Of a stretch of DNA of 64,000 nt, positions 1 through 64,000 are shown piece by piece. Each line of letters opens with the position of its first letter. Position 1 is the stretch's first letter. Made by a program: the position numbers and the translations under genes. Where the stretch lies: NCBI RefSeq assembly GCF_038396675.1, contig NC_088922.1:13123501-13187500 (forward strand), given 5' to 3'. Under the pieces are notes generated by a model. It ran no database searches. It was not told the origin of the DNA and worked only from the letters and a program-made list of their open reading frames with translations. This stretch comes from Hydra vulgaris. Taxonomy: Eukaryota; Cnidaria; Hydrozoa; Anthoathecata; Hydridae.

Positions 1-1010
1 AAACAAGTTGGGCATCCAACAGTTTTGATAAGAGAAGAAGAAACGTTGCTTGTTCATACAATTCAGAAACTAGGGCTTTGGGATAGTTTGTTATCAATTT
101 TGTGAGTATTGTGCAAGATTACATAAACAAAAGTGGGAGAGTCAATACCCTTAAGAGTGGCAAGCCTGGAATTGATTGGATGTGTGGTTTTGAGGAGAGA
201 TGGAAAAATGAGCTTACCCGTCAGATTGTACAATCTCTTCCTGCTAACTGTGCGTATGCATTGCAATGTTAACATAGTTGATGACTTTTTTGAAAAACTA
301 GCAGTTGTTATTGAGAAAATTCATCTACAGAATAAGCCACAAAACATATTCAATGTAGATGAAAGAGGATTTCAAACTGACATAGGCAAGCAGAAAGTTC
401 TCTGCAAACGCGTATTAAAGAATCCATATAAAATAGTTGGTACTTCAACTAAAACAATTTTCACAATGCAGGTATGCTGTTTTGCAACCGGTCAATTTTT
501 ATCACCATACATTGTTTATAAAGGACTTCACCATTACAGCACCTGATGGAATGGCAGTCGGACAATGCACGTTACAGTTGTTCTCTTTCAGGTTGGATGA
601 AATCCCCCTAATTCATTGAATGGTTTAAAAAGATATCTATCGCCAAAACAAACCAATTAGAAGGATCGAAAATTTTAATATTTGACAGACACAACTCTCA
701 CATATCAAAAACTGTTATAGACTTAGCTATTGCAAACAACATTGAGCTACTTTGCTTACCTGCTCATACAAGTAGTATTTTACAGCCTTTAGATGTAGGT
801 GTTTTCAAGACAGTCAAAGCATCTTGGTGGAACTGTTTGAAAACCTTTTATGATATAACACGATACAAAAATGTAGATAAAACAACTTTTCCACAATTAC
901 TGAAATTGGTTACAGATGGTGGGGCATTCAGTTGACGAAATCCTATAATGGCTTTTGAAACTTGTGGAATTTTTCCACTAAAACAAAATAGAATAACCAG
1001 TGAGAAGTTG
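1..1010 (+). pseudogene. Decayed pogo/Tigger-like transposase, cut by the left window edge
   Basis: Four blocks of one transposase can be read in order, in shifting frames. Positions 1-105 resemble the end of the first helix-turn-helix (LGLWDSL). Positions 109-270 carry the second, CENP-B-like DNA-binding block with GKPGIDWMCGFEERW. Positions 271-545 hold the start of the DDE domain with FNVDERGFQTD, where the D of the DE pair would be the first catalytic aspartate. From about 675 comes FDRHNSHISKTVIDLA followed by LPAHTSSILQPLDVGVF, the hallmark second catalytic block of this family. At least two frameshifts and several stops (after position 100, near 545 and near 930) make it a pseudogene. 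The product would have cut and pasted its own transposon at TA sites in the nucleus. No terminal repeat is visible. Family assignment is confident; the subfamily is not. Confidence 0.85.
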
Positions 1011-2358
1011 TCAACGGCAGAGCCTCTGACATTAAGTGTAATTATTAGGTAGGTAATAACGGAAATCAGAAGCGCAGGTAATAACAGAAATCAAAATAAG
1101 ATTACACTGGCAATCAATGACATGAATATAGTAAGCTCCATATCAATGCGAGTCACAAGCTCAGATGAATACAGGAAGTTTTAATTCCAAGAAAACAACT
1201 TGGGGGTTGGTGCTAGTATTATTTCAAATGTTTTCTCAATTTTATTTGTCGAAATTTCAATTATTGTGTTACCCTTATAAGGTATTTTTAACATTTAATG
1301 CATAAAACATTCTACTGTCAATGTTACCCCAAATAGAGGGTAACATTGACAGTGGCACTACAGCAACAAAAATAATTATCAATCAATAATATTACACAAA
1401 AAATTAAAATTTTTAACACTTTATGGCAGCAATATCATTGGTAAACACTTAGAAATATTGGATACCAAATTTTTTTTGTCGCATGCTATAAAAAAATTTT
1501 TTTTCTGTAGATGTGTCAATGTTACACCACTTTACCTTAATGAAAATTTAATTTATCAAATTATTATTTTTATTTAATATAAAGCCATTTCAAAAATCAA
1601 ATTTATAATAATAATAAAGATACATACTTATTTCTAACCTGTAGCTAGCTAAAAAAAAAAGTTATTAAAATAACTATAATATAACAAAGAATTAATAATT
1701 TATAATTGAAATAGTTTTTACCTATCATCACTAAAAATATATGAAGTCAATAAAATACTTTTTATTATTTTTTAAAAAAGTTATAAGTTAAAAACCAAAG
1801 TATAATACCTATCTTACATCTATTTTTTTTTTTTTTTGCTTTATGCAGAATATCTACTTTGGTAGACTAATAAAATACAGATATATTTAAAAAGTATAAA
1901 ACAGTTTTATAATTTTGAAAAGTATTATTTTTATTTTCTTCTTGTTCTAAATATAAATAATGAATGAATTATAATCCTTTTAACAAACTTATTAACACCT
2001 TCAAGTGCTTTCTTGTCTATATACAAATGTGAACACAAAAATGATATACATATTTTACAATAGATAATAAATAATGAATGAATTATAATTTTGTAAAGCT
2101 TATGTAAAGATGAACTATCGACAAGTAAAATATAAAATTAGAAGTAAGAAATACCATAAAACTAACCAAATTGGAGTATCTAATTTTATCTAAATATAAT
2201 TTTCAGAAAAATATATTCATATTTCACTTAAATAAGTACAAAAGTATTGAAATGTGCAGATAATTGTATATATCCAGAAACTTTTTGGATGTTTACAAAT
2301 AGTAATAAAATAATAATTTTAAGTTAACACCTTTCAAGTTTACATTTAACATTTTAAG

Positions 2359-2360
<2 letters not shown>
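1011..2360. other. AT-rich non-coding stretch
   Basis: No open frame with family resemblance is seen on either strand. It holds a fold-back palindrome (1315-1354) and a related single arm near 1510-1530 (TGTCAATGTTACACC), which may be eroded ends of a small transposon. The rest is A/T-rich sequence. Confidence 0.5.
1315..1354. repeat. Fold-back palindrome, 16-bp perfect stem, 8-nt loop
   Basis: The arm ACTGTCAATGTTACCC (1315-1330) is followed after 8 nt by its exact reverse complement (1339-1354). One of several such palindromes in this window. Confidence 0.85.
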
Positions 2361-2363
<3 letters not shown>

Positions 2364-2412
<49 letters not shown>

Positions 2413-2470
2413 TAATAGTAATAATAATAATAATATTAATAACAACAACAGTAATAACAATAATAATAAT
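2364..2470. repeat. (AAT)n microsatellite
   Basis: About 35 units of AAT/TAA with a few AAC and AGT interruptions. A short (TA)n/(TATG)n tract follows at 2649-2688. Confidence 0.9.
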
Positions 2471-2732
2471 ATAAGAATAAGTACTTTCTTTGTTTCTCAA
2501 ATTTGAATTCTGATAAGTTTTATAATCTTTTTTCTTTAAATTTTATCCCTTGCTTTTTACTTTATTTAATTACTCAAATTATTTTTCTTATCAATATTTT
2601 TATTGCTTAACTCTTATTAATATTTTTTTTTTTTTTTATTGTAATAGTTATATATATACATATATATATATTTGTATGTATGTATGTAATGTTAATAGTT
2701 ACCCATGTTAACAGTACTTATTTTTTGTTTTC

Positions 2733-2789
2733 ATATAAAAGTAGTTTCATATAAAAGTAGTTTCATAAAAGTTTCATATAAAAGTAGTA
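2733..2789. repeat. Short tandem repeat, about 16-bp unit
   Basis: Three to four copies of TTTCATATAAAAGTAG in a row, one of them shortened. They directly abut the SINE body that starts near 2794. Confidence 0.75.
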
Positions 2790-2793
2790 GTAA

Positions 2794-2958
2794 TGGTAGT
2801 ACCGTGCTTAACTTGTTTCTCCCCACAGCGGCCTTGTTTGTCAAGGTTCGTGTTTCGGATTTGTAGAGTTGAGAGAGGGTTATAACCACAAGTAGCCTCC
2901 TCATCTGTAGTGGCCTTCTCGGCCTTGGGGAGGTGAATTACAACAACAACAAAAAAAA
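2794..2958 (+). mobile_element. SINE, copy A: body and tail without tRNA head
   Basis: The body begins with GTGCTTAACTTGTTTCTCC, runs through a GC-richer segment (GCGGCCTTGTTTGTCAAGG) and ends with GGCCTTGGGGAGGTGAA and a CAA/A-rich tail. The same body is attached to a tRNA-like head in copies at 3834 and 4419, so this copy is 5'-truncated. SINEs are non-autonomous and mobilised by a partner LINE; the partner is not identifiable here. Confidence 0.75.
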
Positions 2959-3833
2959 TACAATATAAGAAAATAACTTTAAAAAATGTACATATAGACT
3001 ATTTATAGTCGATAAGATATATAAGATATATTAAACATGCTTCATTAAAAGTTGGTATTTGACAATATAAAGAAACTACTATTTACCATAAATATTTTAT
3101 GGTATTCGTTTTATAGGATAAAATAAAGGAGAACTATACAATTTAAAATTCTTTATTTCTTTAGCTTTTTAGATGTTATTTTTAAAAAATACGCTAGCTA
3201 AAAAATCTAAAATTGCTTTTTAATGTGACAAGTTTGTATGCTAAAATTTTACTTTGGCTTCCACAATAAAACCTTTTTCCAACAGAAATTTCTGTATTTC
3301 AAAATTTATTTTAAAATAAGGAAAACTTCATTTCAATTTTGTTAAATGGGGTACTTTTCGTACTAATAAAGGAAAATATTTCCATATAAGTATGGAAATC
3401 TTTAACAGTGTTGTTGATATTGTATTTTTCAATAGAGGAAATTAATATTTTCTTCTAGCACTTAATTTTTTAGTTTAATGGCAGGTGATAATGAATTGAT
3501 GTTAAGTGGTAGCTGGATGTTATGTTATAGATGGATGGTAAGTTTTAGATGGATGGTAGGTTTATGGAAGATAGTAGATGAATGGGAGGTAAACATCAGG
3601 ACTTGATGTTGCATTATGACTTCATATTTTGTCTAAAATTTCAATAATTGGTTTATAATTTGTTTTAGTATTTACATGATATATTTTATTTTCGCATATT
3701 CCCCTCCCAAAACCTCACTCTTCTATATACCGCATTCACACCTTCCAAAGGTAATAGGTACTTTTGCTTGGTTGAAGGGACATCTGTATATGACTTTATA
3801 TGACTTATGTATAATATAAACCACTGCCAATAC
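2959..3833. other. AT-rich non-coding stretch with GATG-rich patch
   Basis: No coding similarity found. Positions 3470-3600 are rich in irregular GATG/TAGATGG units. The rest is A/T-rich filler. Confidence 0.5.
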
Positions 3834-3966
3834 ATTAGTAGTATAGTGATAGCGCGCTTGCCTTGTAAGCGAGAAGTTCTGAGTTTTAACCCACTGCGTC
3901 CTTGGTTGTACCATGCTTAACTTGTTTCTCCACACCGCTGTCTTGTTTGTCAAGTTTTGTGTTTAA
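3834..3966 (+). mobile_element. SINE, copy B: tRNA-like head plus truncated body
   Basis: The head reads like a tRNA gene half: GTAGTATAGTGATAG resembles a box A, GCCTTGTAAGC gives an anticodon loop of a Thr(TGT)-like tRNA, and AGTTTTAACCC is a decayed box B. It continues into the shared body (GCTTAACTTGTTTCTCC) but stops after about 70 bp of it, so the copy is 3'-truncated. Internal pol III promoters of this kind drive SINE transcription. Confidence 0.75.
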
Positions 3967-4213
3967 AAAGTAAAACAATAATTTTTAAAACAAATGCAAA
4001 AGTTAAATAATTACATGAACAATAAGTTTTTAACAACAATTTTTAGTTAGTTTAATGCATAAAGTTTTGTGTTTTTGATACCTTTTATAAGCAGTGCTTA
4101 AAAAAAAATGTAACAGGATGGTTTTCAGTATTTTCAAAATTTATTTTAAAATAAGGAAACAAAGCAAAAATAATCTTATTACTGAAGATTCAAGATTCAA
4201 AATTTTTTAATTT

Positions 4214-4419
4214 TTTGAGGAGGCCACTACAGTCAAGGAGGTTACTTTAGTTGTGGTTACAACCTTCTCTTAACTCTATAACTTTGAAACACGAACCTTA
4301 ATGAACAAGGGTGCTGCGCAGAGAAACAAGTTGAGCATGTACTACCAGAGAGATGTTGGAGATCAAACTCGGAATTTCCCTCTTATGAGGTGAACGCTCT
4401 ACCACTACACCACTACCGC
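4214..4419 (-). mobile_element. SINE, copy C: most complete copy, reverse strand
   Basis: Read on the - strand, it starts GCGGTAGTGGTGTAGTGGTA (box A region), continues with a box-B-like GAGTTTGATCTCC, then the full body shared with copy A, ending GTAGTGGCCTCCTC and an A/T-rich tail. This copy links the tRNA-like head to the body and defines the family. The anticodon loop (CTCATAA) differs from copy B, so either the head has diverged or there are subfamilies. Confidence 0.8.
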
Positions 4420-5504
4420 AAAGTTTATATTTTATAAAATGTTGGCAAGCTGGCATTTCACCAGCCTGCCTAACTTTGAATACTGCTTTAAAGTATTTAG
4501 TAGCAATTATTGTTTAATGAAAAAACAGCAGAAAAACAATTAACAAATAGACTGCAATAAAAAAAAAATAAACACTATCCAGTAAATTTGTATTCCAGTT
4601 CTCTAGTGTAAACAGGATTTAAAAGTGTGTTTATCAATAATGAAAAAGAGTTAAATCTTAAAAATATAAAAGAAAATAGTAACCACCACCCCAACTCCAA
4701 TCTAACAACCATTCCCTCCAATCTTTGCTAACTTGAACATAACTCTTCACCTCTCCCCACAATTATAACAATCTATAAATTTTTATCATTGTATCTACTT
4801 TCCCGAGCTATTCAATCCTCTGCTACAATTAGGTAAATTTAAAATTTGTTAAAAAACAAGCATAATATTTAGTCGCAGCAGTTTTTTGAAAAAATTCATC
4901 GCATTTAAAAGTCATTGCATTGGCTAGTAATTGCAAAACAAATTTCTTTATATATGGTGAGTTTCATATACATTATTCTTATTATTTTTATATAATCTTT
5001 TTAATAGGTATCTTGTTGTTAAATATTGTTTTTGATTCAAGCTGGTTGTATTTATTTAAAACAAGTTATATTAAAAATATCAGATGCTTATAAAAAAAAC
5101 CATGTATAGAGTGTATTGCGATATGCATGTTTTTTTGTGTTAGTTTATTTACATAAAAAACAATAAAAATATGCAATTATTAGTAAGCATTAAACTGAAC
5201 AAATCAGAAACGAAACAGATGCAATGGAAGTTTTATGTTTTTGATTTATTCAATTAATTCAGACTAGAAATTAAACTCACAGAACTTAAAGATGAGCTAC
5301 ATTGTCACTTTTATAGCAAAAAATGATTTTCATAGTAAAAGGAAAAATATTTATGCAGCCATTAGTAAAATTGATTCTTTAATCTACTACTATATCTATC
5401 TACTATAGCATATTTATGTGAGCACTTGCTCACTTTTTTTGCTTATCTAAATTGATACGGCTTTTTTAGAAAAAGAAGAAGAAAATGAAGAATAATGAAT
5501 GAAA
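4420..5504. other. AT-rich non-coding stretch
   Basis: Nothing recognisable. STOML2 exons upstream of the one at 5994 were looked for here and not found. Confidence 0.45.
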
Positions 5505-5645
5505 AGATTGCTGCCCCATCCCAAACCCTCAGTCAATGTAGGAGCACTCCACTGTGCGTCAGGCTATTTGTCAGTCGATGTATGTACTGAAGCCCCCGGC
5601 AGCAGGCTATTTCAGTATGGCGTCACACTGTTCACCTAAATCAGC
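5505..5645. other. GC-richer island beside a (TA)n tract
   Basis: About 140 bp (for example GAAGCCCCCGGCAGCAGG) is far richer in G and C than its surroundings and ends at the start of a long (TA)n array. That arrangement is typical of a SINE or LINE 3' end with a microsatellite tail, but no pol III boxes are visible. The nature is unknown. Confidence 0.35.
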
Positions 5646-5652
5646 AGTATAA

Positions 5653-5888
<236 letters not shown>

Positions 5889-5993
5889 CAGACACACAAA
5901 TACACACATATATAATACATACTTTATATCTTTAATATATATTTAACTTCTTATTAACAATTAAATTTAAAAAACAAATATTTAAATTTTAAG

Positions 5994-6050
5994 AAGCAAT
6001 AAACTCTGCTGCAAAGGTGTGGGGCATTAAATGCTTACGATATGAAATAC
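5994..6050 (+). CDS. STOML2: STOML2 (stomatin-like protein 2), first recognised exon
   Basis: SLP-2 is a mitochondrial inner-membrane SPFH-family scaffold that binds cardiolipin and prohibitins and organises respiratory-chain microdomains. This exon encodes AINSAAKVWGIKCLRYEI, matching the end of the SPFH domain (INxAAxxWGIxCLRYEI). The acceptor is the AG at 5992-5993 (or 3 nt later) and the donor GTAAGT starts at 6051; the exon ends one base into an Arg codon completed by the next exon. The five following exons join in frame to a stop at 27995. The N-terminal half of the SPFH domain and the mitochondrial presequence are not found in the window and should lie further left. The whole visible gene spans 22 kb because of transposon-filled introns. 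Confidence 0.92.
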
Positions 6051-6149
6051 GTAAGTTTAATTTCTTTTGTTATTGTTGTTGTTATTTTTATTTTTTTTAT
6101 TTTTCTTATTTAATCTTATTTTATTGACATAATTTGTATATATTATAAG

Positions 6150-6242
6150 GAGACATTCAACTTCCTACTAAAGTACGTGAGTCCATGCAGATGCAAGTTG
6201 AAGCAGAGAGAAAGAAAAGGGCAGTTGTTTTAGAGTCAGAAG
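6150..6242 (+). CDS. STOML2: STOML2, second recognised exon
   Basis: It encodes RDIQLPTKVRESMQMQVEAE and the following KKRAVVLESE, the very conserved junction between the SPFH domain and the C-terminal coiled coil. The acceptor is ATAAG before 6150 and the donor GTTTGT begins at 6243. It enters at phase 1 and leaves one base into the Gly codon. The next intron (6243-8989) contains an antisense LINE. Confidence 0.93.
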
Positions 6243-6392
6243 GTTTGTATTTTGAATATGTTGAATATTGAGACAAATTGTGTTTACCTTGCACTCATGT
6301 TTGTCATGCAATTAAGATTGCATTCAGTTGAGAAAAATAAAATACAAAGTCATGGCATGGCAAGTACATTAATTGCGTTCCTTTGCTTTTTT

Positions 6393-6435
6393 TCTTCAAA
6401 GTTAACAATTTATTCAAAATTGTTAACTTTGAAGA
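6393..6435. repeat. Fold-back palindrome, 18-bp stem, 7-nt loop
   Basis: CTTCAAAGTTAACAATT (6394-6410) is mirrored exactly at 6418-6434; one more pair extends the stem at each side. It lies in a STOML2 intron. Confidence 0.85.
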
Positions 6436-6936
6436 GAATTCCAATTTATTCAAAAGTTAATTTTTCATAAAGTTTTTTTTCAATTCATCTGCTGTCTTCT
6501 TGCTTCTTTTTTTTTCAAAATTAACAGCCTGATTGATTTTATTAAGTTTTAAAATCTTTTTTTATTTTAATATTTAGAACTGTTTATTTTTACTGCTATT
6601 TTCCATACTGATTAAAATACATATCAATGATTAACATTTATAAACTGTTTTTTTGTTTGTTTGCAACTTTTACACTTTTAAGGCATGGCTTGACAAGCAG
6701 TAATTTTACACATAAGTGAATCAAAGATATAATGATACAATTATATAGTGATACAAAGATATTACAATACAAAATTATAATGAACAGCAAGACATAAAGT
6801 TGTACACATTTTTTATATTTTTTTGATTATATTGTTATGATAGTAAGCTCGCTGCTAAGCTAAAAACTTTAGAGGGTTTTAGATTGTTCTGTTTTTATCA
6901 TTATTTAAACTAAATGATAGAACAGTTTTATTCCAT

Positions 6937-6942
<6 letters not shown>

Positions 6943-6980
<38 letters not shown>

Positions 6981-8803
6981 GTTTTACAATAAATTGTGTA
7001 GGCATAAACTGCCTGTCAACCTAATTATATAATACTTGACAATTACAGAGTTTGTATAACTAATAGAAAATAAAATGTGGATTAGTCATAGAGAAGCCAT
7101 TCATTTTTTAGATGATTGTCTAGAAGCAGTTTAAACGTTTTTAAAGATAACGCTGATACAATGTGATTAGGAAGAGAGTTCCATTTATTTATTATTCTTA
7201 GAGAAAAAAAATTCATACGTAAATTTAATCGCGAAGATTGTTTTTTTAGTTTATATATATGACCACGAGTAATAAATTTACTATCTATTTCAAAAAGACT
7301 TCTGTCACTATTGTTGTTTTTGCACCATTTGTAGACGTTGATTAGGTCTGCACAAAGTAGCCTGTATTTTACAGTTGTCATATTTAATGCCAACAATCTT
7401 TGTTCGTATGGTAGATCCTGTAATCCATTGATTCGTTTTGAAGCTCTTCTTAACACATTTTCTAGTTGCCGTTTGTCTTTGAGAAGTCCAGGGTTACAGA
7501 TTGATCCACAGTATTCTAGGTGAGGGCGGACTAGTGCTGAAAATAGTTTTTTGAAGGATAATAAGTCTGGATATGATGTAAATGTTCTTTTTATTATTCC
7601 TATTATTTGTGTGGCTTTGTTGACTTGAATAGTTGTGTGTTTGGAAAATAATAAGTTTGAATCTATGTGAACACCTAAATCTCGTTCGCAATTTGTGGCT
7701 TTAATGTTTACTTTTATATTTTTTTCTGGATCATGCATATTATAAGTATGGGATTTGTTGTTGTTTCCTAAGTGCATTACAGAACATTTATCAATGTTAA
7801 ATTTCATTCCCCATTTTTGAGACCATGTAACAAGAGCGTCGATGTCATTTTGTAATTCTTGCGCAGATTGAGTATTTTCAATAGAACGGAAGATTTTGGT
7901 ATCGTCAGCAAAAAGAGCAGCTTTTGATTTGATTACTTCAGGGATATCGTTGACATATATAATAAAAAGTAAAGCTGAAAGGACGGAGCCTTGGGGAACT
8001 CCACTTTTAACGGGTACCCAGTTTGAATAATTTCCATTAACAACAACTCTTTGTCTACGGTTTTTCAAAAAGTTTTTAATCCAATATAGTATTGATCCAT
8101 TTATACCATAAGCTTTAAGTTTCGAAATAAGAAATTTATGTGGAACTTTGTCAAAGGCTTTTTCAAAATCAAGATAAATGTTGTCAATGGGAATATTATT
8201 ATCAAGTGATGACGTCCAATAATTAATTACAGTTAAAAGGTTAGTTAAGCAGGAATGATCTGGACGAAATCCATATTGGTGTGGACTTAATAAGTTATTT
8301 TTAATCAGGTGTGTCATAATATGATTTTTTATAATTTTTTCAAAGATTTTTATTAAAGTACAAGTTATACTGATAGGTCTATAATTAAGTGCTTTTGATC
8401 TGTCTCCTTTTTTGAATATGGGTGTAATTGTTGCGTCTTTCCATATTTGGGGTATTGATCCACTCTCAAGTACTTTGTTAAAAATAGTAGATAGATGTTT
8501 AGACATTTGAAAGCAAGTTTTCTTAAATATTATTGGGTGTAATGCATCAGGGCCTGGTGATTTAGATGAGTTTAGACTTTTGAGGTATGTTTCGATATTT
8601 TCCGGACTTAGATCAATATTGTTTGTTAGTGGATTTACATTTTTATATGTTAGGTTAAATGGTGGTGTTGCTGTTATTTTTTTGTTTGAAAAAGTATCAG
8701 CAAAACAAATATTGAATAGATGAGCTTTATCTAGATCTAGTAGTTGCAACAATATTATTGTATTGGATGTCAGGGAATGCTTCTTTAAAATGGTTTTTGG
8801 TTG
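6943..8803 (-). mobile_element. 5'-truncated CR1/Jockey-type LINE with target-site duplication
   Basis: The insertion is flanked by the direct repeat CCATGGTTTT (6933-6942 and 8804-8813). Next to the left copy is a run of T (6939-6972), which is the poly(A) tail of the antisense element. The element contains the reverse transcriptase frame at 7082-8758 but no endonuclease, so it is a 5'-truncated copy. The identical duplications and open frame suggest a fairly recent insertion. It sits inside a STOML2 intron in the opposite orientation to the gene. Confidence 0.85.
7082..8758 (-). CDS. LINE reverse transcriptase (5'-truncated, otherwise open)
   Basis: About 558 codons stay open from the truncated 5' side to a TAA at 7082. 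The order of motifs is that of non-LTR reverse transcriptases: SLNSSKSPGPDALHP, KGDRSKALNYRPISITC, YLDFEKAFDKVPH (first catalytic Asp), SGVPQGSVLSALLFIIYVND, and ALFADDTKIF with the catalytic DD pair. The thumb and the C-terminal WNSLPNHIV block follow. The usual GP after SVL is SA here, a departure near the active site. No EN domain is present. In the cell the enzyme would copy its RNA into DNA at a nicked chromosomal target. The start is the truncation point, not a real initiation codon. Confidence 0.9.
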   Translation of the reverse strand: MILLQLLDLDKAHLFNICFADTFSNKKITATPPFNLTYKNVNPLTNNIDLSPENIETYLKSLNSSKSPGPDALHPIIFKKTCFQMSKHLSTIFNKVLESGSIPQIWKDATITPIFKKGDRSKALNYRPISITCTLIKIFEKIIKNHIMTHLIKNNLLSPHQYGFRPDHSCLTNLLTVINYWTSSLDNNIPIDNIYLDFEKAFDKVPHKFLISKLKAYGINGSILYWIKNFLKNRRQRVVVNGNYSNWVPVKSGVPQGSVLSALLFIIYVNDIPEVIKSKAALFADDTKIFRSIENTQSAQELQNDIDALVTWSQKWGMKFNIDKCSVMHLGNNNKSHTYNMHDPEKNIKVNIKATNCERDLGVHIDSNLLFSKHTTIQVNKATQIIGIIKRTFTSYPDLLSFKKLFSALVRPHLEYCGSICNPGLLKDKRQLENVLRRASKRINGLQDLPYEQRLLALNMTTVKYRLLCADLINVYKWCKNNNSDRSLFEIDSKFITRGHIYKLKKQSSRLNLRMNFFSLRIINKWNSLPNHIVSALSLKTFKLLLDNHLKNEWLLYD

Positions 8804-8989
8804 CCATGGTTTTCAGTTGTCTCAATAATTTTTTCTAATCCTATAGTCTTAATGAAATTTTTTCAGAGTAAAATTTTGTAGACTTTTAGTCAGCTAAGTA
8901 AGACACTTGTGCCAAACTTCGGATTTTAAATGCTGTGTATGTTAATTATTAAGATTTTCAGCATAACCATATTTTTTTTTAAATTTTAG

Positions 8990-9102
8990 GTCAAAGAGAA
9001 TCTCAAATTAACAGAGCATCTGGAGAAGCAAACGCTTTACTGGCCACTGCTAAAGCAAGAGCAGAGGCAATAACAATGATCTCAAATGCTTTAAATCAAC
9101 CT
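8990..9102 (+). CDS. STOML2: STOML2, third recognised exon (shortened coiled coil)
   Basis: It encodes GQRESQINRASGEANALL then ATAKARAEAITMISNALNQP. The acceptor is AAATTTTAG before 8990 and the donor GTATGT begins at 9103. Compared with SLP-2 proteins as I know them, the block between RES and the second IN (AINVAEG...AEQ), about 22 residues, is missing. The sequence jumps directly from RESQIN to RASGEA. No separate exon coding for it is seen in the preceding intron. Confidence 0.93.
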
Positions 9103-9186
9103 GTATGTTGTTTGTATTTTATCACCTTTTGTTCCCAGATTACTAAAGATATTTTTATGTAAAAGTTTTCTTTTACAATTTTTTAG

Positions 9187-9225
9187 TCTGGCAATCAAGC
9201 TGCTGCATTGTCTGTAGCTGAGCAG
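9187..9225 (+). CDS. STOML2: STOML2, fourth recognised exon
   Basis: A 39-nt exon encodes SGNQAAALSVAEQ, matching the conserved AAASLTVAEQ of SLP-2. The acceptor is TTTTTTAG before 9187 and the donor GTGAGT at 9226. Both junctions are phase 0. Confidence 0.93.
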
Positions 9226-10051
9226 GTGAGTGACTTTTAATGTAATGGCTTTAAATGGTTTTGTTGGTGATAGACTGACTAGTTAAGTACTTTGTTTTTG
9301 TAGTCTGGGTTCTAGTCTAATTGATAATTCAAATTAGAACTATTTAAAACTTATTTTTGAAGGATTTTTTCTGATGACATTTAGGTTTTTAAAATGGTGA
9401 AAGCTCAATAAAACCACTTCTATATGCTATATAAAAGAGAGCAGCATTACACTTTTTTTCGGACATGATAATCTGAAAATTTTATTTGTTAAATGTAATA
9501 AAAATGTAATAAAATATCATTAGGATTTAATATAGCATCTGGATGAACAGCTAAAAATAATCTATTTCATAAACAGGTTTTCCAAATGCCTTAAACAGAT
9601 CTTGCACTATTGCAAATGCTTTCAATAGACCTGGATTTTTCAATTAATTAGAATTGGGTTTTATATTTGCTATATTTTCTTTCTTTTTTTTGCTATATTG
9701 TAAATATTATATCACATTGATGACAGCATGTAATGCCTTCGTAATATCATTTGTTTGCCGTATCAATGTAAAAAGAGTTTCAAAATTTTCAGAGTGTGAC
9801 CAAAACAATGTCCAGGTTTTTAAGTTGTGATGTGACAGTTGTTATGTGTGAGATTAAATATGTTCAATTTTGATTTATAAGGTTTCTTTCATGTGTAAAG
9901 ACTCTAAGCTCAAATCTTAAACCTTGTGATTATGATGAGAATGAATATTTGATAATTAAATATGACAATTAATTAAAATATTAGATATTTTTTTATTTTA
10001 ATCTTAAAGTAGTTAATGATTTAATGTTTAAATAGTAATTTTTATTTTTAG
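9226..10051. other. STOML2 intron, no element recognised
   Basis: A/T-rich intron sequence with no recognised gene or repeat boundary. Confidence 0.5.
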
Positions 10052-10141
10052 TATATTCAAGCATTTAGTCAGCTTGCTAAAACAAGCAACACAGTTATCA
10101 TTCCTGCTAATGCTAATAATGTTTCGAGTATGGTTGCTCAG
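10052..10141 (+). CDS. STOML2: STOML2, fifth recognised exon
   Basis: It encodes YIQAFSQLAKTSNTVIIPAN then ANNVSSMVAQ, matching YVSAFSKLAK.SNTILLP of SLP-2. Acceptor TTTTTAG before 10052; donor GTATGT at 10142. Both junctions are phase 0. The following intron is 17,647 bp long. Confidence 0.94.
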
Positions 10142-10639
10142 GTATGTTCTAAATTGAAAGGGTTTGACCAGGGAGTGACAATTGAAATTTTTGTCAGGGA
10201 TTAGAGATTTGTGCAAAATTTTTGTAAATATTTTATATTTTCTACTAAAATTTGTTACATCAAAATTTTGTGTTTTGCTTTGTAAAACTTTTTATTTCTT
10301 ATTTACTTTGACATATTGAAGTTAACAAGTTATCTATCAAACCAATGAGTCACCTGTTTGTTTGTTTTTTTTAAGATTTTTTATGAAAATGTAAAATGTC
10401 TGAAAGCTTCTAAAACTCATTTGGTCATATCTTGTGAGCCTCAAACTAGATTTTGATAAAACTTTGAAGTTTTAAGATTAAGATATATAATTAATTCAGC
10501 TCATAAATCTCAACAATAATCAACAGGTTAGATATTAGCTTTGTAAATCAACAGACCAGATATTTGCTTTGTAAAACAAAATCATAGAATATAATGAGTA
10601 AAAGCATAATAGTTTTACACAAAAAAAAGACTATCAAAA

Positions 10640-11301
10640 ATGGCTGGATTTTCTAGAATTGTGGTTGTAGTCAAGATTGTACACCCACATCAGCCACCAG
10701 ATATAGTCTCCTATCATTTTCTCATTGTAGAGGCTTTGCTGCTTCTGCTCCATCTCCTTCACATTTTAATGTAATTTCTCACTTGTTTTTCAGGGAAGTT
10801 TATATATCCTTGAGCTTGTCTAAGTGAGCATCCAACATATGAAGTTAAAGGTCCTGCATTCTATAATGGTGAAATCAGACTATTTACCAATTGTTTATAG
10901 TTTTTAGCTTTGTGGTTATCTAAAAAGCTGTTGACCATTTCCCTAAAACAGTTCCATGCTTTTTTCCCAATAATGTCTAGCTTGTTAGAAAAGTCTGTTA
11001 TTTGAGTAGTTTCTTTATCTTAAGTGCATCAAAAATCTCACCTTTAATTTTGGCCTCGGATAACTTTGGGAAGAACTCTAGAAAGCACTTATGAGCAAGC
11101 GGTTTTTGATTGAGAACCTTTGCAAAATGCTTCATCAAGCCCAACATAATGTGTAGTGGTGGCATGAATACAAATTTTGTGTCGAGAAGTGGCTCCCGCA
11201 AAATATTCAGAGTTTTCTATTATAATATATTTATATTTATATCAAATATTTAGAGAGAACTTTTAATTCTGTTTGCTGCTCCCAGTTTCTTCCTGTTGTA
11301 G
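10640..11301 (-). pseudogene. Unnamed transposon ORF (PPLHIKLG family), 3' half
   Basis: On the - strand one reads NWEQQTELKV, REPLLDTKFVFMPPLHIMLG, LMKHFAKVL, FPKLSEAKIKGEIFDALKI, a block around FREMVNSFLDNHKAKNY, then LHMLDAHLDKLKD and GDYIWWLMWVYNLDYN. I recognise this series as an ORF family repeated in cnidarian and some insect genomes that I cannot name. Stops and frameshifts make it a pseudogene. The 5' half of the same ORF is found at 17947-18560; the two halves are separated by the 11302-17946 insertion. Function unknown; linked to mobile DNA only by its repetitive nature. Confidence 0.7.
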
Positions 11302-11714
11302 TTGGGTGTGTCATACTTTATATTTATTTTTAAAAAAATTTTAACAAAAATCCGGTATATAGAAAACTTGTGTACAACTTATTTAAAACTTAAACAAACT
11401 AAAAACTTAAAAAATGTTAAGCTACTGGGAAGTGTGTTTTAAAATTGCATATTTATAGTAAATATTTTGTAATTTGCTTTGACCCTTACCACAGATACTG
11501 TTTTGCGTCCATGCATTTTTAAACCCAAGTAATTGTTCACACCCACTCACTTTGAATTTTATGTATGATATCAAAACTATAAAAAGTTTATAAAAATTAA
11601 AAAATTTTATAAATTGTCAAACTAACAGTTTTTATGTTATTTTTATGTCAAAAAAAATTATTAAAAAAAAAAAAACATTTACGCTAAAGGTTTTCAAATT
11701 ATGAAATTTGCTAT

Positions 11715-12190
11715 TTAATCATGGCAATATCATCAAGAACTAGAAAAGCTTTTGGAAATTATAGGTTATGGAACAGATTTTCTAGTATCAGAATTACCAA
11801 CGCTAAGAGATCTTCTTAAATATGGTCTGTTTTTACAAGAAAGAAACAATTAAAGCAAATAGTATCTGATAAATAAGAAATAATATCTGATAAAATACTT
11901 AATGAACGATGTTTTGTTGGTAAATGGATCAAAGCAAATGCTTTATTTGTATATCCTGCAGCACATATAAAACATATTATGCAAACTTGGTGGATGATTG
12001 AAATACAGCCAACCTGGTTGCTAGGGGAAAAGCAATCTTAAAGGATAAAGATAGATTTATGGCTAAACATGACAAATTGTTTGATATACTGAATTGTAAT
12101 TGCCAAATTAATACTTATCAAGAAAAAAAATGCTTGTCAAAATGTAACAATGAAGCCCACATTAATTACATGTGCAAAAAAAAAAGATTC
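11715..12190 (+). pseudogene. Transposase of the 9-bp-TSD element, N-terminal block
   Basis: Readable pieces are ELEKLLEIIGYGTDFLVSEL then PTLRDLLKYGLFLQERNN. After stops there follow a Lys-rich part and a Cys-rich motif in CNCQINTYQEKKCLSKCN. These resemble the N-terminus of an ORF family found many times in cnidarians and aphids (ELPTKRDVL.. then a Cys-rich segment). Several stops make it non-functional. It is separated from the core block (16200-17640) by the fold-back insertion at 12285. Confidence 0.6.
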
Positions 12191-12299
12191 TAAAGAAAGA
12201 GTTAGTTTTTATACAAATTTATAAAATGAGTATTTTATTTTAGACAACTTGGTCATGGCTGTTTGCAAGTTTATTATATTAATTAGAGTTGTTACGATA

Positions 12300-12955
12300 T
12301 AATATGTCTGGCAGATCTGTCGACATAATTTCAGACATAATTTCTACCGACATAAAATATGTCCCACATATTTTCGATTGACATATTTTGACATAATTTT
12401 AGGTCTGAATTATTTTCTGCTGACATAAAATATGTCAGACATATTTTCTGTCGACATATTTTGACATATTTTTATGTCTGAATTATTTTCTGCTGACATA
12501 AAATATGTCAGACATATTTTCTATCGACATATTTTGACATAATTTTATGTCTGAATTATTTTCTGCTGCCATAAAATATGTCAGACATATTTTCTGTCGA
12601 CATATTTTGACATATTTTTATATCTGAATTATTTTCTGCTGACATAAAATATGTAAGATATATTTTCTATGGACATATTTTGACATAATTCTATAAGTTT
12701 TCTAATATTCTATAGTTTTATAAGTGAATTATTTTCTGCTGACATAAAATATGTCAGACATATTTTCTGTCGACATATTTTGACATATTTTTATGTCTGA
12801 ATTATTTTCTGCTGACATAAAATATGTCAGACATATTTTCTATCGACATATTTTGACATATTTTTATGTCTGAATTATTTTCTGCTGACATAAAATATGT
12901 AAGATATATTTTCTATGGACATATTTTGACATAATTCTATATCTGAATTATTTGC
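12300..12955 (+). repeat. Tandem repeat of about 64 bp, left arm
   Basis: Successive units each contain TCTGAATTATTTTCTGCTG, GACATAAAATATGTCAGACA and TCGACATATTTTGACAT with small variations. Each unit also holds shorter palindromes (for example TGACATAAAATATGTCA). The inverted counterpart lies at 14960-15240. Confidence 0.85.
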
Positions 12956-13070
12956 TATTTGATATTCTTGAAGAAAAAATCAATCTAACAAATTTATTGC
13001 ACATTTCAACTTAATTTACAGAGTTAAGTGAAAATGGTTTCACAAATTTGTTGCTTTTTTGCAATCAATT

Positions 13071-13715
13071 ATAATTGACGGTCAACAAAAAAAAAAATTT
13101 TTTTCTGGTGCCGAGCAAAAAATTTGTTTTTTGGATTGCATTTCACATTTTGATTTCAAATATGCAACTCATTTTTTACCATCACATTAAGTTGTAAAGA
13201 TATTTGGGTTCAGATCTTTAATATTTGGGGTAAAGTCCCTAATATTGTCAAAAAAAAAAGTTGTTCAAAAGTATGTCAACTTGGGTCTCAAAAAAAGCGT
13301 ATTTTAGAAGATAGTATAGAAATTTTAGAAAACATAAAAATTTTTCCTTAAAATATTTTGGCAAAAAAATTATTTGAAAAAATGCTAAAGACTCTTAAAA
13401 AAATGTCAACAAAATGTTTTTCAGCAATAATACATAAAATACTTATTTTTATTACAAACGAATAACATCTTTAAAATCTCTATGAAAATACGCTTCTTTT
13501 GAGACTCAGGTTGACATACTTTGAACAACTTTTTTTTCGACAATATTAGGGACTTTACCCCAAACTATAAAGATTTGAACCCAAATATCTTTACAACTTG
13601 ACGTGATGGTAAAAAATGAGTTGCATATTTGAAATGAAAATAAGAAATCCTACATAAAAAACAAATTGTTTTCTTGGCACCAGAAAAAAATTTTGTTTTT
13701 GTTGACCTGAAATAT
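13071..13715. mobile_element. MITE-like inverted-repeat element nested in the fold-back arm
   Basis: The ends share GGTCAACAAAA, an A-rich run and TTTTTTTCTGGTGCC in inverted orientation. Longer arms (about 13100-13310 against 13485-13700) are nearly complementary, for example AAGATATTTGGGTTCAGAT opposite its complement near 13570. The fold-back arm sequence resumes after it (GCTTCATAAAAC), and the right arm lacks it, so it inserted into one arm only. No coding sequence. Confidence 0.75.
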
Positions 13716-15653
13716 GCTTCATAAAACTTTTATTTTAAATCCTATAAGCAAATATCTTTTGTTTCATAAAGGTCTTTTTCTGCCCTTTTTAGGGATGTAT
13801 CATTTGATAGTATTGACAAAGTATTTTTAGCGATGTATTATTTGAGAGTATCGACTAGTATTGATGCATCATTTGATAGTATTTGATAGTATTTGATAGT
13901 ATTGATTAGTATGGATTAGTATTGGCGATTTCCCTTAGAATGTGAAAACCATCTCAAGCTGAGTTTTTATTACTGAAAAATGGTTTTTATTAATATGACT
14001 AAACTTAAAATTATTCTCTTGATTAAAATAATATTTAAAAAAAAAACATTTTTAGTTATTTTTAACTAATAGTTGATTTATTCAATAAATTATTCTCCAT
14101 TTTTGACTTTAAATTGTAAGGAAAACGAAAAAAATAATTATTCCAATATATATTTCACTCAAAACATTTTATGCAAGTTTATGGCAGTTAATTATGCTGT
14201 TATAATGCAATTGTCAATTATTTTATTGTTAAATAAATCATAACTATTATAACTAAAAATATATTATTCGTAATTAGTTATAAATTATTACCGGTTAGTC
14301 TTCTTAATATGAATTTAATGAGCTGAATATAACTTTTGTGAAATATTTCAAATTCTTCAGCTTAAATGAATTTAATTTGGCACGAATTTTTTGAAATTCT
14401 GTGAACCGTTTTTTTCATAGAATCTTTTGAATTCAATTTTTCATAATGAAATCTTTTTCAGGATCAACTAATAATTAAAAATAACTGAAAAAGTTTTTTT
14501 TTTATAATTATTTTAATCAAAGAAATAATTTTAAGTTTAGTCATACTAATAAAAACCACTTTCAGTAATAAAAACTCTGCTTGAGATGGTTTTTACATTC
14601 TAATAAGGGAAAGCGCCAATACTAATCAATACTATCAAATACTATCAAATGATGCCTCAATACTAGTCAATATTAGTCAATAATACCAATGTCAATATTA
14701 GTCATAATCAATAAATAAGTCATAATCAATAAATAAGTCAATAAATGCCAATATTAGTCAATACTATCAAATGATACATCGCTAAAAAGGGCAGAAAAAG
14801 ACCTTTTTGAAACAACTGATGTTTGCTTATAGGGTTTAAAGTAAAAGTTTTATGAAGCAGAATTGATTGCAAAAAAGCAACAAATTTGTTAAACTATTTT
14901 CACTTAACTCTGAAACTAAGTTTATCAAGAATATCAAACAGCATATAATTCAGATATAAAATTATGTCAAAATAAGTCTGACATATTTTATGTCAGCAGA
15001 AAATCATTCAGACATAAAATTATGTCAAAATATGTCGATAGAAAATATGTCTGACATATTTTATGTCAGCAGAAAATAATTCAGACATAAAACTATGTCA
15101 AAAAATGTCGATAGAAAGTATGTCTGACATATTTTATGACAGCAGAAAATAATTCAGACATAAAATTATGTCAAAATATGTCGATAGAAAATATGCGGGA
15201 CATATTTTATGTCGGCAGAAAATATGTCTCAGACATATTTGACAGATAACAACTCTGACATTAATCATCGAGAAAAAAACTAAGTTTCAAAAACAAAAAA
15301 AAGCAAAACTAACAAAATAGGAAATTAAAATAAATTTAAATAGAAAAAAATAAAAATAAATTAATAATTTAAATAATTTGTGTACTGTTTTTATTTTTGT
15401 TTCTTTAGACTAATTGTTATTTTCAGCAACAAAATTAGATCAAGCAAAAAAACAAAAACAGCATTAAGTTGACATTAAAAAGAATGATTTTCCTATATTT
15501 TATTTGTTTTTTTTTAAAGTGAAAATATAAATTGCAACCTATTTGTAAAATATATTTGTATAATTTTAATGTACTAAGTATATATTGTCACTAAATGAAA
15601 ATGTCTAGGTAATGCGTGTGTATACTTTTATATATAACTTTTAGTATTATATA

Positions 15654-15745
15654 CTGATATTTATTTGTTACAAAGTATACGCACGTTTAGCTTATTTGGA
15701 TAAGGTGTTTACTTCATAAACAGAATGTCTGTGGTTCGAAACCAA
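15654..15745 (+). repeat. tRNA-like unit, left member of an inverted pair
   Basis: CGTTTAGCTTATTTGGATAA resembles a box A/D-arm, TGTTTACTTCATAAACA forms a 5-bp anticodon-type stem with a 7-nt loop, and GGTTCGAAACC (15733-15743) is a consensus box B. No complete acceptor stem is seen, so this is tRNA-like rather than a tRNA gene. Its partner lies inverted at 16080-16172. Confidence 0.6.
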
Positions 15746-16079
15746 CCTCATTTTAAGTTTTTTTGTTTTTTTCACACGCAGCCAAATGTTAAAAGAAACA
15801 TTTCTCCGCTAAAAGATTGGGGATAAAAAACCTACAGAAAAAGAAAGGTAATATGAAACAATTAAGGCTATGTAAAAAATGTTTAAGCTTAAAAACTATG
15901 TATATATAAGTGTGCGCCTTACTTAGAAAATACACTAAAAGTCTTGAATGGTATAAGAAATCTGCATGTGATGAGATGTGTATCATTCAGAAACATACAA
16001 CAAAAAGATTTTTTTTATATACAAAGCAAACATATGACCAGCAGTATTTAATAGAAAAACAAAAAAAGTTGGACAGTTG

Positions 16080-16172
16080 CAGGAATCGAACCACAGACAT
16101 TCAGTTTATGAAGTAAACGTCTTATCCAAAAAAGCTAAACGCGCGTATACTTCATAACAAATAAATATTCAA
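16080..16172 (-). repeat. tRNA-like unit, right member of an inverted pair
   Basis: On the - strand it matches the 15654-15745 unit over about 90 bp, with box B GGTTCGATTCC (16082-16092) and the same GTTTACTTCATAAAC stem. The two units point towards each other across about 330 bp. They could be the ends of a small inverted-repeat element or two SINE copies. Confidence 0.6.
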
Positions 16173-16199
16173 TTACCTATAAAAAAGCATCTGAAGAAC

Positions 16200-17640
16200 T
16201 GCAACAAGCATTAGAAGTCAAAGGAAAGGTTTGAGCTTGAATTTAGAAAAACAAAGGAATTATTTAGTAATGAATGTTGCATAACTAACAGCAATACTGA
16301 ACTGAGTCTAATGTGTTGACAAAATAAAGTTCAGGAATGTTTATGAGGACAAAGGAATCATGAAAGTATTTCTAACATGGCTTAAGCAAGCCATGTTAGA
16401 AATACTTTATGGTAGAGGCTTATGGGAAACAGGTGTAATTGCGATGGCAGCTAGGATGGATGCAGGAATAATTAAAGAAGACACTACCATGTTAGTTATT
16501 AATCACAACAAAGTCAAGCCATCTCAAGAAAAGGTTATGCAGCATCTTGTTATAAGTTTGACACTCAATGCAGGACTAGCATTATTGAATGTGTTTTTTT
16601 TAATGACAGAATTGGTAATACAAAAGTTCAATTAATAGTTGAAGGTTTGACTAAATATTATCCTGCTAAAATTAAAGAGAAACATACAGTATGTCAAGAG
16701 CTCGGTGGTAGGTATCTTTTCCATTTCACACTTGAAAAAGTTTAAAAGCATATGAAACATGCTGAAGTAGTTTCTCCGAATATATATGAATTTTTAAAAA
16801 ATAATGGTACCAATAAAAGCTTAAAGGCAATAGGTGGTGATTCTACTTGTGTTAACACAGGGTGGTGAGGCAATACATTGGCTGGAAGTGAAATTAAAAA
16901 AGAAAGCTAAACTACCTTGTTACTCCATAAAAATGAACTTTCTCTGCATTATCTGATGATAACTCTTGATGGAGAGACTTTGAGCAGCAATAAATGGAAA
17001 GGCAGTATTGGAAAATTGTTAAATAACGTAACTACTCTGGAAATTAATCCATCCTTTGAAAAAATTGATTGGAAATCCTCTTATTACTCTAAAGGATGAA
17101 ATAATCAAAAATTTATTTTCTGATCAGTTTTATGGGTATAAATTAGTCTCTGCCATTTCAAGTGGAAATATACCTGTAGACAAGTAAAGTAGTTGCAATT
17201 GTTATGCCAACAGTTTGATGTGGTATGCTTTCTCTGAGTCCGTCATAAAGACCATGCTCTGCTCAGAGAATGTAAAGGAAAGAAAGAACGGTATAGAGTT
17301 AATTGTGAAAATCAGAGACCTCGGTGACAAAAAACTTCAAACTGGTGATAAAAATGTTAGAGTAAGAATAACTCCAGAAATAATACCTTAAGCAACAAAA
17401 CTTAAACAGCTAATCGACTGGACTATCTCCTATGAACCTATTCTTACTTGTGATCTGACAACAGAAGAAGTAAAACAGATTATATTTCAGCATTGGATGT
17501 TACAGATTGGCCTTGTCATGGGTAGTCTTGGGCAATTGTTAGGACTAGTTAAACAGGTAACAAAAGCAGCAAGCAAAGTTTATTCTTATGAAAAAAGGGA
17601 TGGTTTTATAAGAGGGTAGGATTTATCAACACAGTTAATG
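16200..17640 (+). pseudogene. Transposase of the 9-bp-TSD element, core block
   Basis: Recognisable pieces in order: ETGVIAMAARMDAGIIKEDT and VINHNKVKPSQEK (16420-16540), HTVCQELGGRYLFHFTLEK (near 16700), KAIGGDSTCVNTGW (near 16830), LHKNELSLHYLMITLDGETL and NKWKGSIGKLLNNV (16920-17030), then DQFYGYKLVSAISSGNIPVD. These correspond to a repeated ORF family in which a GCDGTNVNTG block and an LH.NELPLRHL block are constant; I do not know a formal name. The Asp of GGDST is a candidate catalytic residue, by inference only. Frameshifts and stops are frequent. A fold-back palindrome (16363-16408) lies within the reading frame. Confidence 0.65.
16363..16408. repeat. Fold-back palindrome, 21-bp perfect stem, 4-nt loop
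   Basis: AAAGTATTTCTAACATGGCTT is followed after AAGC by its exact complement. It lies within the decayed transposase frame and would add or replace about a dozen codons. Confidence 0.9.
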
Positions 17641-17946
17641 TCTACTAATCGGTCAAAGAAAAATCTGATCTTAATGACAAAAATTTTAAAAATTTAAATT
17701 TTGTTCTGTTTAAAAAATTATAATAAAAAGAATTCTTATTTTATTAAATAGATAACTAAATGATAGATAAATGATTATAGAAACTATTATAAAAATTTTA
17801 ATAATAGTAGATAAAATGGTAATCCCGGTAGCTTAATCATTTTGGATTTTTTAATCTAAGCTTTTTTTAGTAATATTATATAAAAATACAAGTTTTTAGA
17901 ATACAGAATTTTCAATCCGGAGGAAAAAAAAAAATGACACACCCTA

Positions 17947-18560
17947 CTGTTGTAGTGAAGGAGATTACTTTTCTATCCCAAAGGCACAGAAAGCATTGAA
18001 ATTTAATAAATTAACCTGTGGAAATTAAGCAAGTTGCTATCTCGAAATTTGCGATTATTTCCTAAGGGTGTTTGCTGTATTGCAGAGAATCTAGGAGGAG
18101 TTTTACATTGCAGTAATTTTTTCAGGCAGACTGAATGGGCTAGGGTAATGATTGCAATTCATTTTAATTGTGTAGATGAACAGTCTTTAAACTTTTGGTA
18201 GAGCTGTCTATAAAGATTTGCCACTTTGTTGGTTTAAGTGGCACTTAAATTGTGTTAAGCATTCCAAGTGTATCGTGGCAAAAGCAAAAACCATCTCTTT
18301 AGTGAAAAAGCATGAAAAGAGTTTTTGTTGTCTTTTTTAACTTTTAACATGCACTTTTTTTTTGACCAAGTTCCACTGCTTCATTTTGGAAATGAATAAT
18401 TCTGCATGGGACCATAACCCTAGCTAAATTATTTACTTCTTTTTGGTTAGGAAAATGAGAATATTTCAGGCTTTTAATATCTCAGTATGAAACTCCTTGT
18501 CATCACATCATTTATTTTTATTTTCAGCTAGATAAGCTGGCTTAAGCACAGGGTATTTGC
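17947..18560 (-). pseudogene. Unnamed transposon ORF (PPLHIKLG family), 5' half
   Basis: On the - strand, frameshifted pieces read ISKMKQWNLVKKKVHV, KRQQKLFSCFFTKEMVFAFA, RQLYQKFKDCS (matching a WRLFIDSSKRSLK-type block) and FQCFLCLWDRK. They are followed directly by the 9-bp duplication of the 11302-17946 element. The order of blocks continues in the 11301-10640 fragment, so the ORF was one unit before the insertion. See that entry for the family. Confidence 0.65.
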
Positions 18561-18570
18561 AGCAGTGAAA

Positions 18571-18626
18571 GATTGGAGCAATTGAGGATGGGAGATCCGT
18601 ATTTCCTATCCTTAATTGCTCCAATC
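18571..18626. repeat. Fold-back palindrome, 26-bp stem with three G/A differences, 4-nt loop
   Basis: GATTGGAGCAATTGAGGATG (from 18571) is mirrored after CCGT. The three mismatches are all G/A transitions, as expected from decay after the palindrome formed. Confidence 0.85.
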
Positions 18627-18941
18627 CTTTTAACTTGGGTTCAATTAGGACATTCGATACTTTAAATTGAAAAGGATTGCTTTGAAAGTCAGAAGTACAA
18701 AGTTTGATCCCTTCACCTTGCTGGTGGTACTCCCTCCACCACCATCCTTCGTCACCCTGGTAGATCTATACTCAAAATATTATTCCACAAGTCTTGTTTG
18801 TTTCTTTCTTGGTTCTTGTTTTGGAGTTATTGGGTTGAGAGAACAATTTCAGGAGAAAATAAAAATGAATCTTTCTTGACTGTAGTAACTTTTCAGCTTG
18901 GGTAGATACAGTTTTTATTCACACAACAAAAAGTATATTGG

Positions 18942-20068
18942 CAGAGGCGAACCCAGACCTGTTTTAGTACCGCTGGAGCGGTATGGGCGCCCAAAAACTA
19001 TTTTTATTTTTTAATTTTTCTTTTGCTTTTTTATTAAAATTAAAAAAAAAATTTTCAGTTTTAAAATTTAAATGCTGTAGTATATAAATAGTTTTCAGTT
19101 TATTTAAGCTGTGTCATTTTTCTTCAGGACAATAAAATGAATTAAAAAGAAATTGATTTTTTACGTAATTACGTAACTGTCCTTCAGTTATTAAGTGAAC
19201 GTTAGTTTAAAAAAAAAAGAATGCCGCTACAAAACTTAATTTTTAGAAACGTGTTGCAAAATTTTATAACGATGGAATGTATAAAAATTTGTTTTTTCAA
19301 AATATCCATTCAGAGTAAAGTTGGCTTTTGTTTTTTGGCAATTAAGAGTAAACAAAGCTTTTGATGAATGAACAAAAAAAGTTTCAGTCTTAGTAACTAT
19401 CACGCAAATTAAATTTTTGAATGAATGAACTTTTGAACTTTAGATAGCTATTTTAGTTTACGTGAGGAAAGCAAAAAAACGAAACGTAAACTTTTTCGGA
19501 AAGTTTTGTTTCTTTTCCATATTCTTTTTGACTTTAAAAATAATAAAAATAACAATTACAATAATTTAATAAAAGTTTTATTAAGATCTGTTTAAAATAA
19601 CCCATAGTAAATGTAACTTACTTATTAAACGTAATTTTTTTAATTATACTTAATGATTAAAAAAATATATAACATTTTTCAAAATTATGTTTACTAAAAT
19701 TAAATTTATTAAAATTTAGTTAATGTTTAAAACTATTTAAACAATTTTCAAAAATTATTTATTAATAGCGTGGTATTTGCAACAAAAGCGTTTATTAAAG
19801 TCTAAAGTAAAATAGTTTTCTTAACTAAAGTAACATCACCCACTGGTAAATTCATGTATTCAAAAAAATCCCTTTAAACCAACTCCTTATCTTAGGATAA
19901 AACTAAACAAGATAAACACAAATGATTAAAATGATGATTAAAAATCATTGTCGCAGCACTGGTTTTAACTAAGGGAGGAGGGGGAGGGGGAACTCAAAAA
20001 CATCAACCTCCCCCCTATGTTGCCAAAAAAAAAGCGGTATCCCCAAATAAACTCTGGGTTCTTCACTG
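18942..20068. mobile_element. hAT-like non-autonomous element, 1.1 kb
   Basis: The ends are CAGAGGCGAACCCAGA and, inverted, CAGTGAAGAACCCAGA (13 of 16 identical), the CAG..GCGnACCCAG style of hAT termini. It is flanked by ATTGG on both sides (18937-18941 and 20069-20073). A 5-bp rather than the usual 8-bp duplication would point to a divergent hAT group or to decay of the outer bases. No transposase is visible; the interior is A/T-rich with a G-rich patch near 19975. Confidence 0.6.
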
Positions 20069-20402
20069 ATTGGTTCAACAAGGTTATCATACAGCAATAT
20101 GAGTTACAGAGGTGAACTATCTATACATACTTTTATAACTCATCACCTAGGGGTTCGTTTTACAGTTGTTGTTTTTTGGCAATGGTCTTTGAATTGATGT
20201 TTTTAGTTCCAATCCCTTTCTGCTAAAAATTGCACCTTTTAATCTTTTGGATTCAGGCTTTTAACTCTTCTTTTTGGTTTCTCATTTAAATCAATAAGGA
20301 TTCTACCCCATATTTTTCTCCTTCTTATGCAACTACCATTTTTAATCAATCATTTCTTTCAATTATTTTTTACCAAAACAACTTTATATCATTGCAAGAA
20401 AT

Positions 20403-20515
20403 TAATGCAAGAGGTACTAGTAGAGACTAAGTAAGTACTAAGAGACCTATGTAGGTACTAAGAGACACTAGTAGAAACTAAGTAGGTACTAAGAGACTAG
20501 TAAGAGGCACCAGTA
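20403..20515. repeat. Short tandem repeat of ACTAAGTAGGTACTAAGAGAC type
   Basis: Roughly five irregular copies of a 20-22 bp unit built from ACTAAG, TAGGTACT and AGAGAC. Confidence 0.8.
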
Positions 20516-20827
20516 TCATGCACCATCTATGATTGAGTCAAGTCCTCTAACAATCTAATAATGTTTAACATAAAAAACATTACCGCTGTATTGTTTCAAT
20601 CTTCAGTAAGGTGCCATATTATTAGACTTAATACAAAAAAATCAATATTTCTCTGTTGACTTTTGCAAATTTTTTTTCTTTAATTTCAATTTTTAACATT
20701 TAAAATTCATGCAAATTCAAAAGCCAAGTACTCAATTAAAAAACTTTATTTAATGTACAAAAACTAAAACATTAAGCTCAAGTTTAGTATTTAGTATGAT
20801 GTCTTTTTGCTGCAATTAAGGCTTGAA

Positions 20828-20879
20828 TAAAAAACTGTATTTTGAGCATGTTGTGACATGCTCAAAATACAGTTTTTTA
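20828..20879. repeat. Fold-back palindrome, 24-bp perfect stem, 4-nt loop
   Basis: AACTGTATTTTGAGCATGT is mirrored after TGTG. A further partial copy of the arm (ACTGTATTTTG) follows directly at 20879-20889. Confidence 0.9.
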
Positions 20880-20889
20880 CTGTATTTTG

Positions 20890-21165
20890 GGGCTCCTCGC
20901 TGTGATTCTACAAATATATGAGTCTTTTCATATGTTCTTACTTTCTATTTATCACATATTCAGCTATTTCTTGTTTCAAAAGTAATCTGAAAATTCTTTA
21001 TTGGAGATGTATCTGGAGAAATTCTAGGCCAATCCAAAATGCCTTTTTTTTTCTTTCAAATACTTTGTCACAGACTAGGCATTGGAGCACCGGATTGATG
21101 CACTCTTTACCATTAAGGAACCACTGGGAAAGTCATGATAATAATCTCTTTTGAATTTGCAAGCA
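20890..21165 (-). pseudogene. Tc1/mariner-type transposase fragment
   Basis: On the - strand, VTKYLKEKKGILDWPRISPD is followed by TSPIKNFQ, matching the VLDWPAQSPDLNPIENLW block that carries the last acidic residues of Tc1 transposases. Upstream, HDFPSG may be a relic of the HDNDPKHT block. Frames are broken. It is too short to place in a family. Confidence 0.6.
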
Positions 21166-22050
21166 TTGATGTATCAACATAAGGGAAAATCACTCATATA
21201 AGTTGATTTTGGCAGAAAAATTAGCTAAACTTAGTTCAAGTTGAATCTGTAAAGGGAGTTACTCTGAAAATAAATAATTTGCTATTGTTATCTGAAGAAA
21301 GACAAAAAAAAGCCACAATTCAAAGCCAACTCTAAAAAATTGGTGAAACAGTGTGGATTTATATTTTTATGGTCTTTATATTTATGGTCTTTTCCAATTT
21401 TGCTGCACAAATCTTTATTTCAGAAGAGAAAGTTTTCTTAATTCGATAAGTTCTATGAGGCTGTAATTTACAAAAATTGCCTATTTCTACATTGACCTTT
21501 TATGCAACTATAGCTATATAGAAACTGAAAAAGATTTATATAATCAAAAAACTAAAAGAGGGTTTCATTTGCAGACAGTGACTGTGAAAAATCATTTGTA
21601 AAAGTAAAAGCAACATGATCTTGAATTAGTCATCTTGTTGAAACTGTTGATACTGAAGAGTATAAAAACAAGTTATAACTCACCACATCTTTTTTGTAGA
21701 AAATGTTTTCAGATCATTCGAAAAATGAGTTAGTCATCTATGCTTAAAAAAGTTAGCTGTTCAAAATATTAAGCAATTATTTGACATGGTCATCAGGATT
21801 CTCTAAAGGTTATAATGAACATTTTTTGATTCAGATGCACTTCATGAAGTATAAGAAATGAAATGAATACTGGAGTAAACGTAGTTATAGTTTTATCTGT
21901 TTTTGAAGTAATTCAGGAGAATAGCTATAACCTTGCTTAAATAATAAGGCTGACCATCATAAGGCTGACCAAAATTTTTAATTGCTTTTAATCTCAAACA
22001 CAATAATTGCTTTCTAGAGTTATCTTTAAGTTATTTTGTAATATTTTCAG
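21166..22050. other. Non-coding or unrecognised stretch of the STOML2 intron
   Basis: Short translated pieces on the + strand near 21560-21690 (SDCEKSFVKVKAT, VETVDTEEYKNKL) look protein-like and may be a decayed transposon ORF. They are too broken to identify. Confidence 0.3.
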
Positions 22051-22116
22051 TTCAATTTTGCTTTAAAACTTTTATAAGTCATGAATGACTTATGAAAGTT
22101 TTAAAGCAAAATTGAA
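22051..22116. repeat. Fold-back palindrome, 32-bp stem with one mismatch, 2-nt loop
   Basis: TTCAATTTTGCTTTAAAACT (start of the left arm) is mirrored to 22116 around the dinucleotide GA. It abuts the 3' end of the antisense LINE that begins near 22125. Confidence 0.9.
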
Positions 22117-22670
22117 TTCACGAGAATGAATTTTAGTAGATGGCACAAGAGGCGCTAGCTCTTTCAAGCAGTGTCCATTATAGTATTTGTAGAAAAAAGA
22201 AAGCGAAGCAACATTGTGATAATGGTTGAAGGTTGGCTGCAAGAGCAGGTTCAACTATGTTTACTATGCGTTTTTGCACCCTGTCTAAAATAGAAAGGGC
22301 ATCGCTAGAAGATCCACCCCAAATATGTCAACTGATTTATATAGATAAAGAATAGAATTTAGAGTAAAAAAGTGTCGAGCTCGATAAAGAGATGCAACCT
22401 TAGCAGATTAATAAGTTGCTAATTTTGCAACTGGTTTGATATATGGCTTCCAAGAAAGATCGGAAGTAAGAGTTTATCCTAGAAGATGAAGGGTAGATGA
22501 CTCATCAAGTACATTACCGTTCATAAATATAGAAAGATCTAAGTTATTGCAATAACGATTGGCTGAAAAGACCACTGTGAGCCCCATGCTATAGCAGAAG
22601 TGAGATCCTTTTCAAGCTTAAATGCCCCCTCCAAGCAATCAGAAAGTGTTGGCTTCTTATCATAATAAGA

Positions 22671-24065
22671 TTAAATTGTAGTATCATCAGCGAACAACGC
22701 TACCTTAGATGTGAGAATATCTGGAAGATCGTTAATGTAAATTAAAAAGAGTATAGGGTCGAGGATTGAACCTTGAGGAACCCCTGAAGTTACAGAATAA
22801 GAAGAAGACTGTTGTCCATTGAGGTCAACTTTTATACTACCATTGGAACGGAAGGATTCAATAATCTTAAAGACGTTACCAGATACACCATAAGAAGAAA
22901 GCTTATGGAGAAGACCAGCATGCCAAACTTTATCAAAAGCTTCAGAAATGTTAAGAGCGATAGCCTTAACCTCTCCACCTTTATCTAATGTACGATAAAA
23001 CCTATTGGTTATTACTGTTAGCAAATCAGCTAAGAAGATCAGAATATGAAGATTGAAATCCATATTAATGATTATAAAGTAAGTTATTAGATTCAAGGTG
23101 AGAGATAAGGTATTTCTTAATTAAAAATTCAAAAACCTTGCCTACGATAGGAAGAAGACTAATGAGACAGTAGTTAGACGAATCAGATCACTCTCCAGAA
23201 TTTTTGAAAATAGGGATAACAGATGCTGCTTTCTAGCAGGCTGGAAAACAAGACTCTGATAGGCACTTGTTGAATAGTATAGATAACAGCTCCAGAGCTT
23301 TTTGAAAGTATAGATGACAGCTCCAAAGAACACTTCTGCAAGACTGTAATAGGTATGTTGTCCAGGCCACAAGCTGTAAAAGAGTCTAAGCAGAAAATCA
23401 CTTTAGATACAGAAGCTGGAGTGATATGAATGTCAAGCAATGGATCAACCTGTTTGACAGCTAAATCAGGTAGAATGCAACTACTAGAATCAAGAGATGA
23501 TATTGATGAAAAGTTCTTAGCAAGCAATTCAGCTTTGTCTTTAGGTGAGGTGACAAAGTCTGAACCATACAAGAGAGATGGAATAACAGATTTGCCCTTA
23601 TTATTGATACTATTAAAGATTCTCGAGAGCCTAATTTTTGTGATTAATTATGAGATTTTATGACCTCAAAATAGCGGGCTTTGGCTTTAGACAAAACCTT
23701 TTTACAATGGTTTCTAACAGTAATAAACAGACGTCTGTTTTTTGGAGAACTGTTTTGCTGATAGATAGGAAGTAACGGTTTCGATTGGAAATTGCAGCAG
23801 CACAATGTGAGAAAAACCATGGAAAAGAGTAAGGCTTGACCTGGAATCGTCGAGAGGGAATAAAAGATTCCATGCCAGCCTGATTCCACAAAGTTATGTA
23901 AGAAGCACATTTGTCAGCAGGAAGGCCAAAGATTTCTACCTGAGGGCCATCACGAAAAAAATCACGGAAAGAGTCCCAGTCAGTTTTAAGGTAGTTGTAA
24001 GAGGTACAATGATAGGGAAATTCAGATGATAAAGAAGAATGAGATATTAGTTTTAGAGGGATCAA
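22671..24065 (-). pseudogene. LINE linker and reverse transcriptase, frameshifted
   Basis: 24065-23644 holds the end of the EN domain and linker (LKTDWDSFRDFFRDGP, AGMESFIPSRRFQVKP, VRNHCKKVLSKAKARYF). 23572-23183 holds the start of the RT (YGSDFVTSPKDKAELLAKNF, DSFTACGLDNIPI). 23096-22671 holds ALNISEAFDKVWHAGLLHKL, SVTSGVPQGSILDPILFLIY and KVALFADDTTI with the catalytic DD intact. Several frameshifts lie between the blocks, so no functional enzyme is made. A decayed C-terminal part follows to 22130. Confidence 0.8.
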
Positions 24066-24138
24066 ACTGTGATCAGAAGCACCTAAGGGTGAATGTGGAG
24101 AAACTGAGCACTGACTAGGATCAGAAACAAGACATGAG

Positions 24139-24705
24139 TCAAGTAGAGAAGGTAAATGCTGGGTTGTCTGGAAAACAAGTTGGAAAGTTGACTGTTTGAG
24201 TTACGGGTTGAGAAAGGCTAAAGTTGTGGGCTTTAATGCTTGCAGAGTCACCGACACTAGAGCCAAGCCATTCTGTGTGATGAGCATTAAAGTCACCAAC
24301 AACAACGATATTGGCTGATGGATAAAGAGAGAGGGCTTGGTCAATTTGATCAGAAATAATATCAAAAAGAGTGCAGTCTTGAGATGAAGGAGAGCGATAT
24401 AGAACAAAGAGAAAAGCGATAAAGTGAAGTGGTGCTAAACGAAAGCACATAAAAGAATAATCTGTGGATTCAAACCTAGTTTCCCAACAAATGGGTGAAT
24501 TCTTAAGAATGTAAATGCCCAGGCTAAGCATGTGACTATTGGATTCTTTACGAATTAAAGGAAGATAACCATCAACACTAAGATCACAAGATGAGACAGC
24601 TGAACTCAAGTTAGTCTTACAAAGAGCAAGTAAGTCTGGTGAACTTTGCAAGAGATAAGACTCAACAGAAGAAAAGTTTCTTCAAAGACCACGAATATTA
24701 ATTTA
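24139..24705 (-). pseudogene. LINE apurinic-type endonuclease domain
   Basis: Blocks read INIRGL, FSSVESYLLQSSPDLLALCK, TNLSSAVSSCDLSVDGYLPL and VVVGDFNAHHTEWLGSS. The GDFNAHH block is the conserved metal-binding/catalytic motif of the endonuclease/exonuclease/phosphatase fold used by LINEs to nick target DNA. The usual ET at the second metal-binding position is replaced by KT (ALCKTNL), which should disable it. The frame ends in a stop around 24139 and the remaining EN part continues in another frame to 23658. Confidence 0.75.
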
Positions 24706-26374
24706 TGATAGGTTTAGAGAACTTGGCGATGATGATGGTTTTTTGTATTTTATAGTTTTTGGTACTTTATTCATTTTCAAATTTGTTAAAGAGCTTGACT
24801 CAAAGCATAGATAGTACTCAGTACACTGTTTAATAGCCCAAGCAATTGCCTCATTACTATTAATAAATCCTAAGCTTTAACGAAGGACTACAAATGGGGC
24901 CTTGACAATGCACACCAAAAGTACACCATCCATGCGCAACATGACACTGTTAATTCTTTGATATTTTTTCAGCTTTTGATGGAATCAGCCTCTCTGAGAG
25001 CTACCACAGTTTGAGAAACCTGACTACCAGGCGGCCTCAGAACCATAAAACTTTTATGTTTTGAGTTTTAGAGCTGTACCCTCATTAGGAGATAATAAAA
25101 TGAGTTAAAAACCCATAATAAAACCCATGCATTGAGTCAAGAAGATCCAGCATTCAACATCCTAAACCGGAAACAGTGTATTAAAAATACATATGTGCCA
25201 GCCTAATAGATGAAGAAGGGGTGCAAGGCTGGTCAACAGATAGGATCTGTTTACCCCTTAAGTCTTTGCCTAGGAGGCCTTCTACAAGACAATAGCTGGA
25301 TGCATTTAACATCTTCCAAGATGAGTATTTTTATCGAGACATCATCTCTAGCCTTTACTCAACCAAGAGCCCCACAGCAGGGGGTGTTTTATGTTGGAGT
25401 TGGCTTCTCCTAGCCTTTGCCTAAAAAAGCGTATCCTACAAGGCAGCAGGGCATGAAGCAGATTGTATTGGATACATGTTACCAATAGCAGGATAACCTG
25501 ACCTTACAAAATATGTAAAAATAAAGTTTTTATTTTTACTATATTTTCAGTTATAGATTTTATTATATTTGCAGTTAAAAAGATTTGTTTTGAAAATATT
25601 CATATACAAAAGTTATTGTTTTTAAGTTGGAAGAATTGGAACTTTAAATCTAGGTTCTAAACTTTCAAGAAAGAAGGGTAGAAATTTCATATAATTCATT
25701 TAAAGTTTCAATTTTTAAAACTCATTTCGAAGATTATTTCAACAGTCCATCATTAGCTCTTGTAGTTAACTGAGTGAACAGTTTTCAGAAATTGTTTACA
25801 AAAATATGACCAAAATACTGAAGTGATTTTCAGTATTGGAATGATCATGGCAATCAGCTTCAAATAATAGCTGTCAGCTGTCAACTGAATTTGTGCATTT
25901 GGATTAATAATTTAAAAAAATTAACTTTAATTATAATTAAAATGTTAAAGCATCAACAACTGGTAAAACTACACATTTAAATCAAAAATGTCACTAACAG
26001 AATCCACAATCAGAAATTAGATAAAGTCGTTTCTCTATATTTCTTCACTAAGATTGTGACTGTGTTATGTGATAACCCTCTGACTCTTTATAAATATAGG
26101 GTATGCTTAAAAGATGCATGGTTCTCAAAATAAGGAGAGCATAGAATTTCGTTTTCCACATAGATCTCCTCTTAAGGTTTATATTTTGTAAAAGATCTTT
26201 AAATTTTAGAATTATAATGTTGTACACCTAAAAATCTTTTATGACTACAGTGTTTGACTATTGGCAGTCTGAGTGAAGTTCTTCACTCACTGTTCTCCGA
26301 AAAAAGCTTTTAACTTCTACAATGAATAATAAATTTGAATAATGAAGAAAGATAAATGAACAAAATGTAAGAAA

Positions 26375-26465
26375 CATAATTGATTTAAGTTACAAAAAAC
26401 ATAAGGGTTTAAGTTACTAGAAACATTATGGGTTTAAGTTACAAGAAACATAATGGATTTAAGCT
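26375..26465. repeat. Tandem repeat, about 28-bp unit
   Basis: Three to four copies of a unit containing GAAACATAATGGGTTTAAGT. Confidence 0.75.
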
Positions 26466-26479
26466 AGAGTTTTTAAGAC

Positions 26480-26790
26480 TAATTTATTCCAGTTATCCTT
26501 GTTAAGGTTTCAGTAATTTTTTGCCTATTCCAAATTTTTTTATATTGGGTTAATTTAGGTTTTCGAACTGGTGGTCAAGAGATTAGCCCTAATTTCTTTA
26601 AGCGTCTCTGCACCTTGCATCAAAATATGTCAATGTCTTCTTGTATTTGCTTAGATGAAACTAGGTACTTTCTATTATCTAGGCACACTTCCTTCGTTTT
26701 CCCATCAGTTTTAGGGGTTGTGGCTTCTTTTTCTCACAAGTTCCTTTACATCCAGATAACAATAAAGCTCCTAAATCCAATTGGTTTACT
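26480..26790 (-). pseudogene. Tc1-like transposase fragment, N-terminal part
   Basis: On the - strand: VCLDNRKYLVSSKQIQEDID, then VQRRLKKLGLISRPPVRKPK after a stop, then LTQYKKIWNRQ. This resembles the second helix-turn-helix and linker of Tc1-like transposases (VRRRLKEAGL..R.P.KKPLLT). Stops interrupt it. It may belong to the same family as the fragment at 20890-21165. Confidence 0.55.
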
Positions 26791-27788
26791 TTCTTAATCA
26801 TTACTGTTTTAATTGTTTTGAGAAACTTTGAGGATCCCTTTTATTTTATAGCGAGGTATGACTACTATTTAAAAATACACAAATTTCATTTGATCTGTGT
26901 TGTGATATCATTCCCATAGCCAAAAAAAAGTAAGCAAAAAATTAGGCTATGTTATTGCTTACTGACAAAAAAATAACAATGTTTAAATTTGCAATGGTGA
27001 TATGCAAAAACCTTTCAAACAAGGATTTTAATGCTTAGTTTTTTTATGTTGGAAAATCTCTTGTTTGTTTTTTTTACATAAAAAGTAATATGAAATTTGT
27101 CGTGTCATTTACTAACTGAACAATCTCCTTTTTTGAAAACTTTTTTTTCATAACTCTACGATTAATAAATCACACTAATGTATAATTTTTTTTGTTTGTT
27201 TTTATTTCTTTTTTTTTTATTACTTATTTTATATCCAATGTTTAAGTTTCATTTGAAAATTAACTAAAATTTACTAAGATTAATAAAAATCAAATATTTT
27301 AAACAGTATAGTAATTATTCTACTAAAGCTACTTTTGAGAATAAGTTATTTATTTAATTTAAAAATTATAAATTTATTATTTTAAAAATATATATATTTT
27401 TTTTCTTGACAACCCGTGTGAAAACTAAATGAGTCAAGAATATGTTTTCTCTTCACCTTAAAAACTATTTAATTTAAAGTTTTATTAAAAACAGATTTCT
27501 TGTGTGGTTTTAAATGCATAGTTTTATTACTTTTAAATAACAACAGACTATGATTTGGTTTTACTTACAATGATATATTTATATTTACCTTAAATAATAT
27601 ATTTAAGAGTGTATTTTGAGAAACACTTTCAATTGGGTGTCCAAATTTCTCGTGAGTTATTCAATGAGTTTTTAAACTGTTAAATTTCAAAAATTATTTA
27701 CGGTCGAAAAATTTGAAAACTGTGTAAACGTTATTTGAATTACTTTAACGTCATATTGAATGAAAATTATGTTAAAAATATTTTTTAG
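26791..27788. other. 3' end of the long STOML2 intron
   Basis: A/T-rich with no recognised element. It ends in the acceptor TTTTTTAG at 27781-27788. Confidence 0.5.
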
Positions 27789-27995
27789 GCGATGGCGATA
27801 TACAAATCTATTGATCAAAAATCTGATGATCCTTCTAAAAATGATAGTCAAACTACGGAAAAAACTTCCAGCGATTCTACTTCCGATAAAGAACAGACTT
27901 TAGGATTTTCAGGTTATAAAGACATTTCAAATCTAGGTTCCTTAGGAGAATTCAGTGTCGCTACATCTTCAACTCGGAAACGAGATTTCATTTGA
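27789..27995 (+). CDS. STOML2: STOML2, last exon
   Basis: It encodes AMAIYKSIDQKSDDPSKND and then a Ser/Thr-rich tail ending STRKRDFI, followed by TGA at 27993. AMAIYKSI matches the AMGVYGAL-type end of the conserved SLP-2 C-terminal block directly after SSMVAQ of the previous exon, so no exon is missing across the 17.6-kb intron. The low-complexity tail is typical of SLP-2 and is poorly conserved. No canonical AATAAA was seen within 150 nt downstream. An 18-nt direct repeat starts at 27995 and recurs at 28018. Confidence 0.93.
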   Translation, partial: AMAIYKSIDQKSDDPSKNDSQTTEKTSSDSTSDKEQTLGFSGYKDISNLGSLGEFSVATSSTRKRDFI

Positions 27996-28145
27996 GTTGT
28001 GATTTTTAAAGCTTTTAAAAAGTTGTGATTTTTAAAGCAATTATATTTGTATAATCTTATTTTAATACGACAAATACTAAAATTTTCTTACAAAAAAAGT
28101 AGTTGAAAATATTAACAATTATCTTTATGCATATTATATATACAG

Positions 28146-28790
28146 TAAAATCCCGGTTATTAGAACCTCTAAAGGGAACAAGAATTTACTTCGAATTACC
28201 GAATGTTTGAATAACTGAAAATCTTCTTTAAAGTGGACATATTTCAAGTTATCAAGTTTTGTCAATAGAAGAGAGTAAAAAAGAAGAAAAACTTTGGAAT
28301 AATTTTGGATTCTGTTTAAGTCTTTACCTTTTAAAAAAACAAATTTAAAATGAAATTAAATTTTTTTTACAGTTTTTTGAAAAAATTGTCCATTTTCAAT
28401 TGCTTTTTTGTTTCTAAAGAATGTTTATCAAACATCTTTTATACTAGGCTTAGCGATTATTTTGACGCCATTATTTTCAAAAAGAGACCAACATTCAATT
28501 AACTCTATTGCGCGTGCAATCTCTAATAATTTTGGGTTTTCGGGAAGCAAATCTTTTGACTCTTCATTTATCTCCTCATCTACCTCAGCACAATCGTTGA
28601 TTAAAATGGAATCCAGAATTTCTCAATCTGTGTTAGCAATTGCTTCGCTTGTACAAATATCAAAATCTATGCTTACCTAATCTTCAACAGCAACATCTTT
28701 GTCTACTAAACAACATAATCTAAGCTTGTTGACATTCTCTTCAAGCAATTTGAAAGGATCATCTTCACCGTTAATAGATTTGTAACCCCT
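28146..28790 (-). pseudogene. pogo-like transposon end and transposase C-terminus
   Basis: CAGTAAAATCCCGGTTATTA at 28146, preceded by TA, has the CAGT...CC.GTTAT look of pogo/Tigger terminal repeats. On the - strand at about 28600-28410 one reads LINDCAEVDEEINEESKDLL then ENPKLLEIARAIELIECWSL, an acidic C-terminal tail of the kind found after the DDE domain in pogo transposases. The DDE domain itself and the other terminal repeat are not seen. Confidence 0.55.
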
Positions 28791-30700
28791 TCTTTTTAAT
28801 TTGAGGGGAGTTCAAACTTTATATGGTCATAATTTTTGAACGCTGAGAGATATTAATATGAAACTTAAAATTTATCGATGAATATAAGTCTAGTTGAAAA
28901 AAGTACAAAAAATACTTTATCAACTTGTTGCCCCTCACGTTGGGGGGGGGGGGGGAATGAAGTTTAAGTGCTTTTTTGTTCCCAGCCTCTAATCATCGCC
29001 TTTTTTGCGAAGCATCGTTATTTAACATAAGTATAAACATACAAATGTTTGAAGTTAGCTATCTCAAACATCAAAAAATGCTGAATCCATTACTGACACA
29101 CGCCACCAGAATCTGAAAATCGATTTACAGATGTTGCAACAGAAGCAGAACACAGTATTGATTTTAAATAAACTAACTAACATCGAATCACTTTTTTATC
29201 ATAAGAAAGATTTTTAGTGTAAAAAGAAACACTAAGGTTTCGTGAATCTTTTTCATCTAACGTTAAAAAAAAATTTTCAACGTGCACAGAATTTTGTTTA
29301 AAAAAACTTAAATGATTGCGATCACTAAGGTATTCAGACCATAGTTCAGTGTTATTACTTAATGGTTGTTAATGGATTTGTTCTTGATTATTGCGAGTTA
29401 CAGTACCAGAAATTACATTCCTATCATTATTAATGCTTTCTCTAAAAATGTTCTTTTAAATTTACATTATCAGTAATAGAATGTCACCTACAGACAACAG
29501 ATTTTTATCTGTATCCTTATGACATCGCTCCGTAAAATCATTTTGTTATGAGTTTAAAATATTTCTTTCTTTTATAGCAAATCTATAAAAGACATCCAAG
29601 TTCAAATGAAAAAAAGCTTCATAACTTTGAAGAAAAAGTTCTCATCTATAAATATTGAATAGAAAAGATAACTATCCAAATCAATGACAAATTCCAGATT
29701 TTGTAGTATTTTCTAACAACTATATTGTTTTGACTTTCTGTACTTACGGTAATAGAATTCGGTATACGGTGAAAATTTTTTTTGTTTTTTCTGTATTCCC
29801 AGATCCAATAGATAATCGCAGCTTACTGCATCTTGTTTTCAGTAAAAAGATTAAAAATTCAATTGGTCAAACAAAACCTACAAAAGGTGCCGAGAAATCT
29901 ATGTAAAATTTAGGTCCTCAATTTCTAAGACATTTTAGGACTTTCAGATTCTGGCGGAGGGATGCATCCCCCCATCCCCCCATAAAATTGCTTTACTGAA
30001 GTTTAAATAAAATAAAGTTAACAGTTAACCATATAATTAATAACATTAAACAACTTTGGTTGGAAATGAACATGAGGGAGATTTACTAATTGTCAGTCTT
30101 GACAATTTGTAATTGTTAACAAATCTTACAACAAATTTTGAACAATTTTTAAACAAATGTGTAGTGCTTGAAGATTTTAAACTCTTGCTATTTAGAATTT
30201 ATATTGAGACATGGTAATACTTTAACACCTAAATTTCCTATCCTGATCAATTATCCGACTCCCTGCCCCTTCCAAAAAAAGTGAGGGGGTGTAAATTTTG
30301 TATGGTCCTAACTTTTATAATTTACAATATTATTATTCGAAAATTGAAATCTGTAGATAAGTTTAAGTTTAGTTTAAGATAATAAAATTGAATACTTTAT
30401 TACATCAGTACCCTTCATTTGGGCAGGAAGGCATGCGTTTTAGGGTTTTTGTTCACAGGCCTCCGTCATCCCAAAATTTTGGCAAAGGCCTCCTCATTTG
30501 GCAGAGGTATGAGCATACTTGAGTTATGAGTTTGCAAAATGTGTGAAAGTGTTCCATCCGAAACATCAAAAAATCCTGCTGGCGCCCATGAATCCAAATA
30601 TGGAAACAATTTACATAGGAATTTAGCTCTTATAATAAACATCTTGTTTCTCATTGTAGTTAGGCCAAATATTTTAATACATTTAGTCAGAGTTGTTTTG
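28791..30700. repeat. Two diverged direct copies of an unknown repeat, with filler between
   Basis: Copy 1 (28793-29125) and copy 2 (about 30270-30600) share, in order, GAGGGG..T..AA.TTT.TATGGTC, AATACTTTAT, a G-rich patch and GAAACATCAAAAAAT.CTG. Copy 1 carries a G14 run near 28945. Between them (29126-30270) no coding sequence is recognised; a C-rich patch lies near 29965. Confidence 0.4.
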
Positions 30701-31462
30701 TTGCCTAGGATAATGAGGCCGTGGTCTAGGGTTGCTTGATTTTACTGATCCTGGGAAGGGCTCCGTTGCAACGTATTGCCTAAATCGCTTACAACTTTTA
30801 AAACGGTCCTACATTCAGTGATTCAGGTGATAAATAATTGATTTGCAATTTTATTTTTCAAGTTTCGTTTTAATAATTTATAGGAATGTAATGATGTGAA
30901 TTTTCACTTTCAATGTCATTTTTATTATCAATGTAATAAAACAAAATACCTTTTGTATTTTTTATTTCCTCCTAATTTTTTGTAACTTGAACTGAAATTG
31001 AAAGTAAATTTTTGAAAAAAAAACATGGCGGACAAAAAAAGGCGTGAAACAATTGCAAGAAAAAGTGCAACTGCAAAAAAGCCGCGAAATAGTACAAAAA
31101 GTGTCATAAATACTCAATAGGAGTTTTTTGATTAGGTAAACTTTATACATAGTGATAAGTAAACTATACTCTTTCAGAAAACGTTGAAATTAATTTGGAC
31201 ACAATTCAAAAAACCTAAATTTTGTTAAGGCTAACTGAGAATGTTTAATTCCCAAGTTTAAAATCAGGCTGTATGATAAAAAAAAAGATTTTAAAAATGA
31301 TTTAAAAAGACTTTAAAAAATACTGTAAATTAAGACAGTGATATAGCAAAAGAATTTACTTTTTTATGAGAGAAAAGTGTGTCAAAGGCAATCAGAGCCG
31401 GCAATCATCTATCTAGTGCCTTTTTCAAAAATTTGGATGTTGTTGCAGAGGAAAGCAACATA
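30701..31462. other. Non-coding stretch
   Basis: No recognised feature apart from a 31-codon open frame at 31025-31120 that is very Lys/Arg-rich and is not convincing as a gene. Confidence 0.4.
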
Positions 31463-32350
31463 AGGGGTTGTCCATTAATTAAGTCAAAATATTTTTGGCA
31501 ATTTTTATATCCCCTCCCCGTTGTCAACTAAATTACGTCAACATTCGACAAATCCCCCCCCCCCCATCCCCCACATTTTTCTCCGAATAAATTGATTGCG
31601 ATGTATGATGGTTTATTTACAGTGTAGATTCACAATCGTGAATGTGCCGATTCTCCTCACTTTAACTTTAGACTTAATCCAATTTCATAGTGAAATCTAA
31701 TTATTTCTAATAGTATTATTTCTAATAGTATAACAAAAAATGCATTTAACCAATTGCACTACCAGGCAACCTTTTTAGACGGAAGAGCTAAAAGTTACAA
31801 TTTACATAATTTTTCCGTTTTTAAAGAACCTCCAACACCTTTATTTCAATATTATATTAATGTTTGTGCATGGAGCTAAAAAGCTGCATCTTGAAGAAAG
31901 AAACACGTGAGGTATGCAATCCGCAAATTGCCGACCCCTGGTATAAACATTTAAATAATATAATGCAGGCTATGTACTTGCATAAATCATTTTTGTTTAT
32001 ATACTAAACAACAACTTTGAAAAAATAATAATGGTACGAGGAAACATCTCGTGTGTGCTTATTTAGTTCTGTATGTGCTGGATTTTTTTAAAGCACAACG
32101 CGGTTTTTAAAAAGTAGGAATTTAAATAACTCTATTAAAACACTGAAGGTTGAGCGAGCATATAAAGCAGGACTGCAAACGCTGCCCTATTTTTTTTTTT
32201 TTTTAAGTAATTAAATTTTTTTTTTTAACTAACAATGTTGACGTCAACTTGTCATAACTTCTCCCTCCCCCTTGTAAATAATTGTTAAAAAAATTTCAGA
32301 AATCCTACACTCACTCCCTATTTTGTTGAAGTGATTAATTAACAGCCCCT
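31463..32350. mobile_element. MITE, 0.9 kb, with about 9-bp target-site duplication
   Basis: The ends are AAGGGGTTGTCCATTAATTA and, inverted, AGGGGCTGTTAATTAATCAC. They are flanked by AAGCAACAT (31454-31462) and AAGCAACCT (32351-32359), a duplication with one change. Subterminal C-rich blocks and a GTCAAC motif are shared in inverted order. The terminal motif is one I know from short repeats in many invertebrates. No coding capacity. Confidence 0.65.
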
Positions 32351-32359
32351 AAGCAACCT

Positions 32360-33056
32360 AGTTACTTGGTGTGACTGCTGCGTCCCTAAAAATTAGAATA
32401 GTACAATATCAAAAGCTGTTACATTTTTTATACAACAATCCTAACATTTACTCAATAATTAAGAGATACTTCCAGTCATTCATTCATAATGTAATAGTTT
32501 TAAAATGTAACATGACGCTAGAATCTTGTTAAAAATTATTCGGTAATTACCGTTTATTTTATTATTGTTTCCGTTATAAAAAATAAAATGCTAAATACAT
32601 CAATCACAAAATTTCAAAGTAACTAACATGATTTTAACTTCTCATAGTAAAGACTGTTTCACTATGACAAAGGTCTAAATACATTTTGGGGGTATTTATT
32701 TTTCTATGATGAATGAAACATTTTTTAAATAAAAAATAGTGATACTAAAAGCAAATGATTATGTTGGGTAAAAAGTATTATGAATTGATAATAAAATTTG
32801 TTTACGGTTGAAGCATAACAATTTTTGACATTGGTTTACTCACGGATCAGTTAGAACCGTGTCAAACCAACGCGACGACATGCGCAAAACATGTTTGCTC
32901 GGAAAAAAGCCGCTTTTTTCAAAATCAAAAGGCTAACTGCAAAAGTAATGATTTTTTCGTTGTTGTTGTAGCCGATTTTAGTAGAATATCACTACATAAA
33001 CTATTACGAAAACATCATGGTTTGAAAGGTTTTTGTATATTTTTTAAAATATACAA
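32360..33056. other. Non-coding stretch between two DNA transposons
   Basis: A/T-rich. No recognised gene or repeat. Confidence 0.45.
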
Positions 33057-33073
33057 AAATATATATATATATA

Positions 33074-34497
<1,424 letters not shown>

Positions 34498-34576
34498 GGA
34501 AAATTTTCAACATGATTCTTTTTTTTCTGTATATAATTTTCACGGTTTGAGGGTTTTATGTTTAATTCTGTATACT

Positions 34577-34662
34577 AATTGTTATTGTTATTATTATTGT
34601 TATTATTATTGTTATTATTGTTATTGTTATTATTATTGTTGTTGTTGTTGTTGTTGTTGTTA
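34577..34662. repeat. (TTATTG)n / (GTT)n microsatellite
   Basis: Irregular GTTATT units followed by a pure GTT run. Confidence 0.9.
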
Positions 34663-34816
34663 TGTCAATTACTAAAAAATATAATTTAATTGTGTCTATA
34701 GTATATTTATCAGTATTTAATGGCTAATAAAAAATAAAATATAATATTTATATCATAAGTATAATTAGATTACTTGAGTATTTGTATTCTCTCCATAACC
34801 TTCTTGTGAAAAAAAA

Positions 34817-34853
<37 letters not shown>

Positions 34854-34867
34854 AACCATACTGCAAG

Positions 34868-35765
34868 CCTGAAAATAACCTAAGTTATGTGCATGCTGAT
34901 TCTAACCATCCACCAAGCATAATAAATAATCTTCCAAAAAATATCGAGCTAAAATTGTCCTCCAATTCATCAAGTGAAGTTATTTTTAATAAATCGACAC
35001 ACCTTTATGATGACGCATTAAAGCAATCAGGATACATTTATAAACTGACATATAAACCAAGCATAAATAATGTTCCAAAAAATAACCGCAAACGAAACAT
35101 AATCTGGTACAATCCTCCATTTAGTAAAAATGTTACAACCAAAATTGGTCAACGCTTTTTAACCCTAATTGACAAGCATTTTCATAAAAACCACCAACTA
35201 CACAAAATATTTAACAGAAACACAATTAAAATAAGCTACTCCTGTATGCCAAACATCAAATCTATTATCAACTTACACAACAAAAATATTTTATATGGTG
35301 ATCTAAAATTATCAGAAAAAGCCTGCAATTGCATTAAAAAAAACTCTTTGTTCACTGAACAACAATTGCTTGTCTAACAATATCGTTTACCAAGCCACCG
35401 TAAGCTCAAATAAACCTCAATACAACGATAAAGTATACATTGGGATAAGCGAAACCTCATTTAAGCTACGTTATGCGAACCATCAAAAATCTTTTAACAT
35501 AAAAAAATACAAAAACGACACTGAGTTGTCTAAGGAAGTATGGGAGTTAAAAGAAAACAATTTTACAACTTCAATCAAATGGAATGTTATTAAACGCTGT
35601 AAATCATACAATCCTGCGTTAAAAATTTGTAAGCTTTGTTTAAATGAGAAATTCGAAATATTATTTTACAAAGGGAACAATCCGCTAAACAAAAGAGGCG
35701 AATTAGTTTCTAAATGCAGACACAAAAATAAATTTCTCCTTTCATTATTTGATAGCGGAGATTAG
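34868..35765 (+). pseudogene. Penelope-like ORF: RT C-terminus, linker and GIY-YIG region
   Basis: The first segment reads NNLSYVHADSNHPPSIINNL, GYIYKLTYKP, KRNIIWYNPPFSKNV and ISYSCMPNIKSIINLHN, typical of the end of Penelope reverse transcriptases and the linker. After KACNC a frameshift near 35345-35360 leads into CLSNNIVYQATV, VYIGISETSFKLRYANH, QKSF and TELSKEVWELKE, the GIY-YIG-type nuclease (IVYQA and VYIG strands, then R and H). Apart from that single frameshift both parts are open, so decay is slight. It ends with TAG at 35763-35765. Confidence 0.8.
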
Positions 35766-35865
35766 TTTTCCATTACGTCTTCTTGTAATATAACGTCAGA
35801 ACTCATTCTAGCGTAGTTTGTAATTTTTAAACGGTTTTTTATATTTTTGATTTTGTACTTCATGG

Positions 35866-35890
35866 CTGATGATTGCCGATAGGCATGAAA
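35866..35890 (+). ncRNA. Possible degenerate hammerhead ribozyme core in Penelope 3' region
   Basis: CTGATGA (35866-35872), a small stem TGCC-GATA-GGCA, then GAAA (35887-35890) reproduce the conserved core of hammerhead ribozymes, which are known in Penelope-like elements. A stem III can be drawn from ACTTTAA with TTAAAAGT downstream. A good stem I is not seen, and the bases flanking stem II are T and T rather than G and C, so self-cleavage is doubtful. Confidence 0.4.
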
Positions 35891-36037
35891 CTTTAAGTTC
35901 CATTAAAAGTTGTTTTTTCTAAAATTTAATTATAATTATAAAACGCTCTGTTTTTGAAAAAATATATATTTTCTTAAATATTGAGCACTCTACAACAATC
36001 AAGAGTTTGGTATTTTTAATACTAAATCATACAACAG

Positions 36038-36200
<163 letters not shown>

Positions 36201-36516
36201 GTATATTATGATATAATATGCTGATTTTCTCCTCAAATCCACAAAATCTAAATAATAATATTAAGAAAAAATCTAAAATTATTTATTAATTTATTTTGGA
36301 CAATTGTCCAGGGTTTTAAAGTTGTATATTTTTTTAGTATTGGCAAAAAAATATTCTCCCGCTATAAGTCAGGTTTAAGAGTTTAAGAAATCGTACAACA
36401 AGAAGGAACTTTTAAAGATTGTTAACATAAATAAAAAGCACTTCCAAGAAGGTTTTCTTGACTTCACATTATCGTCATCTTTCTTTTAGTTCATTTACAA
36501 ACAGAAATAAATATTA

Positions 36517-37441
36517 GGGGAGACCGGGGCTAGTTGGCCGCAGGGGTAAGTTGACGAACTGCGTTTATCTTTAGAGCCTTTCATCAGAAAGTGACAAAAA
36601 TTACTCAGAAACTTCCTCATTGACCATTTCATCATTCACTGTAGTATTGTCAGGATTCGCGCATGCGCATGGGAGATATTGAGATTTATGCGTTTTTTGG
36701 ACAAAAACGTAACTTTTAGAACATTGCTTGCTTTTTACTTTACAAAGAAAATATTTAGTCGTATGAAAAAAACATTTTTGTAAATGTTCCAGTCACAATT
36801 GGTTTACTATATCCAGTCAGACTTTTTTTTCAAAGCTGCCGTTTTTCAGTATCTATAGACTGTTTATTAAAAAAAAAGCTTTCGGGGTAAGTTGACAAAT
36901 TTTTCACGGGGTAAGTTGGCTCATAGCATTTACTATGGAAAAAAATATTTATTTTTATAAAATTATTTTTTTTTATTTTTTTTATTTTTAACAATATTGA
37001 AAATATTTATTCTTACAAAAAAATTTAAAAAAAATTTTGTTTAGTTTTTTTTTCCACAGATAAAAGGTGGGTTACTGTTTGGCTTTTATACGGACTAATA
37101 TTTGGTACCAGCTAAAAGTAATATTAAATTTTGGGATAAAATTGTTGCAAAAATTAATTTTAAAAAAATTTCTATTAATTTTGCACTTAATAGTGCATTA
37201 ATAATCATTTTTATAGTTTGCGCCAACTTACCCCGTGGTGGGGTAAGTTGGCGCAAATTTTTTTTTTTTTTTGAGGGTCCGGAAAGGCCCCAAAAATTTT
37301 TTTTTATAAATGAATACAAATTTTATAAGATACCCTAATCTATACTCTTTAAGACTACACTTTAATATTTTTAAAAAAATGTACTGTTAGGGCTACAGAG
37401 CTCATAGAGTAAAAACCGAGCCAACTAGCCCCGGTCTCCCC
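36517..37441. mobile_element. MITE, 925 bp, TA target duplication, perfect 22-bp ends
   Basis: Ends start GGGGAGACCGGGGCTAGTTG (36517-36538, inverted at 37420-37441), and TA lies at both sides. The interior holds several copies of GGGGTAAGTTGRC (near 36550, 36895 and 36909) and a perfect palindrome of it at 37217-37257. TA duplication suggests mobilisation by a Tc1/mariner-superfamily transposase. No coding sequence. Confidence 0.8.
37217..37257. repeat. Fold-back palindrome, 18-bp perfect stem, 5-nt loop
   Basis: TTTGCGCCAACTTACCCC and its exact complement surround GTGGT. The arm is the same motif repeated singly elsewhere in the host MITE. Confidence 0.9.
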
Positions 37442-40392
37442 TAAACAAAAAATTTAAAAATATTTTACTAAGCTGCTGCTATCGGCCACCAACTGGAAGA
37501 ACTGAGTACCTAAGCAATTATCTTGTTCATAATATAATAGAAAAAGCTAGTCATGAAAAGAAAAAAAATTATATACTAGGGGGTTTCAACCTAAACTGTT
37601 TCCAGTACAATGTAAAACAAAATATTACAAAGTTTTATAACCATTTATTTAAAACGGGAACAGTACCTATTATAAATAAACCCACTAGAATTACAGAGTT
37701 CCCATCCTCCTTAATTGACAACGTTCTTACCAATGACTGTTTCAATATAACGCTCAAAAAAGGTATTGTAAAAACTGATGTTTCGGATCATTTTCCAATT
37801 TTTTTCTGCTTAAGCGCTGACCTCAAAACAAATACGCACGGAAAAGTAACAATAAAAAAACGTATTTATAACAACAATAACCTAAATTTATTTATACAGC
37901 AACTTTTACATCAAGACTGGAGCTATATAAACTTTAATGAGAATATAAACATCATCTATAAATTTTTTTTTAATATATTTTATAAAATCTACGAAGCAAA
38001 TTTTCCGTTACGAGAAATTATTCTTAACGCCAAAGACATTTCTTGTCCTTGGATAACTAAAGGAATAAAAAAATCCTCAAAAATAAAACAAAAACTCTAT
38101 GTTAAATACCTTAAAAATAAATCAGACAAACATAAAAATAACTACACAGCTTATAAAAATTTATTTGAAAAACTCCGCAAAAAAGCCAAACAAATTTACT
38201 ACTCTGACTTGCTTATGAAACACAAACATAATTCAAGGCGGGTTTGGCAAATAATGAAAGAAATTACTGGAAAACATAAAACAAGCACAAATTCGATGCC
38301 GAATGCTATAAAAGTAGAAAAAAAATTGGTTACTGATTCAAGTGAAATCGCTGCCGAATTTAATAAGTTTTTTTCAACAATTGGAAATAACCTATCAAAT
38401 AAGATTCCTTATGTAGGCAACAACTCTGTTGACGAATTTATATCGTCACCCAGTCCAACTATAAATTTTTCAAATCTAAGTTATTATGAATTTGAAATAG
38501 CATTTAAATCATTAAAAAGGAATAAAGCAATTGGGCCTGATGATATTAATGGAAATATTATAATTGACTCTTTTAATGTGATCAAAGATATCCTCTTCAA
38601 AGTCTTTGAAGCATCTATTACTCAAGGATCTTTTCCAGATAGTTTGAAAATAGCAAAAATAATTCCAATCTTTAAAACAGGTGATCATACAAATATAACA
38701 AACTATCGTCCTATCTCAGTTCTACCAGTCTTTTCAAAAATATTAGAAAAAATAATGTATAACAGAAGATACACTCATCTTATTGATAATAAACTCCTCT
38801 ATAAAAATCAATTTGGTTTTCAAAAAAACAATTCTACTGAACACGCTATTCTCCAAGTAACGCGCAGTATTGCCGACTCATTTAAGAATTCTCAATTCAC
38901 ACTAGGCGTATTCATAGACTTGTCAAAGGCTTTTGATACTGTTAATCATCATATTTTAATTAAAAAGCTGGAGAGCTATGGTGTAATAGGTAAAACCCTA
39001 AATTGGTTCAAAAGCTACCTAAGTAATCGCAAACAATTTGTTTATAATAAAGAATCCTCATCGCAAGTAATAACGAATATAACATGTGGTGTCCCCCAAG
39101 GGCCCATACTTGGGCCACTGTTATTTTTATTATACATAAATGATCTTTACAAAGCTTCTAACTTAGCGACCGTAAATTTTGTGGATAATACGAATTTATT
39201 TCAGTCGCACGAAGACATAGATATACTTTTTAGTAAAATGAACAATGAACTAAAAAGAATATCATATTGGTTTAGAAAAAATAAATTATCTTTGAATACA
39301 GATAAAACAAAATTTTTACTTTTTTACCCAACCTCTAAAAAAAAGAGAATCCAAAATATCTTGCCTGATTTATTAATTGACAATACAATCATAAAAAGAG
39401 AAAAAGTTATAAAATTCTAAAGAGTCATAATAGACGAAAACTTATCTTGGCATCAACAAATTGATAATATTTCCATGAAAGTTGCTAAAAGCATTGGAAT
39501 TCTATATAAAGTTAGATATATACTAAATAAACAACAACTAACTCAACTATACTATTCATTTATTCATTGCCATGTAAACTATGCTAATATTATATGGGGA
39601 AGCGCTCACAAAACCAAACTTAAATCTCTCTATCGGCATCAGAAACACGCAGCTCGCATAATTAATTTTGCAAATCGTTTTTCAAGCTCAACACCACTTC
39701 TTATAGAAATGAAAGTTTTAAATATATACGAACTAAATATTTTTAATATTTTATGTTTTATGTTTAAATGTAAAGAAAATGTATCTCCTAGTGTATTTAC
39801 AAATCTCTATAATTTGAAACCCAAAAACAAATATGAACTTCGTTGTAGTAAAACTATTCAACAGCCATTTTGCAAAACAAAAATTAACCAGTTTTGTATT
39901 TCTTATCGTGGTCCATTTCTCTGGAATAAAATAGTATTACCTAACTTTGATTTTTCTTTCAAGTGGTCTTTTCCTTCCTTTAAAAAGAAATTAAAAAAAA
40001 AATTATTTTCAACACAAAATATATTCATCTATTTTTAGTATTTCAAGTTTATATGATTTAATACATTATTTTTGTTTACTGTATGAAGAATATAATTTAT
40101 ACAAAATATATTGAATACTTTATATTATAATATTCAATATTGAGAATGTTATATACCTATATTATAAAATATTATGTTAAACTTGCTTAACATCTGATGA
40201 GTATTATAACGCATATGTAACTTTTTAATGTACGACTTTTTTTATATATCGATTGTAAAGGGCTTCATGATAAGATCATGTGATCTTCTGGAAGTCCTAC
40301 CAGTAATATATTCATAGTAAATTTACCTTGTTCATATTATTCTGGAAAATAAATTACACACAAATTGAAAAAAAAAAAAAAAAAAAAAAAAA
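37442..40392 (+). mobile_element. LINE (CR1/Jockey group), 5' end lost or interrupted, poly(A) at 3' end
   Basis: It has the C-terminal part of an endonuclease, a full reverse transcriptase (to 40038), a 330-bp 3' UTR and a poly(A) tail at 40368-40392. Its 5' boundary coincides with the end of the 36517-37441 MITE, which may have inserted into the LINE; the sequence left of the MITE (around 36420-36515) is not clearly LINE. It is a different family from the 22125-25500 copy. Confidence 0.8.
37447..40038 (+). pseudogene. LINE endonuclease C-terminus plus reverse transcriptase, one internal stop
   Basis: A frame without ATG is open from about 37447: LLSCCYRPPTG, ILGGFNLNCF (equivalent of LGDFN, with D replaced by G), DNVLTNDCF and VSDHFPIFF are endonuclease motifs. 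The RT follows: KAIGPDDINGNI, THITNYRPISVLPVFSKI-type block, GVFIDLSKAFDTVNH, CGVPQGPILGPLLFLLYIND, then VNFVDNTNLF where the catalytic FADD is changed to FVDN. A single TAA at 39418-39420 interrupts what was LGV (now stop-R-V); the same frame then continues to 40038 through WGSAHKTKLKSLYRHQKHAA and the C-terminal FLWNKI block. Both the D-to-N change and the stop inactivate it. Confidence 0.88.
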
Positions 40393-41904
40393 ATAGGCCC
40401 ACTATTTCAAAACAAGATAAGGAAAAAGCTGCTGTACTCTCAGATACTTTTTTTATTTGTTGAGCAAAAACAGAACTACTTCGTCTACTTTAAATACGTC
40501 ACTGTCTTCACCCAGTTTAATAATAAGAAAAAAATTTTCAGAAGACCCTCCTCTTCCATGCTCTGCTAGCAAAAGCCAGATATGTTAATGATGAAACTTT
40601 TTTTTTTTTTTTTTTTTTTACAATTGCATTTTTTCTCAATAGTTCTATTTCAATTTTTTGTTTTGCATTACTGTTCAGTTTTTGTGTTTTAATTACCTCA
40701 AGTCAAATTTTCAATAATATTCGTAGTAATATTTAAGTAATCGTAGTGTTTTTACTTATTAACTGGCCTTATATTTTGTAACCTATATAAATAAGTCTGG
40801 CAATAATCAAAATAATTATATAATTATACATATGAGTATTTTTAATCATTTAATCTTTTTTTTTTAGAGTCCAATATGTTATATTTATGGAAATGAAAAA
40901 ATTAGAGGATAATTAAACCCAGATTATAAATACAGTAGCATCTCTGATTGATAGTGGTGAACGTGATACGAATGTTGGAGTGGAAGACATTTAGCCTATA
41001 TCTCATTAATAGAAGAGTTTAATATAGAGTAAAACTTTAAAATAAAACCTATTGTGATATAAAGGTAATTAATATTTTTGTATTATTACATGCAACAAAT
41101 ACTTATTTAAATAACTCTATGATTAAATACCTGCTTAATTAATTTACATTTTCTGTGGTAATAATTTTATGTTGTTGATATTACTATTCTAGGCTGAGTC
41201 TAAGAGTTGGCTGTTCAGTGGTAAGGGTAAACATTTGCAGATTATTTTAATGCATAGAAGGAGAAACCTAAATACATAACTATATTCACCATATATACAT
41301 TCATCATCATGTAACAAATGGTTTAAATTTTATAAGCTAGAACTTGGTTAAAAATTTGTTTTTGGACAAATCAGAAAGTCTTTTTGTTCAAAAGAAATAA
41401 CCTTCGTAAACTAAATTAGAAATTAAAAAACAAAAAATGTTTTAATGAGAGCAATAATGCCAGGGCGCGACAAATCGATGAACGTGCGAACTTTTGTTAA
41501 AAAAAAAGACAGAAAAACGAACGTCACGTTTCCTTACTTTTACTTTAGCAAGCGTTGGCGTTCGCATAAAATTTTTAAAAACGAACGAATAATTTCTGTA
41601 ATTTTTTTTCCAAATAATTATGCGATTGATAGTTTTTTTATTTATTATAAAAAAGACATAATTATTATAAAAAAAAACAATAAGTTACTACAATTTAAAA
41701 GGCATTTTCAACGACTTTAAAAGAAACGCTAATACTTTATTCAATAGCGTTACTTAAGTTTGATAATTAAGTACGCAACTGAAGAAAGTAATTATGTTTT
41801 AGCATGGTTTTTACATGCGTTTCCAAAAGCATCTGAAATTTTAGTTAAAATGAATGCGTTTGCAATTACTTTTTAAAGAAATCGTGCTAAAACATAGACT
41901 ATAA
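40393..41904. other. Non-coding stretch
   Basis: No recognised gene. It holds poly(T) near 40600 and A/T-rich filler. An open frame of 91 codons at 41445-41720 is low-complexity (Lys/Ile/Phe-rich) and unconvincing. Confidence 0.4.
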
Positions 41905-41960
41905 TTCGTCTGACTTTTTTTCGCGTGAACTTCGGGAAGTCAGACGAGAAAACTTTGGTT
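41905..41960 (+). repeat. Left inverted terminal repeat of an outer composite element
   Basis: TTCGTCTGACTTTTTTTCGC, then GAACTTCGGGAAGTCAGACG and AGAAAACTTTGGTT. The mirrored sequence lies at 54719-54776 in opposite orientation. Each end is itself a small palindrome (CGTCTGACTT...AAGTCAGACG), but the internal asymmetry (T run on one side, GGGAAG on the other) and the AACTTTGGTT extension fix the orientation. It would bound a 12.9-kb unit. Confidence 0.6.
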
Positions 41961-42483
41961 ATTTAAAAAAATTAATAATGGCGAAAAATATTTACGCTTA
42001 GCAGGTTTAAGGACGGGGGTAATAAACTTTTTAAAAACCAACTATCAACTATTTTCAACAAATTATCAACAATTTTATCAAATTCAAGATACATGAAATA
42101 TATCTTGTTAACCTGTATTTTTAACTTTCAAACTAAAAAAAAGACACATTGTTTAAGTTTTTTCTGATTGCAGATTTATAAAAATAATAATAAGTTCATT
42201 TTTTTTTTCTTACTCATAAGTAGTGGCCAAATGAAGTCGGATTAACTTCAAATTTAATTTATTCAATTCAAACATTTTGTTTTGCTTTTTATATACTCAT
42301 AAGTTTCGGTGAACTCTTTTATTGCAATATGGTATCCAATTTTTAATAAATGGATGATAAGTTGTTTGATTTTCAATGCAATGACCACGATGTTTTCTTG
42401 CTTAAAAAAAACAAAAAAACATTATACCATTAACAAAAAAAAGGTCACAACCTTCTGAGGTTTTCTTACCTCCTTCATTAAAC

Positions 42484-42761
42484 ATGTGGATTTTATATCT
42501 TCATGATATCACACAAAAGTATTCATCCTATGATGATGATTCTATGAAAATTAATCTATGGGATAATAAGGGAAAAATAACAGAGGCTGACCTAATTATA
42601 GAAAAAATCATAAATGAAAAGCTAACTTATTCAAATAACTATCATTGTATTTGTAAAACATGCTATACAAATGTAAAAAGAATATTAGCAAAAAAATATA
42701 AATCCATATCAAGAGGTTGTGAAATTCTTAAAGAAAACTCACAAAGAGTATTGATATCTAT
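42484..42761 (+). pseudogene. Zinc-finger-like ORF of the outer element, split by the Sola-like insertion
   Basis: From ATG at 42484 the frame reads MWILYLHDITQKYSSYDDDS and continues with YHCICKTCYTNVKRILAKKY, a Cys pair of the CxxC type in a basic helix. The frame is cut at the CTAT target site of the 42762-51344 element and resumes at 51349. The joined frame closes with a stop at 51440-51442, the best evidence that both pieces were one gene. I do not know the family; similar CxxC-containing N-termini occur in repeated cnidarian ORFs. Confidence 0.5.
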
Positions 42762-43558
42762 GGGTCAGATCATTATATTTCAACCAATTTCAAGAAAACT
42801 TTGTGGGGTACCATCTCTGATTTTCTTGATTTTTACATATCATTATCTAAATGATGTAAATAGGTTAAATGTGCAATTTTAGAGTTCCAAGTGCAACGGT
42901 TTAGAAATTATAGCCTTACAAACACTCTCAGGTAGCCCCCCTCGGTTCCTCGAATGGTAAAAATAGACAACTTTAAGGCCTTATAACTTTTTTCTAACTT
43001 TCAGCAAGTGGCTCATTTTTTCTAGAACTATTTTCTAGATATTTCTGTCTTAAAATTTGTGATTTTCATTAGCTTGTATCATGTTAGAAAAAAACTACAG
43101 CCTCCTAAACTTTGGAAAAATTCTGAAAAATGCTAAATAAAGGCAAAATGAAGTTGACCGTAGTATTTTTCTATTCATCAACAAGTCCTTACATGTTAGT
43201 TTTCTAATTAGCTACAATGGTCTACAACAAATTGGCAAAATATAAGCAGCTTGTTACATTTTAGAAATCAGTTTTATCTAAAAATATATAGTCCACTTTA
43301 CTAAAAAGTCCCATTTTCAGCTCGTATTACGATGGCTCGTAAATTTTTCTAACACTTTGTATTGATCTGATATTAACAGCAAATAAGGCCATTAGATCTA
43401 ACTATATAAAAATGTAAACATCACAAACTTGTCATGTTCACAACAAAAATGGCAGCATTTTTTATTAACCCTATTTTTCAATTACCAGGGCTGAATAGTG
43501 TTATTGGAAACCAGTGCCCCTCCAACCTGCTTTCTGGCCCATGTGAGGGATGTAGCCT
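42762..43558 (+). repeat. Left long terminal inverted repeat of the Sola-like element
   Basis: About 797 bp, complementary to 50569-51344 over nearly its whole length (for example CAATTACCAGGGCTGAATAG near 43480 against its complement near 50625). The inner end reads GGGATGTAGCC; the right copy has GGGATGTAACC, where the P element inserted. Confidence 0.85.
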
Positions 43559-44106
43559 ATCATAAGTCATTTCTTAAAAAAAAAGAGATATGGTTGGTTA
43601 CTTTCTCCCTGATCTGGACTTTATACCGGATAGGAGCACAACTAAAGGGGTAATAACTATATAGAGCCTGCATTATTTTTAAAAGGTGACGCTCAAAAAA
43701 AAATTTAGTTAATCATAAAAATGCGATTTAATCTTTATTATAATGATTTTTTTATAGTTGATTGAATTGCTAATAATTCAAGGCAATAGTAGGACAGTGG
43801 GTTCATACATTACTGGCAATATGAAGTATAACAAGACTAATCAAACTATTACAATATTGATTTAATGTTTTGTTTAAATAAGTTTTTTAACAAAGTATGA
43901 GTTTCAATTTTATTAGTTAATTTTAACTATTTATCTAAAAATGCAATGATTCTATATAATATACCCTTTTGCAAATGTAAATATATAAGCATTTATAACT
44001 CAAAATAACTTACCTTGATATTTTTCTGTTCAATAAACTTTGCTATTGCAGTTTGTTTCCATTTTTTTCATTACATTATTTGTATGTGTTTTTAATTGTT
44101 GGATCT
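43559..44106. other. Sola-like element, 5' non-coding region
   Basis: A/T-rich, no recognised feature; presumably holds the transposase promoter. Confidence 0.4.
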
Positions 44107-44245
44107 TATGTATGTATGTATGTATGTATGTATGTATGTATGTATGTATGTATGTATGTATGTATGTATGTATGTATGTATGTATGTATGCATGTATACA
44201 TATATACATACATACATACATACATACATACATACATACATACAT

Positions 44246-44336
<91 letters not shown>
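44107..44336. repeat. Compound (TATG)n-(CATA)n-(TA)n microsatellite
   Basis: About 20 TATG units switch at 44190-44205 into about 11 CATA units and then into a long TA run. The TATG and CATA blocks are mutually complementary, so this stretch can fold on itself. Confidence 0.95.
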
Positions 44337-44338
<2 letters not shown>

Positions 44339-44440
44339 ATCAAATCATTATTGAACTTACTTCTCCTATATAACTTCATAGAAAATTATACATAAGAAGG
44401 TTCAATAATATTTCATCTTAATTAAATTTATTAGATAAAC

Positions 44441-46198
44441 ATGAATACTTGTTCTATAGGTATTGAACTAAAGTTAGATTGTCATAAAAATACATACTGC
44501 AGTCAGTCTGAAATTTCAGAAATAGTAAATGAAGATAAATACCTGCTGACCTTAAGAACTGGAATAAGAAATATTTATTTGCATACAAATTGCACTCACC
44601 ATAGGTTACAATTTATTAATTACTATTCAACATACCATAAATCATGTTGTGACCCGTTCTCAATTCATTCAAAGATTGTTAAAGGAAACCTGACAACTGT
44701 CACTCTGGAGCATAATCAACTGGACTCTAATTTAATTCCTGGGAAAAAAAATATGTTTTGGTTGTGTAAGAAAAATCAAGAATGTTGAAGAAGTTGACAA
44801 GAGACATGATCCAGATTACATATCACCTGATAACTCTGTCACACAAATTGATACTATAAATCCTTGTCTTGTTAAATTTGGTGTGTCTCCTATTAAAAGA
44901 TCATCCAGCATGAGTATGCTACAAATAGACAATAAAATAAAAAAGAAAGTTAAGTTGCTAAATGAATCATTGAATGCATCTGAACGAGATGAGCTTCAAA
45001 TTAGTATGCTCAAAAGTTCCTCTATAGATTTTATTGTAGAACAGCTTAAACAAAAGTTTCGTAATGAGATCAATATTTCACAAAAAATAAAATTGCTCAC
45101 TTTAGCTCCAGTCCATTGGACTATTCAGGAAACAATAAATGAATTTAAAACAACACAATATATGGTGAAGCAAGCTAGAGCTTTGCGGGATGTTAAAGGA
45201 ATCCTTGGTGAGAGATCAACAGACATAAGAAATCCTAAAAAATTGACTACTGAAGTTGTAAATCAAATTGTCAACTTTTATGAGGATGATAGTAACAGCA
45301 GGTTATTGCCAGGAGCAAACGATTACATTAGCATAAAGACAGTTGATGGTAGACAGCACATTCAGAAACGACTCATACTATGCAATCTTTCAGAACTTTA
45401 CCAGAAATGGTTAGAAGAATCAAAATCTAATGGTGTAGTAAAGGTGGGACTGACATCATTTGCTCTTTTAAGGCCACAACATTGTATTGTTGCAGGAAAA
45501 TCTGGCACGCACACAGTCTGTGTTTGTATTGACCATCAAAATCCAAATCTTATGGTTAAATCATTAAAAAATGAAATAAAGTCAAAAGATCTGATGGCCT
45601 TAGCTGTATGTTCAATAGAAAATAAACCGTGTATGTTTCATGAGTGTGAGAAGTGTCCTGGAAAAAAGAGAATTGAAAAAAAGTTAAATGAACTGTTAGG
45701 GGATTCAGCAAATGAAATAACTTATAAGCAATGGTTGAAGACTGATAGATGCTCCTTGGAAACTATAGTTAAAAGTCCTGATGAGTTTCTAGAAGAGTTA
45801 ACAGACAAGTTATATAACCTCACAAAACATCATTATGTCAGCAAATCACAGACATTCTTTTTAAACCAGCTCAAAGAAAACATGAAGCCAAATGAATGTA
45901 TTATGCAAATGGATTTTGCTGAAAATTTTTCATTTATTATACAAGATGAAGTTCAGTCATCCTATTTTTCTAAAAATCAAGCAACTCTCCATCCATTTGT
46001 CATATATGTGCAATCTTTAAATGGAAACCAATCACCAGAAAGCAAATGTTATTGTGTTATATCTGACAATCTAATTCACAATACTGAGGCAGTTTTCAGT
46101 TATGTTTCCAAAATCATACCAATTCTGAAAGAGGAATATCCACAAGTTCAGAAGATCAATTATTTCACTGATGGTGCAAGCAGCCAGTATAAAAATAG
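44441..46198 (+). pseudogene. Sola-like transposase, exon 1 (one frameshift)
   Basis: From ATG at 44441 the frame has a Cys/His-rich N-terminus (TNCTHHRLQF, YHKSCCDPFSIH). After PGKK an A-run at about 44741-44748 causes a 1-bp frameshift; the second frame continues ICFGCVRKIKNVEEV and on to 46198. Motifs there: LRPQHCIVAGKSGTHTVCVC, HECEKCPG, MQMDFAENFSFIIQDE (first acidic site), ATLHPFVIY, CYCVISDNLIHNT and INYFTDGASSQYKNR (second acidic site). I recognise this series (DFSENYSF, QATLHPF, FSDGAASQYKN) from a transposase family common in Hydra and aphids. The enzyme would excise and integrate the element in the nucleus. Apart from the single-base shift the exon is intact. Confidence 0.8.
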
Positions 46199-46351
46199 GT
46201 TAAAGTTTCATATCACAATATTTTTAAAAAATTTTGATAACAATTACCTATTCTAGACAAACTATTTTCAGCCCTTGAAATGATGTTTTTGAAATTGGAT
46301 ACAAAATTGATTATCTTTAACTGAATAGGTTTTTTTCTTATTGTATTTTAG

Positions 46352-46570
46352 GTTTAATTTGAAAAACCTGTGTTTTCATGAAAAAGACTATGGACTAAAA
46401 GCAGACTGGCATTTTTTTGGGACTGCACATGGAAAAAGTGCATGTGATGGAATAGGTGGTACAGTGAAAAGAGTTATTCATAACCTATTTCTTCAAAGGC
46501 CAATTGGCAATCAAATTTTGACACCGAGGGACATGTTCTTAGTTGCTAAAGAAAAAATTAAAAACATCAG
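46352..46570 (+). CDS. Sola-like transposase, exon 2
   Basis: The donor GTTAAAGT at 46199 and acceptor TATTTTAG before 46352 join Arg (AG+G) and continue FNLKNLCFHEKDYGLKADWH, then FFGTAHGKSACDGIGGTVKR, the strongly conserved third block of the family with a probable catalytic acidic residue. Donor GTATAT at 46571. The introns are inferred from frame continuity and family similarity. Confidence 0.75.
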
Positions 46571-46794
46571 GTATATATCATGCTATTGTCAAAGTGTATG
46601 TACATTTAGGTTATGATATTTTTTCAAATAATTGATGTCTAGTATCCTATATCATAATAGGCATTTAAACAAAAATAACGTATGAATGTTTAGTTATAAA
46701 AAATCAAATAGTATAGAAAAGGATTCCTTAAAACAAGACCTTACTAAATACATATTTGGAAATAGAATTATGATTTATGTTAACTCTTTTTCAG

Positions 46795-47035
46795 ATTTAT
46801 CTACATTTCTGAAACTGAAACAGCTGCTATTACACATGAAGTGCTTGCTAAACGATTTGAGAATGCTCCTGCCATCAAAGGTACTCGCTCATACCATTAT
46901 TTCTCACCTCAATCATGCTGTTTAAAAGCTTATGTAACATCAATGAGCAGTACATTTGACTCTTTTCACATGCTGGAAGATACTTGCATTAATACACAAA
47001 AATCGATGAATACTGATATCAATATTAATGATTAG
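46795..47035 (+). CDS. Sola-like transposase, exon 3
   Basis: Acceptor TTTTTCAG before 46795; the Arg codon is completed and FIYISETETAAITHEVLAKR, FENAPAIKGTRSYHYF follow, matching FYVSSEEVE...RFE.A..V.GTR.HH of the family. It ends at TAG 47033-47035. After the stop the frame stays protein-like for about 30 codons (VLVNYFGEFFPGKI), so the stop may be a mutation and the original protein slightly longer. Confidence 0.7.
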
Positions 47036-47467
47036 GTATTAGTGAATTATTTTGGTGAATTCTTTCCTGGAAAGATAACTGATCTTAAAGGTGACACAGT
47101 TTGTATTAGCTGTTTACAAAAACACTAGAGGATTTTACTCTTATCTTATTAAAAAAAGGATGAAATGAATTATCATATATAATTGTTTTCAACTACATTA
47201 TTATGTATTGCCATTATTAAGGGAGAATACAAGAATTTTGTAAAAAAGATAACTATGCTTTTCACATAAACAACAATGCTGGGCTAGAAATGGTTTTTAT
47301 AGCAATTATATAAAATTTTGTAAAACAAATTACAGATAGTGGGTTACATCCACGGCCTACTTAATAACAGGCCTGAAAGACGCGCAAAAAAAAAAAAAAC
47401 TGTAGGCGGATGTTTGTCAAAACAAAAATGGAGAAAGTTTTGTGGTTTTTTTAGTTATATTTTTAGT

Positions 47468-47574
<107 letters not shown>

Positions 47575-47732
47575 GTCATGTATATAGATATAATGCAGTA
47601 ATGTATTTACATAATATGATATACTACACAATATATATTTAAAATCAATTGCTTATAATTATTTGATAGTCAATATTATTTTATTTGTATTTTATGTATT
47701 TAGTAATCTTTCAAAACAAAAATTACTATATC

Positions 47733-50231
47733 ATGCCTTTTAAATGTTGTGTGACTGGTTGTAGAGGAAACTATGATAAAGAACATAAAGTTAAACTTTT
47801 TCGATTACCAAACAAAAACCGTAATCCTCAAGAAAGAGAAAGATGGATTAGATCTATTCCAAGAGAAAACATTCCAAATAGTCCAAATACATTCATTTGT
47901 GAAAATCATTGGCCAGTTAATTATGAAACTTGTCAAATTCATGGTAAAATTCGTCCCTTAAATCCACCAACTATTTTCATCTGTGTATTTCAAAGTCAAA
48001 TTCCTACACCTCCACCAACAAAAAGAACAACAACAAAATCACTACCATCTACGCGTAACATGAAACCTGATGAAATTTCAGCTCACTTGGATTTGTATGA
48101 AATTAGTTGTTTTGATGATCTTTGCCTAAAAGTAAGCAAAGAAGTTATTCCATTTCCAGTAACATCTTTTACAGTGGATGATGGTTTAATAATCCAAAGT
48201 AAGGATTATATTGATACCTCTGCTATTCCACAGTTTCTTTTAAAAGTTAAAATTGATATGCGATTTGAAGGTTTTCATTTTGGATCTAGATGCTCTATTA
48301 TACCACTGTGCAGTAATCGAATACATAAAATTACATCTTTCTTACAAATTTTAGAAGCTATTAGATATTTACATTCCGTTGAAATGGATCATAAAAAAAA
48401 CATTATCCTACAACAAGTTGTTAGCATGCATGCATTAACATTTGTTGGTAATAAAAAATATTCTCCAGAAATTCTAAGTAGGGCTTTTGAGTATTTTTCA
48501 ATTTCAAGATCTCTTTACAGTCGTATTAGAGATGACTATGAAATGCCAAGTATTGTAACACTTGGTAAACTTATATCTAAGGTTAGTAAGCTAGAGGATT
48601 TTGATTTCCTCAACAAATATTTTATGCAACTAGAAGATCCTCGTCAAAAAAATGTAATTATTATAATCGATGAAGTTTATGTAAAACCACAACTAACGTA
48701 TCAAGGAGGTAACTTATTTGGAAAAGCAGTAAATAATCCAGAACATTTTGCAACCACTGTTTTGAGTTTTATGATTTGCTCATTATTAGGAGGAAAGAGG
48801 TTTTTGTACAAAGCACTGCCAGTGTATCGTTTAAGTGCTGATTTTCAATATGAACAAGTTGTAAATATGTTAAATTTGATTCGTTCATGTAATGGCATTA
48901 CTGTTGCAATTTTATGTGATAATAATAAAGTAAATCAATCATTCTTTAAAAAATTCAATTTGATTTCTCCATGGCGCACAACTGAAAACATTTTTTTGCT
49001 CTATGATTATGTACATCTAATCAAATCTATCAGAAACAATTGGTTAACTGAAAAAATGCAAGAGTTAAAGTATTCTGACTGCGGCCTTGAAAAAACTGCA
49101 AAGTGGGTTGACTTGAAGAAGCTGGTTGAGTTAGAAAATAATTCTATTGTGAAACTATCAAAGCTTAATGAAATTTCTATCTGTCCAAAACCTATAGAAC
49201 GACAGAATGTTGCTTTATGTCTTAAGATTTTTTGTGTTGAAACGTTAACTGCATTAAAAATTCATCCAGAAATTCAGGATTCAGGTGGAACTGTTGATTT
49301 TATAGAAAAAATTGTAGACTTTTTCAAAATCCTAAATGTAAAAAGTCAGTTCGAAGACGTTAAAACTAAAGACTTAAAAAGGGCTGTCTTTGATAACCCT
49401 AACGATCAACGATTAGATTTTTTACTTGATATAGCAAGTATGTTTGAAAAAATGGTTCCTAAAAAACAAGGACAAAGAGTAAAACAACTTACCAAAGATA
49501 CTGCTCTTGCTCTTGCATACACGAGTAGAGGACTGGTTGAGTTAACTAAGCATCTCCTCAGCACTTCACACGAATATGTATGTCTAGGAAATTTTTCTAG
49601 TGATCCCATTGAAAAAATGTTCAGTAAGCTACGTCAAGGTTCTGGTGGAACATATTTTATTAATGTTCAACAAGTTTTACAAAAAGTAAACATTAAGAAA
49701 ACAAAGCTTCTCCTTGATTTAAACACAGATTTTGATGGAATTCAAACATGTTGTGAACATGCTTGTTTGAAATGTGGATTTTTGCTAAATGATGACAATA
49801 CCTTCAATGTGTTTCATAATCTTTCAAATATGGAGTTAGCCTTGTCTAAGTCTGTAAAAATGGCTTTAGTTTATATTGCAGGATACATCAGTAGAAATGA
49901 TGTAGATGAATATGATACGCAGTTCTATTACAACGAATTTGGAGAATTTACTAAAGAAATCAACAGAGGAGGCTTGAAGATACCTGGAGACAATATGTGT
50001 CAATGGGTGATTTATTGCTATGTATTTTTTCATCACATCATGTCATCAGTTTGTAGGACAAGTTTTATAAATATAACAATGATGGTAGCAGAATTTTATG
50101 GATTTGAAAACATAGATAAGTTTCATGGAAAAATACTATCTAACATATTATTTAACAACTATAGCAAGCTTTACTCACCTCGATCGACAAAAGAACCAGC
50201 TTTAAAAGTACTTAAATTGTCACAAAAATGA
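47733..50231 (+). CDS. P element transposase (THAP9-like), full length, 832 aa
   Basis: The ATG at 47733 is chosen because THAP domains start MPxxC; open codons upstream lack similarity. Residues 1-82 form a THAP zinc finger: MPFKCCVTGC, W38, C56 and H59 in FICENHW, and the PTIF ending. A linker is followed by an RNase H-like core: IIIIDEVYVKPQLTYQG (around residue 312, first acidic site), AILCDNNKVNQSFFKKF (around 394), LLYDYVHLIKSIRNNWL, then an insertion domain probably binding GTP, and GNFSSDPIEKMFSKLRQGSG (around 622) with the final catalytic Glu, as in NQDSLENFF of P transposases. The frame is uninterrupted and length fits the family (750-900 aa). It cuts and pastes the P element using GTP as cofactor; whether it is active is untested. 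Confidence 0.92.
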   Translation: MPFKCCVTGCRGNYDKEHKVKLFRLPNKNRNPQERERWIRSIPRENIPNSPNTFICENHWPVNYETCQIHGKIRPLNPPTIFICVFQSQIPTPPPTKRTTTKSLPSTRNMKPDEISAHLDLYEISCFDDLCLKVSKEVIPFPVTSFTVDDGLIIQSKDYIDTSAIPQFLLKVKIDMRFEGFHFGSRCSIIPLCSNRIHKITSFLQILEAIRYLHSVEMDHKKNIILQQVVSMHALTFVGNKKYSPEILSRAFEYFSISRSLYSRIRDDYEMPSIVTLGKLISKVSKLEDFDFLNKYFMQLEDPRQKNVIIIIDEVYVKPQLTYQGGNLFGKAVNNPEHFATTVLSFMICSLLGGKRFLYKALPVYRLSADFQYEQVVNMLNLIRSCNGITVAILCDNNKVNQSFFKKFNLISPWRTTENIFLLYDYVHLIKSIRNNWLTEKMQELKYSDCGLEKTAKWVDLKKLVELENNSIVKLSKLNEISICPKPIERQNVALCLKIFCVETLTALKIHPEIQDSGGTVDFIEKIVDFFKILNVKSQFEDVKTKDLKRAVFDNPNDQRLDFLLDIASMFEKMVPKKQGQRVKQLTKDTALALAYTSRGLVELTKHLLSTSHEYVCLGNFSSDPIEKMFSKLRQGSGGTYFINVQQVLQKVNIKKTKLLLDLNTDFDGIQTCCEHACLKCGFLLNDDNTFNVFHNLSNMELALSKSVKMALVYIAGYISRNDVDEYDTQFYYNEFGEFTKEINRGGLKIPGDNMCQWVIYCYVFFHHIMSSVCRTSFINITMMVAEFYGFENIDKFHGKILSNILFNNYSKLYSPRSTKEPALKVLKLSQK

Positions 50232-50568
50232 TCATTGCGGAGCAGAAATGTAAATGTATGTAAAATATGTTTTGTGAAGTTGTAGGGTTTGTGAAATTTG
50301 AAAAGATATTATTAAAGAAAAGTGTTGTTTTTTTTAGTAATCGATTAAAAAATGTTATCTTATTGTAAAAGGTTTTTAAAATAAACAGCTCTCAAAATTT
50401 GAAAACAAGCAATTTAGCAGCTAGTGTAGCGAATTTTAAATTTTAACTCAACTTATTTGTTTACAAAATTGTTTAAATCGACATATTTGTTTACAAAATA
50501 TCCGCCTACAGTTTTTTTTTTTTTTGCGCGTCTTTCAGGCCTGTTATTAAGTAGGCCGTGGTTACATC

Positions 50569-51344
50569 CCTCATATGGGCCAGAAAGCAGGTTGGAGGGG
50601 CACTGGTTTCCAATAACACTATTCAGCCCTGATAATTGAAAAATAGGGTTAATAAAAAATGCTGCCATTTTTGTTGTGAACATGACAAGTTTGTGATGTT
50701 TACATTTTTATATAGCTAGATCTAATGGCCTTATTTGCTGTTAATATCAGATCAATACAAAGTGTTAGAAAAATTTACGAGCCATCGTAATACGAGCTGA
50801 AAATGGGACTTTTTAGTAAAGTGGACTATATATTTTTAGATAAAACTGATTTCTAAAATGTAACAAGCTGCTTATATTTTGCCAATTTGTTGTAGACCAT
50901 TGTAGCTAATTAGAAAACTAACATGTAAGGACTTGTTGATGAATAGAAAAATACTACGGTTAACTTCATTTTGCCTTTATTTAGCATTTTTCAGAATTTT
51001 TCCAAAGTTTAGGAGGCTGTAGTTTTTTTCTAACATGATACAAGCTAATGAAAATCACAAATTTTAAGACAGAAATATCTAGAAAATAGTTCTAGAAAAA
51101 ATGAGCCACTTGCTGAAAGTTAGAAAAAAGTTAAGGCCTTAAAGTTGTCTATTTTTACCATTCGAGGAACCGAGGGGGGCTACCTGAGAGTGTTTGTAAG
51201 GCTATAATTTCTAAACCGTTGCACTTGGAACTCTGAAATTGCACATTTAACCTATTTACATCATTTAGATAATGATATGTAAAAATCAGGAAAATCAGAG
51301 ATGGTACCCCACAAGCCATTGGTTGAAATATAATGATCTGACCC
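50569..51344 (-). repeat. Right long terminal inverted repeat of the Sola-like element
   Basis: Complement of 42762-43558. Its innermost dozen bases are separated from it by the P element and lie at 47339-47350. Confidence 0.85.
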
Positions 51345-51348
51345 CTAT

Positions 51349-51442
51349 ACCAAAGGCAGAAGAAACGGATTGTAGAATATTTTCGAACAAACAAATGAAG
51401 TTTGATCAAAGAATATTTTTGAACAAACAAATTGAAGCTTGA
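51349..51442 (+). pseudogene. Zinc-finger-like ORF, 3' part
   Basis: Continues the 42484-42761 frame as PKAEETDCRIFSNKQMKF, DQRIFLNKQIEA and TGA. It directly abuts the CTAT duplication. An internal direct repeat (IFSNKQ...IFLNKQ) reflects a duplicated 30-bp DNA segment. Confidence 0.5.
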
Positions 51443-52260
51443 TCTTTGTATTATTATATTTTTCATCATTAAAATCATCATCTGTTTTGGAATGAAATTG
51501 ACCATATGGTCTATCAAGATAGCTTTTATATTTTTCTCCTAGTTCTTTGTGAAAATACCAATAAATTGATCTCACATTAGTCATAGTTGTAGAAAAGACT
51601 TAAGTTCTTTTAGCTGAATAAGTATTCAAAAGAATATGTTGAACAACTGGGTAGAAAAATTTCTCTGGATCTCTAGACTCAATATGTATTAGGCTGTATT
51701 TAATATTTCTTCTTTCTTGTGTAGATGATATAATAACCAAACTATGCATACAAAGATTATCAATAATAAAGTCAGCAGTACTTTTAGCTGCAGTTGCTGT
51801 TGATGCCAATACTGGAATTCTTTTAGGGACAAGTGATAGCAATTCGAGAGTCTATTATAATGAGACCGAAATGCATCTGATTGTGTACTTGAACATCTAT
51901 AACAATCACAGACAAATAAGGTATAAATAAAATCATGTAAATCACAAGATTTTACTTATATAATGCTATAGGTAATGTATTTATCTTTTCTTTCAATGAG
52001 TAAAACTTTTTTAATTTTAATTTAATTTAATGTATTACAAGAAGTTCTGACATTAAAGTTGTAAATATCAATGTTTACTTTACGTAGAAAATTTATCTAT
52101 ATAACAAAATCACTTACCACTTTTTCGCACAATGACTTTCATTAATTGCAACTGCAACAAGTTTCTGTTTAAAGGCAGAGTCATTGACAATTGATCTATA
52201 AGTTGTTAGAATGGCTTCAGGTAAACAAAATATTACATTTGCTTCATTGTAATTTATCTA
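51443..52260 (-). pseudogene. RecQ-type DNA helicase fragment of the outer element
   Basis: On the - strand 52255-52119 reads NEANVIFCLPEAILTTYRS, SAFKQKLVAVAINESHCAKK: motif II (NESHC for DEAHC/DESHC). The GTAAGT donor at 52117 leads, after an intron, to STQSDAFRSHYNRLS (about 51890) and, after a frameshift, SLVPKRIPVLASTATAAKST (motif III, LTATA). MTNVRSIYWYFHKELGEKY and YGQFHSKTD (51584-51480) match the second helicase lobe. The N-terminal Walker A part and the last motifs are missing, and stops interrupt it. It converges on the zinc-finger-like ORF. A helicase inside a transposon-like unit recalls helicase-bearing DNA transposons, but no transposase of this unit is seen. Confidence 0.65.
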
Positions 52261-52789
52261 AAAAAAAAGTATACTTTTAAACAATAAACAACACTCCATA
52301 ATTCAAAAAAAAAATTTACTTGAAGCATGTGTTCAAATAAAATTCAATTCAATATCAAATTCAATTCAATACCATATATCTAAATTCAATATCAGAATAA
52401 TATAATATTTCATAATAAATGCTTAACACATTTAGAATTAATGAAATATAATAATGCATTTCTAATCTTCAATGCAATTTCAATCTAAATGCATTTAGCA
52501 TTAAAAATTTCTCAATAAATGATTAATTATTTGCATTCACTAAAAAATATTTTATATGTTTTCTACAGAAAAATTAAATCAAAATTCCAAAATTTATGAA
52601 CAATAATTCAGAAAAAAATAATTTCTCAGGGTAATTACCAAGCAATAACTACACCTTCTCTAGAGAAATGAAAAACTTTATTTGGTAACTAAAATAATGT
52701 ATAATAATGATAATTATTACCTCTGTTTGATCATCTTCAATATTTTTTCTTTGTTGATTATGCTTTATAGAAGCTACTTTGATTCCCAT

Positions 52790-53496
52790 TTTACTAAGTG
52801 TGTATATGTAACCTTAAATTATCTATCCCAAATAATTCTTCGGTTAAGTACGGTCATAAATCAATCACAAACCAATGCGTAAAATCTTGGAATAAATTAC
52901 CTCTTCACCTTAAATCACTAAACTCTCTTACACAACTTAAAACCCGTCTTCATGCTTTTTTTTTTGGATAGATACTGTTTCTAAAATGTTGGAATTATTG
53001 TGGGTCATTATTATTATTGCTTTTGTATTGTCATATATGTTATAAATATTATTATAACATTATTCTATATGTGTATGTATGTATATGTGCATCTATATGT
53101 GTGTGTACATATGTATGTAGGTATGTGTCTATTTGTATATATGTATGCGAGTGCGTGTGTATGTGTGTATATGTATGTATGTATATATGTGTGTATGTGT
53201 ATGTATTTATGTATGTGTATATGGGTATGTATGTTGTATGTATATGTGTGTATATGTATATGTGTGTGTATATGTATGTATATGTGTATATATGTATATG
53301 TATACATATGTATATGTATGTGTGTATGTATGTGTGTATGTATGTATATATATATATATGTGTGTGTGTGTGTATATGTGTGTGTTTTTTTTGTGTGTAT
53401 GTGTGTGTATATATATATTTATATGTGTGTATGCATGTATGTGTGTGTATGTGTGTATATGTATATGTTTGTGTGTATGCACACACACACACACAC

Positions 53497-53557
<61 letters not shown>

Positions 53558-54228
53558 TGTGTATGTATATGTGTATATATATATAATTGTGTGAGTGTAT
53601 GTGTGTATATGTGTATGTGTTTTTGTATGTGTGTATGTGTATATATTTATATATGTATGTATGTGTTCATGTGTATGTATACATATATATATTTATATGT
53701 TATACATTTTTTGTAACAATGACTTTTATTATAATTATTACTCTTATTGTTAAATTTTGATAAATACTAGTGTTGTTCCTTATTATTATTGTTTTAGATC
53801 ATTATATAAATATATTCCTAAGAATTACTATTATCATTGATATTTTATTATTATTAATATCAATTTAATTTGTATTTACTTTATATTATTATAATATCAG
53901 TTATTACTAATATTATTTTTATATTATTACTAATATTTTTATTAACCTGTTATTATTACTGAAATAATTTTTATTTATAGTTATTATTTATATTATTGTT
54001 GTTGGTATTATTTTTGTGGTTAACATCGTTATATAACTTTTACAGTTACTATTATTTCTTCTTTTTCTTACAATTATCACCTTTTATCTGACTTTACTTT
54101 TCTTTTTATTATCACTATTTATTATAATTAAATTTGATAGGTGTTTACTTGAGATTAGTATCATTACTATTAGTAAATATCCTTGATGTAAGATCTATTA
54201 TTAAGAATACATTTGATTTGATTTGAAT
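52790..54228 (+). mobile_element. LINE 3' end with an expanded microsatellite UTR
   Basis: NNSSVKYGHKSITNQ followed by SWNKLPLHLKSLNSLTQLKT and a stop at 52969-52971 is the C-terminal signature of CR1/L2-type LINE proteins. A 3' UTR follows, enlarged by a 640-bp TATG/TGTG array (53056-53700) and an ATTATT-rich part, and closes with an ATTTG tandem tail (54208-54225). Short tandem repeats instead of poly(A) at the 3' end are typical of the CR1/L2 group. The 5' part is missing. Confidence 0.65.
53056..53700. repeat. Degenerate (TATG)n/(TG)n/(TA)n array
   Basis: A 640-bp alternating purine-pyrimidine tract of TATGTG units with a CA run (53480-53498) and a TA run (53500-53553). All frames across it are open only because of the repeat. 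Confidence 0.95.
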
Positions 54229-54238
54229 TAATTTGTTT

Positions 54239-54290
54239 TCCGCTTTTGAGTTGAATGAAAGATCAATCTTTCATTCAACTCAAAAGCGGA
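54239..54290. repeat. Fold-back palindrome, 25-bp perfect stem, 2-nt loop
   Basis: TCCGCTTTTGAGTTGAATGA (start of the left arm) is mirrored exactly around CA. It sits 11 bp after the LINE tail. Confidence 0.9.
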
Positions 54291-54718
54291 GAAACAACTA
54301 AAACTTTATTATTGCACATCTTAATACATATTCATATCGAATACTATCAGGTGCTTGTCTTTCTCTTAACAAGTTTAAAGTGAAGGTAAAAAAGGGTAGA
54401 CATTGAAACACAATTGATTTTTCACTGCCTGTTGGTTGGCAAACGAAACAATTTACGCAGTTGCTGAGATCTATTAAAGATTATTTTTGGTAATCCTTCT
54501 TTTAATACAAAATAACTCACAAACTATTTAAAAGCATACTCTAAATTATCTTTTTCGCTTGACATATAGCTTCTGAATAGCACTGATAATTTAATAAAAT
54601 AAATTTTAGCGCATTTTTAAAATAAAACCCCCCGAAACATTACGGTATTTCATAAAGATCAAAGCAAAGCCGCTGGAACATATTTGTTCCGGTAGATGAT
54701 AAATTGCATTAGCGCTAA

Positions 54719-54776
54719 AACCAAAGTTTTCTCGTCTGACTTCCCAAAGTTCTCGGGAAAAAAAAAGTCAGACGAA
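54719..54776 (-). repeat. Right inverted terminal repeat of the outer composite element
   Basis: Inverted partner of 41905-41960: AACCAAAGTTTTCTCGTCTG, TTCCC, then an A run and GTCAGACGAA. Some similarity continues inside (a G-run plus TTTTAAAAA), but it is weak. No clear target duplication outside. Confidence 0.6.
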
Positions 54777-56141
54777 ATATCATCTAGCTAAAACATTGCT
54801 TTCTTTAAAAGCACGCGTTTTTTTTTTAATTTTCTTATTATCGTTAAATTAATGTAACGTTTGCTTGCCCTTTTTAAAGTTTTGTAAAGGTTTTTTATTA
54901 ACTATACAAATTATTGAATATTTTTGAATAATTATTTTTTCCTATATAAAATTAGCATAAAATAATCTCTACCTATCTTAAAGTATGTGTTCATAACTTA
55001 TACTTCATATTTTGTTGTAAAAATTAACCAATCGTTATTCGTTTTTTAAGGATCTTTTTACCTTAAAATCTACAGATAAATTCACATTAAATATGTACAA
55101 TTTAATCCTACTTTTTCTACTACTACAGTTCTTTTTAAAATTGTACAAATTAACAAAATGAGCATTTGAATGATATTCTTAAATAATCCTCTAAGAATAT
55201 TGTTCGACAAAATAAATATATAACTTTAGTATACTCGTTGACTTTAACTTAGCATTGTGAATACCACGATGGCGTTTACCACGAAGATTCGTATTGTGAT
55301 TGTGGATGTTTTCGTTTAAAAGTACAAATAGTTTTACTTATTACAATTGAACACAATTATTACTATTATAGTTATTATTAACTTTTTTTTTTTTTTATCG
55401 ATATAAAGCCGTAAGTGGCCACAGCTATATCATTGACCGATATAACCGTAAGCGTAGCTTAGTGTATATAAATTGATTGACTTAAATAGCAGCATTTGAA
55501 TGTACATATTGACCTATCTTTATTAAATGTATGTTAAGCTTAGCCTCTCTAAATCAAAACAAATGCATTTTGAGGTCTAAAACTATAAAAGAAAAATGAA
55601 CTGACCAATTGTTGCATTACATTATCGGGTACCTTCTCTCTCCCCCCCCCATCCCCCACCAATTGATTTGCAGCTTGTAAACTAATTATCACATATGTTA
55701 ATCCCCTCCTCCCGCCCCCATATTGCATTACAATTTTTGGACGAAGCCTTACGAATTACCGAGATTTAAGTGTATTTAAGGCGGCGAAAAATTCATAATA
55801 GTAGTATTATATAATAAAATATATTGTAAAATAATATATAGTATATAAATATTAATATAAGATTGGGGCCGAAAGATCCATGGCATACCAACCGCTGAAA
55901 AAGTTGGGAAGAATGATTACATTTTATAAAGATCGTCAAAAGACTTAAGAAAGTGTACAATACGTAAAGAAAAAATAACATTTCATATTCACAATTTAAA
56001 CAACGTTAAACCAAAAATCCTTATTACAAAACGGTGTTTTAGAAAGAAAAGCTCACTAAAACATTGGAGAGGTTTTGATCAACAAATTTAGATGAACCAG
56101 TTGAAATAAACCAGATAAACCAGTTGAAACAAACTTATTTC
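54777..56141. other. Intergenic region 3' of the ARHGAP39-like gene
   Basis: A/T-rich with C-rich patches near 55630-55720 (runs of C and CCCCCATCCCCCACC) that resemble subterminal blocks of the 31463 MITE. GAATTACCGAGATTTAAGTG near 55750 resembles an eroded pogo-type end. No coding sequence recognised. Confidence 0.4.
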
Positions 56142-56336
<195 letters not shown>

Positions 56337-56470
56337 CTAATGAAAAAATTTTAGTTTAATTACTTTTATCACAATACAAATTGTGCGACATGATTTTCTC
56401 CTAAAGCGATATAAAATACTCCTGTACTGTAAATTTGATATATAATAAAATTAAATAAAAAAGCTTTTAC

Positions 56471-56579
56471 CTGAAGTAGTCGAATAAGATAACTGAATAC
56501 TAATTTGTTGAGAGCTGGTAGCGAGTTAACTATATTTAAGCACACTTCTGTACTGTCGCAGTTATGTATGCATTGATCA
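56471..56579 (-). CDS. ARHGAP39: ARHGAP39-like, fifth recognised exon
   Basis: It encodes (Y)DQCIHNCDSTEVCLNIVN then SLPALNKLVFSYLIRLLQ, the helical middle of the RhoGAP domain. The donor GTAAAAG at 56470 is U2-type. Its upstream junction is unusual: there is no AG; the intron ends in AC at 56580, and the first base T completes the Tyr codon begun as TA in the previous exon. Confidence 0.9.
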
Positions 56580-56787
56580 GTAGAAATTAATTAAGAAATA
56601 ACGCATAACACATTTTAAAAATATTATTAATTTCTAAAGAGTAGGGAAATAAGACCCTACAGAAAAGAAAAAATTTCTTGATAATTAAAATAAAAAAAAA
56701 TCAAAGAATGTTTCATTTTACATTTTTATACCGTTGCGTTTTTAAATTTCGCTAATTTTACATAGAAAAAAAAAATCGAAAAGATAT
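56580..56787 (-). other. U12-type AT-AC intron in the RhoGAP coding region
   Basis: On the - strand the intron starts ATATCTTTT (56787 down; U12 consensus ATATCCTTT) and ends TTTCTAC at 56580. TTTCTTAAT (56598-56590) matches the U12 branch site TTCCTTAAC with the branch A about 11 nt from the 3' end. Removing these 208 nt restores RF-Y-DQCIH, exactly the conserved EFYDQCI-type sequence; no GT-AG choice does. Such introns are removed by the minor spliceosome. Confidence 0.85.
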
Positions 56788-56966
<179 letters not shown>

Positions 56967-57297
56967 TTATTATTTATTATCCTTTAAAATAATGATATTA
57001 ATAATAATAATAATAAAATAATAATAAAGGAAATATAAAAAAAGATGGAAGATGACGGCCAAGCTTAAATAGAATCCCAAAACTGTTCATTATCATATAT
57101 AAAATTTAAAAACAGAATTAAAAGAAAAAAAATCAATAAAAGGTTAAAAAATGTTTACAAAAATCAAATGAATGGATAATCCTAACCATTTTAATAACGA
57201 CTTATTTTACGTCATAGTGAAACAACAACAATGACATTGAAACGTCATCATTTTAATATCACATTAGCTTCATCATTTAAAAAAAAAAAAAACACAC

Positions 57298-57455
57298 CTA
57301 AAAATGCCTTCTGTCTGAAGACCATTATGCAACAAAATAGCTTCAGTCAACGTTGTTAATATCCAAGGAAGTCTATTTTCAGGAAAATGCTCTGCTTGCA
57401 TTTCCATTATATCGTCTAGAGTGTTGCCAAACATTGAAGGGTTAAAGACCCGTTT
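57298..57455 (-). CDS. ARHGAP39: ARHGAP39-like, third recognised exon (RhoGAP start)
   Basis: It encodes KRVFNPSMFGNTLDDIMEMQ, AEHFPENRLPWILTTLTEAI and LLHNGLQTEGIFR, the start of the RhoGAP domain; the Arg of GIFR is the arginine finger that inserts into the GTPase active site. Acceptor TTTTTAG at 57456; donor GTGTGTT at 57297. FNPSMFG is the conserved MyTH4-RhoGAP linker. Confidence 0.93.
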
Positions 57456-57639
57456 CTAAAAATATTATTAAGAAGTTTAATATTTTGATATAATTTTATT
57501 ATGTTAAATATCACGATACATTTTTTATTATTTAAGATAAAATCAAATATTCTTCGACGCAAAAAAATAGTAAAAAAGTAAATTTCTTGTCCTAAAATTA
57601 AATGTTGTTAAAGTAAATATCTTGTCTTAAAATTAAATG

Positions 57640-58160
57640 CAGGCCTTAAGACCTATAACTTTTGCATTTCTCAATCTCTAACTCAAATAGTCAACTTTCC
57701 GACTCGTTTTCCAAAAAATCTGAATCATTTACCTTCTCTACTCAACTTATGTCTCGTTTCTGATTCTAGTCAGTGCTCAGTTTTCCACATTGACCCTTAG
57801 GTGCTCCTGATCACAGTTTGATATCTCTAAAACTATTATCTCATTCTTCTTTATCATCAGAATCCCCCTATCATCGTATCTCTTACAAATACCTTAAAGC
57901 TGACTGGGACTCTTTCTTTGATTTTCTTTGTGATGGCCCTTGGGTAAAAATCTTTTGTCTTGCTGCTGACAAATTTGCTTCTTAAATAATTTCTTGAATT
58001 TAGGCTGGCATGGAATCTTTGATTCCTTCTCGATAATTCCAAGTCAAGTCTCACTCTTCTCCTTGGTTTACCTCACATTGTGCTGCTGCAATTTCTAATT
58101 GAAACCATTGCTTCCATATCTATCAGTAAAACAATTTTCCAGAAAACAGACGTCTGTTTA
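57640..58160 (+). pseudogene. LINE endonuclease/linker part (same family as 22125-25500)
   Basis: Blocks: GAPDHSLISLKLLSHSSLSS, YKYLKADWDSFFDFLCDGP, AGMESLIPSR, FQVKSHSSPWFTSHCAAAIS and ENRRLFTT. They correspond one to one with the - strand copy at 24065-23658. Stops interrupt it. It is broken at ENRRLFTT by the antisense LINE 58160-58745 and resumes as NHCKIVLSNAKA at 58750. Confidence 0.75.
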
Positions 58161-58746
58161 CTACTTATTTTTTTTTTAACATCTTCGCTTCCAACAAGGC
58201 TGCAAGCAACCACTAAATAAAGTTGGAAGTTACTTGAAGAGAAAAGATGAAGATTGTAGAGCAAGATAACGATTGACAGACAACTTAAAGGATTGCAAAT
58301 TATATGAATCAGAAAATCAATATGAAGAAAGCGAATTCCAAAGAACTGATGTTGTAAGAAAAAAACTAGACAAATAAGAGTTTTTGGAGCACTTAGGAAC
58401 AGTCACAGAAAAAGGATGAGACTAAATTGAATGGCGAGTAACAATAGAATGAATTTTAGTAGATGGCACAAGAGACGCTTGTTCTTTAGAGCAGTGCCCA
58501 TTATAGAATTTGTAGAAAAGAGAAAGAGAAGCAACATTACGACATTGTGATAATGGTTGAAGGTTGGCTGCTAGAGCAGGTCCAACTATGTTTACAATGT
58601 ATTTTTGCACTTTGTCTAAAAGAGAAAGGGCATCATTAGAAGATCCACCCCAGATATGGCAACAGTATTCCAAACAAGGCCGAATTTGAGATTTATAGAG
58701 ATAGAGAATAGAATCTGGAGTAAGAAAGTGTCCACTATTGCTAGAA
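58160..58746 (-). mobile_element. 5'-truncated LINE inserted into a LINE of its own family
   Basis: On the - strand: HFLTPDSILYLYKSQIRPCL, EYCCHIWGGSSNDALSLLD, KVQKYIVNIVGPALAANLQP and LVPSTKIHSI, the C-terminal end of the same LINE protein, here in antisense. A poly(T) run at 58168-58177 is its poly(A) tail. The interrupted host LINE reads on across it (RRLFTT, then NHCKIVLS), and the same segment exists in sense orientation at 60690-61100, so it is a separate insertion. Confidence 0.75.
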
Positions 58747-59971
58747 ACCATTGTAAAATAGTTTTGTCTAACGCCAAAGCCTGCTATTCTTGAGTCATGA
58801 AATCTTGTATTTCATCTCAGATGTTAAGCTCTCGTAAGTTATGGAGAAGCTTTAACAGTATCAATAATAAGGGCAAATCTGTTATTCCACCTCTCTTGTA
58901 CGGTTCAGATTTTGTCAATCACAAAGACAAAGCAGAATTGTTTGCTAAGAACTTTACATCAATAAAACCTCTTGATTCCACTAGTTGCGTTCTACCTGAT
59001 ATTGCCAACAAACAGGTTGGTCCATTGGTTGACATTCATATTGCTCCAGCTTTGGTATCTGAAGTGATTTCCTACTTAAACTCTTCTACAGCTTGAGGCC
59101 CAGACAACATACCTGTTGTAGTCGTGCAGTGTTCTCCAGAGCTGTTGTCTATACTTTTAAAACTATTTAACAAGTGCTTATTGGAGTCTTGTTTTTCAAC
59201 ATGCTGGAAAGCGGTATCTATTATCCCTATTTGCAAAAATTCTGGAGAGCGATCAAACCTGTCTAACTATGGTCCCATTAGTCTTCCTATCATAAGCAAG
59301 GTTTTTGAATCTTTAATTAACAAACACTTAATCTCTCATCTTGAATATAATAACTTTCTGATCATCAATAAGAACTTCGATCTTCTCGTTCTACAGCAGA
59401 TTTGCTAACAGTAATAACCCATAGATTCTATCATACATTAGATGGAGGTGGAGAGGTTAAGGCTTTCGCTCTTGACGTTTGTAAAACTTTTGAAAAAGTT
59501 TGGCGTGCTGGTCTTCTCCATAAGCTTTCTCCTTATAGTGTATCAGGTAACATCTTTAAGATTATTGAATCCTTCCTTTCCAATTGTAGTATAAAAGTTG
59601 TCCTTGATGGACAGCACTCTTCTTCATATCCTGTCACTTCAGGGGTTCCTCAAGGTTCTATTCTTGCCCCTATACTCTTTTTAATTTACTTTAATGATCT
59701 TCCAGATATTCTCACATCTAAGGTGGCATTGTTCGCTGATGATACTACCATTTATTCTTGTATTGATAAGAAGTCAACACTCTCTGATCTTTTGGACGGG
59801 CATTTGAGCTTGAAAAGGATCTCACTTCTAATACAGCATAGGGCTCTTTGTGAAACTTTAATTCAGATAAAACTCAAATTTTTTCAGCCAATCGTTACTG
59901 TAATAATTTAGATCCTTTTATATTTATGAACGGTAATGTACTTGATGAGTCATCTACCCTTCATCTTCTGG
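58747..59971 (+). pseudogene. LINE reverse transcriptase, first part
   Basis: NHCKIVLSNAKA, MLSSRKLWRSFNSINNKG, YGSDFVNHKDKAELFAKNF, SGERSNLSNYGPISLPIIS (YRPIS changed to YGPIS), ALDVCKTFEKVWRAGLLHKL (AFDKVWH block, catalytic D changed to E), SGVPQGSILAPILFLIYFND and KVALFADDTTIYS. Frameshifts and a stop near 59095 interrupt it. It is cut after SSTLHLL by the MITE at 59972. Confidence 0.8.
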
Positions 59972-60539
59972 CAGGCCTTGTTTTAAATAAAAAATGCTTA
60001 TTTTTAAGAATAAAAAAAATTTAAAGCAAAAAAATCGATCATTACAATAAAAAAAATAAATTATAAACTAATAAAATAAATTATAAACTACTACATAGAA
60101 ATTTAAATAAATTATTTTAAATGCAATCAAAAGCTGAATAAATATTCTTTTGCTCTCAAGATGATAAATAAATGTTTTTATCATGTTTTTATTCTTTAAT
60201 GGATTTTTTTTTTACATTCTGATTAATAACTTTGCATAAAAAAAAAAATTGCCGTTATCTATAAACAATTTTGTTTTCTGTTCAATAAAATAATTAGTTT
60301 AATAGAGATTTTCATAGTTTTCGTAGTTTTTAATTTTATTTGAGTTTTTTCATTAGTAAATAGCGCTTATATCTAACATAATTGTCATTTAAACTTTTTT
60401 ACATACTTCTTTTATCTTACCGCTTATAGAATAATTTAAAAGTTAAAAAATGATGAAAAGTTGCTTAATGGAAATTGCTCTAGGCGTACGTAACATGTAA
60501 ATAAATTGCCGGCAGCTTAACCCTTTAAAAGAAGACCTG
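59972..60539. mobile_element. hAT-like MITE, 568 bp, inserted in the LINE
   Basis: Ends CAGGCCTTGTTTTAAA and, inverted, CAGGTCTTCTTTTAAA (13 to 14 of 16 identical). The LINE frame breaks at CTTCTGG and resumes at TTCTAGGATTAGCTC; the uninterrupted copy at 22490 reads CTTCTAGGAT, so TTCT(A)GG is the target duplication, with one base lost at left. No coding capacity. Confidence 0.65.
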
Positions 60540-61190
60540 TTCTAGGATTAGCTCTTACTTTCGATCTTTCTTGAGAACCATATATCAAATCCATTGCAAA
60601 ATTAGCATCTGCTAAGGTTGTACCTCTTTATCGTGCTTGACGCTTTCTTACTCCGGATTCTATTCTTTATCTCTATAAATCTCAAATCCGCCCTTGTATG
60701 GAATACAGTTGCCATATCTTGGACGGATCTTCCAATGATACCCTCTCTCTTTTAGACAAGGTACAAAAATGCATTGTAAATATAGTTGGACCTGCTCTTA
60801 CAGCCAACCTCAAACCATTATCACATCGTCATAATGTTGCTTCTCTTTCTCTTTTCTACAAATACTATAACGGGCACTGCTCCAAAGAGCTAGCATCATT
60901 TGTGCCATCTACTAAAATTCATTTTTGTCTTTCTCGTCAATCAATTAAGTCTCATCCTTTTTCTGTGACTATTCCCAAGTGCTCCAAAAACATTTATTTG
61001 TCTAGTTTTTATCCTAGAACATCAGTTCTTTGGAATTCGCTTCCGTCATCTTGCTTTCCTGATTCATATAATTTGCAATCTTTTAAGTCTGTCAATCATT
61101 AACTTGCTCTATAAACTTCATCTTTTCTCTTCCAGTAACTTCCAACTTGAATAGTGGTTGCTTGCAGCCTTGTTGGAAGCACATTTAAAA
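60540..61190 (+). pseudogene. LINE reverse transcriptase, C-terminal part
   Basis: Continues the 58747-59971 copy: RPCMEYSCHILDGSSNDTLS, LLDKVQKCIVNIVGPALTAN, FYKYYNGHCSKELASFVPST, then FYPRTSVLWNSLPSSCFPDS, the WNSLP signature at the end of LINE proteins. The 3' UTR ends GTGGTTGCTTGCAGCCTTGT near 61170, the same end as the antisense copy. Confidence 0.8.
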
Positions 61191-61597
61191 ATAAAATAAA
61201 TGTCAATGCAAACTATTTTAAAAAAAGATTTTCGTTGACCCCCGTGACTTAAAAGGGTTTAAAATGCAAGTTTCCATAAGTGAAAAAACATAAAAAGACT
61301 AAATGACATTAACAAAGTTATCTAACAACCACACACTTCAAACCACACTTACCGCCATCAAAACCAAACCAAATTGAGAGTTTTTATATATGCAAAGAAT
61401 TGTGTCTGAAAAACTTTGTTACAGACAATAAGTCTAATAACTTTTAAAGCAACTCTTTGTTCAAATGTTTTACTGACATTTTACGTGTTCAAAATTCACA
61501 ACTTCTCTTACATTTAGAAAAGAGAAGTCAATGAGTGTCGAAGAATGAAGAAAAGAAAAATTCTATACAATTATTGTAAGTATTGTAAGTTTAAAGT

Positions 61598-61790
61598 TAG
61601 TTACATATAGTTAAAGTTAATTGCAGGTAGTTACACATAGTTAAAATTAATTGCAGGTAGTTACATATAGTTAAAATTAATTGCAGATAGTTACATATAG
61701 TTAAAATCAATTGCAGGTAGTTACATATAGTTAAAATTAATTGCAGGTAGTTACATATAGTTAAAGTTAGTTACAGCTAGCTAGAAGTAG
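61598..61790. repeat. Tandem repeat, about 30-bp unit, six copies
   Basis: Units contain TAGTTACATATAGTTAAAAT and TAATTGCAGG. Looser copies of TAGTTACAG and AGCTAG follow to about 61920. Confidence 0.85.
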
Positions 61791-62342
61791 GTAAAGCTAG
61801 TAACACTTTGTAAACTTGGTTTCAGCTAATTACACTTATCAGTTAATTACAGCTTGATAAACTAATCACTGTTAGTTATAGCTAATTACACTTCTTATAG
61901 CCAGGTACAGCTAGTTTATTTATCACCGTTAACTTAATAGCTTTATGCTAATATTTTATAAAACATTTTTAGAAATACTTGATTTTTAAAGATTCGGATT
62001 TGTGTCATAGTGGTGTTTTATGGAGTAATAGATATTATAGAATCTTATAATATCTCTATAATAAATTATATCTATAATATTTATATATTAAAAGATATGT
62101 AATCTTATAATATTTCTTTAATAAATATTAATTATTTCTATGATATATAATATAGAAATGGCTTAATAATTATCTATTTCAATTTTTATTAAACATTTAA
62201 TATTTTCTACTTCTATATTTCTTGTCATAAAATATTCTATTAAACAAATCTATTTTTAAAGTTTTAAATCCTTAAAAGTTTTTGCTGACGGACTAAAACG
62301 GTCATTATAGAACTGAGTCAAAAAAGAAGCTAAAAAAAAAGC

Positions 62343-62465
62343 CATAAACTTGTTGTGACAAAATTGTGTCATCAACTTGTTGCATCAAATTGAGTGAACA
62401 ACTTGTTGTATCAATACTAAGTCATAAACTTTTTGTGTCAATATTGAGCCATCAACTTGTTTTGA
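62343..62465. repeat. Tandem repeat, about 30-35-bp unit, four copies
   Basis: Repeated CATCAACTTGTTGTGTCAA with TTGAG/AAGTCAT spacers. Confidence 0.75.
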
Positions 62466-62509
62466 TGATTAAGAGCAATCTTAATTGAGACTTAAATTTA
62501 GCCAGAAAA

Positions 62510-62612
62510 CCCAGTGGGTACGTTTTTAAAACATTCTTTGGACGTTTTTATTAGGTTTAAACCTTATAAAAACGTTTAAAAAACGTTTTAAAAACGTACC
62601 GTGCCCACTGGG
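62510..62612. mobile_element. Small MITE, 103 bp, CCCAGTGGG ends
   Basis: CCCAGTGGGTACGTTTTTAA at left is mirrored at right with a 5-nt indel (CCCAGTGGGCACGGTACGTT inverted). The interior is itself rich in ACGTTTTTA-type palindromes, so nearly the whole element can form a hairpin. Similar CCAGTGGGCAC repeats are known to me from other invertebrates. Confidence 0.65.
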
Positions 62613-62734
62613 AAGTAACTTGTAGCGCAGTGACACGGTTAGCATAGATCTTGCAATTGAGAGTTAGTATTACTGGATTCAATTTGTATATTTCCTAACA
62701 AACAAATTTTTGTACCAAAATGTTGTTTACTTAC

Positions 62735-62848
62735 AATTGCAGATTTAATTTCATCTATTGTTGGTCCTTTCAGTCCACGTTTTGCACCAGTTTGACAAAT
62801 TCTTTCTAGTTGTTTGTAGCAATGTTTTGCATACAAATCTAAACGCAC
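62735..62848 (-). CDS. ARHGAP39: ARHGAP39-like, second recognised exon (MyTH4 end)
   Basis: It encodes VRLDLYAKHCYKQLERICQT then GAKRGLKGPTIDEIKSAI, the C-terminal part of the MyTH4 domain (YAKYCHRRLER..TG.RRG...P). Acceptor TTTTTAG at 62849; donor GTAAGT at 62734. Both junctions are phase 0. MyTH4 domains bind microtubules and act as a unit with neighbouring domains. Confidence 0.92.
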
Positions 62849-63211
62849 CTAAAAACGAGAGTAAAAAAAAAAACTATTTATAAATATTACTTTTTATACT
62901 ATTTTATATTATTTTAAACTATTTATAAATATTACTATTTATAAATATTACTTTCATTTTTTTTTTAAATTTCTTTTACATTTAATGCCTGTATTAGAAA
63001 AAGAAAATTTGTTTAAGAACAAATAGTTTTCAGTTTGCGTTAATGCCAAAAAATACCTTTTTTTTTTTTGCAATAATGCAAACCTGAAATCATTAGTTCT
63101 TACATAAACTAACTTTTTTGTTTGTCAAAGCATCCAATTGCAGAACTAATAAAATTAATTATTTTATTGAACAAAAAAAAGTCAAGTTTGAAAATAGATG
63201 GTCATACACAC

Positions 63212-63352
63212 CGTTGTATGGTTTTCTTCGGGGTCCAGATGTCTGTAGATATATCCTTCTAAGTAAGCGTGAAACTTGCTTGAAGGCGGGAAAATTGATA
63301 GACATGATGTAATTAACTCCCAACCTCGTGTTAAACTAGCTCTAAATAGAAA
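63212..63352 (-). CDS. ARHGAP39: ARHGAP39-like, first recognised exon (MyTH4 core)
   Basis: It encodes FLFRASLTRGWELITSCLS then IFPPSSKFHAYLEGYIYRHL and DPEENHTT. RGWELL..CL..FPPS..F..YL..YI is the hallmark of MyTH4 domains. Acceptor GAACAG at 63353; donor GTGTGT at 63211. Forty-seven codons, both junctions phase 0. Further 5' exons must lie beyond 64000. Confidence 0.9.
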
Positions 63353-63773
63353 CTGTTCATTTATTACAAAAAAAAAAATAATTCAAATAGCAAGTAGTAA
63401 ATAACAGGGGCTTATTAGTCATTTTTGCCAAACTCATTTAATTTTTTTATGGTGAAACTTTGGTCAAAAAGTTTGTGCCGAACTGATGCACACCAAAAAT
63501 AGAATAATATATATATATATTAGATTCATATTGCAAATATTTATGAAAAAACAATACAATAAATTTACGACTGCAAAAATAATAGCAGTCAAAACTTACA
63601 TATTTAATTAATTGTTAGTTTAAACACCAGTTTATTTAAGTATTATAAATAAATAAAAAAAGTTAAAAAAAAAATTACTAAAAGTCCTAAAAATATGTTT
63701 AATTTTAAATAAACCAAAAGCATTTTGAGATAAATGCAAGTTGCAATCACTTAATTCAAACCTTATATGTGTA

Positions 63774-63850
<77 letters not shown>

Positions 63851-64000
63851 GTTTACAAAAAAAATATACAAAAAATATATGCAAAAATATAAAATACACC
63901 TGGACACTTATAATATATTTTTAAAACATGTAAGTTTAATGGGCTAAAAATACAAACAAAGAAACAAATACTATGTTTGCCTGTTTCTTAAAGACAGAAA
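63353..64000. other. ARHGAP39-like intron sequence
   Basis: A/T-rich; contains a (TA)n tract. No further exon was recognised. Confidence 0.5.
63770..63848. repeat. (TA)n microsatellite
   Basis: About 75 bp of TA. Confidence 0.95.

Follow-up and report, generated by a model that had tools for sequence, protein, structure and literature searches.

A probable U12-type AT-AC intron within the RhoGAP domain of a Hydra ARHGAP39/Vilse-type gene, and a divergent U6atac in the same genome

Here we describe a 208-nt intron with AT-AC ends that interrupts the RhoGAP domain of an ARHGAP39/Vilse-type gene on the minus strand of the window, by which we mean the whole 64,000-nt stretch of Hydra DNA analysed. 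Judged from its sequence, the intron very probably belongs to the U12-type class and would be removed by the minor spliceosome; this is what the sequence-only reading of the same DNA had proposed, and the published donor rule, the branch distance, the minor snRNA genes of the genome and the pairing potential of their U11 and U12 products all support it. If the intron is of this type, the host gene would depend on minor splicing. Checking the intron against the species' own snRNAs also exposed an altered U6atac, which is the larger point and a lead that would raise the interest of the locus. The features discussed below are collected in Table 1.

Table 1. Coordinates of the intron, its signals, the exons of the gene model and the altered snRNA gene; positions are those of the window unless a contig or locus is named.
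Feature	Position	Strand	Basis or remark
AT-AC intron	56787..56580	-	208 nt, phase 2
Donor ATATCTTTTC, matches the U12-type consensus except for T in place of C at +6	56778..56787	-	sequence, published rule, own-U11 pairing
Branch-site motif TTTCTTAAT	56590..56598	-	sequence; own-U12 pairing
3' splice site AC	56580..56581	-	sequence
Rival in-frame GT-AG intron, would delete FYDQCIHNCDS	56553..56793	-	enumeration, domain score
MyTH4 exon	63212..63341	-	PF00784 match
MyTH4 exon	62735..62848	-	PF00784 match
First exon of RhoGAP part (KRVFNPSMFG...EGIF)	57298..57455	-	reading frame, domain match
RhoGAP exon preceding AT-AC intron	56788..56940	-	reading frame, domain match
RhoGAP exon following AT-AC intron (T-DQCIHNCDS...)	56471..56579	-	reading frame, domain match
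Final coding exon, carries stop	56142..56336	-	reading frame
U6atac gene with changes in the 5' splice-site box and the U12-facing word	C12:9139923-9140049 (L002:1501-1627)	+	RF00619 match, alignment

The AT-AC intron and its host gene

Six C-terminal exons form one open frame of 285 aa up to the stop codon, encoding a MyTH4 domain (PF00784, 56.0 bits) and then a RhoGAP domain (PF00620, 104.3 bits); this order at the C terminus supports the earlier assignment to an ARHGAP39/Vilse-like RhoGAP gene. The remaining four introns of the model all start with GT and end with AG. Two WW-like segments lie on the same strand, some 13 to 15.5 kb upstream of the first modelled exon (locus L006). Joined (80 aa), they match PF00397 over two stretches (E 3.5e-5; 24.2 bits, curated cut-off 26.9), while taken singly neither reaches 1e-3. 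ARHGAP39/Vilse has the make-up WW-WW-MyTH4-RhoGAP. The gene appears to be single copy, because the eight whole-genome matches of its RhoGAP part comprise the four exons of the gene itself and four weaker RhoGAP-like frames on contig C14 (25-28% identity). No retrocopy revealing the spliced junction was found among these eight, and six peptide patterns from the RhoGAP part had no match in the viral contigs scanned.

Several other features of the region were observed. The MyTH4 and RhoGAP exons are separated by a 5.3-kb intron (57456-62734) with open reading frames that look, by eye, like reverse transcriptase (58422-58811 on the minus strand, 59372-59911 and 60641-61102 on the plus strand). A run of N of about 5 kb, either a gap in the assembly or withheld sequence, lies inside the gene just upstream of the window (L005:2-5053). 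Elsewhere in the window are a long open frame of 342 aa for a mariner-type transposase, matched by HTH_48 and Transposase_1 (33148-34176, minus strand), and an open frame of 853 aa that carries THAP and TNP-like transposase domains (47670-50231, plus strand).

Read on the minus strand, the 5' end of the AT-AC intron is ATATCTTTTCGA and its 3' end TTTCTTAATTAATTTCTAC. Its removal joins the exons as CGG TTT TA/T GAT CAA TGC ATA CAT, or R F Y D Q C I H, in phase 2 on both sides, and the flanking exons then read ...PLIPQRF-Y-DQCIHNCDS.... The placement is unambiguous, since sliding either end alters the product. The sequence-only reading had named a U12-type donor, a second motif about 11 nt from the 3' end and a terminal AC, and had held that splicing yields RFYDQCIH with fitting phases; all three signals were confirmed in the sequence, as was the junction, across which the 285-aa frame stays open. 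The donor ATATCTTT conforms to the rule for U12-type donors stated in PMC2846911, RTATCCTT with a single C at +5/+6 free to be T. For the branch site we looked for a motif close to TTCCTTAAC, and TTTCTTAAT is such a motif; within its AA, the second A is 11 nt from the final base of the intron, inside the optimum of 11-13 nt between branch and 3' splice site (PMC3584512). Minor introns avoid phase 0 (PMC10639083), and phase 2 fits that tendency.

The window is about 29% G+C, and the motifs taken alone occur at chance level. The combination of ATATCYTTT, branch motif and AC at 50-1000 nt is found once in the window, compared with 0.8 for each simulated window (in 47 of 100 simulations the count is at least as high), and a looser donor with branch motif and AC is found five times, compared with 3.1 (23 of 100). 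Window-wide motif statistics were rejected as proof of a U12-type intron, being at chance in so AT-rich a window; the case therefore rests on the exact position of the signals, at a junction whose product regains the family sequence. By arithmetic from the simulations, the donor motif would fall on any one chosen position with a probability of ~5e-5, and a branch motif would lie in range with one of ~3e-3; by the same kind of arithmetic, the chance of finding these signals at a family-restoring junction is ~1e-7 for that placement and ~2e-6 over 14 placements.

Alternative splice pairs and rival explanations

We enumerated splice pairs for introns of at least 30 nt, taking donors from 60 nt into the upstream exon and acceptors up to 20 nt before the end of the downstream exon. 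Across five dinucleotide types, 50 pairs are in frame and free of stops (19 AT-AC, 16 AT-AG, 7 GT-AC, 4 GT-AG and 4 GC-AG). The four GT-AG pairs remove 11, 23, 31 and 43 residues, so the earlier statement that no GT-AG alternative restores the frame was wrong as worded; none of these pairs, however, leaves the RhoGAP domain intact. Among the five isoforms scored against the RhoGAP model, the AT-AC product has 105.3 bits, an AT-AG product 94.7, a GT-AC product 94.2, and the GT-AG products 56793/56552 and 56829/56552 have 91.4 and 73.5 bits (losses of 13.9 and 31.8 relative to AT-AC). Placements with any ends that preserve length and are free of stops number 14, and among them only the AT-AC ends are known to be usable by a spliceosome. 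The junction residue is free of gaps in the five alignments shown of the 29 solved RhoGAP sequences that were matched.

It could be argued that the AT-AC intron is removed by the major (U2) spliceosome, as introns with these ends and of that class do exist; Wu and Krainer reportedly described them in 1997. U2-type AT-AC introns have an ATAAGT-like donor, but the donor here is ATATCTTTT, which is not of that form, and a U12-type branch motif stands at the right distance from the 3' end, so that we consider removal by the major spliceosome improbable. It is harder still to credit that the locus is decaying and that the intron is no longer usefully spliced. Such decay would sit well with the reverse-transcriptase-like remains seen by eye in the 5.3-kb intron, but the reading frame is open through all six exons, the domain scores are good, and no second copy was found that could take over.

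A further possibility is that the main product arises through the GT-AG pair 56793/56552 (ACG/GTTTTA ... CGACAG/T), removed by the major spliceosome, so that FYDQCIHNCDS is left out, or that this form exists as a minor isoform. The pair is in frame and stop-free, but the 11 residues it drops fall in a segment alignable with solved RhoGAP chains, its domain score is lower, and its GTTTTA deviates from the donor consensus GTRAGT given in PMC6259924; we regard either version of this proposal as unlikely. The reading favoured here remains that of a U12-type AT-AC intron.

Minor snRNA genes and a divergent U6atac

A search for minor snRNAs had been suggested by the sequence-only reading as a check, and we ran it with covariance models over the whole genome (G000; 911.5 Mb in 15 contigs). 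Each of the four RNAs gave one match among the first-look candidates scored: U11 on contig C12 (97.4 bits, above cut-off; 40 of 122079 candidates scored), U12 on C3 (88.0 bits, above cut-off; 44 of 86599), U6atac on C12 (90.2 bits, gathering score 33; 46 of 28207) and U4atac on C4 (52.4 bits, 0.6 below the cut-off of 53; 49 of 59971). Three thus lie above their cut-offs and U4atac just below, and the same searches found no match in 14 control genomes. All four genes (loci L001, L002, L003 and L015) are preceded, at a distance of about 46-63 nt, by a common element, CCA[CT]AAGTA, of which the 128000 positions of the window's two strands hold one copy; it is probably the proximal sequence element of this species. 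The window itself, scanned at Rfam gathering score and for tRNA, gave nothing. Among other cnidarians, all four minor snRNAs are reported from another hydroid, Hydractinia (PMC11067881), and a high density of minor introns from Acropora corals (PMC10639083).

The intron could pair with these RNAs to different degrees. At the branch site, all eight positions pair with GUAAGGAA of the species' own U12 (six Watson-Crick and two G-U) with the branch A bulged. Donor positions +4 to +10 pair with the own U11 at six of seven positions in the usual register (four Watson-Crick, two G-U) and at all seven in a register shifted by one (six Watson-Crick, one G-U), where the C at +10 lies opposite the G that starts the U11 Rfam match. 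With U6atac, for which a sole match was found, donor positions +2, +4, +5, +9 and +10 form Watson-Crick pairs, +8 a G-U pair, and +6 and +7 are unpaired; +3 pairs with neither the own nor the consensus U6atac. Duplex-energy shuffles were set aside as proof of pairing, being weak: the observed energy was reached in 180 of 2000 shuffles for donor/U11 and in 765 of 2000 for branch/U12.

The order of the steps of minor-spliceosome assembly is known from the general literature, and applied here it suggests the following course. In the U11/U12 di-snRNP, U11 would recognise the donor, the GAAAAG at its 5' end in this genome pairing with CUUUUC, and U12 would recognise the branch site, its GUAAGGAA pairing with UUUCUU-(A)-AU around the bulged adenosine. 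U4atac/U6atac.U5 would then join, with U6atac subsequently replacing U11, and splicing would link TTTTA to TGATC to give ...PQRFYDQCIHNCDS... within the RhoGAP domain.

The canonical core of U6atac is GGAGAGAAGGTTAGCA. The Hydra match spans the 126-position RF00619 model end to end, and its 5' splice-site box reads GCCGAGA, not AAGGAGA; the complementarity expected of this box towards a U12-type donor breaks down. Relative to the consensus, the +5 pair with the donor is kept, those at +6 and +7 are lost, and +8 becomes G-U. The word that faces U12 is half changed as well (CCGG, consensus AAGG), and two of the four tested pairs between U6atac 20-23 and U12 4-7 are lost, in a helix register that is our own reading and is not taken from a paper. 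The changes at 12-14 and 20-21 have no matching changes in U12 or in the donor of the AT-AC intron. U4atac (L015:1503-1515) and U6atac (L002:1535-1547) do form an exact 13-nt duplex, which falls to 7 nt if the consensus piece replaces either partner; thus the two RNAs depart from consensus in a matching way. Because it retains this exact U4atac complement and the shared upstream element, the U6atac locus does not look dead.

These sequences raise the tentative and, in our view, rather doubtful suggestion that the minor spliceosome here runs with a rewired but functional U6atac, such that recognition of +6 and +7 would rest on U11 alone; with a U6atac of this kind, the tolerance of T at +6 in the donor would be accounted for. 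In CHO cells, suppressor mutations show that pairing of U6atac G14/G15 with +5/+6 supports splicing (PMC4980772). A rewired U6atac, if true, would bypass a pairing that those mammalian-cell tests have shown to matter, and if the divergence is both real and functional, the need for pairing between U6atac and donor could be tested in a natural system. No report of a changed U6atac appeared among the listed open-licence papers on U12-type splicing and minor snRNAs in Hydra and other cnidarians.

Comparison with known systems

STK11, which carries a known U12 intron, was tried as a control. In the best match in the genome, a single open frame accounts for residues 1-172 of the 173-aa query; the region is intronless, and STK11 therefore provides no U12-intron control. 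The matching STK11-like kinase (C10:23793809-23794324, plus strand, L016) is 71% identical to the human fragment within a single frame of 439 aa, and is possibly a retrogene. ARHGAP39 was not found as a minor-intron host in the open-licence literature searched. One paper naming both ARHGAP39 and U12 was rejected as unrelated, being single-cell methods work by its title and the start of its abstract.

Intron F of P120/NOP2 has AT-AC ends. The D1S1 intron of sodium/calcium channel genes is a further U12-type AT-AC example (PMC6259924). On the signals in its sequence, the Hydra intron is most likely genuine and one more U12-type intron of this known kind, useful because the domain it interrupts is the catalytic one of a Rho regulator and cannot be obtained intact with any ordinary splice-site pair. 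It shares with animal U12-type AT-AC introns the AT-AC ends, an ATATC-YTTT donor, a TTYCTTAAY-like branch motif and a short distance from branch to 3' splice site, and differs from them in having T at +6 and, at two places in the branch motif, T for C. Its host resembles ARHGAP39/Vilse in carrying two WW-like segments, MyTH4 and RhoGAP in that order, the C-terminal end lying inside the window, but its WW match falls under the Pfam cut-off. The U6atac match in this genome, finally, resembles RF00619 in its full-length match, its 13-nt complement to the own U4atac and the upstream element it shares with the other minor snRNA genes; it is otherwise well conserved, but has GCC for AAG at positions 12-14 and CC for AA at positions 20-21.
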